From: Candidatus Methanoperedens sp.
GTDB taxonomy: Archaea; Halobacteriota; Methanosarcinia; Methanosarcinales; Methanoperedenaceae
Direction of reading: 5' to 3'
DNA: 58,672 nucleotides
Assembly (NCBI GenBank): GCA_012026835.1
Contig: VEPN01000018.1
Coordinates: forward strand, 1 to 58,672
The notes under the pieces: generated by a model
Databases searched by the model: none
The model's input: the letters and a program-made list of their open reading frames with translations, nothing else
What the model was told of the DNA's origin: nothing
Made by a program: the position numbers and the translations under genes
In this document: positions 1-58,672 of the stretch, piece after piece
Position numbering within the stretch: the stretch's first letter is position 1
Layout: every line of letters begins with the position of its first letter

Positions 1-555
1 GGTGTGTGTCATAAACACAGGATAAGTTCCAATCATTGTGATATGGGCTTTATCCATCTTGCATTCATAATGCGGATTGAAATCGCTATGAACGTCGTAT
101 CTTGAGGCTTCAAGCGGAGTTGAATCCAACTTGGCATCTTTCAAATCTATGAGTTTAACAATTCGTTCACCCACCATTTCCATGACTTTGTTGATACCCT
201 CAATTCCTAAACGGTATTTGACAAAATGATGAAGCGTTCCACCTGATGGTATTGAGATTCCCCCATCTTTTCCTTCTTCAAAACCAAGGAGCCATGCCTC
301 ATCCTGTGATAAAACGATTTTCTTGAAAGGCTGCTGCCTGAAGAATTTTACTATAGCAAATTTGATCATTGCCGATACATTATATCTGAAATGCCAATCT
401 TTATCGCTGTAGAAGTTGTTTTCTATTTGCTGTGCAATGTCCGCTATGTTTAGGAAAAATAAAAATTGACATAGCGAAACATTTCTTAAGCCCATATAGT
501 TTTTAAGGGAGTCTGTGAAGGAGACTCCTTTAAAGACTTTTGAAGTTTCTGCCAT
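1..555 (-). CDS. DDE transposase, N-terminal part (cut by window edge)
   Basis: The frame reads leftward from an ATG at 553-555 and runs off the window after 185 codons with no stop. I translated it directly from the sequence. The N-terminal part is helical. Around residues 140-165 it reads KLDSTPLEASRYD and then NPHYECKMDKAH, which resembles the first catalytic Asp region of IS4/IS5/IS1182-type DDE transposases. The catalytic Asp would be the one in LDST. The rest of the catalytic core lies outside the window, so whether the element is intact cannot be judged. The exact IS family is not certain. No terminal inverted repeat could be assigned on this side. Confidence 0.7.
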   Translation of the reverse strand, partial: MAETSKVFKGVSFTDSLKNYMGLRNVSLCQFLFFLNIADIAQQIENNFYSDKDWHFRYNVSAMIKFAIVKFFRQQPFKKIVLSQDEAWLLGFEEGKDGGISIPSGGTLHHFVKYRLGIEGINKVMEMVGERIVKLIDLKDAKLDSTPLEASRYDVHSDFNPHYECKMDKAHITMIGTYPVFMTHT

Positions 556-668
556 AAGAGGCAGTCCTGGCAAAGTATTTATATATGTCGATAGAATTTT
601 TGTGAAAATCAGGTCATAGCTAACAAAAAGATAGCTTTTTAAGTCAAATAGCTAATTGGATTTCTTCC

Positions 669-1508
669 CTAAAAATCAAAGATAGACCTGAATATCAGCA
701 GGATATTCCGCTTCCTCTCCCTGACCCTGCGTACAGAATAAGGGAGCCAGTTCTTTCCATAAGGGATGTAATCGACAACAGTAAAACCATTACTTACAAG
801 CTTATATTTAAGTTCTTCCCTGACTCCCATAAGCATCTGGAACTCGACCCTTTTCTGATGAGCCTTATTTGCCTCGATGGCCTCATTTATAAGTAAATCG
901 TCATGGGTTGCAATTGCAAAAAATGGGCTTTTATATAAAAGGTAACCCATAAGTTTCGAAAAATTGATTGCCACATCTTTCCTGCTTGTATATGCTATCT
1001 CTTTGTTCTCCCTGTACGCCCCCTTGACAAGGCGGATGGTCCCTCCTGCTGCCGCTATTCTGGTTATGTCATTCTCGCTTCTTTTAAGGTTGGATTGAAT
1101 GGCGATGCCAGTATTCCTGTATTTTTTAAGGATTTCCAGGTAAATTTCGATAGTATCTTTAGTATAAGGGGAATTTTCCATATCCACCCATACAAAGATA
1201 TTTTTCGAAGCTGCGATGCCTGCAATCTTTTCCACTCTGGATAAGCAAATATCCCTCCCTGTCTCAAGCCCGATCTGGGTGAGTTTGATCGAAAGGGAAG
1301 CTCTGGCTCCGGATTCTTCTATTCTCTCCAGTATCCGGATATTCTCTTCCACATTCTTCTTTGCCCTGGCAGCATCCCTGACATGCTCACCGAGAAAATT
1401 TATAATCGCACCTATTCCGGCTTTGTTTTCTTTTTTCGCGGCTATAATAGCGTCATCCAGAATCTCGCCTGCTATCCATTGGCGTGCAAACCTGATTAAG
1501 AAGCTCAT
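669..1508 (-). CDS. Proline dehydrogenase (FAD-dependent)
   Basis: This 279-residue protein is a single-domain proline dehydrogenase of the PutA/PRODH TIM-barrel type. It oxidises proline to pyrroline-5-carboxylate with FAD and passes electrons to a quinone or another acceptor. Family signatures in order are LVKGAYRE near residue 160, the ATHDD strand near 200, EFQMLMGVRE near 222, and YIPYGKNWLPYSVRRVRER near 245. The last contains the arginines that bind the proline carboxylate. Length matches monofunctional bacterial and archaeal PRODH. No P5C dehydrogenase is nearby, so this is not a PutA fusion or an obvious put operon. It is flanked by a transposase gene and a small membrane protein gene. 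Function is well supported; the physiological electron acceptor is unknown. Confidence 0.88.
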   Translation of the reverse strand: MSFLIRFARQWIAGEILDDAIIAAKKENKAGIGAIINFLGEHVRDAARAKKNVEENIRILERIEESGARASLSIKLTQIGLETGRDICLSRVEKIAGIAASKNIFVWVDMENSPYTKDTIEIYLEILKKYRNTGIAIQSNLKRSENDITRIAAAGGTIRLVKGAYRENKEIAYTSRKDVAINFSKLMGYLLYKSPFFAIATHDDLLINEAIEANKAHQKRVEFQMLMGVREELKYKLVSNGFTVVDYIPYGKNWLPYSVRRVRERKRNILLIFRSIFDF

Positions 1509-1628
1509 TTCCCCATAATGGGATTGGAGTGATGGTATTTAAGGGGTACGATTCATGGTGTATAATTCCGAAAGCTTTATCATTATTAAAGATAAAGGAT
1601 AGTAAGATAGGAAGGAAAGTGGTGAACT

Positions 1629-2009
1629 TTGAATACAAATTATCTTTATAAATTCATGGAATTTGCAATATTTTCTTCATATCTGATTCTCATATTTTTA
1701 TCTATCCAGATATGGTTCCTGTGGAAAGATATTGATAAGGGAACTTTAAATATGGAACATTTTATAAATGAAAGTTTTTTCAGAAAAAATTGTATTTATT
1801 TCTTTGGTTTTTCTATATTTTTTATAATACCTGCAATTTGTGAAGGAATAGGTATCCCTGATTCTATGTTATTTTTTAAATTCTTTGACATGCTCGGCTT
1901 TATCAGTATCGTAATGTTTGAAATTGGATGGTATAAGTTACTAAAAACATGTACGAATAAAAAATCATTGCCGCAGGAACTTATCAGTTTCAAAAGAACA
2001 GAAAATTGA
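1629..2009 (+). CDS. Small integral membrane protein, family copy 1 of 3
   Basis: This 126-residue protein has about four hydrophobic segments and no domain I recognise. The TTG start is supported by GGTGA at 1621-1625, four bases upstream. It belongs to a family with two more copies in this window (24452-24853 and 49982-50590, both minus strand). All three share an N-terminal membrane helix near Y-K-hydrophobic-E, a central F(F/L)R followed by a Phe-rich helix ending in a Glu-containing loop (here SIFFIIPAICEG), and a C-terminal W-x-x-L-L/L-K segment. This copy has Pro where the other two have His-Glu. It sits alone between proline dehydrogenase (divergent) and the amidoligase pair. Function unknown. 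Confidence 0.72.
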   Translation: MNTNYLYKFMEFAIFSSYLILIFLSIQIWFLWKDIDKGTLNMEHFINESFFRKNCIYFFGFSIFFIIPAICEGIGIPDSMLFFKFFDMLGFISIVMFEIGWYKLLKTCTNKKSLPQELISFKRTEN

Positions 2010-2090
2010 TTTTCATAGGAAGCTGACCTTTGCACTCGTTACCTATTTATACTCAGCTTATAATAACAAATAGCTGGACTGATATCTAAA

Positions 2091-2738
2091 ATGATTATAG
2101 TCAGTGAAGACGAAGATGATAGTGACTCTAGTCCGTTGTTTTTTTTAGGGCAACCAGTACGTGACAGCGTACTTAATGTTAACCATGATTACCGCTACCT
2201 GCGGATGGGATATTACGTATCTGCGCACGCTGAAACCTTTGGAGTAGAGGTCACACCGGATTGTACGGAGATAATGGATGCATACAGAAACCCGCTTTTG
2301 ATAGAAAAAGCGAGACGGAATGGGCTCCCGACAAACGGATACAGGCTGGTAACGAGGCCAAATGAGAATTTGACCATCCCTGCCATGTTGTTTGCTGTGA
2401 ACCCTTTTACCAACAACTCGATGAAAGTGGTAAAGTCGGGTTCGAGACTGCCTGGAATAATAAAAAAAATGAGCTTTGATGCCAGGTTCCCTGTATCATT
2501 GCATCCTGTAACCGGGGAAGTAAAAGAAATAATACAGATGTTCGGGGAATCAACCAGTGATGAGACATCGGATTTTGCACGGAAGTTCTATGAGATATTT
2601 AATATCCCGATATGTAAGCTGATCGTGCAGATCGATGATGGGAAAGTTATCCTGAACCACTGCGAACCTGCCATGGAAAAGGAAGTGAAGTGGGACATTG
2701 TTCATGATAAATTGCATGAGATAAGGCAGAAGATATAA
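2091..2738 (+). CDS. RimK-like ATP-grasp N-terminal (RLAN) domain protein
   Basis: This 215-residue protein resembles the RLAN domain, which is often fused to or encoded beside RimK-type ATP-grasp ligases. After an acidic N-terminus it has the DYRYLRMGYYVSAHAE strand-helix near residues 40-55, then a region ending near CEPAMEKE. The next gene starts 7 bp downstream and encodes the ATP-grasp enzyme, so the two are almost certainly co-transcribed and probably work together. The RLAN domain is thought to position a substrate for amide-bond formation by its ligase partner. No catalytic residue can be assigned here. Being a separate protein rather than a fusion is one of the known arrangements as far as I recall. 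Confidence 0.7.
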   Translation: MIIVSEDEDDSDSSPLFFLGQPVRDSVLNVNHDYRYLRMGYYVSAHAETFGVEVTPDCTEIMDAYRNPLLIEKARRNGLPTNGYRLVTRPNENLTIPAMLFAVNPFTNNSMKVVKSGSRLPGIIKKMSFDARFPVSLHPVTGEVKEIIQMFGESTSDETSDFARKFYEIFNIPICKLIVQIDDGKVILNHCEPAMEKEVKWDIVHDKLHEIRQKI

Positions 2739-2745
2739 CAATATC

Positions 2746-3612
2746 ATGAAATTGGCCTGTTTTGTCGAAGCATATAACTTTAAGGATAAATCCGAACGGA
2801 AAGCCCTTTCGAAATTCAAATCCACAGCAGAATCGATGGGGCATACGTTCGATTTTATTTTTAAGGAAGATATTTCCAGGGTCGCTGAGTACAATGCGTT
2901 ATTTATAAGGGCTACAACTGACCCGAGCAACTCAGCGTATGTAGCTTCAAGGCTTGCCGAGCAGTCCGGATTAAAGGTTATTGATGACCCCCATTCCATA
3001 AGGACATGTTCGAATAAGGCAATACTTCACGACCTTTTCCTGAAGAACAACATACCGTCGCCAAAATCGCTTCTGTTTACAGGGGATTTTTCAAGCGTGT
3101 CACTGGATAACATCTTTGAAACACTGGGAACGCCAGTAGTCATCAAAACGCCCTACACGCGCTTCTCTTCCCATGTTGAGAAAGCAGATGGTATTCAGGA
3201 ATTTATCAGTATTTCAAAAAAACTGCTGAGAAAATCAAAAGTACTGGTTGTCCAGGAGTATGTCATGTCAGATTTTGACTGGCGCGTCGGAATACTTCGA
3301 AATGAAATAATTTATCTCTGTAAATACTGTATCCCGGACGGAGGATGGAAAGTAAAATCAAAGATTAACGGGAAAAATGTGTGGGGAGATACAATCGCAG
3401 TACCCAGGGAATCTATCTCACCAGAATTAAAGGAGATATGCATAAATCTATCAAAATGCGTCGGTGACGGGCTTTACGGCCTGGATGTGAAGGAAACAAG
3501 CGGCGGGTATAGGGTCATCGAGATCAACGATAATCCCAGTATCTATGAAGGGTACGAGGATGCTATAGACAGGGATATCTATGAAAAGATAATCAATGCG
3601 CTGGTATCATAA
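2746..3612 (+). CDS. RimK-family ATP-grasp amidoligase
   Basis: This 288-residue ATP-grasp enzyme should form an amide bond between a carboxylate, activated with ATP as acyl phosphate, and an amine. Features are an N-terminal pre-ATP-grasp Rossmann-like part, VIDDPHSIRTCSNKAILHDL near residue 80-100, the VVIKTPYTRFSSH ATP-binding strand near 130, VVQEYVMSDFDWRVGIL near 168, and the metal-binding C-terminus YGLDVKETSGGYRVIEINDNPS with the E-x-N pair. It is translated right after the RLAN gene. The stop overlaps by 6 bp the stop end of a convergent GNAT gene. Substrate is unknown; peptide tagging, glutamylation-like modification and small-molecule synthesis are all possible. Confidence 0.86.
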   Translation: MKLACFVEAYNFKDKSERKALSKFKSTAESMGHTFDFIFKEDISRVAEYNALFIRATTDPSNSAYVASRLAEQSGLKVIDDPHSIRTCSNKAILHDLFLKNNIPSPKSLLFTGDFSSVSLDNIFETLGTPVVIKTPYTRFSSHVEKADGIQEFISISKKLLRKSKVLVVQEYVMSDFDWRVGILRNEIIYLCKYCIPDGGWKVKSKINGKNVWGDTIAVPRESISPELKEICINLSKCVGDGLYGLDVKETSGGYRVIEINDNPSIYEGYEDAIDRDIYEKIINALVS

Positions 3613-4080
3613 TTCTTTAATAAGATGCAATGCATCATCGCCGTTTTTATAATATTTTTTCATAATTTTATCCGTGGAAAAACCTTTTGATATATATAGG
3701 CTCTGTGCAGCCTTGTTATTCACACCCACTTCCAGGCTTATTTTCTTAAATCCCCTTTCTTTTAACGATTGTTCAGCCGTGTCCATGAGCAGACCCGCTA
3801 TGCCCTGGCGCCTGTAATCAGGGTGTACATTCAATGAATAAATCCTGGCATGTGAGATATTCTTTCTGGTCAGGACAATAATCGAAGCTACAATATTGTT
3901 TTCGGTGGATGCAACGAACACAATGGACCTGGCCTTGAATAAGAGATATTCAAGCTGTTTTTTATGGAACTTTTCCTCCTTAAAACATATATTCTCAAGT
4001 TCCATAAGGTCATCAAAGTCCTCTTTTCCTGCAGGACGTATATGCGGTTTCAAGGAACTGCCACTCGCGATTTTACGCAT
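3607..4080 (-). CDS. GNAT-family N-acetyltransferase (RimI-like)
   Basis: This 157-residue protein has a complete GNAT fold: an N-terminal IRPAGKEDFDDLMELE segment, the strand ARIYSLNVHPDYRRQGIAGLLM near residue 80-100 with the acetyl-CoA loop Arg-Arg-Gln-Gly-Ile-Ala, and the C-terminal LEVGVNNKAAQSLYISKGF strand-helix typical of RimI. It would transfer acetyl from acetyl-CoA to an amine, perhaps a protein N-terminus. It lies downstream of the DUF2111 gene and overlaps it by 31 bp, so the two are probably translationally coupled. It is convergent with the ATP-grasp gene. The overlap rests on taking the ATG at 4078-4080 as start; no better start is visible. Confidence 0.85.
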   Translation of the reverse strand: MRKIASGSSLKPHIRPAGKEDFDDLMELENICFKEEKFHKKQLEYLLFKARSIVFVASTENNIVASIIVLTRKNISHARIYSLNVHPDYRRQGIAGLLMDTAEQSLKERGFKKISLEVGVNNKAAQSLYISKGFSTDKIMKKYYKNGDDALHLIKEL

Positions 4081-4457
4081 TCCTGCACTTGTTTCACGAC
4101 TTCCGGATAATCCCCGAATATAAGACCCAGGTCAACAGTGCCAACAACATCCACCACACCTATGGCCGCGATTCCATATCCTTCCTTGTTTCTTATGGGA
4201 ACTACGATAACCGGGATTCCCGTATATTTACCGCTTGTAGGGATCGCACGAATGACCTTATTTTCTTTCAAGACCTGCTCCAGTACAGGGCCTGTATAAT
4301 CAGTATCAAGTATTTTTCTCTTCTCGATCCTCACACCTTTTTTATTCAGGCTTCTCATAGTGACCGGAAGCCCCAGGAGTTCATGTACTGCCATAGCAAA
4401 CGCAGCAATATCCCCGGCGCCTGAATCTGCTGATATTTCTATACTGGTGTATTTCAT
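4050..4457 (-). CDS. DUF2111 protein
   Basis: This 135-residue protein matches DUF2111, a small family known mostly from methanogens and their relatives. The N-terminal SGAGDIAAFAMAVHELLGLP helix is followed by strands ending in IPVIVVPIRNKEGYGIAAIGVVDV. There is no signal peptide or membrane helix. No biochemical role is known for the family. It leads a two-gene unit with the GNAT gene. Its start is only about 100 bp from the divergent ftsZ start, and a TATA-like element (tatata, about 4484-4492 on the minus strand) would give a short or absent leader. The lineage restriction supports a methanogen-related archaeon. Confidence 0.7.
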   Translation of the reverse strand: MKYTSIEISADSGAGDIAAFAMAVHELLGLPVTMRSLNKKGVRIEKRKILDTDYTGPVLEQVLKENKVIRAIPTSGKYTGIPVIVVPIRNKEGYGIAAIGVVDVVGTVDLGLIFGDYPEVVKQVQECVKSRVAVP

Positions 4458-4515
4458 ACCTGATATGAGGTTTACAATTTATACATTATATAGTTTCTTA
4501 TCTCAAAAAAAAGAC

Positions 4516-4549
4516 TTTAAATACTAACAAAACGAGTTATTATCGGAGG
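4516..4549 (+). promoter_or_regulatory. ftsZ promoter and ribosome binding site
   Basis: A TATA-like box (tttaaata) at 4516-4523 lies 33 bp before the ftsZ ATG at 4556. A strong Shine-Dalgarno (ggagg) at 4545-4549 is spaced six bases from the ATG and fixes the start. The transcript would have a leader of about 10 bases. Confidence 0.55.
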
Positions 4550-4555
4550 CTGATT

Positions 4556-5674
4556 ATGACTAAAGAAGAATTACTGGCAAAAGTAAAGACTTCACGCCCA
4601 TCCGTGACCGTCGTCGGCCTGGGTGGAGCTGGCTGTAACATAACAACGTGGATAGCGGATAAGAAACTGACCGGTGGCAAGATAATTGCAGCCAATACGG
4701 ATGCTGCGCATCTTAGCACAATGACGCGGGCAGATACTATCATGCTGCTTGGTGAAAAACTGTGCAAAGGCCACGGCTGCGGTGGATTCCCCGAAAGAGG
4801 CACAGAGGCAGCAAAAGAGAACCTGGCCGAGATAAAGGAGGGACTAAGAGACACAAACCTCCTGTTCCTTGTAGCGGGACTTGGAGGAGGTTCAGGCACA
4901 GGAGCAATACCGGTTTTTGCAGGTGTCGGCAGGGAACTTGGTGCGCTGACTATCGCGTGCGTGACAATACCTTTTACGATTGAAATGGCAAGGCGTGAAA
5001 AAGCGCGTGAGGCCATAAGATCGCTTGCCGGGACATGCGACTCGATAGTTGTCATAGATAACTCAAAACTCAGGGAAGTTGCAGGCAACCTGCCACTTAA
5101 AGATGCACTCGCAGTTGCAAACGCGCTTGTAGGAGCGTTTGTGAAAAATATCACAGATACCATAACACAGCCGAGCCTTGTGAACCTTGATTATGCGGAT
5201 CTTCGGGCAGTGATGGAACGGGGCGGGATATCATCGATCGGAATTGGTGAGGGAGACGGCGCGACCCGCGTTGAAAAAGCTGTTGCCCAGGCGCTTTCGA
5301 CCCCGCTTCTTGATATCACGGATGTCTCTACAGCTTACGGCGTTCTCATCCATATAGTAGGAGGAGAGGACATGACCCTTGAGGAAGTAGCCGTTGCAGG
5401 GGAACAGATAATGGATAAAGTCCCCAACACAAAGCGTGTGATATGGGGCGCGAAAGTGGATCCGGATATTGCTGGAAGGGTACGCGTGATGGCTGTCCTG
5501 ACAGGAGTCACATGCCCGTTCATCAGCGGGGAAGTAAAGCAAAAGGAGCCGCCCCAGATACCCAAGGAAGTCGTAAAACCACTGCGCGAGGCAATGGAGC
5601 ATATGGTAAGAGCCCAGGAAGAGCTGCCGCGCGAAACGATCTCCAAGGCTGCGGTTTTCAGCAAGGAAAAGTAG
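4556..5674 (+). CDS. ftsZ: Cell division GTPase FtsZ (tubulin superfamily)
   Basis: This 372-residue FtsZ-family GTPase should polymerise at the division site. Visible motifs are the N-terminal VVGLGGAGCNIT nucleotide loop (residues 19-30), the tubulin signature GLGGGSGTG (108-116), and the T7 loop NLDYADLR (210-217) that supplies catalytic aspartates to the neighbouring subunit. A short charged C-terminal tail follows. All residues needed for GTPase activity appear to be present. The start is fixed by a good ribosome binding site. The sequence departs somewhat from bacterial FtsZ, for example Ser rather than Thr in GGGSGTG, as expected for one archaeal paralogue. It is divergent from the DUF2111 gene and convergent with a VapBC pair. 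Confidence 0.93.
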   Translation: MTKEELLAKVKTSRPSVTVVGLGGAGCNITTWIADKKLTGGKIIAANTDAAHLSTMTRADTIMLLGEKLCKGHGCGGFPERGTEAAKENLAEIKEGLRDTNLLFLVAGLGGGSGTGAIPVFAGVGRELGALTIACVTIPFTIEMARREKAREAIRSLAGTCDSIVVIDNSKLREVAGNLPLKDALAVANALVGAFVKNITDTITQPSLVNLDYADLRAVMERGGISSIGIGEGDGATRVEKAVAQALSTPLLDITDVSTAYGVLIHIVGGEDMTLEEVAVAGEQIMDKVPNTKRVIWGAKVDPDIAGRVRVMAVLTGVTCPFISGEVKQKEPPQIPKEVVKPLREAMEHMVRAQEELPRETISKAAVFSKEK

Positions 5675-5690
5675 GAGGTAACTCCTGCTT

Positions 5691-6107
5691 TTAACTTAAT
5701 TTTTTCAAAGCATCTTTTGGGGTCACGCATTCGATATATTTTTGGGCATCTTCAGTGAGCATAGAATCTTCTATTACAAGGATCGCCGATTCATTTACTG
5801 CAGCGGCTATTATAGGTCTATCATTCTTATCCCGGATATTATATCTTAAAAGGTCAAGTTTTGGAATGTTCTTCCTTACAGTACAGCATTCTTTAACATA
5901 TTCAATTCCATAATTTATTTTTTCTTGTGAGATTTGCAATTCCTTCAATGTTCTTCGTATCTCCTTCAAGACAAACATATTTACAAAAAGTGAAACCAGT
6001 CCTCTTCTACCACTCTCAAACAGCACCCATGCCTCCTCGTTTCTTCCTGCCAGCGCAGAAACAGCAACGGTCGTATCTATAAAAAATTTAAGTTTCGTAC
6101 TCTTCAT
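5691..6107 (-). CDS. PIN-domain toxin (VapC-type)
   Basis: This 138-residue PIN-domain protein is a probable ribonuclease toxin. Acidic active-site positions are visible: Asp in FFIDTTVAV near residue 11, Glu in VLKEIRRTL near 48, Asp in IRDKNDRPIIAAAV near 95, and Asp in VIEDSML near 111. The upstream antitoxin gene overlaps it by 20 bp, the usual arrangement for vapBC. It ends 17 bp from the convergent ftsZ stop. The length is normal for VapC and nothing looks broken. The RNA target cannot be told from the sequence. Confidence 0.8.
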   Translation of the reverse strand: MKSTKLKFFIDTTVAVSALAGRNEEAWVLFESGRRGLVSLFVNMFVLKEIRRTLKELQISQEKINYGIEYVKECCTVRKNIPKLDLLRYNIRDKNDRPIIAAAVNESAILVIEDSMLTEDAQKYIECVTPKDALKKLS

Positions 6108-6366
6108 TATATATTTCTGACCGTACTTTTCTTACTTTTTCCACTATTTCTTTAATGTTGATTTTTTTCTTTTCTGCTTCCACCCATATTTCTTTTATTT
6201 TAGGAGGAATACTCGTAAGCTCAGCAGGAACAATCTCTATCCCTTTATTAGTATCAGTATATCTTACGATATCACCGACCTTGATATGATATTTCATTCT
6301 CAGTTTTTTTGGTATTGTTATTGTCCCGGCTTTTGTTACTTTTCCAAATAGAATTTGTTCACTCAA
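6088..6366 (-). CDS. AbrB/SpoVT-type antitoxin (VapB)
   Basis: This 92-residue protein starts with a SpoVT/AbrB swapped-hairpin DNA-binding domain: GKVTKAGTITIPKKLRMKYHIKVGDIV spans residues 9-35. A C-terminal Lys/Glu-rich helix would bind and block the toxin. It is first in the pair and overlaps vapC. Such antitoxins usually autoregulate by binding their own promoter; an AT-rich region at 6367-6430 could hold the operator, but no clear palindrome was seen. Confidence 0.82.
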   Translation of the reverse strand: MSEQILFGKVTKAGTITIPKKLRMKYHIKVGDIVRYTDTNKGIEIVPAELTSIPPKIKEIWVEAEKKKINIKEIVEKVRKVRSEIYNEEYET

Positions 6367-6476
6367 ACTCGGATCACCCTATTTTAAGATAATCTTATAT
6401 TCGTATTTTAAGGTTGATAAAATTGTCGTTTAAAATCTCAATTGTTGTTATCTTAACATAGGATAAACGGAAATTC

Positions 6477-7787
6477 TCACCGCTCAAAATTGAAATTCTG
6501 CTTAACTATCTTGAGAGCACAATAGTTCCCGCACATTGTACATGCCTCGCTGTCCTCAGGCGAGCGGCTGTCCCTCACTGATCTTGCGTGTTCAGGGTCA
6601 ATTGCCAGTTCATACATTTTCTCCCATTGCAAATCGCGCCTCGCCCTTCCCATATCAAGGTCGCGCTGCCTGTCGTTGTTCTTTACCATGTCGCCGATGT
6701 GGGCAGCGATCCTTGAAGTTATCACGCCCTGCCTTACATCCTCAACATTGGGGAGTGCCAGGTGTTCAGCCGGGGTCACATAGCAGATAAAATCAGCGCC
6801 GTAAGCGCTTGATAATGATGCGCCTATGGCTGCCACGATATGGTCATAACCAGGCGCAATATCCGTGACCAGGGGACCGAGCATATAGAAAGGCTTCTCG
6901 CCGCTTAAGCGTTTCATGAGTTTAACATTGGCATCTATCTCGTCTATCGGTATGTGACCCGGCCCTTCCACGATAGTCTGCACGCCTGCATCGTGGGCCC
7001 TGTCTGATAGTTCCGAGTTCATTATGAGTTCCTGTATCTGCGCCCTGTCAGTAGAGTCATGTATCGCGCCTGCCCTCATTCCGTTTCCCATGCTGAGCGT
7101 GACCTCATGATCTTGCATGATTTCAAGCAGGTAATCGAACTCGCTGTAGAGGGGGTTTTCTTTCTCATTATGCAGCATCCAAGCTGTCATGAACGCCCCT
7201 CCGCGCGAACAGAGGCCACCGAACCGCCCCTGTCTTTTCAGGCGTTCCACTGTAACAAGGTTAATTCCTGTATGTATGGCCATGAAATTCGTGCCGAGCT
7301 TTGCCTGCTCTGCCGTTATCCTGAAAAGCTCATCCTCTTTCATGTCAACTGCGCTTCCGTATTTCCTGATAGCCTCTATGAAGGCCTGGTACAGCGGCAC
7401 GCTACCCACTGAGAGTGTTGTGGCCCCTATCACCTTTTTCCTGATTTCATAAAAATCACCGCCTGTTGAAAGCTCCATGAGCGTGTCCGCACCTGTTGCT
7501 TCTGCCACTTTTGCCTTCTCTATCTCCATATCGATATCCGTTATATCAGAAGAAGTCCCTATGGATGCATTCACTTTTGTGCGAAGACCCTTTCCTATCC
7601 CGCAGGGCTTTGTTTTGCGGTACGGGCTTACAGGAACTACTATCCTTCCATTTGCTATCCCGCGGCGTATGATTTCAGGTTCTACATTCTCATCTACAGC
7701 CACCTGTTTCATCTCCTCTGTCAGGCGGCCTTTCTTTGCTTCAGTGATCAGGCTCATAAATGTTACCGGGGCTTTGGAAGGATGCAC
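6477..7787 (-). CDS. thiC: Phosphomethylpyrimidine synthase ThiC
   Basis: This 436-residue radical-SAM enzyme converts aminoimidazole ribotide to the hydroxymethylpyrimidine phosphate moiety of thiamine. The C-terminal [11 protein letters not shown] motif (C-x2-C-x4-C) ligates the [4Fe-4S] cluster that cleaves SAM. Upstream conserved blocks include [33 protein letters not shown] (Zn and substrate region), [11 protein letters not shown] and [13 protein letters not shown]. Length fits archaeal and clostridial ThiC, which lack the long bacterial N-terminal extension. A second ThiC-like function (BzaF, benzimidazole synthesis) is a formal alternative, though CobT is present at 41445-42476. The gene stands alone. 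Its promoter region contains a small palindrome rather than a TPP riboswitch. Confidence 0.93.
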
Positions 7788-7813
7788 TTATAGATAAAAC
7801 ATCCGTATTCACA

Positions 7814-7838
7814 CGGGTTTCACAACCCGATTTATATA
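7814..7838 (-). promoter_or_regulatory. thiC promoter with palindromic operator candidate
   Basis: On the minus strand a TATA-like box lies at 7831-7838. The perfect inverted repeat cgggtt / aacccg (7814-7819 and 7824-7829, four-base spacer) sits just downstream, between the TATA box and the expected start of transcription near 7808. The thiC ATG is at 7785-7787. A protein bound here would block polymerase loading. The same sequence could also form a short hairpin at the 5' end of the mRNA. No TPP-riboswitch core was found. Confidence 0.45.
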
Positions 7839-7901
7839 GTGCACAATTAAATATTATTAATTCGAATCGAGATAAAAGGACAAAATCAAAAGGGAAGTGA
7901 A

Positions 7902-8633
7902 ATAACGGAAGAGTCACAGATACTGGTTGTTGAGGACGAAGCGCTTGTTGCTGAAGATATAAGAAGGACATTACATAACCTGGGATACATCGTCCTGTCA
8001 ACTGCTTCTTCGGGGAAGGAAGCTCTCAAAAAAGTCGATGAGTTGCGGCCTGACCTGGTTTTAATGGATATCGTGTTACAGGGGGAAATGGACGGGATTG
8101 AAACTGCAAGAGAGATACGTACCAGATTCAACATCCCGGTCGTATATCTTACTGCGTACTCAGACGGGGAGATCCTGGAAAGGGCAAAATTGACAGAGCC
8201 TTTCGGGTATATTATTAAACCATTCAAAGAACGGGAATTAAAGATTAACATTGTGGTAGCTCTTTACAAACACAAGGTAGAGAAACAATTAAAAGAAGGC
8301 AAAGAGTTTTACGAAAATGTATTAGAAGAGATTATTAACGGTGTTTGGGCAACAGATAAGAATGACTTTGTCCGTTATGCAAATAAAGGCGCATTAAAAA
8401 TTATGAGAAAGGACCTGGAGCAGGTAGTGGGTATCCGGGTTTTGAAAGATTTTCCTGATCCCTTCAAGCCATATTATTTAAAGGCCAAAAAATCAATGAA
8501 ACCATTATACTACAAGGATATCCCATTTAATATAAAGGATGGACATCAGATCAATCAGTCCGGATGGTTGATTCCGCGCATCAAAGATGGGGATTTTAAC
8601 GGCATGATATGCACGATTGAAACGCACGATTGA
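7902..8633 (+). CDS. Response regulator with C-terminal PAS-like domain; probable AUA start
   Basis: The receiver domain covers residues 5-125: QILVVEDEALVAEDI (acidic pair), DLVLMDIVL (phosphoacceptor Asp near residue 56), VVYLTAYSD (Thr) and GYIIKPFKERELK (Lys). The second part, after KEGKEFYENVLEEIINGVWATDKNDFVRYANKGA, looks like a PAS sensor module. The first ATG, GTG or TTG in frame would remove half the receiver domain. Upstream in frame, ATA at 7902 followed by ACG GAA GAG gives the normal N-terminus of this family and is preceded by GGGAAGTGA at 7892-7900. So the gene uses a rare AUA start, or its ATG has mutated. The stop lies inside a 13-bp tandem repeat. No cognate kinase is adjacent. 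Confidence 0.72.
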   Translation: MTEESQILVVEDEALVAEDIRRTLHNLGYIVLSTASSGKEALKKVDELRPDLVLMDIVLQGEMDGIETAREIRTRFNIPVVYLTAYSDGEILERAKLTEPFGYIIKPFKERELKINIVVALYKHKVEKQLKEGKEFYENVLEEIINGVWATDKNDFVRYANKGALKIMRKDLEQVVGIRVLKDFPDPFKPYYLKAKKSMKPLYYKDIPFNIKDGHQINQSGWLIPRIKDGDFNGMICTIETHD

Positions 8634-8662
8634 AACGCACGATTGAAACGCACGATTGAAAC
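8611..8662 (+). repeat. Four perfect tandem copies of a 13-bp unit
   Basis: The unit gcacgattgaaac occurs four times without a mismatch at 8611-8623, 8624-8636, 8637-8649 and 8650-8662. The response-regulator stop codon TGA (8631-8633) lies in the second copy, so the first copy and part of the second encode the C-terminus. Replication slippage at the gene end is the simplest origin. Confidence 0.95.
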
Positions 8663-8712
8663 CACATCCGAACAGGTGAGAGAGGAAAAAACTGATACGG
8701 TATAGCCTCTTC

Positions 8713-9154
8713 GGGAGTGTAACATAATTTGCTGAAACTTCCTATAATCATTTACTTTCCCGTTTATATATACACATCCATTCGTTCACCGAAATACACC
8801 CTCAATTGATTCAGGATAATTCCCCAGTCACGGAGAGGCATAGTCCATTTCTCATATGCGTCAATCACTATCAAGTACAGTATTTTGGTGTGCCCGTTGC
8901 GAGAATTGCTCGTTGTTTTATTCTTCCAATCGTACCTGGAATAGCCAAGTTCGGTTGTCATCTCTTCTTCCAGTGCCTCCTGGAGAACATCTTTGATCTC
9001 GGCAATAAAAGCTTCTTCTATGCTTTTCCCGGTTTTCAGATTATTCTCCCTGAGCCATGTCCTTGCTTGTTGTTTTGTAAATAGTTGTGCCATTTTTGCT
9101 AACTCCTATACATTCTCCCGTATATGAAGTTTCAGCAAATACGATTACACTCCC
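8713..9154. mobile_element. Non-autonomous IS256/mutator-type element with 29-bp terminal inverted repeats
   Basis: The left end 8713-8741 and right end 9126-9154 are 29-bp inverted repeats. Both begin gggagtgtaa and end tttgctgaaacttc when read inward, and differ only in the middle five bases. Between them lies one minus-strand frame (8764-9093) made of the first and last parts of a mutator-type transposase. The element is 442 bp, against about 1.3 kb for a complete IS of this type, so it is an internally deleted, MITE-like derivative. No clear target-site duplication was seen in the flanks. Confidence 0.8.
8764..9093 (-). pseudogene. Internally deleted IS256-family transposase
   Basis: This 109-residue frame joins two ends of a mutator-type transposase. 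Residues 1-70 are the N-terminus (KTGKSIEEAFIAEIKDVLQE, then ELGYSRYDWKNK and SRNGHT). Residues 71-109 are the C-terminus (YEKWTMPLRDWGIILNQLRV and YFGERMD). About 250-300 residues with the DDE catalytic core are missing, and the reading frame is kept across the junction. It cannot be an active transposase. The short protein keeps the predicted N-terminal DNA-binding part, so a dominant-negative or regulatory role is conceivable but speculative. Confidence 0.8.
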
Positions 9155-9266
9155 ATAATATTCCTGTTGTTTAATCAATTCTATGTTTTTCAACATATTC
9201 TTCAATCTCCTGTATTTTATCTCGGCAATCCTTTTCAGAGTTTCTTCCGTATGTATCACGCAACTG

Positions 9267-9575
9267 TTACTTCAAAATTCCCTTTAATGATCTTACTTCT
9301 ATCGAATGACTTATGAATAATTCTTTTAAAGATTCTTTCTGCATATGATGGTCTTCTGTCCATAGTATCGATGCGTTTGTATGTATAGCAGTTGCAATGT
9401 GAACAGCGTCCGCAGCGTATAACGAATAATTCAATTCTATGGATTTTGCTAAATTTACAACAAAATCATGCTCTGATTCAATTATTTTTTCAAGCAGGAT
9501 ATGTGATTCGGCATCAAAAGCTTCACCTTTATGAAACCATTTTACTATTATGGAAGCATCGATGCATTCGGTCAT
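9267..9575 (-). pseudogene. VapC-type PIN toxin with an internal deletion
   Basis: This 102-residue protein has the start (MTECIDASIIVKWFHKGE, first catalytic Asp) and the end (YAADAVHIATAI, then WTEDHHMQ) of a VapC PIN domain. The two halves are joined directly after SEHDFVVN. Normal members are about 130-140 residues long and carry a conserved Glu in a helix that should lie at this junction, so about 30-35 residues appear to be missing. The frame is intact. Three of the four acidic positions remain; the central Glu may be lost or partly replaced by the Glu in SIELNY. It overlaps its antitoxin gene by 4 bp. Reduced or absent nuclease activity is expected. Confidence 0.65.
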
Positions 9576-9814
9576 TTATCTTCCTCAGAATGCATTGATT
9601 CCACAATTCCAGAAAGTTCGGGATACTTTTCAGTATCCTCCCTGATGGTTTCGATCCTGGTTTTTATTTTCGCAAGCTGGTATTTCTTGATAAGGAGGCG
9701 GATTGCTTCGTTTAGCGCTTCAGTCCGGTTTTGAAAATACCCTTCTTCAACTATTTTATCTATTTTATCTATTAGTAATGATGCTGCGGATATTTTGACT
9801 TGAACGTTTGACAT
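9572..9814 (-). CDS. Ribbon-helix-helix antitoxin (VapB/CopG-type)
   Basis: This 80-residue protein has an N-terminal ribbon-helix-helix DNA-binding domain: VQVKISAASLLIDKIDKIV, then GYFQNRTEALNEAIRLLI, residues 4-42. A charged C-terminal helix should bind the toxin. The 3' end overlaps the shortened vapC by 4 bp (ATGA-type junction). It is a normal, complete antitoxin and may remain useful as a repressor or as an antitoxin against related VapC proteins even if its own toxin is inactive. Confidence 0.8.
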   Translation of the reverse strand: MSNVQVKISAASLLIDKIDKIVEEGYFQNRTEALNEAIRLLIKKYQLAKIKTRIETIREDTEKYPELSGIVESMHSEEDK

Positions 9815-9912
9815 GTATCTTAATATTATGTAATAGGTTTGATATAATTCTTTGCAATTGCAAAAAGGAAGAAACTGTGACAGGATTATATTCTATAATA
9901 TGAATTAAAATT

Positions 9913-10075
9913 CCGGCGCCGTGCGGGAGCGGCGGCCTGCCCTGAAAACCTGCCGCGGGCGCGCCGGAGATATCAGAAGGGATGTGCCTAACCCTGTTTG
10001 TGCGCGCGGGGTCGGCGGTCAGGGGACGGAACACGGATGACACGGGTTGGACGGATACGCACGGATTCTCTTTGT
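9913..10075. repeat. GC-rich intergenic repeat region
   Basis: This stretch is far richer in G and C than its surroundings. At 9913-9968 it holds gcgcc / ggcgcgcc-like inverted segments. From about 10025 it has several copies of (a)cacgga(t/c) spaced by 6-12 bases, a pattern common in dispersed intergenic repeats of Methanosarcinales and other groups. No coding sequence is convincing here. It lies between the second vapBC pair and the ABC-3C genes, consistent with a recombination-prone boundary. Confidence 0.55.
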
Positions 10076-10105
10076 CCGAGGATATGGATTATCCAACTCA
10101 TGCTG

Positions 10106-12043
10106 CTATTCATACCAATCTGTTGGAACTAACTTCTTTCCACCTCTCCATTCTTCAATTATTGATTTTTGAAATTTCTCATTATTTTCTAAATTAACGT
10201 GATCTGTTAAAATTACCTGAAACTTATGTTCTAATGAATTTACTGCATCAGATATTACACTAAACATATTCTCATAGTGTTTTTGTTTTTCATCAATACT
10301 TTCTGAAATATTCCCTTTATCATCATTTGAGAGATTATATCCTTGCGATGGTTGGTCAAGAAAAAGAAAATTTGGAACGGGTCTATTATTATTAATAAAA
10401 TGCTTGTGCAAAGATAAATGTATTAGCAAATGAGAGCCTACCCAATTTTCACCACTACCAACCCTTTGCAAGGGAATTTCTCCTTTTTCCCCGTCAACAA
10501 CTATTGTTAATTTTCTAATATCAAACCTTAAAGGATAATTTTTATATTCCAAACCCAAAGATTTTGCTAATTCGCTCATTTGATAATTTATTTTATTCAA
10601 TATTGAGCTTAATTTTTCATCTTTTTCTTCTGGGCTGATTAGTTGTTCTATTTTTTGAATTTCTGACTTTAATGTTTCGACTCTTTTCTGTAACTCTGAA
10701 TAATGATCTGTTAAATCTATACTTTCGAGAAATAAACTAATTCGTCCAATTACTCTTCCTTTTCTAATGTTTAGGTCTTTGAGTTTTTTCGCCGTTTCTT
10801 TTTCTTGATTTATAGCTTTTATTTTATTTCTGATTATGGTAATTTTTTCTTTTAACTGATTTATTTCTCCCTCAAGTTTATTGATGTATTCTCTCAACTT
10901 TGGACGTTCTATTGAGGTTATTTCAAGATTATTCCTTAAATTTTTTATTGATTTATTTATCTCTAATGCAGTTGGAACAGGTACTTGAAGGCTATTTGAG
11001 CATAGTGGGCAAATTTCTGGATTATCTGAACCATTATTGAAGAGATTGATCGATTCAAGCCTCAATTCATGTTGTTTTGATTCATCCGTATAACCTTCAG
11101 CTTCATTTGCAAAAATTTTAGTAGCCCTTAGATTTTCATTTTTTTCAGTTAATTGATTCTCTAAATCTCTTAACTCAGATTGTAGGTTATACAAGTTTTC
11201 ATTTTCAGCAGTAATTTCTTCGTCTTCTTTTTCCCATTTCAAAACTTCGTTTAATAACTTTATTGCTTCTCCAATATCCTTTGGTCTATATTCTAAGTTT
11301 AGCAATTGTAATTGTTTTGCTTCTTCAATTAATTCAAATGCTTTGCTTATTCCTTTATCCTTAATTTTTAATGCTTCTTCAAGCTCTCTATCAGCTTTTT
11401 TTAAATCTCTTTTCTTTATAGCTAATTCCTGATCTAATTTTAAATTATTCTCTCTAATTGCTCCTAAAAAATAGGGCAAGGAATCTTTTATTGCTTGAGG
11501 CATAAATTGCTCTGATTGCCTATGAAATAAAAGTCCAGGTTGATCGATGATATTTTGCCTTTGAAAACAAAACAGTTTGCTATGATCAAAAGTGGATTCT
11601 AGTGGGGTCCTTGTTTGTCCTTGAGGTGGAATATTTAAATTTGGCGATATTGAAAGTTTATTGGACAAAAAACTAATTAACGCGCCAGTTGTAGAATTTA
11701 TTACCAGCTCTGATTTTTGAGGAATCTCTACATAATCTCCTTGTTCTAAATATATGCCCGTTGTTGATAACTTATCTATGAGTGACGGATTTTTCCTTGC
11801 AATAAAAACTTGACCAAATTCAAATTGTACTCTTAGTCCAAACCATTCTACATTTTCACGAATTTTTCCTTCAGGAATAGGACAATCTGATCTACCAAGA
11901 CAATAATCAACTATGTCAATTAGCGCTGTTTTCCCGGAACTAGGGTCTCCAGTAATAACATTTACTTCTCCAATTTTAAACGGCAATATTCTGGTTTTGT
12001 TATTTTTCCCGTACAATACAATATCATTTATTTGCATGTTCAT
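10106..12043 (-). CDS. ABC-3C system ATPase (SMC/Rad50-like, DUF3732)
   Basis: This 645-residue ABC-type ATPase is the motor of a predicted three-component conflict system. Walker A GDPSSGKT is at about residues 33-40. Long coiled-coil segments follow, with a CxxC hook (EICPLCSNSLQVP) near the middle, like the Rad50 zinc hook. The ABC signature-like RVGSGENWVGSHLLIH, Walker B NFLFLDQPSQGY and a His in VILTDHVNLE lie near the C-terminus. The LDQPSQ form of Walker B is typical of the DUF3732/ABC-3C branch. I took the ATG at 12041-12043 because it overlaps the upstream stop as ATGA. The frame itself continues to 12100. The gene is clearly AT-richer than neighbouring housekeeping genes. Confidence 0.83.
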   Translation of the reverse strand: MNMQINDIVLYGKNNKTRILPFKIGEVNVITGDPSSGKTALIDIVDYCLGRSDCPIPEGKIRENVEWFGLRVQFEFGQVFIARKNPSLIDKLSTTGIYLEQGDYVEIPQKSELVINSTTGALISFLSNKLSISPNLNIPPQGQTRTPLESTFDHSKLFCFQRQNIIDQPGLLFHRQSEQFMPQAIKDSLPYFLGAIRENNLKLDQELAIKKRDLKKADRELEEALKIKDKGISKAFELIEEAKQLQLLNLEYRPKDIGEAIKLLNEVLKWEKEDEEITAENENLYNLQSELRDLENQLTEKNENLRATKIFANEAEGYTDESKQHELRLESINLFNNGSDNPEICPLCSNSLQVPVPTALEINKSIKNLRNNLEITSIERPKLREYINKLEGEINQLKEKITIIRNKIKAINQEKETAKKLKDLNIRKGRVIGRISLFLESIDLTDHYSELQKRVETLKSEIQKIEQLISPEEKDEKLSSILNKINYQMSELAKSLGLEYKNYPLRFDIRKLTIVVDGEKGEIPLQRVGSGENWVGSHLLIHLSLHKHFINNNRPVPNFLFLDQPSQGYNLSNDDKGNISESIDEKQKHYENMFSVISDAVNSLEHKFQVILTDHVNLENNEKFQKSIIEEWRGGKKLVPTDWYE

Positions 12044-12531
12044 GGTTTGATTCCCCAAAAAGAATATATGGTGTATGAGGTTCCCGATTTGGCGAACCAT
12101 TTACCAGTAAATTCTGATTTATTGAAGCATTCATTAATCTCTCCCCCTTCAATACAATTCATACCCTTTTTTCTAAAACTACTGATTAAGATATTTCCTT
12201 TTTCATCAAATTTAATCGCTTTATGTTTGAGAAGAAATGCAAGCGCTTCTTTTGTAAAAGGTATCATTTGTTGGCATCGGGCTGCAAAACCAATTTTTAC
12301 AGAAGGATTTTCTTCTAACCAAGCATGAAGAGACTTCCTAATACTTCTTGGTAAAGATTCACGAGTTGCTTTATGCAAAACAATAGGTAATAGGATAAAT
12401 GTTAAAACGAATGGAAATGGTTTATGGATTTCATCAGAATACGATTTTGCGCAACGCCTTATTATTTCGCCACAAAAAGCTGGGTTAAGTAAATTTGCTG
12501 TCGTAATAGGTCTTTCTTCCCAAATTTGCAT
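12040..12531 (-). CDS. ABC-3C system middle component
   Basis: This 163-residue protein opens with MQIWEERPITTANLLNPAFCGEIIRRCAK, the usual look of middle components in ABC three-component systems, followed by helices (FPFVLTFILLPIVLHKATRESLP) and a C-terminal region. It is thought to link the ATPase to the effector and is always encoded between or beside them. Here it starts 2 bp after the effector stop and ends in an ATGA overlap with the ATPase. There is no signal peptide. The catalogue subtype of the middle component cannot be assigned by eye. Confidence 0.75.
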   Translation of the reverse strand: MQIWEERPITTANLLNPAFCGEIIRRCAKSYSDEIHKPFPFVLTFILLPIVLHKATRESLPRSIRKSLHAWLEENPSVKIGFAARCQQMIPFTKEALAFLLKHKAIKFDEKGNILISSFRKKGMNCIEGGEINECFNKSEFTGKWFAKSGTSYTIYSFWGIKP

Positions 12532-12532
12532 T

Positions 12533-13738
12533 TTACTTCTCCTTTAATTGATTTTCAAAATTAGGATGCCAACCGATTTTATTCTTACTGAAAGCATCAT
12601 CTGAAAGCATATGACAACTACCTCTAATAAGAAAACCATCTGTGACTTTTTCACGAATATAAACCTGTGGCATACTTTTTATATAATATGATGTGTAAAA
12701 TTTTCTCCCTTCTTTTGTTAATTCCTCTTCCAATTCTGAATTTAAATCTTCTTTCATTAAGTCAAATTTGGCCTTCCAATCATCATGTAATCTTGATTCA
12801 TAATGCTCTTCTTCGTGTGGATTTAGTAAATCTTCTCTAACCCATTTAGAACGTTGTTCAAACGCACGGTAATAATCGCTTATAGCATTCTTAAGAGTTT
12901 CTCTACCAATTGATATTAATTTTAATTGTTTTACAAACCTTCTATTATCGTAATCGGCTTCATGAATGCTTATTTCGAAAAAATCTATTGGAAGACTCTT
13001 TTTATTGAATTGGTCAATAATATCGAGTATTTTACACCGAAGGTCTGAAAATTTTATGTTTTCAGTATTTATAGATAACTGCTCAATGCATTTATTAAAC
13101 CACCACCCTTCAAGATTCTCATAGAATGGCATTAAATACTTGTCTGTAGTTAAAATTTTCAGTTCATTTAGAGTTTTCAGCTTTACCTCTTCTATATTCA
13201 ATGATGAATCTAAAATTCTCATATTTTTTACAAGAGATTCTCTTTGTGGTTTAGACAGCATCCTAAAAGCATTATAAGCTGGATTATTTGATTTACTTTC
13301 AGAATTATCAATTATTCCTTCTAAAGTTTTTAGGATCTCGGCGTTATTTCTTTCTTCTGAACTTTTGCAAAGTTCATAAGCAATTGATCTGTCGGAAGCC
13401 TTAGCGGTTGTCACAAGTGTAAAAATTGTTTTTTCAGGATTAACTTTTCCATATAGTATAGCGCTGCTCCAAACTCTAATGGTCTTCCATAAATCTGGAC
13501 TTGAATTTGTTAGGTTTGCAACAGATTTTATATGAAGCTTGGTTTGTAGTAAATTTATTGAACTAATATCTTCAATAACAATATCATCCAATTCTTCGAT
13601 AGATAGTTCAGTATCATGGTCTTTTTCCTTTGCCTTTAGCAGTAAATATAAACTATATCGTATTTGATAATAGTATCCCAACGCTGGTTCTTTTGCTGAG
13701 AAATCTGTTGTTTTAATTATTTCATTCATTTTAGACAT
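12533..13738 (-). CDS. ABC-3C system effector with nuclease-like N-terminal domain
   Basis: This roughly 400-residue protein is first in the three-gene unit. The N-terminal part reads ALGYYYQIRYSLYLLL, then SIEELDDIVIED and LLQTKLH. That Asp-hydrophobic...Q-x-K order resembles restriction-endonuclease-fold (PD-(D/E)xK, Cap4/DUF4297-like) domains. The C-terminal part, ending with GSCHMLSDDAFSKNKIGWHPNF, resembles the conserved C-terminal domain of ABC-3C effectors. The open frame reaches 13888, but the first 50 codons look non-conserved and basic, so I prefer the ATG at 13736-13738. DNA cleavage upon activation is inferred from family resemblance only. Confidence 0.7.
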   Translation of the reverse strand: MSKMNEIIKTTDFSAKEPALGYYYQIRYSLYLLLKAKEKDHDTELSIEELDDIVIEDISSINLLQTKLHIKSVANLTNSSPDLWKTIRVWSSAILYGKVNPEKTIFTLVTTAKASDRSIAYELCKSSEERNNAEILKTLEGIIDNSESKSNNPAYNAFRMLSKPQRESLVKNMRILDSSLNIEEVKLKTLNELKILTTDKYLMPFYENLEGWWFNKCIEQLSINTENIKFSDLRCKILDIIDQFNKKSLPIDFFEISIHEADYDNRRFVKQLKLISIGRETLKNAISDYYRAFEQRSKWVREDLLNPHEEEHYESRLHDDWKAKFDLMKEDLNSELEEELTKEGRKFYTSYYIKSMPQVYIREKVTDGFLIRGSCHMLSDDAFSKNKIGWHPNFENQLKEK

Positions 13739-13996
13739 ATCATGGTCATTCCTACATTTAACCAGCCTTTTGATCTTAATTATTCTAGCCTCTTTTAAGA
13801 TCGAATTCGATGAGGTCTTAATTCTCAAATCTTTATTTCTCATACAGATATATATTTCTGCTGTTTTTGGCTTTTTATTGCCTAACAATCATTTAAATAA
13901 AAATTAATTTTATACAAATAAACATTTATTCATAGCAAAAGTCAATAAATTTCTATTATTTCCATTTTGCCATATAGGGTGAATTTTATTCATCCC

Positions 13997-16900
13997 TCAC
14001 ATAAAATCCGCAAGCCCCTTCTGCTTCACCTTATCGCTCTCAAACAGCGACTTCATCTCAAGCTCCAGTAACTCAAGCCTCTGCTTCGTATAATGCCTTA
14101 CATTATACTCATCCGCGATCCTCAAACTCGTCTCAAGATACTTCTTCACCGACCCTTCATGCACAGTCAGCACGATATTCCCCCCGCACCTGGGGCACGT
14201 CCCGCGAAGCGGCGGGCGCCTGTACTTGGCATTGCATTTCGTGCATCTCACCTTCTGTTTTGAGAACGAGCGCAGGTTCCCAATCAGATCGGGCAGGAAA
14301 TGAGAATTTATTATCCTCTCGGCAACATCCTGTGGATCAACAGCCTTGATCTTTCGCGCCAGGGCAAGCTGTGCATCCATCTTCTCTATCATCGTCCCCA
14401 GGGTCTTGTATGCGCTGTTCTTTGGCCCTGCTGCGATATTTGCGGTATCATGTGTGAAGCCGAAGCCCTCATACTGCGCCGGAGTGCCAAGCCTCCCGCT
14501 CACAGTGTCCATGAGCTTCACGATGTCCTTCGGGTTCTTGAATTGCGTTGTGGCTTCGTAGAATTCAAGCGGATACTGGAAAAGTACGTCCACGTTATGC
14601 GCTTCCTTATCGACCTCGTTGGGATCGATGCGCGTGGTCAGGACGAGCGGTGCATCCATCTGGCCGCCGCGCTTGTCTGGAAGGTATGAGCGCGAGAAAT
14701 TTAGAAGGCCGTCCATCAGGAGCATCACGCAGTCCTCATCACCATCGCACTGGAAGGTGGTAATTCCCGAGCAAATTAGGCTGTGATGAGTATCCACCGT
14801 CAGATTATACACATACTTATCCTGAGAGCTTATCTCTTTTTTTTCTATAACTTTGTCAATGAACACATCTTCATCAAAACTGGTTCTTGAACTTCCTTTT
14901 TTGGCCAGCCATTTCTTAAGTAATTCTTCAGCACGCTTCTGCTTTTCACCCAGGAAGCCTATTTCTTTTATGAATTTTCCTGCTTCACTGCCATATATCC
15001 TGATTTTATACGAATGGAGCAACTTCGGCTTTCCATAAAATTTTAGAATGAGGTCGCTTTTTATCTTCCGTTCCTCCTCGTAAATAGAGTGCTTGATCCC
15101 TGAAAACATCAGAAGGAAGGAAACAGCGTCTATCAGCCATTTATTTACTGAAGTTACATTGACTTCCAGTGTGCTTTGAAGCGAACACGATCCGTCCCCG
15201 GCGAAATAACCTCTCAAAAATGCACTTATCTTATCCTTCGGCAGGGCATACACAAAGTCCGGAACCCTTTTTGTTTTTGCATCCTTCCCGATCTTCAGAT
15301 TTTCGAAAAGTTCTAAGACAAATCTTGAGCATATCGTTACGTGGTTTCCTGAAATATTGGGGGACAATCCAAAAACATCGTTTATTTTTTCTTTTAATAT
15401 GTCTCTTGCCCATTCTTTGGTAGCTGTTATAGATACCTGGTGACAATTTTTTTGATTCCTCTTGATAAATCCCTCAGCTAAATAAAATCCTAACAGTAAT
15501 AAGAAATCGTCATCCACAGTTATGCCGGGCTTTATAGAAACCTTATCTCTCTTGCTCCCCAGCATGTAATTTCCCGTATCGATTACATCGGGATTAAATC
15601 TATTGACGATCTCAAGCGGATATGACTTCCTGTAAATATAATTTGTAAATGTCTTATAACTCATTCCAAGACTGTTACTTATCTGCGAAAAAGGTATATC
15701 CTCATCAAAAACCTCGCTATCCGTCCTTATCATTATATCTTCAGTATCCGCAATCGAAAGCAGGTTTATATTCTCTTGATTTTTGACAGCAGGTCTTTTG
15801 AGATTCCAGGGGATCAATAATTCATTTGCATCCTGAGCCCTCACTTTTCCCCCGGTTCTATCCGGGAACATATGATCTTTAGTCACGACTATCTTTCTGC
15901 CGCTTTTCGTTCTTATTTCGATCAGCTTATCAGGGGCAATATGTTTTGAAACGTAGGTTATTTCAGCCAGTTCGAATCTTTTGGTTTGTAAGTTGAAAGC
16001 AAATGTCTTGAGACCGTGTATTTTCCGGTATTCGGTTCCAAAATCATCCTTTTCGTTTTTGCCCGCAAGATTGCCTTCAACAAGCTCGCGTATTGTTAAA
16101 AGCTCAAAACCATCTCCCCTGTAAACCAGTATTTTTTCGTCTCCATGGAAACAGTTCCTTCTCTTTGCCGCATGGAAAAAGGGATGCGCGTAGCCCACAG
16201 ATGCACTTGTGAACCCGACAAGGCGCCCGAGCACCCCCGCAGAAGTATGTGGCGCAAGCCCTATCACCAGTTTTCCGATAAGTCCGTCGATGTCCTGGAT
16301 ATTATAATAAGGTTCGACTTTGTAATATCTCGTAAGAAGATCATCAATGAACCGCGCGGTCTTAAGAAGATATTCACCGCAGTCTTTTGAGACCACTATA
16401 TCCTGGACTTTCAATTCAAGCACCTGGTTATCATCAACAAGTGGTTTCCCGTATGCGTCGTTCACATAGCCGAGTTCTTTCAGCTTCGAAACAGGAACAC
16501 CTATCTCTTTCGGCCTGATATGGGTAAGAGGGAGGTCTGAAAGGTCGTATCTCACCGTGCCGTCCTTGAACATAACAACATCGTGCTTTGCCCGCAGCGC
16601 CCCCTTCTCAAGCGGCTCAGGCGTCTTGTTCTTTGATGTCAGGCCAAGGACGCATTTTATTTCAAGTGTATCCCTCTCACCGACATTATTCAGGGCATTC
16701 AAACATTCTGATTTGAAATCTATATCCATCTCAGTGACCGATGTCGTCTCTTTTTTGCATTTCGGGCATACCGGCTTGTTTACTTCTATTCCGCATGATT
16801 CGCATCTGAGGAAAGGGTGGGTGAATTTGCCGCATGAGCATCTGTTCTTGAATGTCCTTATCTTGCATGACGGACAGATGCGCTGCCCTATCTGGACTTT

Positions 16901-18826
16901 TATCGTACCAACCTTTCCTTTCTGGACAGACAGCCCGGTTTTGAACTCATTGTTCCGCTCTCCGCCGTTATCGTCATCATCAACGTAGTCTTTCGCACTC
17001 TGCATCGACCTCCTGCGCCCCCCGGCCTCGCCAATCGGGAAAAGCACATGCGGCGCAGGTTTCATCTCGCGCTTGTCCGATTTCTCGGGCCGCCCCATCC
17101 TGCCCCCTATCCTGATAGGCGCGCGGTTTCGGACAGTTATATTTCCCACTTTCAATATAGTGTCAATGATATTTGAGCCAGGTAAAGTCCACGTCTTTTT
17201 CAGGTTGGTGTCAAGTCCGAGGCATCTTAATAAAGGCAGTGGTTCATCAATATGAATATTTTTTTCGCGGACGACATGCGGGATAAGAAGAGTCTCAAGG
17301 ATGGTTTTTACCTCATCATCAACCGGGAAAGACAACTCTTCGGCGTATTTACCGTAATTCTGGATATATTCGGCAAGCGCTGCGTAATCTTCAAGTTTGA
17401 TATCATGCCATAAATAGGTGTATTTAGGATGCAACGGTACTTTGCATGTGTCGGATATGGAAAGTGCGCTTTCCTGGTCCGGATTTCTCAAATCTCCGAG
17501 TTCTTTTGTGGAAGTTTTCGCTGCAAGTTCCTGTATCCACCACTCATAGCAATAAGATGAGGGGACAAGGGGATGGTTGTTCTCAAGAAAATCCCCGAAG
17601 TTTATCAATATCTCACCGATATCAAGGATTTTCTGGACTGCAGGTCTTATTTTGAGAGCTTCTTCTGCCGTGTCCACCCTCAAAACATCCCCGTTAAATA
17701 AACGCACTGTCGGCCCCTCGATCGTATCCACGGGTGCTATACCTGCGGCTTTTCCAGGCCGCTCGACCTTTATCTGTGTGCCTGCTGCAATAAAATCGTC
17801 CATCAATATCATAGTGGCCGGGCTGATACCTGCGGCGGCAAAGCTTGTGTTCCTGCCCCTGCCGTACCTGAGCCTGAACCCGCCGGGTCTTGAGGGATAT
17901 GAGAATACTGGCCGTCCCGCTATAAGGTCCTGCAGGTACTTGTCCTTTGGTTTTAACTGCGCCGAGGCATCGTCGGTTTTTACTGTAACCACAAATTTCT
18001 CAAGAAAATTCCAGCCTGCAAGCTTCAATTTATCCACATGCTTTTTCACTTTTGGCGCTTTCAGGGCAATTCCTTCTGCAATGACAAGCGCCATGCCGCC
18101 GCGTATCCTGTTCGTCTCGATGCGCGGGAGGTCTCTTCGGCCTTCTACTTCAGCTTCTTCCGTGGGCTCACCGTCTATGCAGATCGGGCAATTACTGACA
18201 ATAAGCCTTATTTCATCATCTGTGGGCAGGTACTGAAGATGGACATTCCTATGATACGCACCGATTTCTTCAACGTACCTTTCCACCTCTTCAGGCCGCG
18301 GAATGAAGCGGTTGATACCCAGGCTTCCCCTGATATAGTCAGCTGCAAGAACGGATAGCGCCTGTGCCGTGCCGCCTGCGCTGCGTATTGGTCCTGCGTA
18401 ATATATCCTTATGTATTCCGTGCCGTCGTCGTTCTTTGCAAGGTCTATTTTTGCTATGCCTTCTATGGGCGCTGCCACCACCCCTTCTGTGAGGACGGCC
18501 ATAGATATCCTGACAGCGGCTTCGATGGCATCCCTCTTTGATTCAAACTGTTTTATCTTACCACTTGCCACTTCAAAACCAAGCTGCAACGAAGCCTCCT
18601 CGCGTGACATGGTGGATTCAAGCTCCCGCAGCCGTTTTGCCACTCCCTCGACGCCGATGAGCTTCTCAACTCTGTCTGCAAGGTCCTTAGCTATCGGTAT
18701 TTCAGCGGACGAAACAGGGTCTGCGCCGTTAGCACGTGCGCGATTGGCAAGTTCGATGGCACGGGAAAGCCCGGATTCGAGGCTGTTGAAATAAGCCAGC
18801 ATTGCATCGCTTGCAGCGAATTTCAT
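13997..18826 (-). CDS. polC: DNA polymerase D large subunit DP2, with intein
   Basis: This 1609-codon gene encodes the catalytic subunit of the archaeal replicative polymerase PolD. Removing the 468-residue intein leaves 1141 residues, normal for DP2. A zinc-binding region ([16 protein letters not shown], then [16 protein letters not shown]) lies near residues 650-700. The catalytic CDGDED motif follows the intein directly. A second zinc motif ([16 protein letters not shown]) and a short C-terminal tail ([11 protein letters not shown], probably for PCNA binding) complete it. The small subunit DP1 is not in the window. The reading frame is intact throughout, which argues for good sequence quality here. 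Start is the ATG at 18826; a strong Shine-Dalgarno is not obvious. Confidence 0.95.
14750..16153 (-). other. DP2 intein with LAGLIDADG homing endonuclease and C-terminal Gln
   Basis: The intein covers residues 892-1359 of the DP2 precursor. It starts at Cys ([15 protein letters not shown]) after the extein AKRRN. It ends [16 protein letters not shown] just before the +1 Cys of CDGDED. Block B is VVTKDHMF (T-x-x-H). Two LAGLIDADG-type helices, [10 protein letters not shown] and [10 protein letters not shown], mark a homing endonuclease. The last residue is Gln rather than Asn, and the penultimate is Phe rather than His. A PolII intein of Pyrococcus abyssi with C-terminal Gln at the corresponding gene is known to splice, so activity is plausible. 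Insertion directly at the catalytic Asp motif means the polymerase is inactive until splicing occurs. Confidence 0.93.
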
Positions 18827-18983
18827 ATATTACAGACTCCCCAGGATGCCATCCTTTCTCCGGTTACCTGACGTATTTTGACCATCGACCCGATTAACAT
18901 TACTTCTACTTTTCAGGCTTTTATAAGATATAGACTATTGCCTGAAGGATATGACTGAGGAACTGAATAGTAAGTATTAAATA

Positions 18984-19421
18984 TTGTTAATTATATTCTG
19001 TTCGCTGAGGGATACTATAAAGCTTGAATCAAATGATTTCGTAAGGGTACTTGCAGTAGTGGCAGGTATGGCTTTTGCTATGATTTCCGTTGCTTACGGC
19101 ATTACTTACATGTTTGTAGGCGGAAATATCAGATTTCCTGTTGAGCCATATTATATCCTCCTGATGTTTGCTATCGGTTTTGTCCTGTTCTCGGTGTACA
19201 TTGAGAAAAAAAGGGAGGATGCCGTCTATCCGTGGTCGCTTTTAGGCGGCGCAATAGTATCGGCAATATTTTCGTTCATAATTACTGCTGCACTTGGCGG
19301 CATGAGATATATATGGGAGAAAGGTTTCACAGGTCTTGGTACGGATACACTTGTTTATGCCCTGTCGATTTGCATCATTCTCAGTATGATTTTGCTGAAT
19401 CTTGTAAGGCATAAATTGTGA
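18984..19421 (+). CDS. Hypothetical four-helix membrane protein
   Basis: This 145-residue protein has about four transmembrane segments (VLAVVAGMAFAMISVAYGIT; YYILLMFAIGFVLFSVYI; SLLGGAIVSAIFSFIITAAL; YALSICIILSMILLNL). The loop between helices 2 and 3 is charged (EKKREDAVYPW) and probably cytosolic. The TTG start at 18984 is weak; a later start near codon 13 is possible. It is divergent from polC and convergent with aglB, whose stop is only 4 bp away. I do not recognise the family. Its place next to aglB could hint at an envelope role, but that is a guess. Confidence 0.65.
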   Translation: MLIIFCSLRDTIKLESNDFVRVLAVVAGMAFAMISVAYGITYMFVGGNIRFPVEPYYILLMFAIGFVLFSVYIEKKREDAVYPWSLLGGAIVSAIFSFIITAALGGMRYIWEKGFTGLGTDTLVYALSICIILSMILLNLVRHKL

Positions 19422-19424
19422 AAA

Positions 19425-22130
19425 CTAAACAAGATCAAGTCTCACAGTGTTTCCTTCCATGACATCCCTTTCGCCAACATCGATCTGCTTTGATACATTA
19501 CCTGCTGTCACATTATAAGCGCCTTGCGGTTTTGTATCAAATCGCGTGTATCCGCTTTCAGAGATCGGGCCCAGTGTTGAGTAAGGTACTGTAAAGGAGT
19601 ACGTACCATCCGAAGTGGTTGTCTGGGAGTACTGGATATCTCTTCCGATATTGGTTTTAATGGTATTTGAGAGGGTAACCGTAGTATTTGATGGTGCACG
19701 CCCTGTGATAACTGCACCTTTCACATGTTCGAATATCTTGACAAAACCTGAGTATTCAAGGGGCAAATTCCCTCCATAGAATTGATTGTACCAGTATTTT
19801 CCTGTGCAATAATAATTATTAGCACATACAGCCGTCGGCTTGCCATTGCCATCATTAGCCAATCCTACTTCCACATTGCCTCCTCGTATTTGATTATTTA
19901 CATTGGATTCGTGTACAAGACGGTAAGTCTTCAAGCCATTGCCATCAAATATGTGAAGCTTTGCTTCCATAGTGTTCATATATTTCGGTGACGGAATGGC
20001 AACTGTCCTCCCGGAGATCTGGGCAGGTACATAATAATCCTCCCCTGTATTGTCCCAATCTCCAAAAATTGACATGATCGAATAAGCCATATATGCATCG
20101 CTCACAACATATCTTGCACCGGGTTTTCTATTTATACCCAGTTCATCGAGAACCTTATTTGCCTCATTTTCGGTTTGCGCTATAAGGAAAGTTGAAGCAC
20201 CGGGTAGATGCTGGCCGCCACTGCCTCCACCTATACCTGCCTGGAAGGGATTCGCGTTAGGGATCCTGCGTCCCCAGTAAGTAATTACATGGCCGTAGTC
20301 CCACCAGCTCATCACGCCATAAGCGGTTTCAGGGTAAGGATATGTACTACCGTTTTTGGGTTTCTGGTATATGGCATAATAATCCAGGCCAGGATCAGGT
20401 GTGTTGTAGCGCATCCAGGTCAGGGCATCGTGCCATTCAAAAAAACCCGGACTGAGTGAACCCACTGTTGTATATTGCATAGACATGTTGAAAGGGGACT
20501 CGCCAAACGGCAAAAATCCGACCACCGCGATCAGAATTATTAAGGAAAGGACATGCTGTACCTCGATCTTTTTTGCAGATTCGCTAACATTGTTCGAATT
20601 AAAGTTTTTCCACCCTGCCATATCCAGAACTTTTGAAACAAGAAAGCCTGAAAGTATTGCCACGTTTATTGAGTAGTAATAAGCGAACCTGTCCTGGGCT
20701 AATAGTATGGCAAGGATAAAAACGCTCCAGACAGTTATCAATGTATATTCTGCCCTGGGTTTTTTTATGATATTATAACAGAGGACTATAATTGCAATAT
20801 AAGCAATATAAAAATTATAACCATAATTTCCAAATATATCGTTTAGAATATATCCACTATAGTCACCGATCGGGATTCCTATATAAACTAAATAGTATCC
20901 AATACCAGAGTAAAAATTCAGAAAGTTTCTCATATAAGGCATGGCTTCAGCAATTGTCGCTGTGCCTCCCACATGCGGCGTAAATATGAATTCCCAATTG
21001 CCTACAGTGGCGCCATATAAATCAGGTGTCAATATCTTCATGGCAATCAGAATAACTAAAGACGCGGCTGCGACAAACAATGAATAATGATAAACGCTAA
21101 GTTCCCGCTTGCTTATCTCTTTTGAAGCCAGTGTCAGGAATGCAAAAAAAACCGCAAACCCACCAAATACAACAGGGTGCAGCATGGAGTAAAACATGGG
21201 GTTAAATCCATAGTCTAATTGAATATACGGCAGTACCATAATCGTTACAATTACATAGGCAACAATACCTACAAACCCGAGGTATACCGTGGATTTTCCC
21301 CTGGAATAATCAATAATGTACTGTATTATAAAAAAAATACCAATCACGACAGCGAAGAACACACCGCTGGTCCAGCTAAGCATGTAAGCCCCGAAAAATA
21401 TTCCTGCTAAAACCGAATATGCAAGAGGTTTCTTTAAGGCTGCCCAATCCCTGTTGCGCAGGTGATCAAATGTGACGTTTTCTGATCTTTTTACGGCCAT
21501 AACGAAAAACATAATTGTAATTATCAGGAAAAATACTTCAGCAGCATGATTATCTGTAAATCCAAGTGTTGTCCTGTTGAGGAACTGGCCGGGAAGGATG
21601 GAAATTAAGAAAGCCCCTATTAATCCTGCTTTCTCTCCTGAGAGTTCTTTGCCGATAAAGTAAACCGGGAATACTATGAGCGCACCCAGCACTGCAGGGA
21701 AGAATGCGCCAACTGTATCTATGACTGTCTGGGACGGCATCCCGCCGTTTATGAATAAACCCCCAACCAGGGCAAAAAAGGCGATCATCTGGTCAAATAA
21801 CGGCCCCCAGTGCAACTGGTTTCCACGAGGGTATAAGGTGAACGCATCGTAAAATATCCTGTGGGGGAAAAAGTTGATTGTGTTTTCCACAAGTCTCATA
21901 TGGAAGACAGCGTCGTCGATGGCAAAACCCGTAGCTACCCCGTTGTTAAAGGTTGCATTAATAGGTATTATTCCTCTGATATAGAACGAGAACAGGAATA
22001 TTGCAGTGAGCAGGACATACGATACATATTTTATTGGGATATTCCCTTTGTAACCGCTTTTCCCATCTGGTTCTGTTTTCTTTTTTTCAGGTTTTCCTTT
22101 ATAATTTTTATTTGATTTTACTTTAGCCAA
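19425..22130 (-). CDS. aglB: Oligosaccharyltransferase AglB (STT3 family)
   Basis: This 901-residue membrane enzyme moves a lipid-linked glycan to Asn in N-x-S/T sequons of secreted and S-layer proteins. About 13 membrane helices follow a basic cytosolic N-terminus. The first external loop carries the acidic motif near TGFAIDDAVFHMRL (residues 65-80). The catalytic WWDYG motif lies near residues 609-613 in the external C-terminal domain. The final 150 residues form a beta-rich extension that includes VTAGNVSKQIDVGE. Length is typical of Methanosarcinales AglB. It lies downstream of two glycosyltransferase genes and a small membrane protein on the same strand, together an N-glycosylation locus. 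Confidence 0.94.
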   Translation of the reverse strand: MAKVKSNKNYKGKPEKKKTEPDGKSGYKGNIPIKYVSYVLLTAIFLFSFYIRGIIPINATFNNGVATGFAIDDAVFHMRLVENTINFFPHRIFYDAFTLYPRGNQLHWGPLFDQMIAFFALVGGLFINGGMPSQTVIDTVGAFFPAVLGALIVFPVYFIGKELSGEKAGLIGAFLISILPGQFLNRTTLGFTDNHAAEVFFLIITIMFFVMAVKRSENVTFDHLRNRDWAALKKPLAYSVLAGIFFGAYMLSWTSGVFFAVVIGIFFIIQYIIDYSRGKSTVYLGFVGIVAYVIVTIMVLPYIQLDYGFNPMFYSMLHPVVFGGFAVFFAFLTLASKEISKRELSVYHYSLFVAAASLVILIAMKILTPDLYGATVGNWEFIFTPHVGGTATIAEAMPYMRNFLNFYSGIGYYLVYIGIPIGDYSGYILNDIFGNYGYNFYIAYIAIIVLCYNIIKKPRAEYTLITVWSVFILAILLAQDRFAYYYSINVAILSGFLVSKVLDMAGWKNFNSNNVSESAKKIEVQHVLSLIILIAVVGFLPFGESPFNMSMQYTTVGSLSPGFFEWHDALTWMRYNTPDPGLDYYAIYQKPKNGSTYPYPETAYGVMSWWDYGHVITYWGRRIPNANPFQAGIGGGSGGQHLPGASTFLIAQTENEANKVLDELGINRKPGARYVVSDAYMAYSIMSIFGDWDNTGEDYYVPAQISGRTVAIPSPKYMNTMEAKLHIFDGNGLKTYRLVHESNVNNQIRGGNVEVGLANDGNGKPTAVCANNYYCTGKYWYNQFYGGNLPLEYSGFVKIFEHVKGAVITGRAPSNTTVTLSNTIKTNIGRDIQYSQTTTSDGTYSFTVPYSTLGPISESGYTRFDTKPQGAYNVTAGNVSKQIDVGERDVMEGNTVRLDLV

Positions 22131-22288
22131 AGTACACCTCAGGACTGGATTATAGTGGATGTCACGATTTATAAAGATTATGGAAATTGGTATGCGTTAG
22201 ATAGATGTACGAAATAGATGTACGAGGTATTAAATATTATGGTTCGTAATGTAACGAACTAATTATAAGCTCCTGCCAGAGAATTTCT

Positions 22289-23521
22289 TTATTTTCTATC
22301 AACTTTAACTTCGATTTTTGAGCGGGCATCTGATATCTGCTCCCATTTATGTGCGGTCCCAAACATCATTAATTTCACCCCGCCGCTGAATAGCGCGAAC
22401 TCAAGCTGTAAAAATGACAGGAAAGTGATAATGATTTTTCTGGGGTTTATTTTTTTTTCAGTCTCAAGCTGCGTATTCATCGATTTTCCAATGAATAAAA
22501 ATACCGCAATTGCATATATTGAAATTAGAGAGAAATACACACCTGCTAAAATCAAAGTTGAGATGAAATCAATGTATAAAGAAACTGCAATTGTGATAAC
22601 AGACAGGAATAAAGCAAAGGGAAGTACAAAATGTACAGCAAATTCAGCCGGGAAAATCAAAGTCCCGAAGTTGCCGTATTTTTTATTGAAGAGTATGTCC
22701 CTGTGCCACCAGAAAGATTGAATTAAACCCTGCGCCCGTCTTTCTTTCTGTTTTAACCTTGATTTACCTGATTGTGGAATGTTCTCGTAATATAAAGCAT
22801 CGGCAACATACAAAGCACGGTATCCCTTTTTTATCACACGGATCGCCATTTCGGTATCATCTGCGACTGAATTTTGTTGGGGCGCTTCCAGGGCTTCCCG
22901 CTTAAATGCCATGAACGGCCCGTTGAATACCATAGTGGAGCCAAGCCTGCTTTCAGCTGACCGTATCATGTCAAAAAGATCCCTGTATGACTGCTCGCTT
23001 TTCTGGTATATTGCCTCATTGGGATTGACAAGTATCTGTTTTCCGGTCACTGCGCCTACTTTACTGTCCGCAAGATACGGTAGTGATTTGACCAGTACGT
23101 CCCTATCAAGGAGAGCATCGGCATCCGTAATTACCACTATCTCGCCGTTTATTATTTTAAATACTTCAGCTAAAGCTGCTGATTTTCCAAGGCGCTCTGC
23201 CTGTTTTATTAGTTTTACCCTTTCATTACTTTTCACTTTATCCGGCGTCCCGTCGGTTGATGCGGAATCAATAACTATGATCTCAATTTTTTCTGGCGGA
23301 TAATTCAATCCAAGAGTATTTTTTATTTTATCTTCGATAGTGGCAGCTTCGTTATAAGTGGGGATAATTACCGATATCAACGGCAGATAAGAATAATCCA
23401 GGTTAACTTTGAAATCTGCATTTGCATATTTAGCCAGCTTCTTATAATACCACAGGAAATAGATGCAGGTTAACAAAGTGATTGTAAGAGAAAAAAATAA
23501 TAACACTAAAAAGATGTCCAT
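22289..23521 (-). CDS. Membrane glycosyltransferase, family GT2
   Basis: This 410-residue GT2 enzyme has one N-terminal membrane helix (IFLVLLFFSLTITLLTCIYFLW), the GT-A catalytic domain, and three or four C-terminal helices. Motifs are SVIIPTYNEAATIEDKI near residue 50, the metal-binding VVITDADALLDRDV near 130, ADDTEMAIRVIKKGYRALYV near 220, and QKERRAQGLIQSFWWH, a Q-x-x-R-x-x form of the processive-GT2 motif. It would add a sugar from a nucleotide or dolichyl phosphate donor at the inner face of the membrane. It sits upstream of aglB and likely takes part in building its glycan. Donor and acceptor are unknown. Confidence 0.88.
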   Translation of the reverse strand: MDIFLVLLFFSLTITLLTCIYFLWYYKKLAKYANADFKVNLDYSYLPLISVIIPTYNEAATIEDKIKNTLGLNYPPEKIEIIVIDSASTDGTPDKVKSNERVKLIKQAERLGKSAALAEVFKIINGEIVVITDADALLDRDVLVKSLPYLADSKVGAVTGKQILVNPNEAIYQKSEQSYRDLFDMIRSAESRLGSTMVFNGPFMAFKREALEAPQQNSVADDTEMAIRVIKKGYRALYVADALYYENIPQSGKSRLKQKERRAQGLIQSFWWHRDILFNKKYGNFGTLIFPAEFAVHFVLPFALFLSVITIAVSLYIDFISTLILAGVYFSLISIYAIAVFLFIGKSMNTQLETEKKINPRKIIITFLSFLQLEFALFSGGVKLMMFGTAHKWEQISDARSKIEVKVDRK

Positions 23522-23595
23522 ATAATTAACCCTGGTTTTTATGATTCATGCGATGCTTATATCATATTTATATTTAATCAATAGTGATTTAATTT

Positions 23596-24450
23596 CTACA
23601 TGATACGCTCTTTCAGGAACCATCTCCACGAACCTGCTCTTGTAAGTTCACTTGTTCTTTCCAGCATATATCTGATATTCTTAAACCTTACCTGCCTGAG
23701 ATATAATTTTAAATTATCAAGAAGCAGGCTTCTCTGCTTGATTTTGAACTCATCCATATATTTTTTTGAAATTGAAATGGTTTCTTCTGTCTGCACACTC
23801 CTTGTTTTTTCATTGCAGGTTATAGCTGCGGGATGCTCCCTGAATTGTGTGAAACTCCTCCGGACTAATTCCATCTTACATTTTGACCCGACCCTGATAA
23901 AATAGTCATAATCAGATGCATATTTATATGCAATATCAAAATAACCAACCTTATCCAGAACCCTTTTGTGCAGAAAAGAAGCCGGCTGTAGTATTGTCAG
24001 GCAATACCCTCTCAGGACAAGAAACTCAAGATCAAATTTGGGTAAGTATAATGTATGTATAAATTCTCCGTTTTCGTTGATCATGTCCGGGTAACCGTAC
24101 ACGACATCCAGTTCTGGATCCTGATTAAATTCTTTAATAACCAGATTAATTATTCCAGGATAATACAGGTCATCAGTATTAAGACATGCCCAAATATCCC
24201 CATCCATCGCTTTTAGTCCTTTATTGATGGCATCATACATGCTTTTATCTTTGCCCTGGATAAGTTTTATATTCGCATCATATTTATTTTTAAAATTATT
24301 TATGATGTTAATTGTCTGGTCGGTGCTTCCACCATCGATAATGATTTGCTCTACTGTGAAATCATCCTTTTGACCCAGATGGACGCTTTTTAGGTTATTT
24401 TCAATATATTTCCCTGAATTCAAGGAAGGAGTTATTATAGAAACTTTCAT
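23596..24450 (-). CDS. Glycosyltransferase, family GT2 (WcaA/WcaE-like)
   Basis: This 284-residue soluble GT2 enzyme starts MKVSIITPSLNSGKYIENNL, then VEQIIIDGGSTDQTI, and has its acidic metal site in ACLNTDDLYYPG near residue 96. A later RVGSKCKM segment and a basic C-terminus may sit on the membrane surface. The form with TDD and the long insert YGYPDMINENGEF resembles colanic-acid type WcaE/WcaA transferases. It starts 1 bp after the upstream small membrane protein gene and is followed by another GT2 gene and aglB on the same strand. It very likely adds a sugar to the lipid-linked glycan or a surface polysaccharide. Confidence 0.87.
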   Translation of the reverse strand: MKVSIITPSLNSGKYIENNLKSVHLGQKDDFTVEQIIIDGGSTDQTINIINNFKNKYDANIKLIQGKDKSMYDAINKGLKAMDGDIWACLNTDDLYYPGIINLVIKEFNQDPELDVVYGYPDMINENGEFIHTLYLPKFDLEFLVLRGYCLTILQPASFLHKRVLDKVGYFDIAYKYASDYDYFIRVGSKCKMELVRRSFTQFREHPAAITCNEKTRSVQTEETISISKKYMDEFKIKQRSLLLDNLKLYLRQVRFKNIRYMLERTSELTRAGSWRWFLKERIM

Positions 24451-24451
24451 T

Positions 24452-24853
24452 TTATTTCATTTCTTCACTTTTCTTCATTTTTTTCAATAATCTATGCCAC
24501 TCATAGAAAAAAGAGACTAATCCCAGGAGCGCAATAAGTTCCAGCAATTCATATGTTGTATAATCCGGTGCATCTTTCTCAAGACCTTCAAAAAATTCAT
24601 GGATTACAAAAAAAAAGCCTGCGATGAAAATAAATATGCTACTTCGAAAAAAACTTGCTCTCTGCCCGATTAGATCATTCGGATTCTCCCTGCTTTTTCT
24701 TATGGATCTCCATGAAAGGGCTACCTGGATACCAAGATAAACCAGCACCAAGGAAAGTATTGCTATCATTCCTTCAATGATTTTATATAAGGTATAATCA
24801 TCAATAATGCTGCCTAACAATCTATCCATAGGTATTGCTACAGTTTTATTCAT
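24452..24853 (-). CDS. Small integral membrane protein, family copy 2 of 3
   Basis: This 133-residue protein has about four helices: an N-terminal hydrophobic segment AILSLVLVYLGIQVALSW, a middle ASFFRSSIFIFIAGFFFVIHEFFEGLE, and a C-terminal LLELIALLGLVSFFYEWHRLLKKM. It is a homologue by eye of 1629-2009 and 49982-50590. The His-Glu pair in the middle helix is shared with the third copy (IFHELVEE) and may bind metal or take part in catalysis, though this is only inferred. It leads the glycosyltransferase-aglB unit, with 1 bp between its stop and the next start. An 18-bp sequence upstream also occurs upstream of the GXGXG gene. Confidence 0.72.
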   Translation of the reverse strand: MNKTVAIPMDRLLGSIIDDYTLYKIIEGMIAILSLVLVYLGIQVALSWRSIRKSRENPNDLIGQRASFFRSSIFIFIAGFFFVIHEFFEGLEKDAPDYTTYELLELIALLGLVSFFYEWHRLLKKMKKSEEMK

Positions 24854-24882
24854 TTATAATCATTTCGTGTCAGAACAACAAG

Positions 24883-24900
24883 ATTTGGGTATAATCTTGG
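24883..24900 (-). promoter_or_regulatory. 18-bp motif shared with the region before 49079
   Basis: On the minus strand this reads ccaagattatacccaaat, 30-47 bp upstream of the start of the 24452-24853 gene. The identical 18 bases occur on the plus strand at 49020-49037, upstream of the GXGXG gene. Both copies are at promoter distance and point toward the gene. It could be a shared activator site or a core promoter. It also lies 39-56 bp before the divergent gene at 24939. Confidence 0.5.
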
Positions 24901-24938
24901 AAAAACAACTTAAATAATAAAATAGTTGTTATATCACT

Positions 24939-25130
24939 ATGACAAAAACGAGCCCGATTATGACGGCTTCAACAGCAGCGATATTGTATTTTGTTATATT
25001 TATAATATTGAAATATTTTCTACAAAATAAAACATTGGACTGGCAAAGTGCAGTATCAGGGGCCTTTTTTTTCTGGATCTTCATTTTCCTTGTGCATTAT
25101 CTCATGAACAGATCCAAGCAGGCTGTCTGA
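24939..25130 (+). CDS. Small two-helix membrane protein
   Basis: This 63-residue protein has two predicted membrane helices (AAILYFVIFIILKYFL and GAFFFWIFIFLVHYLM) joined by a short polar loop NKTLDWQSAVS, with a basic C-terminus. A TATA-like sequence (cttaaataat, 24909-24918) lies 21-30 bp before the ATG, so the transcript would be nearly leaderless. It is divergent from the glycosylation unit and convergent with ahbC. I do not recognise the family; it looks like the small membrane proteins often found near envelope genes in Methanosarcinales. Confidence 0.6.
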   Translation: MTKTSPIMTASTAAILYFVIFIILKYFLQNKTLDWQSAVSGAFFFWIFIFLVHYLMNRSKQAV

Positions 25131-25158
25131 GACGGTATGCTTTATAAGAGAAAGGCTG

Positions 25159-26361
25159 CTATTTATTTTCGTCGTAGCCAATTTCTTCCCTGGTCAGGTA
25201 GCACGCCGGGTCATCTGCCCATACATTGCCATGAATAGCCTCTGCACGCACCCTGAAATTCCCATTGCATATATCAAACCATTTGCATTTTGCACATCTG
25301 TCCGCATTCGCTTTTATAAGGTTTTTCCTGTTCTTGAGGCCAGCCATAAGTTCATTGCTCGTATCCATCCATATCTGGCTGAACTTCCTTTCCTTTACAT
25401 TCCCAAAGGAATAATGTCTCCAGAACTGGTCTGCATGCACTGAACCATCCCACGAGACGCATGCAATGCCTATTCCTGAAGAATTGCCCTGGTTCATCTG
25501 GAGAAGCTCGAAAACATCGGCTGCGCGTTTTGGGTCTTCTCTTAGCAGGCGGAAGTAAATATAGGGGCCATCACAATGGTTATCCACGGTCAAAACTTCC
25601 ATGGGAAAACCTTTATCATGCATTTCTTTTGTTTTGTCCATTATGAGATCAAGTGTTTTCCTGCTTTCTTCATGGGTCAGGTCCTCTTTTACAAGTTTTG
25701 AGCCCCGCCCGGCATAAACAAGATGGTAAAAGCATACCCGCGGGATTCTTTCTTTTTCAAGAAGGTCGAATATGGCAGGTACGTCCTTCACGTTTTTCTT
25801 GTTAATCGTAAAACGCAGGCCGACCTTGATGCCTTCGGCAAGACAATTACGCATGCCTTGCAGTGCAAGATCAAAAGCGCCATTTACTCCCCTGAACCTG
25901 TCGTTTGTTTCTCTCATGCCGTCCAGCGACACACCAACATAAGAGAGCCCTATTTCTTTTAAGATTTTTGCCATCTTTTTATCGATGAGCGTGCCATTCG
26001 TTGATATGACCGCACGCATACCTTTTGACCTGGCATACTGGGCAAGTTCGGGAAGATCCTGACGCATAAGAGGCTCGCCCCCCGAGAATAGTATGACGGG
26101 AGCCCCGAATTGTGAAAGATCATCAATCAGGTCTTTGCCCTGTTGTGTTGTCAGTTCGTTCTTGTACTCGATGTCCTTTGACTGGGCATAACAATGTACG
26201 CAGCGGAGGTTGCATCGCCTCCCCATATTCCATACTACAACAGGTTTCTTATCTTTTGAGAATTGCAATAAGTGCGAAGGTAGTTTGCCCGAATCGCGCC
26301 CGTATCTGAGGGCATCGGAAGGTTCGACTGTCCCGCAGTATAGTTTAGAAATTCCTATCAT
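25159..26361 (-). CDS. ahbC: 12,18-didecarboxysiroheme deacetylase AhbC (radical SAM/SPASM)
   Basis: This 400-residue radical-SAM protein closely resembles archaeal AhbC, which removes two acetate side chains from 12,18-didecarboxysiroheme on the siroheme-dependent haem b pathway. The N-terminus MIGISKLYCGTVEPSDALRY is typical. The radical-SAM cluster motif is RRCNLRCVHCYA (C-x3-C-x2-C) near residue 50, followed by FSGGEPLMR. The C-terminal SPASM-type cysteines lie in CAKCKWFDICNG and DDPACYL. The related NirJ and AhbD are alternatives, but the N-terminus favours AhbC. A HesB-like gene lies upstream on the same strand. Haem synthesis fits an organism with many multihaem cytochromes, as expected of Methanoperedens. 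Confidence 0.85.
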   Translation of the reverse strand: MIGISKLYCGTVEPSDALRYGRDSGKLPSHLLQFSKDKKPVVVWNMGRRCNLRCVHCYAQSKDIEYKNELTTQQGKDLIDDLSQFGAPVILFSGGEPLMRQDLPELAQYARSKGMRAVISTNGTLIDKKMAKILKEIGLSYVGVSLDGMRETNDRFRGVNGAFDLALQGMRNCLAEGIKVGLRFTINKKNVKDVPAIFDLLEKERIPRVCFYHLVYAGRGSKLVKEDLTHEESRKTLDLIMDKTKEMHDKGFPMEVLTVDNHCDGPYIYFRLLREDPKRAADVFELLQMNQGNSSGIGIACVSWDGSVHADQFWRHYSFGNVKERKFSQIWMDTSNELMAGLKNRKNLIKANADRCAKCKWFDICNGNFRVRAEAIHGNVWADDPACYLTREEIGYDENK

Positions 26362-26432
26362 CCTTTTTCTCCTGATATATGTTCGACATATTACGAATTA
26401 ACTTTATATAAAGATTTTCTTTATTAACATAG

Positions 26433-26702
26433 TCAGTATAAATTTATAACTAATCCTTTATTCTCTTCGAATCTTATCTCTATCGTTGATGAATTATCTA
26501 CCAGATATTTTTCTATATGCACAATGATTCCATCCTGCCTGTAAGTAGAATCCCCGGAAAGTGGTTTTTTTACAGGGGCAATTTCAAACCGCTTACAACA
26601 TCCGCCCCCGCTCACAAAAACACGCACAGATTCTGTATTCTCTCTTGCCAGAGTCTTTTTTATGAACGAGATAGCCTTATTATCTATAATAAGTTTGTTC
26701 AT
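26433..26702 (-). CDS. HesB/IscA-like protein
   Basis: This 89-residue protein looks like a divergent member of the A-type (IscA/HesB) fold: an N-terminal helix DNKAISFIKKTLA, the strand VRVFVSGGGCCKRFEIAPV near residue 26-44, and a C-terminal FEENKGLVINLY. Classical A-type carriers have a C-terminal Cys-Gly-Cys motif that is absent here. Only the Cys-Cys pair in GGGCC remains, so it may bind metal differently or not hold a [4Fe-4S] cluster. It is 71 bp upstream of ahbC on the same strand and could support its clusters. Confidence 0.6.
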   Translation of the reverse strand: MNKLIIDNKAISFIKKTLARENTESVRVFVSGGGCCKRFEIAPVKKPLSGDSTYRQDGIIVHIEKYLVDNSSTIEIRFEENKGLVINLY

Positions 26703-26714
26703 TATTGTTATTCC

Positions 26715-27396
26715 TCAAAATCCGTAACACATAGGGTTTTTTAATCCAGCCTCATCTGCAGGTGTTTTGCCAAGTCCCAGATGTGTTCTGACAAAATTGT
26801 AAACAATTCTTCCCAGTTCTGTAAAGGCACTTCCAGAATTTTTACTTTTGAAACCTCTCATAATATTACTTCTTTGTTTGAAGTCATCATCATGCCTCTC
26901 AATAGCGTTATTGTTATAATTTAGCCCATGCTTCTTACATGCGATTGGCACGCCAAAGAGGTCATCAATTTTCTTTCCTTGACTGGCTTCTTGTGAAAGT
27001 GGTGACAAGATTACACTTGGTTTTACTGTCGATTGAATTGATTGAGTAGTAACCTTTGCCTTTCACTTTTACATAAACCTCATCTGTGTGTACTCTACCC
27101 TTTACTTTTGGCTTCAGGTTACTTTCAAACTTTGAAATTAAATTTGCGTATTTTTTCACCCCTCTGATTTTACTGAGAGATAAACCATCCACATACAAAT
27201 GAAGGGTCTTTGCTATGATCTCCTTCGGATAGGTCATCCCCTCAAAACCATCATGCTCTATAAATGACTTCTTACATTTATTGCACCAGTATTGCTGCTT
27301 TTTGACGAATTTATTCTTGCGAGTTCCACGTTTTATGACATCTTTTTCTTCTTTACAGTACGGACAAATCATCTTCGACTCTACTAAATTATACAA
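26715..27396 (-). pseudogene. Decayed transposase (zinc-finger N-terminus, DDE core, frameshifted)
   Basis: Two overlapping frames belong to one broken transposase. The first (26965-27396) has a zinc finger CPYCKEEKDV then WCNKCKKSF, a helix-turn-helix YVDGLSLSKIRGV, and the start of the catalytic core GRVHTDEVYVKVKGKG (first Asp in TDE). The second (26715-27008) has FGVPIACKKHGLNYNNNAIERH (third acidic residue in IERH) and RTHLGLGKTPADEA near the C-terminus. They are in different frames. Together they make about 225 residues against about 320 for intact relatives, so segments before the core and around the second catalytic residue also appear to be lost. The element is dead. Confidence 0.8.
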
Positions 27397-27460
27397 ATAT
27401 ATTTTATAATATGTGCATGCTTATAAACGTTACTAATTCAAAGGAATATCCTGTTCAGGA

Positions 27461-27760
27461 TTAACTCATTCTGGACTGCTCCACACCGGAACCTTTGAGG
27501 CAGTAGCGGTCCCACCTGAGGGCCATAGCCTTCTGGACTGGACAGCCGGGACAGAGGCAACCTCTATCTATTTTAATTATTGTGCTTTTCCCGATCGCAC
27601 AGAACGTAAGTTTATTTTCTCCTGTTCCAACATATGTAGGGCAGTTCCTGCAAATGCAGATCTTGTTCAACTCCTTGATTTTGTCCTGTACCTGTTCAGG
27701 AGACATTTTGCTCATTGCTTCCATATTCTGTTCAAAAGTATTCTGTGCTTCTTTTGGCAT
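27461..27760 (-). CDS. DUF2769 cysteine-rich protein
   Basis: This 99-residue protein matches DUF2769, a small Cys-rich family common in Methanosarcinales. Cysteines lie in ICICRNCPTYVG, LTFCAIGKS, GCLCPGCPVQ and DRYCLKG, enough for one or two metal or Fe-S sites. There is no signal peptide or membrane helix, so it should be cytosolic. No function is established for the family. It is monocistronic as far as can be seen, with a decayed transposase downstream. Confidence 0.75.
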   Translation of the reverse strand: MPKEAQNTFEQNMEAMSKMSPEQVQDKIKELNKICICRNCPTYVGTGENKLTFCAIGKSTIIKIDRGCLCPGCPVQKAMALRWDRYCLKGSGVEQSRMS

Positions 27761-27873
27761 ATTTACCCCCTAAATCAACATATTAATTATTCCGGTTATG
27801 AGTATATAACGCTTTTCACAAAGGAATCTATCGGTGGTTACCAAGACCCTATAAAACCATTGGTAACTTTGTT

Positions 27874-28338
27874 TCACCCCCTTATGTCAAATAGGCTACT
27901 GAAGAAAGATTTTCTATAATGGTACACATCAAGCACCGCATCCGGGCATTCTTCGTATTTCTGGACGTAGGGATTCCTAAAATACATAGCAACAGGCTCG
28001 TGAATTCCCTTCTTTACAAGATATTGCATCATATCTTCCAGTGAAGCATCTTTTCTGAAATCAGGTTCATTCTCTATGACATTCCCATTCTGGTCGATAT
28101 TAAAACCAAGTTCTATAGCCTCATCAGAATGTGTATTAAGATGATTTTCAGTCCTTGTATAGTTTTTCGGTCCTTGTATAGTACTTGATGTTCTTGGTTT
28201 TCCTTCAGACCATAGTCTTAAACATAGCTCTTCTCGGATACTTCTCTTCACCTTCTTTGACAGAGTAAATTTTATACCAGTCAAGCCGATGAATCTATTC
28301 CAATAGCTTTTTACATGTTTATCTACATCAAACTCCAA
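27874..28338 (-). CDS. Hypothetical protein
   Basis: This 154-residue protein is not recognised. It is polar, without membrane segments, and rich in charged residues (KKVKRSIREELCLRLW near residue 28). A 13-bp direct repeat, gtccttgtatagt, occurs inside the gene at 28151-28163 and 28170-28182 and encodes a small internal duplication in different frames, which may mark slippage. The C-terminal 50 residues (YLVKKGIHEPVAMYFRNPY) look folded. The ATG lies within an AT-rich stretch. It may be a genuine accessory gene or part of a remnant. Confidence 0.5.
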   Translation of the reverse strand: MEFDVDKHVKSYWNRFIGLTGIKFTLSKKVKRSIREELCLRLWSEGKPRTSSTIQGPKNYTRTENHLNTHSDEAIELGFNIDQNGNVIENEPDFRKDASLEDMMQYLVKKGIHEPVAMYFRNPYVQKYEECPDAVLDVYHYRKSFFSSLFDIRG

Positions 28339-28583
28339 TGTTCATTCCCCCGTTTGTTTTTTTGCTAAAATAAGAATGGGGGAACGAATACTAAAGCTGT
28401 TGACTTATTTTCATATATTGTAACCGTTACACGGGCATACTGCAAGCATAAAATTAACATTAGGAGTGCTCCTATTACGATTTGATTTTCATTTGCAGAA
28501 ACATTCATAAGATAATCTGGAGCTTTTAGAATAGTAAGTGAGACACTCGGTTACATCAAGATTGGATATAAAGTTGTGATGTT

Positions 28584-29063
28584 ATGACGGTACTTGACAC
28601 AAATTTCTTAATTGATCTTCTCAGGAACAAAGCAGGTATTTCAGAAGCAGCGGATTCCCTGAAAGATCCAAAAACTACTGCCATAAATGCCTTTGAACTT
28701 TATTATGGAGCCAGGCGTTCTGCAAAACCGGAAAAAGCCGTTCTGGAGGTCAGCAATTTATTGAATTCCATTGATGTACTTGAATTCGATCATTCTGCCG
28801 CGCAAAAAGCAGGGGATATTCATGCAAACCTCATGAATTCAGGAAATCCTATTGATATTATGGATGTCCTCATAGCAGGGATTGTTTTGGCAAATAAAGA
28901 AGAGCTTATGACCAGGGATATCGAGCATTTCGACCGCATAAAGGGTCTCAGATGCAGGACACGGCAGGGTAACTTTGATACGTATCGGGCATCTTTAATC
29001 TCCATATATAGATGGCAGGCATGCCGGGATTTCCCTCTGTCGATGGGAGTCGTGCAAATTTAA
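28584..29063 (+). CDS. PIN-domain toxin (VapC-type) with unusual C-terminal tail
   Basis: The first about 125 residues are a complete VapC PIN domain: MTVLDTNFLIDLL (Asp 5), NAFELYYGARRS (Glu 38), IDIMDVLIAGIVL (Asp near 98) and LMTRDIEHFDRIKG (Asp near 116). Relatives normally end within about ten residues of FDRIKG. Here the frame runs on for about 37 residues (from RCRTRQGNFDT) with no similarity to the family, consistent with a frameshift near the end that leaves the catalytic part intact. The ATG overlaps an upstream TGA (ATGA), which suggests a former antitoxin gene. Only 23 open codons precede it, so the antitoxin is missing or decayed. Confidence 0.72.
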   Translation: MTVLDTNFLIDLLRNKAGISEAADSLKDPKTTAINAFELYYGARRSAKPEKAVLEVSNLLNSIDVLEFDHSAAQKAGDIHANLMNSGNPIDIMDVLIAGIVLANKEELMTRDIEHFDRIKGLRCRTRQGNFDTYRASLISIYRWQACRDFPLSMGVVQI

Positions 29064-29440
29064 TCCGTAACTCAGCATATTTTACGTAATATCCAAATAA
29101 AATGTTTATTTAAAATAACTTATATTTATATTAAAGTATTTTTAGACGCTTTTTGTATATTTTAACACCGCAAAGAGCGCAAAGTTCGCAAAGAACAATT
29201 ATTATAACCTTTGCGCTCTTTGCGTACTTTGCGGTGAGTTATTTGAATATGAGTTACTCGTGTTTATTTACGTAATATGATATTTTTGTGCTTTCGAACT
29301 GCTGCGATAGAATATATCCACATATTACCTAAATTAGGCGGAGTTAAGGTTTAATATCCGAGGATGCACGCTTCTTCTGAGAGTCACCGACTCCCAAATG
29401 AATTCGAAGACATCTACGGGGTGAAGGGATTATCTGTTGT
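29064..29440. other. Intergenic region, 377 bp
   Basis: No convincing gene. It contains the hairpin repeat at 29166-29236, AT-rich flanks with acgtaatat at both 29081-29089 and 29270-29278, and a short stem (gagagtc / gactccc, 29379-29395) between the VapC gene and the convergent hypothetical gene. Confidence 0.6.
29166..29236. repeat. Hairpin repeat of the 'cgcaaag' type
   Basis: The left arm (29166-29193, caccgcaaag then repeated cgcaaag) pairs with the right arm (29208-29236, ending ctttgcggtg) around an AT-rich loop. The arms are themselves built from three cgcaaag units each with only a few mismatches. This type of CGCAAAG repeat is widespread in intergenic regions of Methanosarcinales and some bacteria. 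It may form a strong RNA or DNA stem; no gene is present. Confidence 0.8.
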
Positions 29441-30382
29441 CTATGTCATATCTAATGCCTTGGATAAAGCATCCTTCGATATATAGCAATCATTGATTAT
29501 AAAGTTAACACGATCCATTTCTTTTATAACTCCAACTTTGACACCTTTTTCTTGTTCAACAGTTTCTTTTGAAAGGATAATAAATTCTTTACACAAGTCA
29601 TTTGAAAACTCTTTCTTTTGAACAGGAATTAATTCGCAGAGTGTAGATAAAGTGTTGATGACAAAGTATGGAACAAACTCTAATATTTTGGAGGCAGTAT
29701 TCATTACAGGGATGGATTTACGAAACTCTAAATCAAATATCAGTACCTTTCCTTCTTCTATTCCTGATATTGTCATACAACATTCTTGCATTGTCAATAA
29801 ACTGCCATAATGGGCTACATAGCTCCTGGTCGGAGATTTCCCCATTAGAACTTCACTTTCAAAAAGCCACTTGCTATCTTTTAGCAGTCCGATTATTTTT
29901 TCATTGGATTCACTCTTTTTGGAATTTTCAAGCGCGTTTTTAAGCTTTGAAAAGAAATTTACTTGATGACCTGGTAATCTCTTGGTAATTAAAAATGTAA
30001 GGGCGTCCAAACATGCCCTTGCCTGTAATATAAGTGCTTCGAATTCGAAAACAAGCTCCTTCTCCAAATAACAAATAGTTAATCCTCGGACATCTTTATT
30101 TTTCAATTGCTCTTTTAGTCCAGTTAGTAAATTTTCTTTGATGTTTTTTATGTTACGAAGATGATATAACACCCCCTGTAATTTATATAAACAGCTATCT
30201 ATTAAAATAAATGCAGTTCGTGATTCGGCGCTGATGTTAGTCTCAGTTGATGCATTTGCGACAATCTTTCCAATTTCATCAATTTTAAAAACAGGTGCCT
30301 CACTTAACATTCCATAATCAAACCTTCTGTCTGCTATTGCCACAAAGTTATAATTTTTTCCTTGTTCATTCACTGTGGACAT
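29441..30382 (-). CDS. Hypothetical protein, possible HEPN-like fold
   Basis: This 313-residue cytosolic protein is not recognised. It is mainly helical in its middle, with FEFEALILQARACLDALTFLITKRL near residue 115 and KSPTRSYVAHYGSLLTMQ near 185. The R-S-Y-V-A-H spacing loosely resembles the R-x4-H active-site signature of HEPN nucleases, but this is weak. The C-terminus (EKGVKVGVIKEMDRVNFIINDCYISKDA) looks like a separate small domain. It is monocistronic and AT-rich, and lies next to a lone PIN toxin and a repeat, so it may be accessory. Its start at 30382 is supported only by the frame. Confidence 0.5.
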   Translation of the reverse strand: MSTVNEQGKNYNFVAIADRRFDYGMLSEAPVFKIDEIGKIVANASTETNISAESRTAFILIDSCLYKLQGVLYHLRNIKNIKENLLTGLKEQLKNKDVRGLTICYLEKELVFEFEALILQARACLDALTFLITKRLPGHQVNFFSKLKNALENSKKSESNEKIIGLLKDSKWLFESEVLMGKSPTRSYVAHYGSLLTMQECCMTISGIEEGKVLIFDLEFRKSIPVMNTASKILEFVPYFVINTLSTLCELIPVQKKEFSNDLCKEFIILSKETVEQEKGVKVGVIKEMDRVNFIINDCYISKDALSKALDMT

Positions 30383-30604
30383 TCAATAATCTTCCTTCAT
30401 TATGAAATAATTTTATTATTTTTCTCAATTATATTCAAATGTATCCTGCTCAGAAATATACTTTTTGACGACATCCCACATATCCACCGAAACAAGTCAG
30501 TGCCAAGAAATGATCTTATCATCTTTCCCATCTGTGATGGTAAAAAACAAGTGGCCAGTAAAGACTATATGGTGAAAGTAAAAATACAAGATAAAAGTCA
30601 CCTC

Positions 30605-30655
30605 CGAACCCGAAACAAACCCACAAACCTCCAGCCAGAGTGCGTTTCAGGTTCG
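30605..30655 (-). terminator. Stem-loop downstream of the fmd operon
   Basis: cgaacccgaaac (30605-30616) and gtttcaggttcg (30644-30655) are complementary over 12 bp with one wobble, enclosing 27 bases. It begins 15 bp after the fmdB stop on the minus strand. There is no long T-run after it, so it may protect the mRNA 3' end rather than end transcription. Confidence 0.4.
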
Positions 30656-30669
30656 TATCATTTCGCTGT

Positions 30670-31899
30670 TTATCTCAGCTTCTTGATCCTCTCAAATAAC
30701 TGCTTCATCGTATCTTCATTGCTCTGCGTGAACTCAAAAGGCGATTTCGTGAATGGCTGGAAATACACAGGCACATCATCCAGCCTGTAGAACGTGCCGT
30801 CGCATTCCATGGCATCGATAACGCCGGACAATACCACATCAGAAGCCAGCGTTGTCGGGCACGGGGCGATGTCAATGCATGCCATGGGTATTTTCTTCAG
30901 GTATTCGGCGCATGTTGCAGGGAAATGAGAAACAAGGTCAGCAGACATTACAAATCGCGCAAAATCAATCCCGAAAGGATAGCCGTAGAGATAGGAAGCA
31001 ATCTGGTTAAAACCTGCGACATTGCAGTGACCGCGAAGCGCACCAATCACGAACTTGGTGTGGTTGTTGAGTTCCTTTACGAGGTTGAACGCAAGCTCGG
31101 CATTCCTGTGCTTCCCGTATGAAGATGCGATACCCAGGCCCACATAGATCGCCCCGAAATTTGTGCTTTTCATCATCCCAAGCATTTCTTCCATAGTAGA
31201 GATGGGAACGCCGGTTATTTCCTCAACCGAGGAATGGGGCTTCTTCCCATGAAGGAGTGTCAGGAGAGCGGACAGCAGTTCATAATCAGTGTTAGGCCGA
31301 AGCTGTACATGCAGGTCGGAAGCATCAGCCGTGATACTTCTTCTCGGGTCAACAGTAATTATCGTCCTGTCAAACCTCCCGCGCTTTGTCCAGTATCCCC
31401 GCGGGAAAACGCTGTACCGTGACATGTGCCTGGGCATGGATTCAAGCGGGTTGGTTCCCCAGTAAATCGCAAGGCTGCCCCTCTGCTTTGGCTGGCCTGC
31501 TGTGGATCCTACTCTTCCTGCTTCCTGTATGCCCATGGCAGTCGGACCGTGGCATTCGGTGGCGTTGGAATCCACCACTGCACCCAGATACTCGGCAATA
31601 TGCAGACCCACCTCCATTGCTTCGCAGGAGGTCTCACTACCCATGAAAAGAAGAGGACGCTTTGCGTTTACCAGGATCTCGGCAGCTCTGTCCAGCGCTT
31701 CATTCCATTGCGCTTTCCTGAATGTTCCATTATCTTTAATCTGCGGCTCTTTTATCCTGTGGTGGCTCACAAGCTCATGGAATTTGGCGTTTCCCATCTT
31801 ACACGCATTCTTAACATTGATGCTTTCACCATCGTAATCCACCTGTATGTCATCACATGATGCCCCGCACACAGGGCAGATTATATTCTTGCTGACCAT
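30670..31899 (-). CDS. fmdB: Formylmethanofuran dehydrogenase subunit B, internally shortened
   Basis: FmdB carries the Mo/W-bis(pyranopterin) active site and a [4Fe-4S] cluster that interconvert formate-level CO2 and formyl groups on the (reverse) methanogenesis pathway. The cluster motif IICPVCGASCDD is at the N-terminus. The metal ligand is the Cys in NATECHGPTAMG near residue 118, so it is a Cys rather than a Sec enzyme. The protein has 409 residues; relatives have about 430-435. After YGYPFGIDFAR it goes straight to FVMSADLV. The usual intervening segment of about 24 residues, which carries a GYPxxxPGEY-like motif, is absent although the frame is kept. It is last in the operon, 1 bp from fmdD. 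The loss may inactivate it. Confidence 0.88.
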   Translation of the reverse strand: MVSKNIICPVCGASCDDIQVDYDGESINVKNACKMGNAKFHELVSHHRIKEPQIKDNGTFRKAQWNEALDRAAEILVNAKRPLLFMGSETSCEAMEVGLHIAEYLGAVVDSNATECHGPTAMGIQEAGRVGSTAGQPKQRGSLAIYWGTNPLESMPRHMSRYSVFPRGYWTKRGRFDRTIITVDPRRSITADASDLHVQLRPNTDYELLSALLTLLHGKKPHSSVEEITGVPISTMEEMLGMMKSTNFGAIYVGLGIASSYGKHRNAELAFNLVKELNNHTKFVIGALRGHCNVAGFNQIASYLYGYPFGIDFARFVMSADLVSHFPATCAEYLKKIPMACIDIAPCPTTLASDVVLSGVIDAMECDGTFYRLDDVPVYFQPFTKSPFEFTQSNEDTMKQLFERIKKLR

Positions 31900-31900
31900 A

Positions 31901-32296
31901 TTATCTCCTCCCTGCGTAAACTCTCAATACTATGTCTTCTGCGCTCTTCACTTCTTCATCCGTTGCTTCTATGAACACCGGACTTCCCTTGTAGAGTGGA
32001 GACCCTGTGGAGAAAGTCTCAGGTTCCACAACCACGTTCGGCCATATCGATCTTGGCATGAATATCTGTTCCTCTGTCACCGAATCCTCACACTTTGCAG
32101 TAACAACGACTTCGCGCGTTCCATCATTTGAAATTATTTTCACACACTTCGGGCTACCCAGTTCTTTAAATATCCTGGGATGGATCACCGCCACCGCGCA
32201 CTCCTTCTGGTATCCAGGCGAAAGTTTGTCACCACCCTTGGCGAACTTCCCCTCGTTTATCGTGCTTCCTGAGTTCAATAATACCCTGATCCTCAT
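31901..32296 (-). CDS. fmdD: Formylmethanofuran dehydrogenase subunit D
   Basis: This 131-residue subunit corresponds to the C-terminal beta-barrel (molydopterin-binding) domain of Mo/W oxidoreductases, which in this enzyme is a separate protein that closes over the pterin cofactor held by FmdB. Visible are the N-terminal LNSGSTINEGKFAKGGDKLSPGY and the central IKISNDGTREVVVTAK-like strand (here VKIISNDGTREVVV). Length is normal and the frame intact. It lies between fmdC (3 bp gap) and fmdB (1 bp gap) in the usual order. Confidence 0.9.
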   Translation of the reverse strand: MRIRVLLNSGSTINEGKFAKGGDKLSPGYQKECAVAVIHPRIFKELGSPKCVKIISNDGTREVVVTAKCEDSVTEEQIFMPRSIWPNVVVEPETFSTGSPLYKGSPVFIEATDEEVKSAEDIVLRVYAGRR

Positions 32297-32299
32297 TCT

Positions 32300-32993
32300 T
32301 CACACCCCCTCATTGGCTGATGCATACAAAATTCCTTTATGTGCCTTGCTTATCGCATAGTCACCGGTGAATTTCATGAATTCTCCTGATATTACCGTTT
32401 CACCGGCTTTCGGGTTCTTTTCAGTGCCTGCATACTCAAAGCCTGGCGATAATTGCCTGATCTTCCCGCCTACGACAAATAATCCGCCTGACATTTGCGC
32501 GCCCACCCCGCGGATCGCATCGCCTTTTACCACAATAAGACCGCTATTCATTCTTATCCCTGCGAAATTCTCAACGCTGCCGCCAACATGGATCTCACCG
32601 CCACTCATTCCGCCTCCGAGCTGGCTCCTGGCGTTACCGTCTATCAGTATCTTCCCTCCATTCATTCCGCGCCAGCTTCCCCTGTAGGCACATCCAACAT
32701 GGTCGCCGGCATTCCCGGTTATGTGCAGAGTCCCGCCTTTCATCTCCATTCCGGCCCATGAGCCTGCATTACCTTTCACGAGGATGCTTCCTCCTATCAT
32801 TTCAGAGCCTGCATGCATACCTGCTGAGCCTCTTATCACTATCTCTCCGGCAGACATTCCGTGCCCGATGTGTTTCACCCTGGGCACATCGCCTTCGATA
32901 ATGATCTTCGTATCTGCGGCCGTACTGGCTGAATTCCCTTCAACATCAAAGAATTCAGAAGCTGCCTTTTGGCCTTAGTATTACTTCGCCCAT
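32300..32993 (-). pseudogene. fmdC: Formylmethanofuran dehydrogenase subunit C, frameshifted near the start
   Basis: FmdC forms a beta-helix of GXGXG-type repeats that joins subunits. The repeats are complete from MPRVKHIGHGMSAGEIVI (32887) on, for example GSAGMHAGSEMIGGSILVKG. The proper ATG lies at 32991-32993, 5 bp after the fmdA stop, and begins MGEVILRPK. That frame hits a TGA after 12 codons. Skipping one A in the run of four at 32967-32970 (minus strand) restores ...AASEFFDVEGNSAS and continues into the repeats. So one extra base separates the first nine codons from the rest. Internal starts could still give the 195-residue core. This may be a true lesion, a sequencing error or, less likely, programmed frameshifting. 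Confidence 0.85.
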
Positions 32994-32998
32994 CACAT

Positions 32999-34771
32999 TC
33001 ACCTCCCAACGATCGCTTCAAGGGGTTTGTTTACCTGGATCGGCGCTGGATTGCGAATATACTTATCAGGCACGGGGTAATTCGCAAAGCCAAGGGTGTA
33101 GTACTTGAACCACTGTTTAACGTCTTTTAACATTTCTTCCTCGATCCCATCATCCACATGCGGTTCGGTAAAGTATGTCCTGCCATATGGTACTGACATT
33201 ATCTCCCCGTTCAGTGCTACTACCCCACCATCCTTGATTGTATAGGCGGCGTTCTGGAATCCTCGTATGATCTTCGTGTAGTCATTTACATCAAATTTCG
33301 TCGGATCGAAGTCGTATATCGTAACATCCCCATCCGCTCCTGCTCCGAGATGACCTTTCCTGTGAGCTATTCCCACTGTCTTTGCAGGATTCGCCCTCGT
33401 GAGAATCGCTATCTCATACAATGTCATCTCGCGCTCGATGCCCCCGAGGCTGCTCCTGTCCCGCGCCCACTTGTGGCATTCAGCAAGAGTGGCTTCTCTT
33501 GCTTTCTTTGACATTATCCATGCGATCAACTGGGGGTATTTGGTAAATGGACCTCCGTTAGGATGATCGGTGGTCAGGATAGTCTTCCAGGGATCATTCA
33601 CAAGCAGCAAAAGTTCAAGCCCGATAGCCCATTCCACGCTGTGTACCGGGTTTGCTTTCAGGTAATTGAATGTGAGTATACCAGAACCGCACTCAAGCTC
33701 AATGTCCTTATTAGACCACTTGTTGCCCGTGAGCTTATAGAGATTATGTATCGCAGACCCATCTCCGGTCATTACTGTTGCAGGCCCGAAAGGAACGGCG
33801 CCGTTATCTATCACGACATGATCGGATTTATTCACATAATCTACAATACCTTTTGCCCCGGAGGCAAAATCCATCCATGAGGTGCCGCCGAACGCGTTGA
33901 ACTGGGCATGCGCAAGATATACGCTTTGTTTTCTCTGCGGATCGCTCTTTGTCTTTTGCCATTCTACATCCATATTGCATTCGACCTTAACATCACGTGT
34001 CACGTCTAGAGAATCCCTTGTGATTTCCCAGCATCCCGGATGCCCCAGATTATTGGCATGAAGGTGCAGTGACATGGGCATTCCCAGCATTTCGTTCACT
34101 TCTGCAAGGCCGTGAATAACTTCCCTTGAAGTTATCCCGAAGTGGATGTTCGGCTCATCAAGAGAACTCACGTTCTTTCCCCATCCCCAGTTCTCAACCC
34201 CGGCGGGATTGACGCATTTTATGCCGTAGGCTTTATGCGTCCTCATCATCCAGGCGACATATGCCGCAGCTTTCTCAATATTCCCTTCTTTCAGGTAGCG
34301 CATTATGAACCAGTTATTGCCAAGCACCAGGTATCCGCCCATATCAAGGATCGGTGTGTTGCGCATCTCTTCATGGGTATGCCGTGCTTCCATCGGGGGT
34401 ATTGCAGCCTCAAAGACCGTAGTATATCCCATTTTTGCATAATCATAGCCCTGGACATACACCGAAGGCACGGTATTCCCGCTGCCGCTGTGGGTGAGAT
34501 CTCATTTCTTTGTCACCCATTTATAGCGGTCCTCAGGACACATCATCCTTCCTGTGTTTACCTTTGCGCCTGCAACATGGGAGTGCGAGTCAACACCCCC
34601 AAGCATCACGGTCTTACCTTTCGCATCAATTATCTTTGCATCCCGGAGATTTGCGCCCGTGAGGTCTTCCACGATCTTTCCATCTTTGATAAAAATATCC
34701 TTTATTTCCCCGTCAATTTCATTCAATGGATCGAAAACATATCCATTTCTTATAACCATTGTACCAAGCAT
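32999..34771 (-). pseudogene. fmdA: Formylmethanofuran dehydrogenase subunit A, interrupted by an in-frame TGA
   Basis: FmdA is the amidohydrolase-type subunit that handles the formyl group (formate plus methanofuran). Residues 1-89 include the metal-binding GGVDSHSHVAG (His 63, His 65). At codon 90 the frame has TGA (34502-34504) and then continues in the same frame with DLTHSGSGNTVPSVYVQGYDY to the normal end at 32999, about 590 codons in all. Later key residues such as the Asp in ILTTDHPNGGPF are present. The stop falls at a position that varies in the family, so a CGA-to-TGA or similar single change would explain it. No SECIS-like element was recognised. The ATG overlaps the fmdF stop by one base. 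Confidence 0.9.
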
Positions 34772-35800
34772 TATGCCACCTCCCTTTTCTCAAGCCGTAT
34801 CGCATCAGTTGGACATATCAGGCTGCATGTAGCACACGAGCCGCATACTTCCTGATTTACCACATTCACTTTGCCGTTTTCAACCTCAAGCAGGGGTTTT
34901 TCATCGAGTTCATTGAGATGTCCTGCTGCAAGATAAGGATCTGACAACGAATTGACAGGGCAGGCGATAACGCAATTGCCGCAGCCAAGGCACGCCTCTT
35001 CGTCTGTGACAAGTATTGAGGTCAGAACAGGTCTTGGAGTCGGCTCTGCGGTGAGCTTTTTCTCAAATACCTGCTTTTTCTTCATGTCGGGCAGGATAGC
35101 GGTCTTCCTGACTGTTATCGCCCCTACCGGACAGGCTACAGAGCATGCGCCGCAGTATATGCAGGCATCCTTCCTGTGTGTCACTTTCTCAACCCTCTCG
35201 CCAGCTTTCCACTCCTTATTAAAAAGAGCATCGCATGGACATGTCTGAACGCATGTACGGCATGCCTGGCAAACATTCTCATCTCTTTGAAAATTCCCCG
35301 GAAAAGGGTTTCTCCATTGTTATTGCCTCAACAGGGCATATTGAGGCGCACCACCCGCAGTGCACGCAGCATTTCAGATCGATTGTGGTTTTGCCATCCA
35401 TGCTGAGGCTTCCATCCTGAGCAAGCTTTCGTTTCTGCACATCTATACACTCCTGCGGGCACACTTCTTCGCACATCCCGCAGCGAACGCATTTTTTATC
35501 AACCACTGTGGGTTTTAAGGCACCTTAGAGATAAGAGTCATCCATCTCCACTTTGCCAGCTTTTCGCACTTCCAGCGCGCCTGTCGGGCAAACTTTCGCG
35601 CACATACTGCATATCGTGCATCCCCCGGTCCCTTTCTGGAGAAAGTCCTTGTTGATCAATCCCCGCGCTACGGCTCCCACCGAGCCTATGACTATTTTCT
35701 CTTTTGGGCATATCATTGTACATGTTGCGCATCCTATACACTTTTCCGGAATATACACAAGAGTCTTATCTTCCTTTGTCTGGAACACTACCTCTTTCAT
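34771..35800 (-). pseudogene. fmdF: Polyferredoxin subunit FmdF, with in-frame TAA and a frameshift
   Basis: Intact FmdF/FwdF is a chain of [4Fe-4S] domains of about 350 residues that carries electrons to and from the dehydrogenase. Here the 1030 bp hold its whole length in three pieces. Piece 1 (35525-35800) starts MKEVVFQTKEDKTLVYIPEKCIGC and ends at TAA (35525-35527). The same frame continues as GALKPTVVDKKCVRCGMCEE, as in a continuous protein. Piece 2 ends at TGA 35279-35281. Skipping one T in the run of four at 35290-35293 (minus strand) restores RDENVCQACRTCVQTCPC and joins piece 3, which ends at 34771. At least eight Cys-x2-Cys-x2-Cys clusters are visible. Separate short ferredoxins could still be made. 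Confidence 0.85.
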
Positions 35801-35803
35801 ATA

Positions 35804-36394
35804 TTACTCCTTTAATACTCCAATATTTTCCATACATTCCTGGCACAAAGGCCCATCGTTTTTCCGGACAAAGCTCTCACCGCAGTTATCGCACAGAGCA
35901 ATGCGTTTTTCCGGTTTTTCCTGTAATTCGATGTCAATGATTTTGTACTTGTACAAGCTCTCCCCGGCATCTATCAAAATAGAAACAGCTTCCTTATGAG
36001 TGATATTCCCTGTTTTCATGTACCAATCATGAAGTCTTGGATATTGTGCAGTCTTTGCAGGATCAAGCACTATCCTGACGCTTCTGATGAGCGTCTGGCC
36101 ATCCGGCGCCCTCTTGTTGACAAGGACTGCCATCTTGCCATAATCCCTGATCTTCAATTTCTTGTTACCGATGGTGCATCCGGCAAGTATCTGGAACGGG
36201 TCGGGAAGGCAGTTATACGTTTCACATGTGACATACAATTGCTCCCCGCTGTCAGCATTCAGCACCCTTTTTGCAATATTGAGCATCTGGATGCCGATAA
36301 AGGCGCCCGTGCTGAGATATCCGTGGAATGAACTCACACGTTCTATCTGGAAAAGGAGATAGGGATCGTTAATCTTTTTCAGGACATCATTCAT
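35804..36394 (-). CDS. fmdE: FmdE-like protein with altered metal-site motif
   Basis: This 196-residue protein is first in the fmdEFACDB order. It has the FmdE domain (SFHGYLSTGAFIGIQML, then TCETYNCLPDPFQILAGCTIGN) and a C-terminal zinc ribbon CDNCGESFV...CQEC. Intact relatives read FHGHLC at the first motif, where His and Cys bind metal. Here it is FHGYLS, so both are replaced while the later Cys residues remain. The start at ATG 36392-36394 is preferred because of GGAAGGGC just upstream. The frame itself opens further upstream at a TTG. The stop is 3 bp from fmdF. The role of FmdE in the complex is not well known. Confidence 0.8.
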   Translation of the reverse strand: MNDVLKKINDPYLLFQIERVSSFHGYLSTGAFIGIQMLNIAKRVLNADSGEQLYVTCETYNCLPDPFQILAGCTIGNKKLKIRDYGKMAVLVNKRAPDGQTLIRSVRIVLDPAKTAQYPRLHDWYMKTGNITHKEAVSILIDAGESLYKYKIIDIELQEKPEKRIALCDNCGESFVRKNDGPLCQECMENIGVLKE

Positions 36395-36504
36395 GCAATT
36401 AGCCCTTCCATCAGGTTCTTTGAACGGGTTACCATAAGTTGCACGAATGCAGACATTGCGAGCAGCGTGATCCAATCGAGTCGCCTCAGGTGATATATTT
36501 TCAT
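36391..36504 (-). CDS. 37-residue frame coupled between tupA and fmdE
   Basis: An ATG at 36502-36504 overlaps the tupA stop as ATGA. The 37-codon frame ends with a TGA that overlaps the fmdE ATG, again as ATGA. The peptide (MKIYHLRRLDWITLLAMSAF, then VQLMVTRSKNLMEGLIA) has one hydrophobic stretch. It could be a leader-like coupling frame, the remnant of a deleted gene such as a permease, or chance. It is not in the usual fmd gene order. Confidence 0.3.
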   Translation of the reverse strand: MKIYHLRRLDWITLLAMSAFVQLMVTRSKNLMEGLIA

Positions 36505-37385
36505 GGGCTGGTTACGTTGCCCGCATCTTCCTCAGGCACGAAAAGAGCTTCTCGGTATTTGTCCTTTCCATAATTCCTTAAAATATCCTGCCCTTCCGGG
36601 GATGTCACATAGTTGATATATTTTTTTGCAAGGTCGTATTTCACGGTCGGGAATTTCACAGGACTAACGGCCATGACATGATAAGGATTGAAAAGGTACT
36701 TCTGGTCTTTCTCGAAAAGGATTGCCAGTTTTATTTTATCCTTCATGGCAAGATACGTTCCCCTGTCTGACAGGGTATAACCTTCCTTGATATCCGCTGT
36801 TGAGATTGTATCCCCCATGCCTTTGCCTATAGATTGATACCAGTTTCCTGAAGGCGTGATGTTGGCCGCTTTCCATATCGATAATTCCATCTTGTGGGTT
36901 CCCGAATCGTCGCCCCTTGAGACAAAAGGAGCCTGCTTTGCCGCGATTCTCCTGAAGGCATCCGAAGCATTGGTGGCATTCTTTATCCCTGCGGGGTCGT
37001 TCTCAGGCCCGATGATAACGAAATAGTTATACATCATGTAAGTGCGGTTGATGAAACTGCCGTTGGCCACGGCTTTTAATTCAGACTGGACCGCGTGCAC
37101 CATCACAACGTCAGCGGCCCCGAGTTCTCCTGTGGCAATGGCCTTGCCCGTGCCTTCACATAGCGTTGATATTTTTACATTATTTTCATCTTCGAATTTT
37201 TTGTTAAGGACATCGAGCAATCCGGTATCGCATGTGGAAGTTGTCGTAGCCAGATGCAATTCCCGGGGTGCAGAAACGGCCGGGGCCGGAGTTGTCGTAT
37301 TTTCGGGCGTTGCCTGCTGGGTGCAGCCAGCAAATAATGTGAGCAAAACTGAAACTATTATTATCTTTGCAAACAGGTTTTTCAT
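36501..37385 (-). CDS. tupA: Tungstate-binding lipoprotein TupA
   Basis: This 294-residue substrate-binding protein belongs to the TupA/WtpA-like branch of ABC transporters for tungstate. The signal peptide ends in the lipobox LFAGC (Cys 21), followed by a Thr/Pro/Ala-rich linker. The anion-binding start LHLATTTSTCDTGLLDVLN near residue 45 is characteristic of TupA, as are SRGDDSGTHKMELSIW and FPTVKYDLAKKYINYV later. The protein captures tungstate outside the cell. No permease or ATPase gene is beside it. It lies directly upstream of the fmd operon, whose enzyme needs Mo or W, so co-regulation is likely. Confidence 0.88.
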   Translation of the reverse strand: MKNLFAKIIIVSVLLTLFAGCTQQATPENTTTPAPAVSAPRELHLATTTSTCDTGLLDVLNKKFEDENNVKISTLCEGTGKAIATGELGAADVVMVHAVQSELKAVANGSFINRTYMMYNYFVIIGPENDPAGIKNATNASDAFRRIAAKQAPFVSRGDDSGTHKMELSIWKAANITPSGNWYQSIGKGMGDTISTADIKEGYTLSDRGTYLAMKDKIKLAILFEKDQKYLFNPYHVMAVSPVKFPTVKYDLAKKYINYVTSPEGQDILRNYGKDKYREALFVPEEDAGNVTSP

Positions 37386-37460
37386 ATTATCACCGCATTA
37401 TATTCAGTTGAACATAACGCAGGTGTAAATAAATTCTTCGAAAAATTTCTCTCAAATAAC

Positions 37461-38159
37461 TTACTCTGGCTCCGCAGTTATCTCATCTATCTTCTGTGCA
37501 GCCACGAAAGCTTTCCTGGCATCGTCATGGCGTTTTTCAATAAGACATTTCTCACCACATGCACGGAGGTTTTCCTTTGCGGGTGTTTTATTTGCTATTC
37601 TGTAGGCTTCAAGGCCTGGAGTTGTCCACCCGTCATCAAAACACCTGTCGCCGCACATAATAAGCTCATCCTCAGGCGGTGTCCTGCCCGCCAGTTTGTA
37701 AGCTTCAAGGCCAGGATAAAGCTGCCCCTCGCTAAAACACAGGTTGCCGCAGGTGATGAGGTCTTCCGGGGCCGGGGTTTCATTAATTAGCTTGTAGGCT
37801 TCAAGGCCGGGATTGAGTTTGCCTTTCAATAAACTCTCCCTGCCGATCATGATGATTTTTTCTTTCGGGAGAGGCACGCCTGTTATTTTTGATGCTTCAA
37901 GGGCAGAGTATATCCGCCCGGTGTCGAGATATTTATTGAGGTAGCCGGTAAGGACATCATCCGGGAGTTCTATCCCTGCGGCTTTTGCGCCTTCCACGGC
38001 CTTTGCCATCCATCCGTTTTCAAGATATTTGTAAATGTAATTTTTGAGTTCTTCTTGCGATAGTGTCACTCCCGAAAGTTTAGATGTTTCTATGGCTTCA
38101 GATACCCGTCCTTTTTCGAGGCTTCCTTTAATGTATGCCAGAACTTTTTCTTGATTCAT
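37461..38159 (-). CDS. Helical repeat protein (TPR/SEL1-like)
   Basis: This 232-residue protein consists of about six imperfect 33-36-residue helical repeats. The clearest are GLEAYKLINETPAPEDLITC, GLEAYKLAGRTPPEDELIMC and GLEAYRIANKTPAKENLRAC, each preceded by CF(S/D)(E/D)G-type turns. Such alpha-solenoid repeats bind other proteins. There is no signal peptide or enzyme motif. A TATA-like element and inverted repeat at 38187-38218 lie 28-59 bp upstream. The gene is divergent from the LX-pfdA-ftsY operon. Function unknown. Confidence 0.7.
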   Translation of the reverse strand: MNQEKVLAYIKGSLEKGRVSEAIETSKLSGVTLSQEELKNYIYKYLENGWMAKAVEGAKAAGIELPDDVLTGYLNKYLDTGRIYSALEASKITGVPLPKEKIIMIGRESLLKGKLNPGLEAYKLINETPAPEDLITCGNLCFSEGQLYPGLEAYKLAGRTPPEDELIMCGDRCFDDGWTTPGLEAYRIANKTPAKENLRACGEKCLIEKRHDDARKAFVAAQKIDEITAEPE

Positions 38160-38186
38160 TTTTTCCTCTTTATGAATATGGGCTTG

Positions 38187-38218
38187 ATTAGATAATATTA
38201 TATACTCTTTAATCTAAT
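38187..38218 (-). promoter_or_regulatory. Inverted repeat around a TATA box, divergent promoter
   Basis: attagat (38187-38193) and atctaat (38212-38218) are perfect 7-bp inverted arms around a TATA-like ttatatac (38198-38205). Read on the minus strand, transcription would start near 38171, just before the repeat-protein ATG at 38159. A regulator binding here could block TBP. Confidence 0.4.
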
Positions 38219-38347
38219 ACGGATAAAGGTTGCGGAGGCGTTAAATTTTTGATTGTTTCAAAGTAAGTGCATCTTTTCTCAAATGCCTGGATGCCAGTAG
38301 ATATATATCGGAGCGAGTATAACACGAAGTCCAAATCAGGTGATAAC

Positions 38348-38530
38348 ATGGATTTTATCGTGAAAGGAACTTTCAAAGCAGGAGAAAAATGGGAAGGATT
38401 TACAAAAACCGTTAAATCCCAGAATAAAATGAATGCAACTGAAAAGACATATTCATTGATAGGAAGCGAACATGGATTAAGGCGCCGCCTTATTAAGATC
38501 GAATCAGTGGAAGAGGGAAAACATGAGTGA
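38348..38530 (+). CDS. rplX: Large-subunit ribosomal protein LX (L18Ae/L20a)
   Basis: This 60-residue protein is archaeal ribosomal protein [22 protein letters not shown], then [20 protein letters not shown], with the usual SLIGSEHG motif. I chose the ATG at 38348-38350 because it gives the standard family N-terminus; the open frame is longer but the extra residues are unrelated. It overlaps the next gene, prefoldin alpha, by 8 bp. In archaea LX, prefoldin alpha and ftsY commonly form one operon, as here. Confidence 0.88.
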
Positions 38531-38969
38531 GGAGAAAATAACACAGCAGCAGATGCAGGACCTGGCGGCAAGGCACCAGCAGTACCAGTACCAGGCCGAG
38601 GCCATCTCACAGCAGATGAACATGTTGAAAATAACCATCAGGGATGTTGAGACCGCATTAATCACCATTGCGGCCTTAAAAGACGTGCCTGAAGGAAAAG
38701 AAACACTTGTGCCCATAGGATTTGGTTCGTTTGTCAATGCAACACTTACGAATCCTGATAGGGTAGTGATAGGGGTTGGCGCTGGCGTGAGCATTGAAAA
38801 GAAAATCGATGATGCAAAGGTATTCCTTGAAAAAAGAAAAGAAGAATTGACAAAATATTTTGAACAGATGAACAATGCGCTTGCAAAGCTTGCCGGGGAA
38901 CTGCAAAATATAGAAAAGATAGCACAAAGATTCGAGCAGTCACATCAGAAGCCCATGCATGCCGAATAG
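38523..38969 (+). CDS. pfdA: Prefoldin subunit alpha
   Basis: This 148-residue chaperone subunit has the prefoldin plan: an N-terminal coiled-coil helix rich in Gln ([20 protein letters not shown]), a beta-hairpin region with [13 protein letters not shown] near residue 60-75, [17 protein letters not shown], and a C-terminal coiled-coil helix. Two alpha and four beta subunits form the jellyfish-like complex that passes unfolded proteins to the thermosome. It lies between LX (8-bp overlap) and ftsY (2-bp gap). Confidence 0.93.
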
Positions 38970-38971
38970 AT

Positions 38972-40024
38972 ATGTTTGAAAAACTCAAGGAAAAGCTGGG
39001 CGGTTTTAAAAAGATCCTTGGCGGGGCAATAGAAGAAACTGAAAAAGAAGCCATAATAGTAGAACCCGCCAAAAAAGAAATTGTAACTAATGGAGAGAAG
39101 GCGGCGTCATTAAAACAGCCTCCCAGACAGCCAGAAAAGATAGGTGTACTTGGCAGGATCAAAGCAGCAGTCCTTGAACAGGAATTCATAATAGATGAGA
39201 ACAGCCTGAAGGACCACCTCTGGGAGCTTGAAATGGCACTTCTTGAGAGCGACGTGGCCGTACCTGTGGCCGAAAAAATCGTGGAGTCAGTAAGATCAGA
39301 ACTCGTCGGGACACGAAGGAAGATTGGCTCTGATAAAGGGGAGATAGTCGGGATAGCCCTCCGGCGCGCGATTTCAAAAGTGATCTCAGTTGATTCTTTT
39401 GATTTTGATGTTTTTATCAAGAATTCTAAAAAGCCTGTAACGATCGTTTTCGTCGGTGTGAACGGCACAGGCAAGACAACGACCATCGCGAAAATGGCTG
39501 AGCGTTTCAAAGAACAGGGCTATTCCGTGGTTATAGCTGCCGGTGACACCTTCCGCGCCGGGGCTATTGAGCAGATAGAAAAACATGCCGAAGCCCTTGG
39601 GATAAAGATCATAAAGCACCAGGAGGGGGCAGACCCTGCGGCTATAATATACGATGCTGTCCAGTATGCAAATGCAAGGCACAAGGATATCGTGCTTGCA
39701 GATACTGCGGGCAGGATGCATACCAATATCAACCTGATGGACCAGTTGAAGAAAGTTTGCAGGGTGAACAAACCGGACCTTATTATTTTTGTTGATGAAG
39801 CCGTGGCAGGGAACGATGCAGTGGAAAGGGCCAGGCTTTTCAATAGCGCAGTACCTTTTAATGGCAGCATCCTGACAAAAGCGGATGCAGATTCAAAAGG
39901 CGGGGCGGCTATATCCATAGCTTACACAACAGGTAAGCCGATACTGTTCCTGGGTGTAGGCCAGAGTTATAAAGACCTTGTGAAGTTTGACCCCGATTGG
40001 CTCCTTGACAGGTTATTTGAATAG
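38972..40024 (+). CDS. ftsY: Signal recognition particle receptor FtsY
   Basis: This 350-residue SRP-family GTPase docks ribosome-SRP complexes to the membrane. After an acidic/basic A region and the N domain helices (near residues 75-130) come VGVNGTGKTTTIAKMAE (G1), GDTFRAGAIEQ (G2 region), DTAGRMHTN (G3) and TKADADSKGG (G4). The closing GVGQSYKDLVKFDPDWLLDRL is the normal FtsY C-terminus. The start, in an ATG directly after pfdA, and the length fit the family. It is the third gene in the LX operon. Confidence 0.95.
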   Translation: MFEKLKEKLGGFKKILGGAIEETEKEAIIVEPAKKEIVTNGEKAASLKQPPRQPEKIGVLGRIKAAVLEQEFIIDENSLKDHLWELEMALLESDVAVPVAEKIVESVRSELVGTRRKIGSDKGEIVGIALRRAISKVISVDSFDFDVFIKNSKKPVTIVFVGVNGTGKTTTIAKMAERFKEQGYSVVIAAGDTFRAGAIEQIEKHAEALGIKIIKHQEGADPAAIIYDAVQYANARHKDIVLADTAGRMHTNINLMDQLKKVCRVNKPDLIIFVDEAVAGNDAVERARLFNSAVPFNGSILTKADADSKGGAAISIAYTTGKPILFLGVGQSYKDLVKFDPDWLLDRLFE

Positions 40025-40036
40025 TTCATGCAAAGT

Positions 40037-40065
40037 TTCGTACAAAAACGAACATTATTTATATT
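40037..40065 (+). promoter_or_regulatory. MsvR-type operator and TATA box upstream of the V4R regulator
   Basis: ttcg (40037-40040) and cgaa (40049-40052) are inverted arms with eight bases between. This closely fits the published MsvR box as I recall it (TTCGTA-N4-TACGAA; here one mismatch). A TATA-like box tttatatt follows at 40058-40065, 21-28 bp before the ATG at 40086, so the mRNA is nearly leaderless. Binding of the regulator here would block its own promoter. Confidence 0.6.
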
Positions 40066-40085
40066 ACTAAAACAATTTAGGAACT

Positions 40086-40826
40086 ATGGGTTGCGATCAT
40101 ACTACTATGATTTTTTCGACTGATAACGGTATTGTCGCCATCGATAGCCCGGTTAAATTGAAAATCCTTGAACTCCTGAGAAATGGAACGATAGCTTTTG
40201 AGGAACTTGTGGAGGAATCAGGGAAGGCAAAATCGACAATATCGGTGCATCTTGATGATCTTGAGAGATTAAATCTTATACAGGAAAAAACACACCCCGG
40301 TGATAAGCGGAAAAAATACTTCGTACTGAATTCTCTCTGTCTGGCATTTTCAGAGACGCCGTTGCGTAACCAGTACAAGAGACACCTGGATGATATTGCA
40401 TTTTCAAGATCGAACGATAATTCATTTATAATACACCTGTTCCATACTATCCGTTTTGGTATGGAAGCTTATGGCTTTGACCCGAAACCCATCCTGAAAA
40501 GACTCGGAACCGATATTGGAATAAAGATCGGGCCTAAATTCAAAGCAGATAACTTTGAAGGAATACTAAAAGAGCTTCCTGTTTTCTGGAGAAACCATAA
40601 GCTGGGAGACATGATTATAATCCGCAACAGCGAACCTGTAATCCAGGTAAAAAATTGTCATCATTGCTGCAGGATGCCTGATGTAGGGAAAACATTATGT
40701 TCAATGGATGAAGGGATTTTAGAAGGTGTTTTCTTAAGCAGGCTGAAGCTTGACTACGGTGTCATGGAAACCGAGTGCTTCGGGAACGGGTATGATCATT
40801 GCAAGTTCGTAATAGAAAAGAAATGA
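40086..40826 (+). CDS. msvR: MsvR-like redox-sensing regulator (HTH plus V4R domain)
   Basis: This 246-residue regulator has an ArsR-like winged helix (residues 20-80; SPVKLKILELLRNGTIAFEE, GKAKSTISVHLDDLERL) and a C-terminal V4R domain ending ETECFGNGYDHCKFVIE. This is the architecture of MsvR from methanogens, which senses redox state through Cys residues and represses its own gene. Candidate sensing Cys lie in KNCHHCCRMPDVGKTLCSMDEG and in ETECFGNGYDHC. A matching operator candidate lies at 40037-40052. A ferredoxin gene is convergent. Targets other than itself are unknown; oxidative stress genes are typical of the family. Confidence 0.83.
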   Translation: MGCDHTTMIFSTDNGIVAIDSPVKLKILELLRNGTIAFEELVEESGKAKSTISVHLDDLERLNLIQEKTHPGDKRKKYFVLNSLCLAFSETPLRNQYKRHLDDIAFSRSNDNSFIIHLFHTIRFGMEAYGFDPKPILKRLGTDIGIKIGPKFKADNFEGILKELPVFWRNHKLGDMIIIRNSEPVIQVKNCHHCCRMPDVGKTLCSMDEGILEGVFLSRLKLDYGVMETECFGNGYDHCKFVIEKK

Positions 40827-40833
40827 GCCAATC

Positions 40834-41016
40834 TCAATCAAGAAGTTTGAGAGCTTTGTTGGGGCATATATTTACGCATTTCATACATAGATTGCATTTC
40901 TCATGATTTATCATCGCAAGACCATCGACATGGTACAGGGCTCCTGTTTCACATACACCATCGCATTTCCCACATTTCCTGCATCCGATTACAGTAATAA
41001 AACCATCAGGGCTCAT
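40834..41016 (-). CDS. Small 2[4Fe-4S] ferredoxin
   Basis: This 60-residue protein carries two cluster motifs: CRKCGKCDGVCETGA near residue 12 and CNLCMKCVNICPNKA near 41. The first has Glu-Thr rather than Pro after the fourth Cys, a small departure from the classic pattern. It is an electron carrier of the low-potential type. Its stop is 8 bp from the convergent V4R regulator gene. The start shares a short divergent promoter region with the TrmB-like gene, which holds a 23-bp inverted repeat, so its expression is probably tied to that regulator. Confidence 0.85.
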   Translation of the reverse strand: MSPDGFITVIGCRKCGKCDGVCETGALYHVDGLAMINHEKCNLCMKCVNICPNKALKLLD

Positions 41017-41049
41017 TCATAAGTTATTTATTCTTAGAGGTATAGATAG

Positions 41050-41072
41050 GTTTTGTACAAAATGTGCAAAAC
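41050..41072. promoter_or_regulatory. Inverted repeat in the ferredoxin / TrmB-like divergent promoter
   Basis: gttttgtaca (41050-41059) and tgtgcaaaac (41063-41072) are inverted 10-bp arms with one mismatch and three bases between. The left arm also contains the perfect palindrome ttttgtacaaaa (41051-41062). It lies 12 bp before the regulator ATG at 41084 and 34 bp before the ferredoxin start. Confidence 0.5.
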
Positions 41073-41083
41073 ACGTGAAAATT

Positions 41084-41458
41084 ATGCCAAGATCGATTCC
41101 CGAAATGATTAAAGGAGACTTTAAATGCGATGACATTGCAAAGTGTATCCTGGGATTGAAGAATATAGATATTGAATCTTATAAAGCACTTGTCACAAAG
41201 GGGCCGATGACCGCTGAGCAACTGGGGGAGTTCCTGAACAGGGAGAGGAGTACAGCTTACAGGTCACTCCAGAGCCTGATAGGATGCGGCCTTGCCCACC
41301 GTGAAACCAGGACTATCAGTTCAGGCGGCTACTACTATGAGTATGTTGCACTTGACCCGTGCAGGATGAAAGATCTGGTTCAGGGAAACATAGATGAATG
41401 GTATAATAAAATGAAGAAACTGGTGGCTGATATCGACAGGGATATCATGAAACCGTAA
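41084..41458 (+). CDS. TrmB/MarR-like winged-helix regulator
   Basis: This 124-residue protein has an HTH of the TrmB type near residues 30-80: IESYKALVTKGPMTAEQLGE, then RERSTAYRSLQSLIGCGLAH, and a short wing RTISSGGYYYEY. A C-terminal helix WYNKMKKLVADIDRDI may dimerise. Two Cys near the N-terminus (KCDDIAKC) could sense redox or metal. I took the ATG at 41084; a GTG three codons upstream is the alternative. An inverted repeat 12 bp upstream suggests autoregulation and control of the divergent ferredoxin gene. The 3' end overlaps the convergent cobT gene by 14 bp. Confidence 0.78.
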   Translation: MPRSIPEMIKGDFKCDDIAKCILGLKNIDIESYKALVTKGPMTAEQLGEFLNRERSTAYRSLQSLIGCGLAHRETRTISSGGYYYEYVALDPCRMKDLVQGNIDEWYNKMKKLVADIDRDIMKP

Positions 41459-42476
41459 AAATACTATCACATACTTCTTCGGCTTTTTCCCTGAATTCTT
41501 TCTGGGAAAAACCCATCATTGCAGCAGCAAACATCGCCCCGCCGGCGCCTACCCCTTCTTTTACATCCCCGTTCTCGTACATCCGAAGTCCCCTGAACCT
41601 GGAATTTCCAAAACCCGGGTCTGCGGCGTAAGCTCTGTAATCAAGTAGTCCTGCCATTTCCCTGAAATTTGCCGAGGGATCGCTTGCAACATAATGCGTG
41701 GTAGCTATCGAGACATCCCTTTTTAGCCCGATACACTTTATAATACTTAAGACCGAAACCATCTGTGTCCCTCCTGCAAGGATTATTCTTGTCCCTTCCA
41801 GCCCGTCCACAAGTCCTGCTGCCGCAGCCATCATTGGATCCCCCAGGCATTCAACAGCGCGCATGGGTTTATCTTTAAGAGCCCCGAAGGAGATTCCGGC
41901 TCTTTTCATTCCCTCTATTGTCACCTTATCCTTAAGACCGAGAGGATTATCTGGAAAACTGCTTGAAACCCTGCCATTATATCCCAGTGCCTTCATTACA
42001 GCCAGTGCCGTGGTAGTCCCTCCCGGAACGCTCTCACCTATTATTACAAAATCCGAAAGCTTGCCAAGTTTTCTGCCCAGGGCTTCGGACTTTGCATAGA
42101 TTTCATTAGCATCTGCAACAGCATGTCCTTTACGGATATCCCCTCCCGGCATTGCATTGATATCGATAGTCGGTACCTTCGGCCTGATGTTCAGGCCGGC
42201 GTTGATAAAAAGGCATGGGATCCCTGTAAGAAGCATGGATGCCCGTGTCAGAACGGCAGGAGTAGGGGCACCCGAAGGCGTCATCGCAGGCTCTTTAATA
42301 CTAATAGGGCGACCGGTCTCAACAAGTTCAGCGTCGGCAGCAGGAGTGAAATCCGTAAGCTCCGGGGATTTTCCTGCAGCAGATATGTTCGGAATTTTGG
42401 CTGTCTCTGTGTTTGCAAGTACGCACAGGAAAACCGGCTTTTTGGGAGCGAAGTCCGGGCAGGGCTCTACCCACAT
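41445..42476 (-). CDS. cobT: CobT-type nicotinate-nucleotide phosphoribosyltransferase
   Basis: This 343-residue protein fits the archaeal CobT branch, which activates the lower-ligand base (dimethylbenzimidazole or another base) as its alpha-ribotide for the corrinoid nucleotide loop. Visible are DINAMPGGDIRKGHAV near residue 130, a glycine-rich VIIGESVPGGTTTALAVM near 155, and AGGTQMVSVLSIIKCIGL near 235. Methanogens and their relatives need corrinoids for methyl transfer by Mtr. It starts 8 bp after dnaG on the same strand and may be co-transcribed. Length agrees with archaeal members. The base it uses is not known. Confidence 0.82.
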   Translation of the reverse strand: MWVEPCPDFAPKKPVFLCVLANTETAKIPNISAAGKSPELTDFTPAADAELVETGRPISIKEPAMTPSGAPTPAVLTRASMLLTGIPCLFINAGLNIRPKVPTIDINAMPGGDIRKGHAVADANEIYAKSEALGRKLGKLSDFVIIGESVPGGTTTALAVMKALGYNGRVSSSFPDNPLGLKDKVTIEGMKRAGISFGALKDKPMRAVECLGDPMMAAAAGLVDGLEGTRIILAGGTQMVSVLSIIKCIGLKRDVSIATTHYVASDPSANFREMAGLLDYRAYAADPGFGNSRFRGLRMYENGDVKEGVGAGGAMFAAAMMGFSQKEFREKAEEVCDSIFTVS

Positions 42477-42484
42477 CTTGGTTC

Positions 42485-43777
42485 CTACAAATCGGCTGAA
42501 GCCTCAATATGCATTTCTGCCGGGCTTTTAACTACATTCCCTATCTTTGCGCCTATGAGGTTTGCGATTCCTTTTTCGGCTGCAATATCTACTATTCTCT
42601 GGGTGATCACGCCGTCAAATACAATGCTTGAGATATTGCCATTTGAGTCCTTTAATGCGTTGGCAAGATCACGAACAGGAACCTCATTGATGATATTGCT
42701 GCTTTCATCAAGGAAGCGGGCGCACAACGTTCCGCTCAGCTGGGTTATATGCTCCTGGAAAGCGCTCTTTTTTTCCTTCTCTATCCTGGGCTCCTCGATT
42801 GGCACGGGTTTTTCGGGTTCAAGAACCGGCTCGAATACAACCTGCTCTTCTTTAACAGATTCCATTTCTTCGGAAATTGTGGGCTGTGTGGTCTTTCCTG
42901 CCGTCTTTTTCCGTGTTGCGTCCATTATCGCAACTCTTCTTTTCTTGCTGACCTGGTAATAATCAAATGCCTGCTCGACAGGTATTTTCTGCCTTAATGA
43001 TTTAAGTATCTCTTTCTGGACAAGTTCTTCGACACCCTTGCCATCAGGAGCGCGTGCAATGTAATCAATGTCAGCGACCTGGAGCAGTTCCTTTATTATC
43101 AGTTCTCCACCCCTGTCGCCGTCTGTGAACGCAGTTACTGTTTTTTTCTTGCAAAGCTCAATTACTGGCTGGGGAACGTTTGTCCCGCCAACGGCAATGG
43201 AATTCTTGATACCATAACGCAGGAGGTTCAGGACGTCAGCCCTTCCCTCAACTACGATTATGGCATCTGAATCAAGCACGTTCGGCCCCATCGGGATATT
43301 CTCTTTCCCGTAAGTGGTAATCTCTTCGATGCGCAGGGATTGCCTTACCTCATCCGTGATCTCCTGGCTTTCAGGAAGCATCTCATCAAACATCTCGGAA
43401 AGGATCTGCTTTGCGCGGTCGATTACTTTTTTTCTTTTTGAGGTCCTGACATCTTCGATTTTTGCGATATTAATGTTGGAAATGCACGGGCCGATCCGAT
43501 CAATAGTTTCAAGGCTGGCCGCAAGGACTGCGGTTTCGACCTTATCAAGGCTTGAAGGGATCTCTATCGTTCCAAGTGATTTTCCCATGTTTGATTTAAT
43601 ATTAACCTCCAGTCGTCCAATCCTCCCGCTTCTCTGGAGTTCCCGCAGGTCAAGATCTGCCCCGATCAAGCCTTCAGTTTGTCCAAATATCGCCCCGATG
43701 ACGTCCGGGCGCTCTATGACTCCGTCTGCTTTTATTTTAGCATGAATTATGTATTTTGTTGTATCTGCATTTTGCAT
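42485..43777 (-). CDS. dnaG: DnaG-type primase, archaeal
   Basis: This 430-residue protein is the archaeal DnaG, linked to both the RNA exosome and primase activity. The N-terminal [32 protein letters not shown] is diagnostic. The TOPRIM domain covers about residues 165-250: [14 protein letters not shown] (Glu) and [17 protein letters not shown] (D-x-D), ending with [12 protein letters not shown] Glu/Pro-rich linker and a C-terminal domain [24 protein letters not shown] follow. The gene is followed by cobT, and a 301-bp non-coding region lies upstream. Confidence 0.94.
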
Positions 43778-44078
43778 ATATAGTACCCTCCCTTTGATCA
43801 GCAGTTAGAAAAAAGTTCTATCCGTCTGGGCTTAGCTACCTTCGACTTTTTTTATCCTCATGAATAAATTCTTTTTTAGGATTCGCCCTCATTTTTTAAG
43901 TCCGGTAACGGAAATGACTGTCAACATATATTGGGTAACAATTTGTCCTGTCTACCCTGTGTAATTATGAATATCTAACTACTTTTCTCTGGATGATAAT
44001 TGCACGGATGTAATTACATCTATGCACCACTTATAAATGGATGAATACCTTTAAAAACATTGTGGTGTCAAAACCTTC
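43778..44078. other. Intergenic region between dnaG and moaA, 301 bp
   Basis: No gene seen on either strand. It holds a 14-bp perfect palindrome (44007-44020) next to a TATA-like element at about 44030-44037 and several T-runs (for example 43850-43855 and 43871-43876). Read on the minus strand this could be a long dnaG leader or an unannotated small RNA, but nothing conserved was recognised. Confidence 0.5.
44001..44026 (-). promoter_or_regulatory. 26-bp palindrome near a TATA-like box
   Basis: The core gatgtaattacatc (44007-44020) is a perfect palindrome. Adding outer tgca/tgca extends it to 44001-44026 with two mismatched pairs. On the minus strand a TATA-like tttataag lies just upstream (44030-44037), so the palindrome covers the expected start site of a leader running into dnaG. 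Confidence 0.45.
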
Positions 44079-44999
44079 TCATGCTCTGCAAATAGTCTGT
44101 TTGAGTTTATCTTTATAATACGGTTCTCTTTTTTCCACTGTTCTTTTAAGCATTTCCCCGATCTCCCAAACAGTGGCGTTTTCGCCGATCTCTACAAGAT
44201 TATCATTCCTCATGAGGCAGGGTTTTAATTTCCCGCTTGAGGTCAAACGCAGCCTGTTGCAGTTTGCACAAAAGCCCGAATTGTCGATGGGCCTTACAAG
44301 CTCAACCTCAACCCCATCTATGAAATATTTTTTCCTGCGGTGCAACTGGCGCTCCTTTATACAGGAAGCTTTTGATTCAAGCAATTTTTCGATACGGTCT
44401 ATATCAACCATATAGCCAGCGATATTTTTAAAATTCATAAGCTCTATCAATTGCAGTATCACATTCCCCTCATAGCCGGATACAAAATGAATGGCATCTT
44501 CGATCCTTTCATCATTTATACCTTTTAGCAATACCATATTGAGTTTTATCGGGGTTAACCCGGCATCTATAGCAGCGCTGATGCCTTCAAGCACACGCGG
44601 AAAAGCCAGCGATGAACCTGTCAGTTTTGCATAATTCTCTTTATCCAGCGCGGGAAGACTTATATTCACGCGGTCAAGACCGCTACTGGCAAGCGATGTC
44701 GCACGCCTTGCAAGAAGCACGCCGTTTGTTGTTGCAGATATATCTTTTAAGGGAGGTAACATAGCTATTATATCTTCAAAATCACTTCTCATCAGCGGTT
44801 CCCCGCCTGAGAACTTCACCTTCTTAACACCAAATCCGGCTGCAGCGGTTACAGTTCTGGATATTGTTCCCGGGGAGATCTCCCGCAGGGGTTCAAAATC
44901 ATCCCCTTCCTGGTGGCAGTAAATGCAATTCAGATTGCATCGTTTTGTTATCGAGATACGAAGACTGGTTATGACGCGGCCATAATTATCACATAGCAT
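44079..44999 (-). CDS. moaA: GTP 3',8-cyclase MoaA
   Basis: This 306-residue radical-SAM enzyme carries out the first step of molybdopterin synthesis, turning GTP into 3',8-cyclo-GTP. The N-terminal cluster is TKRCNLNCIYCHQEGDD (C-x3-C-x2-C), followed by VKFSGGEPLMRSDF. The C-terminal cluster that binds GTP is CANCNRLRLTSSGKLKPCL (C-x2-C-x13-C). The archaeal protein is shorter than bacterial MoaA, and the usual C-terminal Gly-Gly is not seen, which is common in archaea. It would supply the pterin for Mo/W enzymes such as Fmd/Fwd. Upstream it is divergent from the RPA operon. Confidence 0.92.
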   Translation of the reverse strand: MLCDNYGRVITSLRISITKRCNLNCIYCHQEGDDFEPLREISPGTISRTVTAAAGFGVKKVKFSGGEPLMRSDFEDIIAMLPPLKDISATTNGVLLARRATSLASSGLDRVNISLPALDKENYAKLTGSSLAFPRVLEGISAAIDAGLTPIKLNMVLLKGINDERIEDAIHFVSGYEGNVILQLIELMNFKNIAGYMVDIDRIEKLLESKASCIKERQLHRRKKYFIDGVEVELVRPIDNSGFCANCNRLRLTSSGKLKPCLMRNDNLVEIGENATVWEIGEMLKRTVEKREPYYKDKLKQTICRA

Positions 45000-45115
45000 A
45001 TTTTTATGGATATGTGTTTTCCATGTATAATCCTTGTGAAAAACTTCAATAATCCGATGGGTTTTTATCTTCTACTATCCCTATAGTTCCTATCCATCAG
45101 TCTGAAGGAGGCTTT

Positions 45116-46396
45116 ATGGAAATTGAATTTGCGCCTCACATAGAAGAAATAAAAAGGGCGCTTGATAACGAAATAGATGATGAACGCATCAGGACGGATC
45201 TGGTAAAACTGCTTGAATACAGGGTACCGCTTGCCGAAGCAAAAAGGAGCCTGATAAGGAAATATGGCGGAGTGGAGAAAAGTTCGGTAAAGAAACTCCT
45301 GGATATCCAGATAGGAGACCGCAATATTGAAGTAACGGGGCTGGTATTGGATATCATCAAAAAAACGATTACAGTAAAAAACAATGAGAAGACTGTTTTT
45401 TCAGGTATTATCCGTGACGAGACATCTGCAAGAAGTTTTACTGCATGGGAAGATTTCGGTTTAAATATCGGTGATACTATCAGGGTCACACAGGCGTATG
45501 TAAGGAACTGGCAGGAACGTCCGGAAGTAAACTTTGGGGGCAGGTCCAAAGTTGAAAAACTCCCAACCCAAATAGTGATCAAAGAGGAGGCACAGCAGAA
45601 GAAACTGTCTGAATTAAGGGACGGTGAGATAAATATCCATTCTGCATTCACTGTTTTGAAGCTTGAATCCAGAGAAATCAGCACAAAAGACGGCAGCAAG
45701 GAAATCCTTACAGGCATCGGCGCTGATGAGGCTACAAAAATCCCATTTACCTCGTGGATATTATTCCCTGAACTGGCTATCGGGAATACGATCGAAGTGA
45801 AGAACGCATACGTAAGATCTTTCCGTGGTGTTCCCACTTTGCACATGAATGAAAAGAGCCTTGTGAAAAAGCTTGACAGGATAATCCAGTATAAAGAACC
45901 CCCTAAAGTTATGATTGGCGACATTGTAGAGAAGGAAGGGGCATTTGATGTGGTGATCGAGGGAAATATTCTTTCAATAAGACCGGGCTCCGGGCTGATA
46001 GCCCGCTGTCCGCAATGCAACCGGGTGATACAGAAAAGCGTGTGCCGGGTTCATGGCAAGATGAATGAAAAAATAGACATGCGGATAAAAGCGATAATCG
46101 ACGATGGGACAGGCGCACTCACGCTCGTACTTGATGCCGGGTTAACACAGGAAATATGCGGCTTCACGATCGAAGATGCAACACTGATAGCAAGGACAGC
46201 AATGTCCCAGGGCGCGGTTGAAGAGGAGATTAAGAAAAAACTTCTTGGGAAAATGCTGGGTGCTCGGGGCAATATGTCAAAAGGCGAATTCGGGATTACA
46301 CTTGTTGCAAGTAAAGTATGGGAATCGCCTGATATAACTAATAAAAAATCAAAAGAATTGCTTGAGAGGGCGGGATACAATGGAAAAGATCGCTGA
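45116..46396 (+). CDS. rpa: Replication protein A (ssDNA-binding, OB folds plus zinc finger)
   Basis: This 426-residue protein binds single-stranded DNA in replication and repair. Three OB folds are visible: residues about 75-155 (IEVTGLVLDIIKKTITVKN...), about 170-255 (INIHSAFTVLKLESREIS...) and about 270-380, which contains the zinc finger CPQCNRVIQKSVCRVH. The start is set by a Shine-Dalgarno AAGGAGG at 45105-45111, five bases before the ATG. It is first of four tightly packed genes. The next gene overlaps it by 17 bp and encodes its usual partner. Confidence 0.93.
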   Translation: MEIEFAPHIEEIKRALDNEIDDERIRTDLVKLLEYRVPLAEAKRSLIRKYGGVEKSSVKKLLDIQIGDRNIEVTGLVLDIIKKTITVKNNEKTVFSGIIRDETSARSFTAWEDFGLNIGDTIRVTQAYVRNWQERPEVNFGGRSKVEKLPTQIVIKEEAQQKKLSELRDGEINIHSAFTVLKLESREISTKDGSKEILTGIGADEATKIPFTSWILFPELAIGNTIEVKNAYVRSFRGVPTLHMNEKSLVKKLDRIIQYKEPPKVMIGDIVEKEGAFDVVIEGNILSIRPGSGLIARCPQCNRVIQKSVCRVHGKMNEKIDMRIKAIIDDGTGALTLVLDAGLTQEICGFTIEDATLIARTAMSQGAVEEEIKKKLLGKMLGARGNMSKGEFGITLVASKVWESPDITNKKSKELLERAGYNGKDR

Positions 46397-47318
46397 CAGG
46401 GAAGTTGCATGGCGGGTTTTCGCCCACGAGTTCAACAGGTCGAATCTCTATATCAGTGAAGGGAGCGAACGGGCACCGAATTATATAGTAACACCTACGG
46501 GCGTGAAATGCAACCGCCTCTTTATCATGGGTGTGGTCACAGAGGTAGAAAATATCAGTCACGATAATAACCTGTGGAAAGCACGCATCGCCGATCCCAC
46601 AGGCGTATTCACGCTGTATGCGGGCCAGTACCAGCCTGAGGCCGCAATCTTTTTATCAGGGTTGAAAGTGCCTTCATATGTGGCCGTAGTTGGTAAAGCC
46701 AGAAAATATGAGCCTGAAGAAGGAAGCGTTTATGTATCTATCAGGCCAGAGGAAATAAATGTTACCGATGAAATGCAGAGAGACAGATGGGTACTTGACA
46801 CGGCTGAACGCACGCTGGAACGTATCGAGATAATTGAAGATGCCTTAAGCTCCGGCGTGTCCGGGAATGATCTGAAGGATTTTTTGCGGAAAAAAAATAT
46901 AAATTCAGTTCTTGCAGACGGGGCGGTTCTTGCCGTCGCACATTACAGGAACATGGATAAGATTCTTGATGAACTTAAAGGCGCGATAATCCACGCAGTG
47001 CGAACAATATCATCCGAAATCAGAACACCTGCTGGAATCCATGAGCCCCAAAGAGATGAACAAAATATTGAAGAGAAGAAAACCCCGGTGGTATTAAAAC
47101 CTGAGCCTGAGGAGAAAGAAATTGAAACAGAGCCAAAAGAGATGCTTGCAGCTATAATCGATAGACTGGACACCGGCAAGGGTACGTCGTATGCTGCAAT
47201 ACTTGAAGCAGCACTATCCGCAGGTGTCGATGGTGAATCTGTTGAATCTGGTATCAAAGAACTTATGGCAGAAGGCAGGTGTTATGAACCTAAAATCGGG
47301 GTGCTGCGGAAAGTTTGA
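46380..47318 (+). CDS. RPA-associated protein (COG3390 family)
   Basis: This 312-residue protein is the archaeal RPA-associated OB-fold protein that is encoded next to the RPA gene. The N-terminal MEKIADREVAWRVFAHEFN and the OB-fold part (RLFIMGVVTEVENISHDN, then WKARIADPTGVFTLYAGQYQ) are typical. The C-terminal region has a coiled or linker segment and a winged-helix-like end (ISAGVDGESVESGIKELMAEGRCYEPKIGVLRKV). I chose the ATG at 46380 rather than the earlier start because it gives the family N-terminus. The two proteins likely bind each other. Confidence 0.85.
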   Translation: MEKIADREVAWRVFAHEFNRSNLYISEGSERAPNYIVTPTGVKCNRLFIMGVVTEVENISHDNNLWKARIADPTGVFTLYAGQYQPEAAIFLSGLKVPSYVAVVGKARKYEPEEGSVYVSIRPEEINVTDEMQRDRWVLDTAERTLERIEIIEDALSSGVSGNDLKDFLRKKNINSVLADGAVLAVAHYRNMDKILDELKGAIIHAVRTISSEIRTPAGIHEPQRDEQNIEEKKTPVVLKPEPEEKEIETEPKEMLAAIIDRLDTGKGTSYAAILEAALSAGVDGESVESGIKELMAEGRCYEPKIGVLRKV

Positions 47319-47327
47319 TCGTAGTCG

Positions 47328-48146
47328 GTGTACCAGTTAATGATACTAAACCCTATTTTGGATGAACCCGCCCTTGTTGTTGAGAATAATATAAGGACAC
47401 TTGTGATCGCTGATATTCACCTTGGTATAGAGTGGAACCTGTATTTCAGCGGGATAAGCATCCCGAGCCAGGTTGAAAAGAGAACGGACCGCATATGCGG
47501 ATATATCAATAAGGTTAAACCTGACAGGATAGTTCTTCTGGGGGATATCAAACATAATGTCCCAAAAACGTCATGGCAGGAAAAACATGAGATTCCGGGA
47601 TTTCTTGGAACACTGGCATCTTTTGCCCCGGTCGATATAGTTCCTGGGAACCATGATGGCGATATAGAATATCTTATACCCGAGAGAGTAACGGTTCGCG
47701 ATATGAGGGGGTTTGTGCTTGATGGCGCAGGGTATTTTCATGGCCATACCTGGCCGGCTGTTGAGTTGCTTGGCGTATCGCATGTGATAATGTCGCATAA
47801 CCACCCTGCAATAAGGTTAACGGATACTCTGGGGCACGGTGTTTCCGAGCCTGTATGGATACGGACGCGTTTTATAGAAAAAGTTTTCAGGGAACATTAT
47901 GATAATCCTGGGAAATGGAATGATCCGGAGGTTATTATAATGCCTGCATTTAATGAATTGAGTGGAGGCATACCATTTAATGAATCAATTCACGAAGAAC
48001 TGCTGGGGCCTGTCTTTTCCAGCCATGCTATCGAGCTTGAAAAAGCCAGGGCTTTCCTTCTTGATGGTACTGACCTGGGAACGATAGGAAATATTAGAAA
48101 TCTACGTATAACAAGAGCGCGAAAAAGGTATAGTCTCAAAAAATGA
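47328..48146 (+). CDS. Metallophosphoesterase (COG1407-type)
   Basis: This 272-residue protein has calcineurin-like phosphoesterase motifs in order: TLVIADIHLGIEWNLY (D-x-H), VLLGDIKHNVP (G-D), DIVPGNHDGD (G-N-H-D), MSHNHP and GYFHGHTWP. These bind two metal ions. Members of this group are often encoded just after RPA genes in archaea, as here (9 bp after the RPA partner), which suggests a role in DNA metabolism. The substrate is unknown. The start ATG at 47340-47342 could be an alternative to the one at 47328. Confidence 0.85.
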   Translation: MYQLMILNPILDEPALVVENNIRTLVIADIHLGIEWNLYFSGISIPSQVEKRTDRICGYINKVKPDRIVLLGDIKHNVPKTSWQEKHEIPGFLGTLASFAPVDIVPGNHDGDIEYLIPERVTVRDMRGFVLDGAGYFHGHTWPAVELLGVSHVIMSHNHPAIRLTDTLGHGVSEPVWIRTRFIEKVFREHYDNPGKWNDPEVIIMPAFNELSGGIPFNESIHEELLGPVFSSHAIELEKARAFLLDGTDLGTIGNIRNLRITRARKRYSLKK

Positions 48147-48149
48147 ATT

Positions 48150-48797
48150 ATGAATCAGCCTATAAAACACAGGGAACTATTATTCAGGGAATTCTTAAGA
48201 AAAGCATTTCATGTAACAGGTTCCCTGATACCCGTTGCGTACTACTTTCTCAATAAGGAAACTGTGGTATTGTTGCTTTCTCTTATTAACGCCGTACTTT
48301 TAATCATCGAATGGCTGCGGATTAAGGGAAAAATAAAAATCCCGGAAAAATTACTTCGCCCTCATGAAAATGGGCATGTAGCTGCGTATATCTATTTCCA
48401 GATGGCAGCGCTCATCTCTATCCTGGTTTTTGATAAAACAATCGCAATAGCCGCATTATTGATGCTTGTTTTTGGTGATACCGCATCCGGGATTGCAGGT
48501 GCGATAATAAGGGGCGGGAATATTCGCCACTCAAATAACAGGGCATCGATCAAACCTTTTCCAATAATGGCCGTGATATTTTTTGTATGCTTCATGATTG
48601 GTATTCTTCTTTCAAGCATGCCACTCGGAGAGGATATGGTTTACTTTCCTCTTCCTGTATATGTCGCAGGGGCAATAGGAGCCACAATTGGAGATTCGGT
48701 GCCTTTACGTTTCATGGGGAGAGCCATAGATGACAACCTGCTGATTCCATTATTATCTGGCGTGTTCATGACAATCGCTGTTACATTGCTGGTCTGA
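48150..48797 (+). CDS. Dolichol/phytol kinase-like membrane protein
   Basis: This 215-residue protein has about six membrane helices and the signature FRKAFHVTGSLIPVAYY near the start, then ALLMLVFGDTASGIAGAIIRGG and IKPFPIMAVIFFVCF, as in SEC59/VTE5-type CTP-dependent polyprenol kinases. The motif GDTASG binds the nucleotide. Such enzymes phosphorylate dolichol or similar lipids, which are the carriers of the AglB glycan. It follows the phosphoesterase gene by 3 bp, last in the RPA operon. The lipid substrate cannot be fixed from sequence. Confidence 0.75.
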   Translation: MNQPIKHRELLFREFLRKAFHVTGSLIPVAYYFLNKETVVLLLSLINAVLLIIEWLRIKGKIKIPEKLLRPHENGHVAAYIYFQMAALISILVFDKTIAIAALLMLVFGDTASGIAGAIIRGGNIRHSNNRASIKPFPIMAVIFFVCFMIGILLSSMPLGEDMVYFPLPVYVAGAIGATIGDSVPLRFMGRAIDDNLLIPLLSGVFMTIAVTLLV

Positions 48798-48822
48798 ACT
48801 CCCAAACAATTTCCTCCAAAAA

Positions 48823-48840
48823 TTATATTCGTGAATATAA
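48823..48840. promoter_or_regulatory. Perfect 8-bp inverted repeat downstream of the kinase gene
   Basis: ttatattc (48823-48830) and gaatataa (48833-48840) are perfect inverted arms with gt between. A partial third half-site (tattattcgtg) follows at about 48842. It may be a regulator site or a short hairpin at the operon end. Confidence 0.4.
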
Positions 48841-48922
48841 TATTATTCGTGTGTAACCGCGAGTAAATTATTCGGAGGTAAATCAAAAAGTATATTAGCA
48901 GATAAACTAATGTATTAATTGG

Positions 48923-48985
48923 ATTGAGGAACCAAAAAAGTAGAATTTAGTTGGATAGGATAGGAAGTATTTCGGGTTCCTCAAT
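48923..48985 (+). ncRNA. Possible structured RNA: 11-bp perfect stem with 41-base loop
   Basis: attgaggaacc (48923-48933) and ggttcctcaat (48975-48985) pair perfectly over 11 bp. The 41-base loop is rich in A and G, with ggatagg and ataggaagta. It sits about 95 bp before the GXGXG gene. It might be an RNA hairpin with a role in expression or a very small insertion with inverted ends. No known RNA family was recognised, so this is only a structural observation. Confidence 0.35.
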
Positions 48986-49019
48986 ATCTACTAAGTGGCT
49001 GACTACTTAAATCAATTTC

Positions 49020-49037
49020 CCAAGATTATACCCAAAT
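49020..49037 (+). promoter_or_regulatory. 18-bp motif shared with the region before 24853
   Basis: ccaagattatacccaaat lies 42-59 bp before the ATG at 49079 and is identical to the motif on the minus strand at 24883-24900. Both copies point toward the gene downstream, so it is a candidate shared control element. Confidence 0.5.
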
Positions 49038-49078
49038 TACCACCAAATTTTATGAGAATCGTGAGGTAATAGTACCAT

Positions 49079-49975
49079 ATGGATATCGTATTTTCACAAC
49101 TGGTTGACTGCCTGTGTGATTTCACATATGATTTCTACTGGCAGCATAAAGGAAGCAGGATCTCTCCCCGGGACATAATCCCATATCAGGAAGGAACGTC
49201 TTATAAATATTCAGAGCTTGTTGATTGTTTAAAGCGTGGCGAGGATGTACACATTAAAGCAAATGCCGGCCGGAGGCTTGGCAGCAGTCTTGGTGTTGAT
49301 CTGAAATACTTTGGAGGTTCTGGAAAATCATTGGAGGTCGGTTCCATTATTGTAGATGGAAATGTTGATACCAGGATGGGGATCAGTATGGTCTCAGGGG
49401 CTATCTATGTCAGGGGCAAGATCAGGGAGCCACTGGGCAATATCATCGAAGTAGGGTCTGACAAACCGGGATATCATAAATTCCGCTCAATCACGGGATT
49501 GCTCCAGGAGAAGCTGGAAGAAACAGTAGTTCCACCTGATTTACTGGAAGGAAATGCGCTTACGATCAGTGATGGCCTGCTTCGTGACACTATTGCTGCA
49601 AGGCTTGATTCTGATAAAAAAGTCATTGTGGCCGGGAACGCAGGCATGAGTACGGGGATTTTGATGAAGCAGGGGTTAGTTCAAGTCGATGGAGATGCCG
49701 GGATGAACACAGGGGTGTTGCAAAGGGGAGGTATGGTGATTGTTAATAATACTGAAGAGTTCGCGGGTGCATATATGAGAAACGGAACCCTGATAATTAC
49801 AGGGAAAGCAAAAGGATATGTTGGTGCGAATATGAAAGGGGGAACGATTTTTTTTAAAGGTGAAGCCATGCTTAAGCCCATTCCAGCAGATACAGCCGAT
49901 ATAAGGATGCTTGTCAAACTCCTGGGAATAAGCCAGGTTGAAGCGATGATGTTTAAGAAATACTCGATTACTTAA
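49079..49975 (+). CDS. Free-standing GXGXG beta-helix protein (FmdC/GltB-domain-3-like)
   Basis: This 298-residue protein is built of beta-helix turns of the kind seen in FmdC and in domain 3 of glutamate synthase: GSIIVDGNVDTRMGISMVSG, then GNAGMSTGILMKQGLVQVDG, GMNTGVLQRGGMVIVN and GYVGANMKGGTIFFKG. The N-terminal 60 residues (FYWQHKGSRISPRDIIPYQE) are distinct. A 45-residue insert (KPGYHKFRSITGLLQEKLEE) splits the helix. It is not next to glutamate synthase or fmd genes. It may be a scaffold subunit, or act alone. It is convergent with the third membrane-protein copy. Confidence 0.8.
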   Translation: MDIVFSQLVDCLCDFTYDFYWQHKGSRISPRDIIPYQEGTSYKYSELVDCLKRGEDVHIKANAGRRLGSSLGVDLKYFGGSGKSLEVGSIIVDGNVDTRMGISMVSGAIYVRGKIREPLGNIIEVGSDKPGYHKFRSITGLLQEKLEETVVPPDLLEGNALTISDGLLRDTIAARLDSDKKVIVAGNAGMSTGILMKQGLVQVDGDAGMNTGVLQRGGMVIVNNTEEFAGAYMRNGTLIITGKAKGYVGANMKGGTIFFKGEAMLKPIPADTADIRMLVKLLGISQVEAMMFKKYSIT

Positions 49976-49981
49976 ACATCA

Positions 49982-50590
49982 TCATAAATGATTCATTTTT
50001 CCAAGACCTAATTCCTTTGTTATCATTGAAGCGCCGATGAGTGTTGATGCCAGTACCAGGAATGGTGGAATAAAAAGAAAACCTATGACCAGCATAAAGA
50101 ATATTGAGGATATCGGAACAAAAAATGCAAGAACCAGGGTTATTAAACCGAATGCAAATAGTAGAACAGATCTCGACAGAATACCTTTATTCAAATTAGA
50201 ATGTACAACTTTTGTGTCTGGACTCTTGCATGCCTCAAGAATGTAATCGTATGTAGGTTTTCTGGAAGTACATGACTTCAGGTTCAGATACCACTTATAC
50301 ATAAAAATTTCAATAAAAACAAAGGTCAACAGTTCAAGGAATTCAAGGTTTAAATAATTGCGTGGGATTATTTCCTCAACCAATTCATGGAAGATAAAAA
50401 ATATGCCTGCAAGAAATACAAATATTATGCTGTTCCTCAGAAAAGTCCCCTGTTCAAATATTCTTGATTTTAATTTGATTTTATCAACGTCCACCCACAT
50501 GAATAACATCTGGGCTGATAAATATACGAAGAGTAGATATAAAGAAAAAATTATAAATTCCATGTATTTATAAATAGTATTTCCATCCAT
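49982..50590 (-). CDS. Integral membrane protein, family copy 3 of 3, with C-terminal extension
   Basis: The first 120 residues of this 202-residue protein resemble the copies at 1629-2009 and 24452-24853: YKYMEFIIFSLYLLFVYLSA, GTFLRNSIIFVFLAGIFFIFHELVEE, and FIEIFMYKWYLNLKSC. Beyond that it has a polar stretch and two or three more helices (RSVLLFAFGLITLVLAFFVPI and FMLVIGFLFIPPFLVLASTLI) not found in the others. The stop is 6 bp from the convergent GXGXG stop. Function unknown. The His-Glu pair shared with copy 2 is the best candidate for a functional site. Confidence 0.72.
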   Translation of the reverse strand: MDGNTIYKYMEFIIFSLYLLFVYLSAQMLFMWVDVDKIKLKSRIFEQGTFLRNSIIFVFLAGIFFIFHELVEEIIPRNYLNLEFLELLTFVFIEIFMYKWYLNLKSCTSRKPTYDYILEACKSPDTKVVHSNLNKGILSRSVLLFAFGLITLVLAFFVPISSIFFMLVIGFLFIPPFLVLASTLIGASMITKELGLGKMNHL

Positions 50591-50821
50591 TTTCCAGCCA
50601 ACCTCCTATCCTTTTCATGAATAACTAATTACATGCCCAAGCACCGCAGTTTTTCTTGCTTTATGCATCAAACCTGCTCATGGAAATTTCACATTTACCT
50701 GCTGATGTTATGGTTGCTCATTGTGGTATATATATTTTACTAAAAATTTTTTTACTCCGGGTCATACTCTTCCATTCATAACGAAGTGAAATATTTAAAT
50801 CCATACCTCAAATAAGCCCTT

Positions 50822-51736
50822 ATGCTTCGCATAACTTTTCTTGGCACAGGCGGAAGCCTCCCGACAATAAACCGCAACCCGTCTGCAATATTCATCAACA
50901 GGGAAGGCGAGATGATGCTTTTTGATTGCGGTGAGGGCACACAGCAGCAGATGATGCGCGCAAAGACGGGCATGAAGCTGAGTTCTATTTTTATTACTCA
51001 TTTCCATGCAGACCATTTCCTCGGGATTCCCGGGCTTATACAAACAATGTCGTTCAACGGACGTACGGATTCTCTTGATATTTACGGGCCGAGATGGACA
51101 AAACAAATGGTAAAATTACTAATAGAACTTGGTTACTATAAACTGGGTTTTTCAATAAACGCGCATGAACTTACGGGTGGGGATATTGTGGATAAAGGCG
51201 ATTTCTTTATAAAAGCACTGGATACAGATCATGGAATACCCAGCCTTGGGTATCTACTTGAAGAAAAAAAGCGCACAGGAAAGTTTAACAGGGAAAAAGC
51301 TATGGAACTTGGCATTCCTGTGGGTCCTCTTTTCTCAAAACTCCAGAAAGGGGAAACAGTTACAATAAATGGAAAAAAAATATTGCCAGCCGATGTGATG
51401 GGAGAAAGCCGCCCGGGACGAAAGATCATTTACAGCGGCGATACCAGGCCATGTGAATCCATAGAAAAAGAATGTTACGGGGCTGATATTCTTATCCACG
51501 ACGGGACGCTTGCCGATGAGCTTGGAGATTGGGCTGTCGAAACAAAGCATTCAACATCCGGCGAGGCTGCCCTTATTGCACGAAAGACAAAGGTCAAGCA
51601 GTTGATACTGACCCATATAAGTTCAAGGTACTCTGAGAATACAGAGTTGCTTTATAACGATGCAAAACGGGTATTTGATAGTGTTAAGATTGCAGGAGAC
51701 CTGATGGAGATAGAAGTCCCATTGCGTGATGTCTGA
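50822..51736 (+). CDS. rnz: Ribonuclease Z
   Basis: This 304-residue metallo-beta-lactamase-fold nuclease removes the 3' trailer of pre-tRNA. Motifs are ITHFHADHFLGIPGL (H-x-H-x-D-H), the exosite/loop region around NAHELTGGDIVDKGDF, DTDHGIPSLGYLLEE, IYSGDTRPCESI (Asp) and LTHISSRY (His). The DGTLADE and KHSTSGEAALIA segments are typical of RNase Z. Length agrees with archaeal enzymes. The ATG directly follows a TATA-like, AT-rich stretch (about 50788-50800), which suggests a short leader. Confidence 0.95.
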   Translation: MLRITFLGTGGSLPTINRNPSAIFINREGEMMLFDCGEGTQQQMMRAKTGMKLSSIFITHFHADHFLGIPGLIQTMSFNGRTDSLDIYGPRWTKQMVKLLIELGYYKLGFSINAHELTGGDIVDKGDFFIKALDTDHGIPSLGYLLEEKKRTGKFNREKAMELGIPVGPLFSKLQKGETVTINGKKILPADVMGESRPGRKIIYSGDTRPCESIEKECYGADILIHDGTLADELGDWAVETKHSTSGEAALIARKTKVKQLILTHISSRYSENTELLYNDAKRVFDSVKIAGDLMEIEVPLRDV

Positions 51737-51779
51737 TCGGGTTCGATTAGATAAATAAATATTAAATACACGCAAGTAC

Positions 51780-52136
51780 ATGATAATAGCAGACGTGTTG
51801 AACGAAACAACTCTGACATTCAGACTGGACATTGAAAGAATAGGGAATACTCTTGACCTTGATGAATTTAAAATAAAAGAAGCGAGAGAGCAGGGGAAAA
51901 GCACGCTGATATCTTCGAGGTTTTTCAATAAAGGGGTTTACAGGGTAAGAAATACGAATAACGGGCGCCTTGAGACAATAGCAGTGAACATTGATAAAAT
52001 AGGAGCTGTCACCTACGAGGGCCTTGTCAAGGAACTGGGCGAGGGCTGCGTGGACAAAAGCCTCTGGAAGGATGTGAACGAGGGGGAAGTCATATTTTTT
52101 TATTCGCTCAAGCTTGAACAGGATTTTGTTAAATAG
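51780..52136 (+). CDS. Conserved-looking archaeal hypothetical protein
   Basis: This 118-residue cytosolic protein is not recognised. It has a well-ordered pattern of strands and helices: IIADVLNETTLTFRLDIER, a basic helix FKIKEAREQGKSTLISSRFF, and YEGLVKELGEGCVDKSLWKD before FFYSLKLEQDF. There is no signal peptide and no Cys motif. It starts 43 bp after RNase Z and is convergent with the AMP phosphorylase gene. A TATA-like sequence (ataaatatt) at 51755-51763 would give it its own promoter. A link with tRNA or RNA metabolism is possible from its place. Confidence 0.65.
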   Translation: MIIADVLNETTLTFRLDIERIGNTLDLDEFKIKEAREQGKSTLISSRFFNKGVYRVRNTNNGRLETIAVNIDKIGAVTYEGLVKELGEGCVDKSLWKDVNEGEVIFFYSLKLEQDFVK

Positions 52137-52150
52137 AGTTGAGATAAGCT

Positions 52151-53668
52151 CTAAACCACCTTAAAAGTCTGCACCCGTTCCAGAAGCATTCCCTCAACGA
52201 TTAGCGGGAAATCCTTTTCAGCACTCTTCAGGGCATTTGAGAGCTTCCAGTTCTTATCTGCAAAAATAGTGATTAACGGCTCGCCTTTCTTGACCATCTC
52301 GCCTTTTTTCTTATGTATCCAGACCCCTGCACCATTATCTTTGGGCGCTCCTGCGATGCGTGCTATCTCTACGATGCGTTTATTGCCAAATTCGATAATA
52401 TACCCATCGGCCGGAGAGGCAAGATCTGCCTTATACTCACCTGGTTTAATATCAGTATGTGTTATATTGGGATTCCCGCCCTGGGCCTCGATGATCTCTT
52501 TTAGCTTTTTAAGCGCCTTGCCTGAACGCAATGTCTCCATAGCCTGCTCTTTACCGCGGCCTTTGGCGGCAGCGCCTCCCATCTCAAGCAGGATTCCCGC
52601 AAGCGCCGTGCTCTTCTCAATAAGGCTGTTGGGTCCCTGCATGGTTTCAAGTACCTTTAGGGCTTCTCTCACCTCAATCGCCGGCCCGATAGTCCTGCCT
52701 ACAGGCGATGCACCGTAAGTCATTGCGCATTCCACGCTCATGCCGAGGCGCTCACCGAGTTCGATTAGGTCTCTTGCAAGCTTTTTTCCTTCCTGCATGG
52801 AAGGGACTTTGGTGCCTGCTCCCGTAGGGATATCGATAACAACGCAATCTGCGCCTACTGCTCCTTTTTTTGCCATAATGGAGGCAAGAAGCTGGCAGCG
52901 CGGGTCTATTGAGAGCGGATATTCCGAGCGGATAAGCTTATCATCAGCGGGTGCGATGTTTGTAGCTCCTCCCCAGGCTATTACCCCCCCGATTTCCTCA
53001 GTAATAGTTTTTATTTCATCGGCAGTGAATTCTACGGGTGCAAGTACCTCCATCAAGTCAGCGGTGCCGGCAGCACCTGTTATCGCCCTTGAGCTTGTTT
53101 TTGGGATAAGAAGGCCGTTTGCCGCAACAATCGGCACGACAAGCAATGATATCTTATTCCCCGGAACCCCTCCGATGCTGTGTTTATCCATGATGGGATG
53201 GGTATCGAATTCGATCTTTTCACCTGTATCTATCATAGCCCTTGTAAGCCACTCAACCTCATCCGTCGTCATCCCATGTATGTAAGAGGTCGTAACGAAT
53301 GCCGACATTTCAATCTCTGTCAGGTTATCCCTGACAATATCCTGAACTATCTGGTATATTTCTTCCTGCGTCAGCTTCTGGCGATCCATCATTTTCTTGA
53401 TGAAACCCACAGAACTCGGCCTTGAGGTCGGGATGATATTTACTACAAGAGGGCATACCGGTCCCATCTTCTCACAGCATTCCTGGTAAACACCGACGGT
53501 ACCTTTAGGGATCATATTGCCCGTTTCAACCACTGCCGTAAGATAACTGTGGTCCTTTAACTGCACGCGGTCCCCCTCGAGTACCCCGAGCTCTTTTGCA
53601 TCCTCAGGGTTCAGCACTATCTTGAACTTTCCTGCCTTTATTTGAAGTTGTTGTACTTTAAGCTCCAT
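52151..53668 (-). CDS. deoA: AMP phosphorylase (archaeal DeoA-like)
   Basis: This 505-residue enzyme converts AMP and phosphate to ribose-1,5-bisphosphate and adenine in the archaeal pentose bisphosphate pathway that feeds form III RuBisCO. It has an archaea-specific N-terminal part of about 85 residues and the pyrimidine-phosphorylase core: MDKHSIGGVPGNKISLLVVP near residue 165, TSSRAITGAAGTADLMEVLA near 195, and DIPTGAGTKVPSM near 275. A C-terminal domain GEYKADLASPADGYIIEFGN completes it. Neither the isomerase nor RuBisCO is in the window. Start is the ATG at 53666-53668. Confidence 0.92.
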   Translation of the reverse strand: MELKVQQLQIKAGKFKIVLNPEDAKELGVLEGDRVQLKDHSYLTAVVETGNMIPKGTVGVYQECCEKMGPVCPLVVNIIPTSRPSSVGFIKKMMDRQKLTQEEIYQIVQDIVRDNLTEIEMSAFVTTSYIHGMTTDEVEWLTRAMIDTGEKIEFDTHPIMDKHSIGGVPGNKISLLVVPIVAANGLLIPKTSSRAITGAAGTADLMEVLAPVEFTADEIKTITEEIGGVIAWGGATNIAPADDKLIRSEYPLSIDPRCQLLASIMAKKGAVGADCVVIDIPTGAGTKVPSMQEGKKLARDLIELGERLGMSVECAMTYGASPVGRTIGPAIEVREALKVLETMQGPNSLIEKSTALAGILLEMGGAAAKGRGKEQAMETLRSGKALKKLKEIIEAQGGNPNITHTDIKPGEYKADLASPADGYIIEFGNKRIVEIARIAGAPKDNGAGVWIHKKKGEMVKKGEPLITIFADKNWKLSNALKSAEKDFPLIVEGMLLERVQTFKVV

Positions 53669-53936
53669 TTTATCGTGCCCTTGTTATTATAATCAGCTTT
53701 TAATTAAACGGTGGTTGTGATATTTAGAATTATCGATTATATACCGCTTTTAAACCCTTTATTAAGAAGCTCCTGATCTCCCATATTAGGGCTTTTTAAA
53801 CTAATCCGGACTTTTATGAACGTTTTAGTACTTTCCTGAATAATGTCAAACTTTCAAATACAATTAAGACAGTAGGAGTGCTTAAGTCCTTGCAAGGCCT
53901 ATTGTAGAATAACGGCAAAAGCCATGAGGTGAAAAT

Positions 53937-55085
53937 ATGAAAATGAGAAATATAATGATTGCAGGGATGGTCATGCTCGTCCTGATGCTGCCAGTAAGTA
54001 TTGTCGCAGCAAGGTCGGATCAGGCATCTCTGGATGTAAAAGACGATATGGACGATATAGAGCCCTATAATGGTTCAATAGGCCCGGATAGTGCTTTATA
54101 TGGATTGAAGATAGCATTTGAAGATATTGATGAAACTTTCACCTTCAATGCAACTGAAAAGCTTAAAAAACAAATATCGCACCAGGAGCAGCGGTTAGCT
54201 GAAGCCAAAGCAAAATTGATCGAGAAAAAGACCCGGGAGGCAGATAGGGCGCTTGAGCAATATATGGAAAAGGTTAATGAACTCAATGCTACGATTGCCG
54301 GGTATAAAGGTACTGATACAGGAATACTCAATGCCCAGAATATGACGAGAAAACACCAGGCAGTCCTGTTAAGGCTTCTTGAATCCCATCCTGATAACAC
54401 CGGTATTTCAAGGGCATACAATAACAGCCTTAAACTTGAAGAAAAATTCAGGCACAAGATACAGGAAAGGGATGAGGAAGACAACGAAAATCATAAGGAA
54501 GACAAATTGAAAATTAGTGCTGAGGTCATCGGCAATGCAACAAAGGTCAAAGTCAGCCTTAAATTCGAGACTAACAGCACAGACAACGCTACGATAGCAC
54601 AGGAAATTCTGGATAAACTCCAGTTGAGTACAAACAATATCAGCGATATATTGAAACTTGAAGTAGAAGACGATGAATATGAAACTCCAGAGCCTGCAGT
54701 GACTGTCAAAGGAACCCCAACAGCTACATTAACTGTAACCCCGAAGCCAACAGTTGATAATGAGTTAAGGGAAAAACTTGAAGCCATGGCTAAAATTGAC
54801 GACGGTTATACTGAAGTTGACGTTGAGTTCATGTTCCTCCTGAGCACAACCAATGAGACCGGAATCATTGATGGAGTACACCAAAAGCTGTCGGCCCTGA
54901 CAGCGACCGATATATCAAATGTTCTGGAAATACAGGTCAAGAAAGATAGAAAAGAAATAAAAGAAAAAGAAGAGAAACGTGAGATCAAGGAAGAACGCGA
55001 CGACACAAAAGAAAAAAACAAGACCATGGAGCCAAGAGAGACAGTAAATCGCAGAGTAAATGAGGAAGATAAAGAAAATGATTAA
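53937..55085 (+). CDS. Secreted coiled-coil protein with DUF5667-like domain
   Basis: This 382-residue protein has a signal peptide (MIAGMVMLVLMLPVSIVAA) and then GSIGPDSALYGLKIAFEDIDETFTF, which fits DUF5667, a domain of secreted and envelope proteins. Residues 80-185 form a long charged coiled coil. A Thr/Pro-rich linker (VKGTPTATLTVTPKPTV) joins two similar parts, EVIGNATKVKVSLKFETNST and VDVEFMFLLSTTNETG, suggesting an internal duplication. The C-terminus is extremely Lys/Glu-rich. N-x-S/T sequons are frequent (for example NSTDN and NMTR), making it a likely AglB substrate. It ends 92 bp before a membrane-bound regulator gene. Confidence 0.75.
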   Translation: MKMRNIMIAGMVMLVLMLPVSIVAARSDQASLDVKDDMDDIEPYNGSIGPDSALYGLKIAFEDIDETFTFNATEKLKKQISHQEQRLAEAKAKLIEKKTREADRALEQYMEKVNELNATIAGYKGTDTGILNAQNMTRKHQAVLLRLLESHPDNTGISRAYNNSLKLEEKFRHKIQERDEEDNENHKEDKLKISAEVIGNATKVKVSLKFETNSTDNATIAQEILDKLQLSTNNISDILKLEVEDDEYETPEPAVTVKGTPTATLTVTPKPTVDNELREKLEAMAKIDDGYTEVDVEFMFLLSTTNETGIIDGVHQKLSALTATDISNVLEIQVKKDRKEIKEKEEKREIKEERDDTKEKNKTMEPRETVNRRVNEEDKEND

Positions 55086-55177
55086 AAATAAAATTTCAGG
55101 TAGGTGAACTTCACTTATCTTTTTTCTTTTGGTCATTATTTTTATACTAAGACATACAAATGATCCTGGTGGTAAAT

Positions 55178-56098
55178 ATGGCGTCGAAAGGACTGTATTT
55201 AGCTGTAATTACTATGTTATTCCTTTCTACCGCAGGCGCGGCGCTGGAAAATGAATATAAGATTACTTATACGATCGATGTTAAGGATGACGGGACTGCT
55301 GTCTGGAATGTTGAATACAGGACTGCGCTTGTTTCAGACCAGGATTTTAGTTCATTTGATAATTATACAAAGCAATTGCAGTCGGTCTATCTCAATGATT
55401 TCACAGGCCTGATGCAGAACTCGGTATCTGAGGCTTCTGTAGCAACTTTACGAGGGATGGCTGCAAAGGATTTTTCAGGAACTGCGATAATGCAATCCAC
55501 CCCTACAGGCAAATACGGGGTTGTGCATTATTCTTTTACGTGGACAAACTTCGCAAAGGCAGATTCGTCGAATCTTAACATCGGAGATGTCTTCGTTGGC
55601 GGATTGTACCTGTCAAGGGACAATACCCTGATAATCAAGTACCCTGAAGATTATACTGTGGAAGCGGCAACACCTGCGCCTGATCATGTCCGCGACGGGA
55701 TGATATGGTACGGTCTTCGCTCTTTCGGGGCAGGTGAACCCAGGATTGTCCTTTTAAAGACCCAGTTCCCCTGGATACCCCTGGTTATCGTTATTTTCAT
55801 TATCGGGGCCGGCGCATTTATTTATATCAGATGGATTCGGAAAGTGAATTCAAATGAGGCTGTTCCGGATATTACGGAAACCGAAATGATGAACCTGGAA
55901 GACAGGATAGTAAAACTCCTGAAAGAAAAAGGCGGGTCTGTGTACCAGTCCGAGATAGGGAAAATACTGGGTCTTCCAAAATCAACGGTGAGTACGGCTT
56001 TGAACGAACTTTATAATAAAAATATTATTCAAAAAATAAAAAAAGGGCGGGAGAACCTCATAAGGCTTGTTTCAGAGCAAATTAAGGATGGTCTTTAG
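55178..56098 (+). CDS. Membrane-anchored one-component HTH regulator
   Basis: This 306-residue protein has a signal peptide (LYLAVITMLFLSTAGAA), an outside beta-rich domain of about 170 residues (YKITYTIDVKDDGTAVWNVEY), one membrane helix PWIPLVIVIFIIGAGAFIYI near residue 205, and a cytosolic winged helix near the end: IVKLLKEKGGSVYQSEIGKIL, then PKSTVSTALNELYNKNII. It should sense something outside and control genes directly. I prefer the ATG at 55178 because ggtggt (55168-55173) precedes it. The upstream gene encodes a secreted protein, so the two may work together. Its 3' end overlaps the convergent aroD gene by 27 bp. Confidence 0.8.
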   Translation: MASKGLYLAVITMLFLSTAGAALENEYKITYTIDVKDDGTAVWNVEYRTALVSDQDFSSFDNYTKQLQSVYLNDFTGLMQNSVSEASVATLRGMAAKDFSGTAIMQSTPTGKYGVVHYSFTWTNFAKADSSNLNIGDVFVGGLYLSRDNTLIIKYPEDYTVEAATPAPDHVRDGMIWYGLRSFGAGEPRIVLLKTQFPWIPLVIVIFIIGAGAFIYIRWIRKVNSNEAVPDITETEMMNLEDRIVKLLKEKGGSVYQSEIGKILGLPKSTVSTALNELYNKNIIQKIKKGRENLIRLVSEQIKDGL

Positions 56099-56746
56099 TT
56101 CATCGACTCTTAACTGGCCGGGAGCAGTGGCTTTCCCGACATATCCGTAAGTCATCATAGATCCATAAATTGGAGCAATGACACGTGAATGCCTCCCGGT
56201 TTCGCCCATGGCGATTGTGCATACTGCCTCCCCTGCATGCAAAGTGACATAAAGCAGGCGCAAAACGTCATCGTGCGAACATGGCATTACGGCAAGTTTT
56301 GCAATGTCTGCGCCTGCGTCAAAGGATTTTTTGATCGTTCCGATCATACTGTCAGAATCAGGCGTTTTCCGGAAATCATGCGTGGATATGATTACCGTTA
56401 TTCCTGCACTTCTGGCTTTTTTAACAACAGTGTCCCTCAACTTCGCGCTTAATTCTATATCGATCGCATCGGCAAGGGGCATGAGGGAAAGCAGGAGCCG
56501 TATGCGTTCATCTTCAGTCCCGTTCCATGCCCCTCCTTCCTGTCTTGCCCTGTTGGTGATAATTATGGGCAAGCCAGTTTTCCTCACATCGTTAAGTATC
56601 CTGCCCGGATCTTCATCCAGGAGGTCAATCCGAAGCTCCAGTATATCTGCGCCAAGTTTTTTAGCCCTGGTCGCAGAATCAACAGGATCTTCCCCTATAG
56701 ACGCTACTATTGATCGATTGAGTTCCAGGTTACCGATGCGTACCAT
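56072..56746 (-). CDS. aroD: 3-dehydroquinate dehydratase, type I
   Basis: This 224-residue enzyme dehydrates 3-dehydroquinate to 3-dehydroshikimate in aromatic amino acid synthesis. The type I features are ADILELRIDLLDE (Glu and Arg of the active site), VIISTHDFRKTP (general base His), and IAKLAVMPCSHDD, whose Lys forms the Schiff base with substrate. The C-terminal GKATAPGQLRVDEL loop closes the site. Length is normal. It overlaps the end of the HTH regulator gene on the other strand by 27 bp. No other shikimate genes are in the window. Confidence 0.93.
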   Translation of the reverse strand: MVRIGNLELNRSIVASIGEDPVDSATRAKKLGADILELRIDLLDEDPGRILNDVRKTGLPIIITNRARQEGGAWNGTEDERIRLLLSLMPLADAIDIELSAKLRDTVVKKARSAGITVIISTHDFRKTPDSDSMIGTIKKSFDAGADIAKLAVMPCSHDDVLRLLYVTLHAGEAVCTIAMGETGRHSRVIAPIYGSMMTYGYVGKATAPGQLRVDELKTILNLL

Positions 56747-56793
56747 AGGTCGATAGATGTCGCTATAATGTGATAAAACTATAGCATATGAAT

Positions 56794-57879
56794 TTATAAT
56801 TTATTTGCTATGAGAAATAAGAAGTAACACTGTATACAGGTCATGAATCTTTCATTAATGCTCATTCGGCTCTCCCTTCCGAATTTCACCGGCGCATCCT
56901 TTACCCAGGGGATATACTCCCATTTCCATAGGCGAAGATTATTATCATCCTCTGCCATGGCATGGTTCGACGTGTTGATGAATATCACTGGATGCTTCTT
57001 ATCTTTGAAGTAGTACGCTACACTATGCTGCGGTGCATTATCCACGTCACAATGAATATTGTCATCCTCCAAGTTATGGCATTTATCCGGATAATCGCTA
57101 TAGATACCCTTGAAAATGAGCGAAATATCAGCTATATCGGAAATATCATCGACTTTGGGCTTAATGACCATCTTGAAGCTCTCTACATCCAATATCCTGC
57201 CATAAAGCTCACGGCGAATTTTCTCGTATATTTGATTTAGAACGCCATTGTAGGAATGCTTGCGCAACTCCTCATTGTTGAAAATCAACGTGACCTCAAT
57301 CTCATAGGATCCATCTTCTCTCTTTTCAGGCTTAGAGCAATGGATTTCTCTGACGAAGTTTTTAAGGGAGTCCACAGCAGGTTGATATATCACCGGGACT
57401 ATGTCCTGTTCTGTTTCCACATCCACTTTGAAGAGGTTATCCCTCTCTATAGTCTGGTTCGCCAATTCTTTGCCGATGTACTCGTAAAGCTCGTATATGT
57501 AAGATTTCTTTGTGTCGTCTCCTTCTTCTGTCCAGTCCCAAATCCAGTGGTCAAGACCCAACTGTAATATCAATCTGTCCCCTGGACCGCCCCATTCGAT
57601 TGCTCTTTCAATCTTTGGTTCTAAGACAACATTCTTAATGGCAAATCCCAGCATGTATCTCACATTCACAGGTATATCCCCCATGTATTTGCTGTTCGTA
57701 TTTGAGCTGCTTCTGACTACACCTATCAACTGGTCGTTCTTGTAGCTGCGGGCGAAGCTGATTGTACAGTGATCCCAGTTCCATACTTTTTTCTTGTCTG
57801 TCCAGCGGAATTCGCTATTTTTTACCTCATAAATACTTTCCCTATGGGAGAACCAAATCTCTCGTTCTATAACTACCAC
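56794..57879 (-). CDS. Hypothetical protein, 361 residues
   Basis: This long intact frame is not recognised. The protein is rich in Trp, Asp and Tyr (WGGPGDRLILQLGLDHWIWD near residue 96), with a block KHPVIFINTSNHAMAEDDNN, and later RESRMSINERFMTCIQCYFLFL at the C-terminus. The VIFINTSNHAM stretch, with the following Arg-rich segment, is reminiscent of proteins made in phage or conflict loci, but no domain is certain. There are no membrane helices or signal peptide. It stands alone, AT-richer than aroD. A TATA-like element could lie near 57900-57910 on the minus strand. Confidence 0.6.
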   Translation of the reverse strand: MVVIEREIWFSHRESIYEVKNSEFRWTDKKKVWNWDHCTISFARSYKNDQLIGVVRSSSNTNSKYMGDIPVNVRYMLGFAIKNVVLEPKIERAIEWGGPGDRLILQLGLDHWIWDWTEEGDDTKKSYIYELYEYIGKELANQTIERDNLFKVDVETEQDIVPVIYQPAVDSLKNFVREIHCSKPEKREDGSYEIEVTLIFNNEELRKHSYNGVLNQIYEKIRRELYGRILDVESFKMVIKPKVDDISDIADISLIFKGIYSDYPDKCHNLEDDNIHCDVDNAPQHSVAYYFKDKKHPVIFINTSNHAMAEDDNNLRLWKWEYIPWVKDAPVKFGRESRMSINERFMTCIQCYFLFLIANKL

Positions 57880-58372
57880 CTTTTTTCAAATCTTATCTTT
57901 AATATTAAATAACTTATGATATTTATATGTTATCGAGAACGGAAGCTCATCCAGAAAATCCCTCCCTATTGTAGCTGTTGTATTGTTATTTACCTTCAGT
58001 TAAATAAAATTCTGCCACGACAGTTTACATTACAAAAACGAAAATTTATGCAGATATGGTGGAATATATGTGATTTATTGGATGGGTTCCCTATTCCCGG
58101 GTTCTGTCAAGTCTACGTTTGCTCGGATAGGCTGTCAAAATTCGTTTGCCGAATAAAATCTTTTTTTCAGAGAAATATTAAATAGAAGTGGATACATTCT
58201 TACATCTTATAATCGAAGGAGTTGAGAGAAAAAGAAGTTGAATTGTAAAGTAAAATCAATGAAGAATTTACCCTACAACACACAAAAGCGTTAGCACTCT
58301 TTTGTATGCGGTATGGGGTAATAATCTTTTCGGATGAGCTTAGCGAACCGATTTGATTTAAAGGATGAAACA
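57880..58372. other. Non-coding or unassigned region, 493 bp
   Basis: AT-rich with no gene I can support. It has open stretches of up to 90 codons, but none has plausible start signals or a recognised domain. A GC-richer part (58078-58160) stands out and may be a remnant of a mobile element. Confidence 0.4.
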
Positions 58373-58549
58373 ATGGAAGAAACAAATAATCAGCAAAAAT
58401 CTCTAAAAATTGTACATAAACCTGGTTATCTCCAAATAGAGGAACGTGTTTGTGAGGCACATAATATAACATATGTTATCGCAAATATGGAAAAAGCAGA
58501 ATTGCCTAAAAAAACACAGATGTTGGCTACTGGTGAAGGGAAAACGTAG
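58373..58549 (+). CDS. Small hypothetical protein, 58 residues
   Basis: This short frame begins at an ATG preceded by aaaggatg (58362-58369), a reasonable ribosome binding site, and encodes a polar 58-residue peptide (MEETNNQQKSLKIVHKPGYL, then IEERVCEAHNITYVIANMEK). I do not recognise it. It may be a genuine small gene or the start of a broken one; the window ends soon after. Confidence 0.4.
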   Translation: MEETNNQQKSLKIVHKPGYLQIEERVCEAHNITYVIANMEKAELPKKTQMLATGEGKT

Positions 58550-58672
58550 ATACTGCAAAATATAATCCATACACTAAGGGGGCATTCATAAATAACTTGA
58601 CTATCTATAGAAGAGCACTTTGTGGTTTTATTGTGTAATTCCACTCGCCGTGAAATTCATTTCGCATAATAT

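Follow-up and report, generated by a model that had tools for sequence, protein, structure and literature searches.

An in-frame TGA in fwdA of Candidatus Methanoperedens and the probable recent inactivation of a formylmethanofuran dehydrogenase operon

Introduction

The gene coding for subunit A of formylmethanofuran dehydrogenase (fwdA, also named fmdA) is interrupted by an in-frame TGA at codon 90 in a stretch of 58,672 nucleotides from Candidatus Methanoperedens sp. (the window, which is contig C29 of the genome). The question raised by this locus is whether the TGA codon reflects the decay of the gene, an unusual decoding of UGA or a faulty sequence. The explanation considered best, with a probability of about 0.85, is that codon 90 was hit by a nonsense mutation and that the redundant formylmethanofuran dehydrogenase operon to which fwdA belongs (tupA-fmdE-fwdF-fwdA-fwdC-fwdD-fwdB) would have been inactivated recently. 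This operon is probably of the tungsten type. No report on pseudogenised fwd genes in Methanoperedens has been found in the literature searched.

Results and discussion

The TGA codon of fwdA

The fwdA gene is located on the minus strand, a point not included in the sequence-only reading that first described the TGA, from position 34771 to 32999. Its translation consists of 590 codons and a terminal TGA (codon 591), and the only internal stop is codon 90 (34504-34502, minus strand), found in the context KWVTKK*DLTHSG. The 89 codons that precede this stop and the 500 that follow it are in the same frame, in agreement with the earlier description. With the TGA read as X, the protein matched TIGR03121 (subunit A of the enzyme) with 834 bits (cut-off 393) across residues 5-575. 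This FwdA is homologous to the tungsten formylmethanofuran dehydrogenase structures (PDB 5t5i, 9sw6), to which it was aligned over residues 6-579, with the difference that the reading frame of the window is interrupted; codon 90 falls in a part of this alignment where conservation is low.

A stop at this position, or elsewhere in the matched part, was absent from the 13 congeneric genomes with an orthologue covering the codon (85-94% protein identity). When codon 90 was read directly in 11 relatives, TCA (Ser) was found in the two nearest ones (L033 and L064), and the other nine have Thr (seven) or Gly (two). Since the nearest relatives have TCA, the TGA can be derived from it by a single C-to-G transversion, and the position is a variable one. 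The single base change previously proposed is thus supported, although the original codons suggested at that time, CGA or TGG, were not seen at codon 90 in the relatives. The TGA is thus a true, single feature of the sequence, and the C-to-G change would have turned a serine codon of fwdA into a stop. Those relatives that carry a name and share 86-94% FwdA identity are either MAGs of Candidatus Methanoperedens or uncultured archaea, and have the same operon, so that the window would belong to that genus or very near it. The closest known system is the TupA-linked operon of Candidatus Methanoperedens, such as that of CABMIH010000077.1 (L033), which has the same gene order and a FwdA 94% identical; however, that operon is intact and the one in the window carries five lesions.

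In another genome (G028), a partial fwdA (L140, G028:C332, 1-214) that stops short of codon 90 contains an in-frame TAA some 65 codons upstream of its end. This TAA is located less than 20 bases from the contig end, and fwdC, fwdD and fwdB of that genome are without stop.

Other lesions in the operon

When the operon was aligned with six congeners, four of its five subunit genes were found to be damaged, by five lesions in all. Two are nonsense codons, the third is a +1 frameshift, and the remaining two are deletions, one that shifts the frame and one that is in frame. The five lesions can be read directly in the nucleotide sequence, were absent from every aligned relative, and were called in the one genome of the species that is available. 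The four lesions other than the TGA were not part of the sequence-only reading, whose description of an otherwise clean frame is valid for fmdA but not for the operon, where fwdF, fwdC and fwdB are also damaged.

The fwdF-type polyferredoxin gene (34771..35800, minus strand), which in the relatives is one frame of 342 codons, carries a TAA at codon 92 (35525..35527, minus), where the relatives have TAT or TAC (Tyr), and one extra A (35286..35288, minus) that produces a +1 frameshift in comparison with all six aligned relatives. The fwdF gene is broken by these two changes. The fwdC gene (32300..32993, minus) is broken in its 5' part by a frameshifting deletion of 110 nt, also relative to all six, with its junction at 32960..32961 (minus); as a result, the ATG at 32993 is followed by 12 codons to a stop, and the match to TIGR03122 begins only at profile position 68.

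The fwdD gene (31901..32296, minus) is intact, 96% identical to that of L033 over 131 aa, and shows a weak match to the FwdD profile. The fwdB gene (30670..31899, minus) remains open and retains the Cys of the TECHGPTA motif, and is shortened by 24 codons through a 72-nt in-frame deletion (junction 30955..30956, minus) with respect to the six aligned congeners. An intact fwdD and an in-frame deletion in fwdB could suggest that the operon has been partially remodelled and is kept for a reduced product with a new use, such as FwdD, a shortened FwdB or a FwdA restarted at an internal GTG. However, restarting FwdA at 34471 would remove the first 100 residues, including a conserved HSH motif that aligns with the FwdA structures, and one deletion in three is in frame by chance, so that remodelling is considered highly improbable.

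Upstream of fwdF, two genes without lesions are found. The fmdE-like gene (35804..36475, minus; 82% identical over 223 aa) has no NCBIfam match and owes its name to its position and its Cys-rich C-terminus. The gene for a tupA-like tungstate-binding protein (36501..37385, minus) is intact in comparison with L033, and its match to NF041772 (183 bits, against 400) is below the cut-off. A separate fwdG was not identified in the operon. To the left of the operon, the region 26700-30600 of the window showed scattered short matches in the closest relative (G011), with 79-96% identity, and the neighbours of the operon differ between relatives; this region is possibly a rearranged or repeat-rich junction.

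Possible recoding of UGA

A frame that is open on either side of the TGA, with codons under purifying selection, is what recoding or programmed readthrough at codon 90, by selenocysteine or by a UGA-reading tRNA, would also produce, and the sequence-only reading had mentioned this alternative as the less likely one. Some methanogens have a selenium-dependent formylmethanofuran dehydrogenase that can contain selenocysteine, which is located in subunit B (FwuB) and not in subunit A (PMC2933860). The window is similar to the archaeal selenoproteins (FwuB of Methanopyrus and others, PMC2933860) in that a UGA occurs within a gene for this enzyme complex, and it differs from them in the subunit affected, in the selenocysteine machinery, which was not found, and in the relatives, which have Ser, Thr or Gly at the site. 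UGA was present in none of the relatives checked, and neither were Cys or Trp.

The search for tRNA-Sec (RF01852) yielded nothing over the gathering score in this genome, rated 99.8% complete, and the five sub-threshold cross-hits corresponded to ordinary Ser, Leu and Arg tRNAs. SepSecS (TIGR03531) was detected in the control genome of Methanocaldococcus jannaschii and had no match in the genome under study. With neither tRNA-Sec above the cut-off nor SepSecS, and with relatives that lack UGA or Cys at codon 90, the insertion of selenocysteine at this codon was rejected. A UGA-decoding tRNA, whose search had been recommended, was not found either, because none of the 43 tRNA-model matches, four of them read by eye on account of their introns (Lys-TTT, CAT, Glu-TTC and Arg-CCT), has a UCA anticodon; the list is incomplete, since tRNA-Trp and a few others, probably with long introns, are not among the 43. 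A UGA suppressor tRNA was rejected within this set of matches.

UGA is the stop codon of 11 of the 22 intact genes that flank the operon, as expected when it keeps its ordinary meaning and not of a code in which it has been reassigned. In addition, fwdF and fwdC are frameshifted, and therefore decoding the UGA would leave the operon broken. Recoding or readthrough is consequently regarded as extremely improbable, and scarcely any probability is assigned to a combined situation in which UGA at codon 90 is decoded by an uncharacterised mechanism of Methanoperedens and the other lesions of the operon are assembly errors. The TGA in fwdA is most likely ordinary gene decay and not the sign of an unusual genetic code, so that what looked like a lead towards stop-codon recoding proves to be a false one.

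Flanking genes as control

As a control, both sides of the operon were compared with the syntenic parts of G011, the closest relative. The 23 genes flanking the operon (about 8,500 codons) showed neither premature stops nor frameshifts when compared with their orthologues. According to our own arithmetic, with lesions placed uniformly, the chance that all five fall within the 1,759 codons of the subunit genes is about 1.5e-4. Random sequencing error was rejected in view of these error-free syntenic flanks. The clustering of the lesions in the operon, next to clean flanks, points to a biological cause or a local assembly problem, and not to a generally poor sequence.

A local assembly or consensus artefact, in which the operon would be intact in the organism and the lesions would result from assembling this part of the MAG at low coverage or from mixed strains, agrees with the fragmentation of the genome (3.32 Mb in 116 contigs) and with the +1 lesion of fwdF, which lengthens a run of A. 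On the contrary, the damage is limited to the fwd subunit genes, with the adjoining tupA and fmdE as clean as the 23 flanking genes, and two of the lesions are clean deletions of 110 and 72 nt, untypical of base-calling errors. The artefact is thus considered unlikely, although it retains some weight.

Two further observations concern other parts of the window. A gene coding for 318 aa (46362-47318 of the window) is a single frame here and two ORFs in G011 (L132 9152-10114). An ORF of 1609 aa at 13997-18826 looks like the large subunit of DNA polymerase D with an inserted intein-like domain.

Paralogues and distribution in the genus

The inactivation of a redundant operon, the preferred explanation, was considered in relation to the remaining fwd genes of the genome. 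On contig C31, a further fwdA without interruption (47% identical) is clustered with intact fwdC, fwdB and fwdD, and additional fwdB-like genes are present on contigs C27 and C64. The enzyme would most likely be made from the intact paralogous cluster on C31 together with the other copies of fwdB. From the gene content and the lesions we infer that the operon in the window is probably non-functional and replaced by these paralogues. Among the 21 congeners with a completeness of 95% or more, 11 lack an orthologue of its fwdA, and the operon is therefore dispensable in the genus. The locus appears to record an early moment in the loss of a formylmethanofuran dehydrogenase isoenzyme operon of patchy distribution, and could help to account for the set of Methanoperedens lineages that retain a second copy of the enzyme for the final step of methane oxidation.

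Selection and timing of the probable inactivation

A two-ratio codon model with a fixed tree and the branch of the window as foreground was applied to the five fwd genes. Omega was 0.066 on this branch (rough 95% interval 0.05-0.09, from the profile) and 0.086 elsewhere, a difference in the conserving direction (p = 0.06), so that this model did not indicate any relaxation of selection on the fwd subunit genes in this lineage. The undiminished purifying selection up to the present is also what would be expected of an intact gene with sequence errors, and in this respect it favours the assembly artefact discussed above. A long-standing pseudogene was rejected by this low omega, which is compatible with a recent one. 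For the preferred reading of gene inactivation, the lack of relaxation means that the event must be recent, within the last few percent of the branch.

Neutral change along the branch amounts to about 0.3 substitutions per site, or 0.9 per codon. By our own estimate, a few percent of this would allow a few tens of such substitutions, which is roughly enough for two nonsense mutations and three indels, and this interval is somewhat tight for five lesions. For the tupA-like gene (36501-37385), omega was mildly raised on this branch, 0.17 versus 0.09 (p = 0.04, uncorrected), a weak signal that would fit a lowered need for tungstate uptake.
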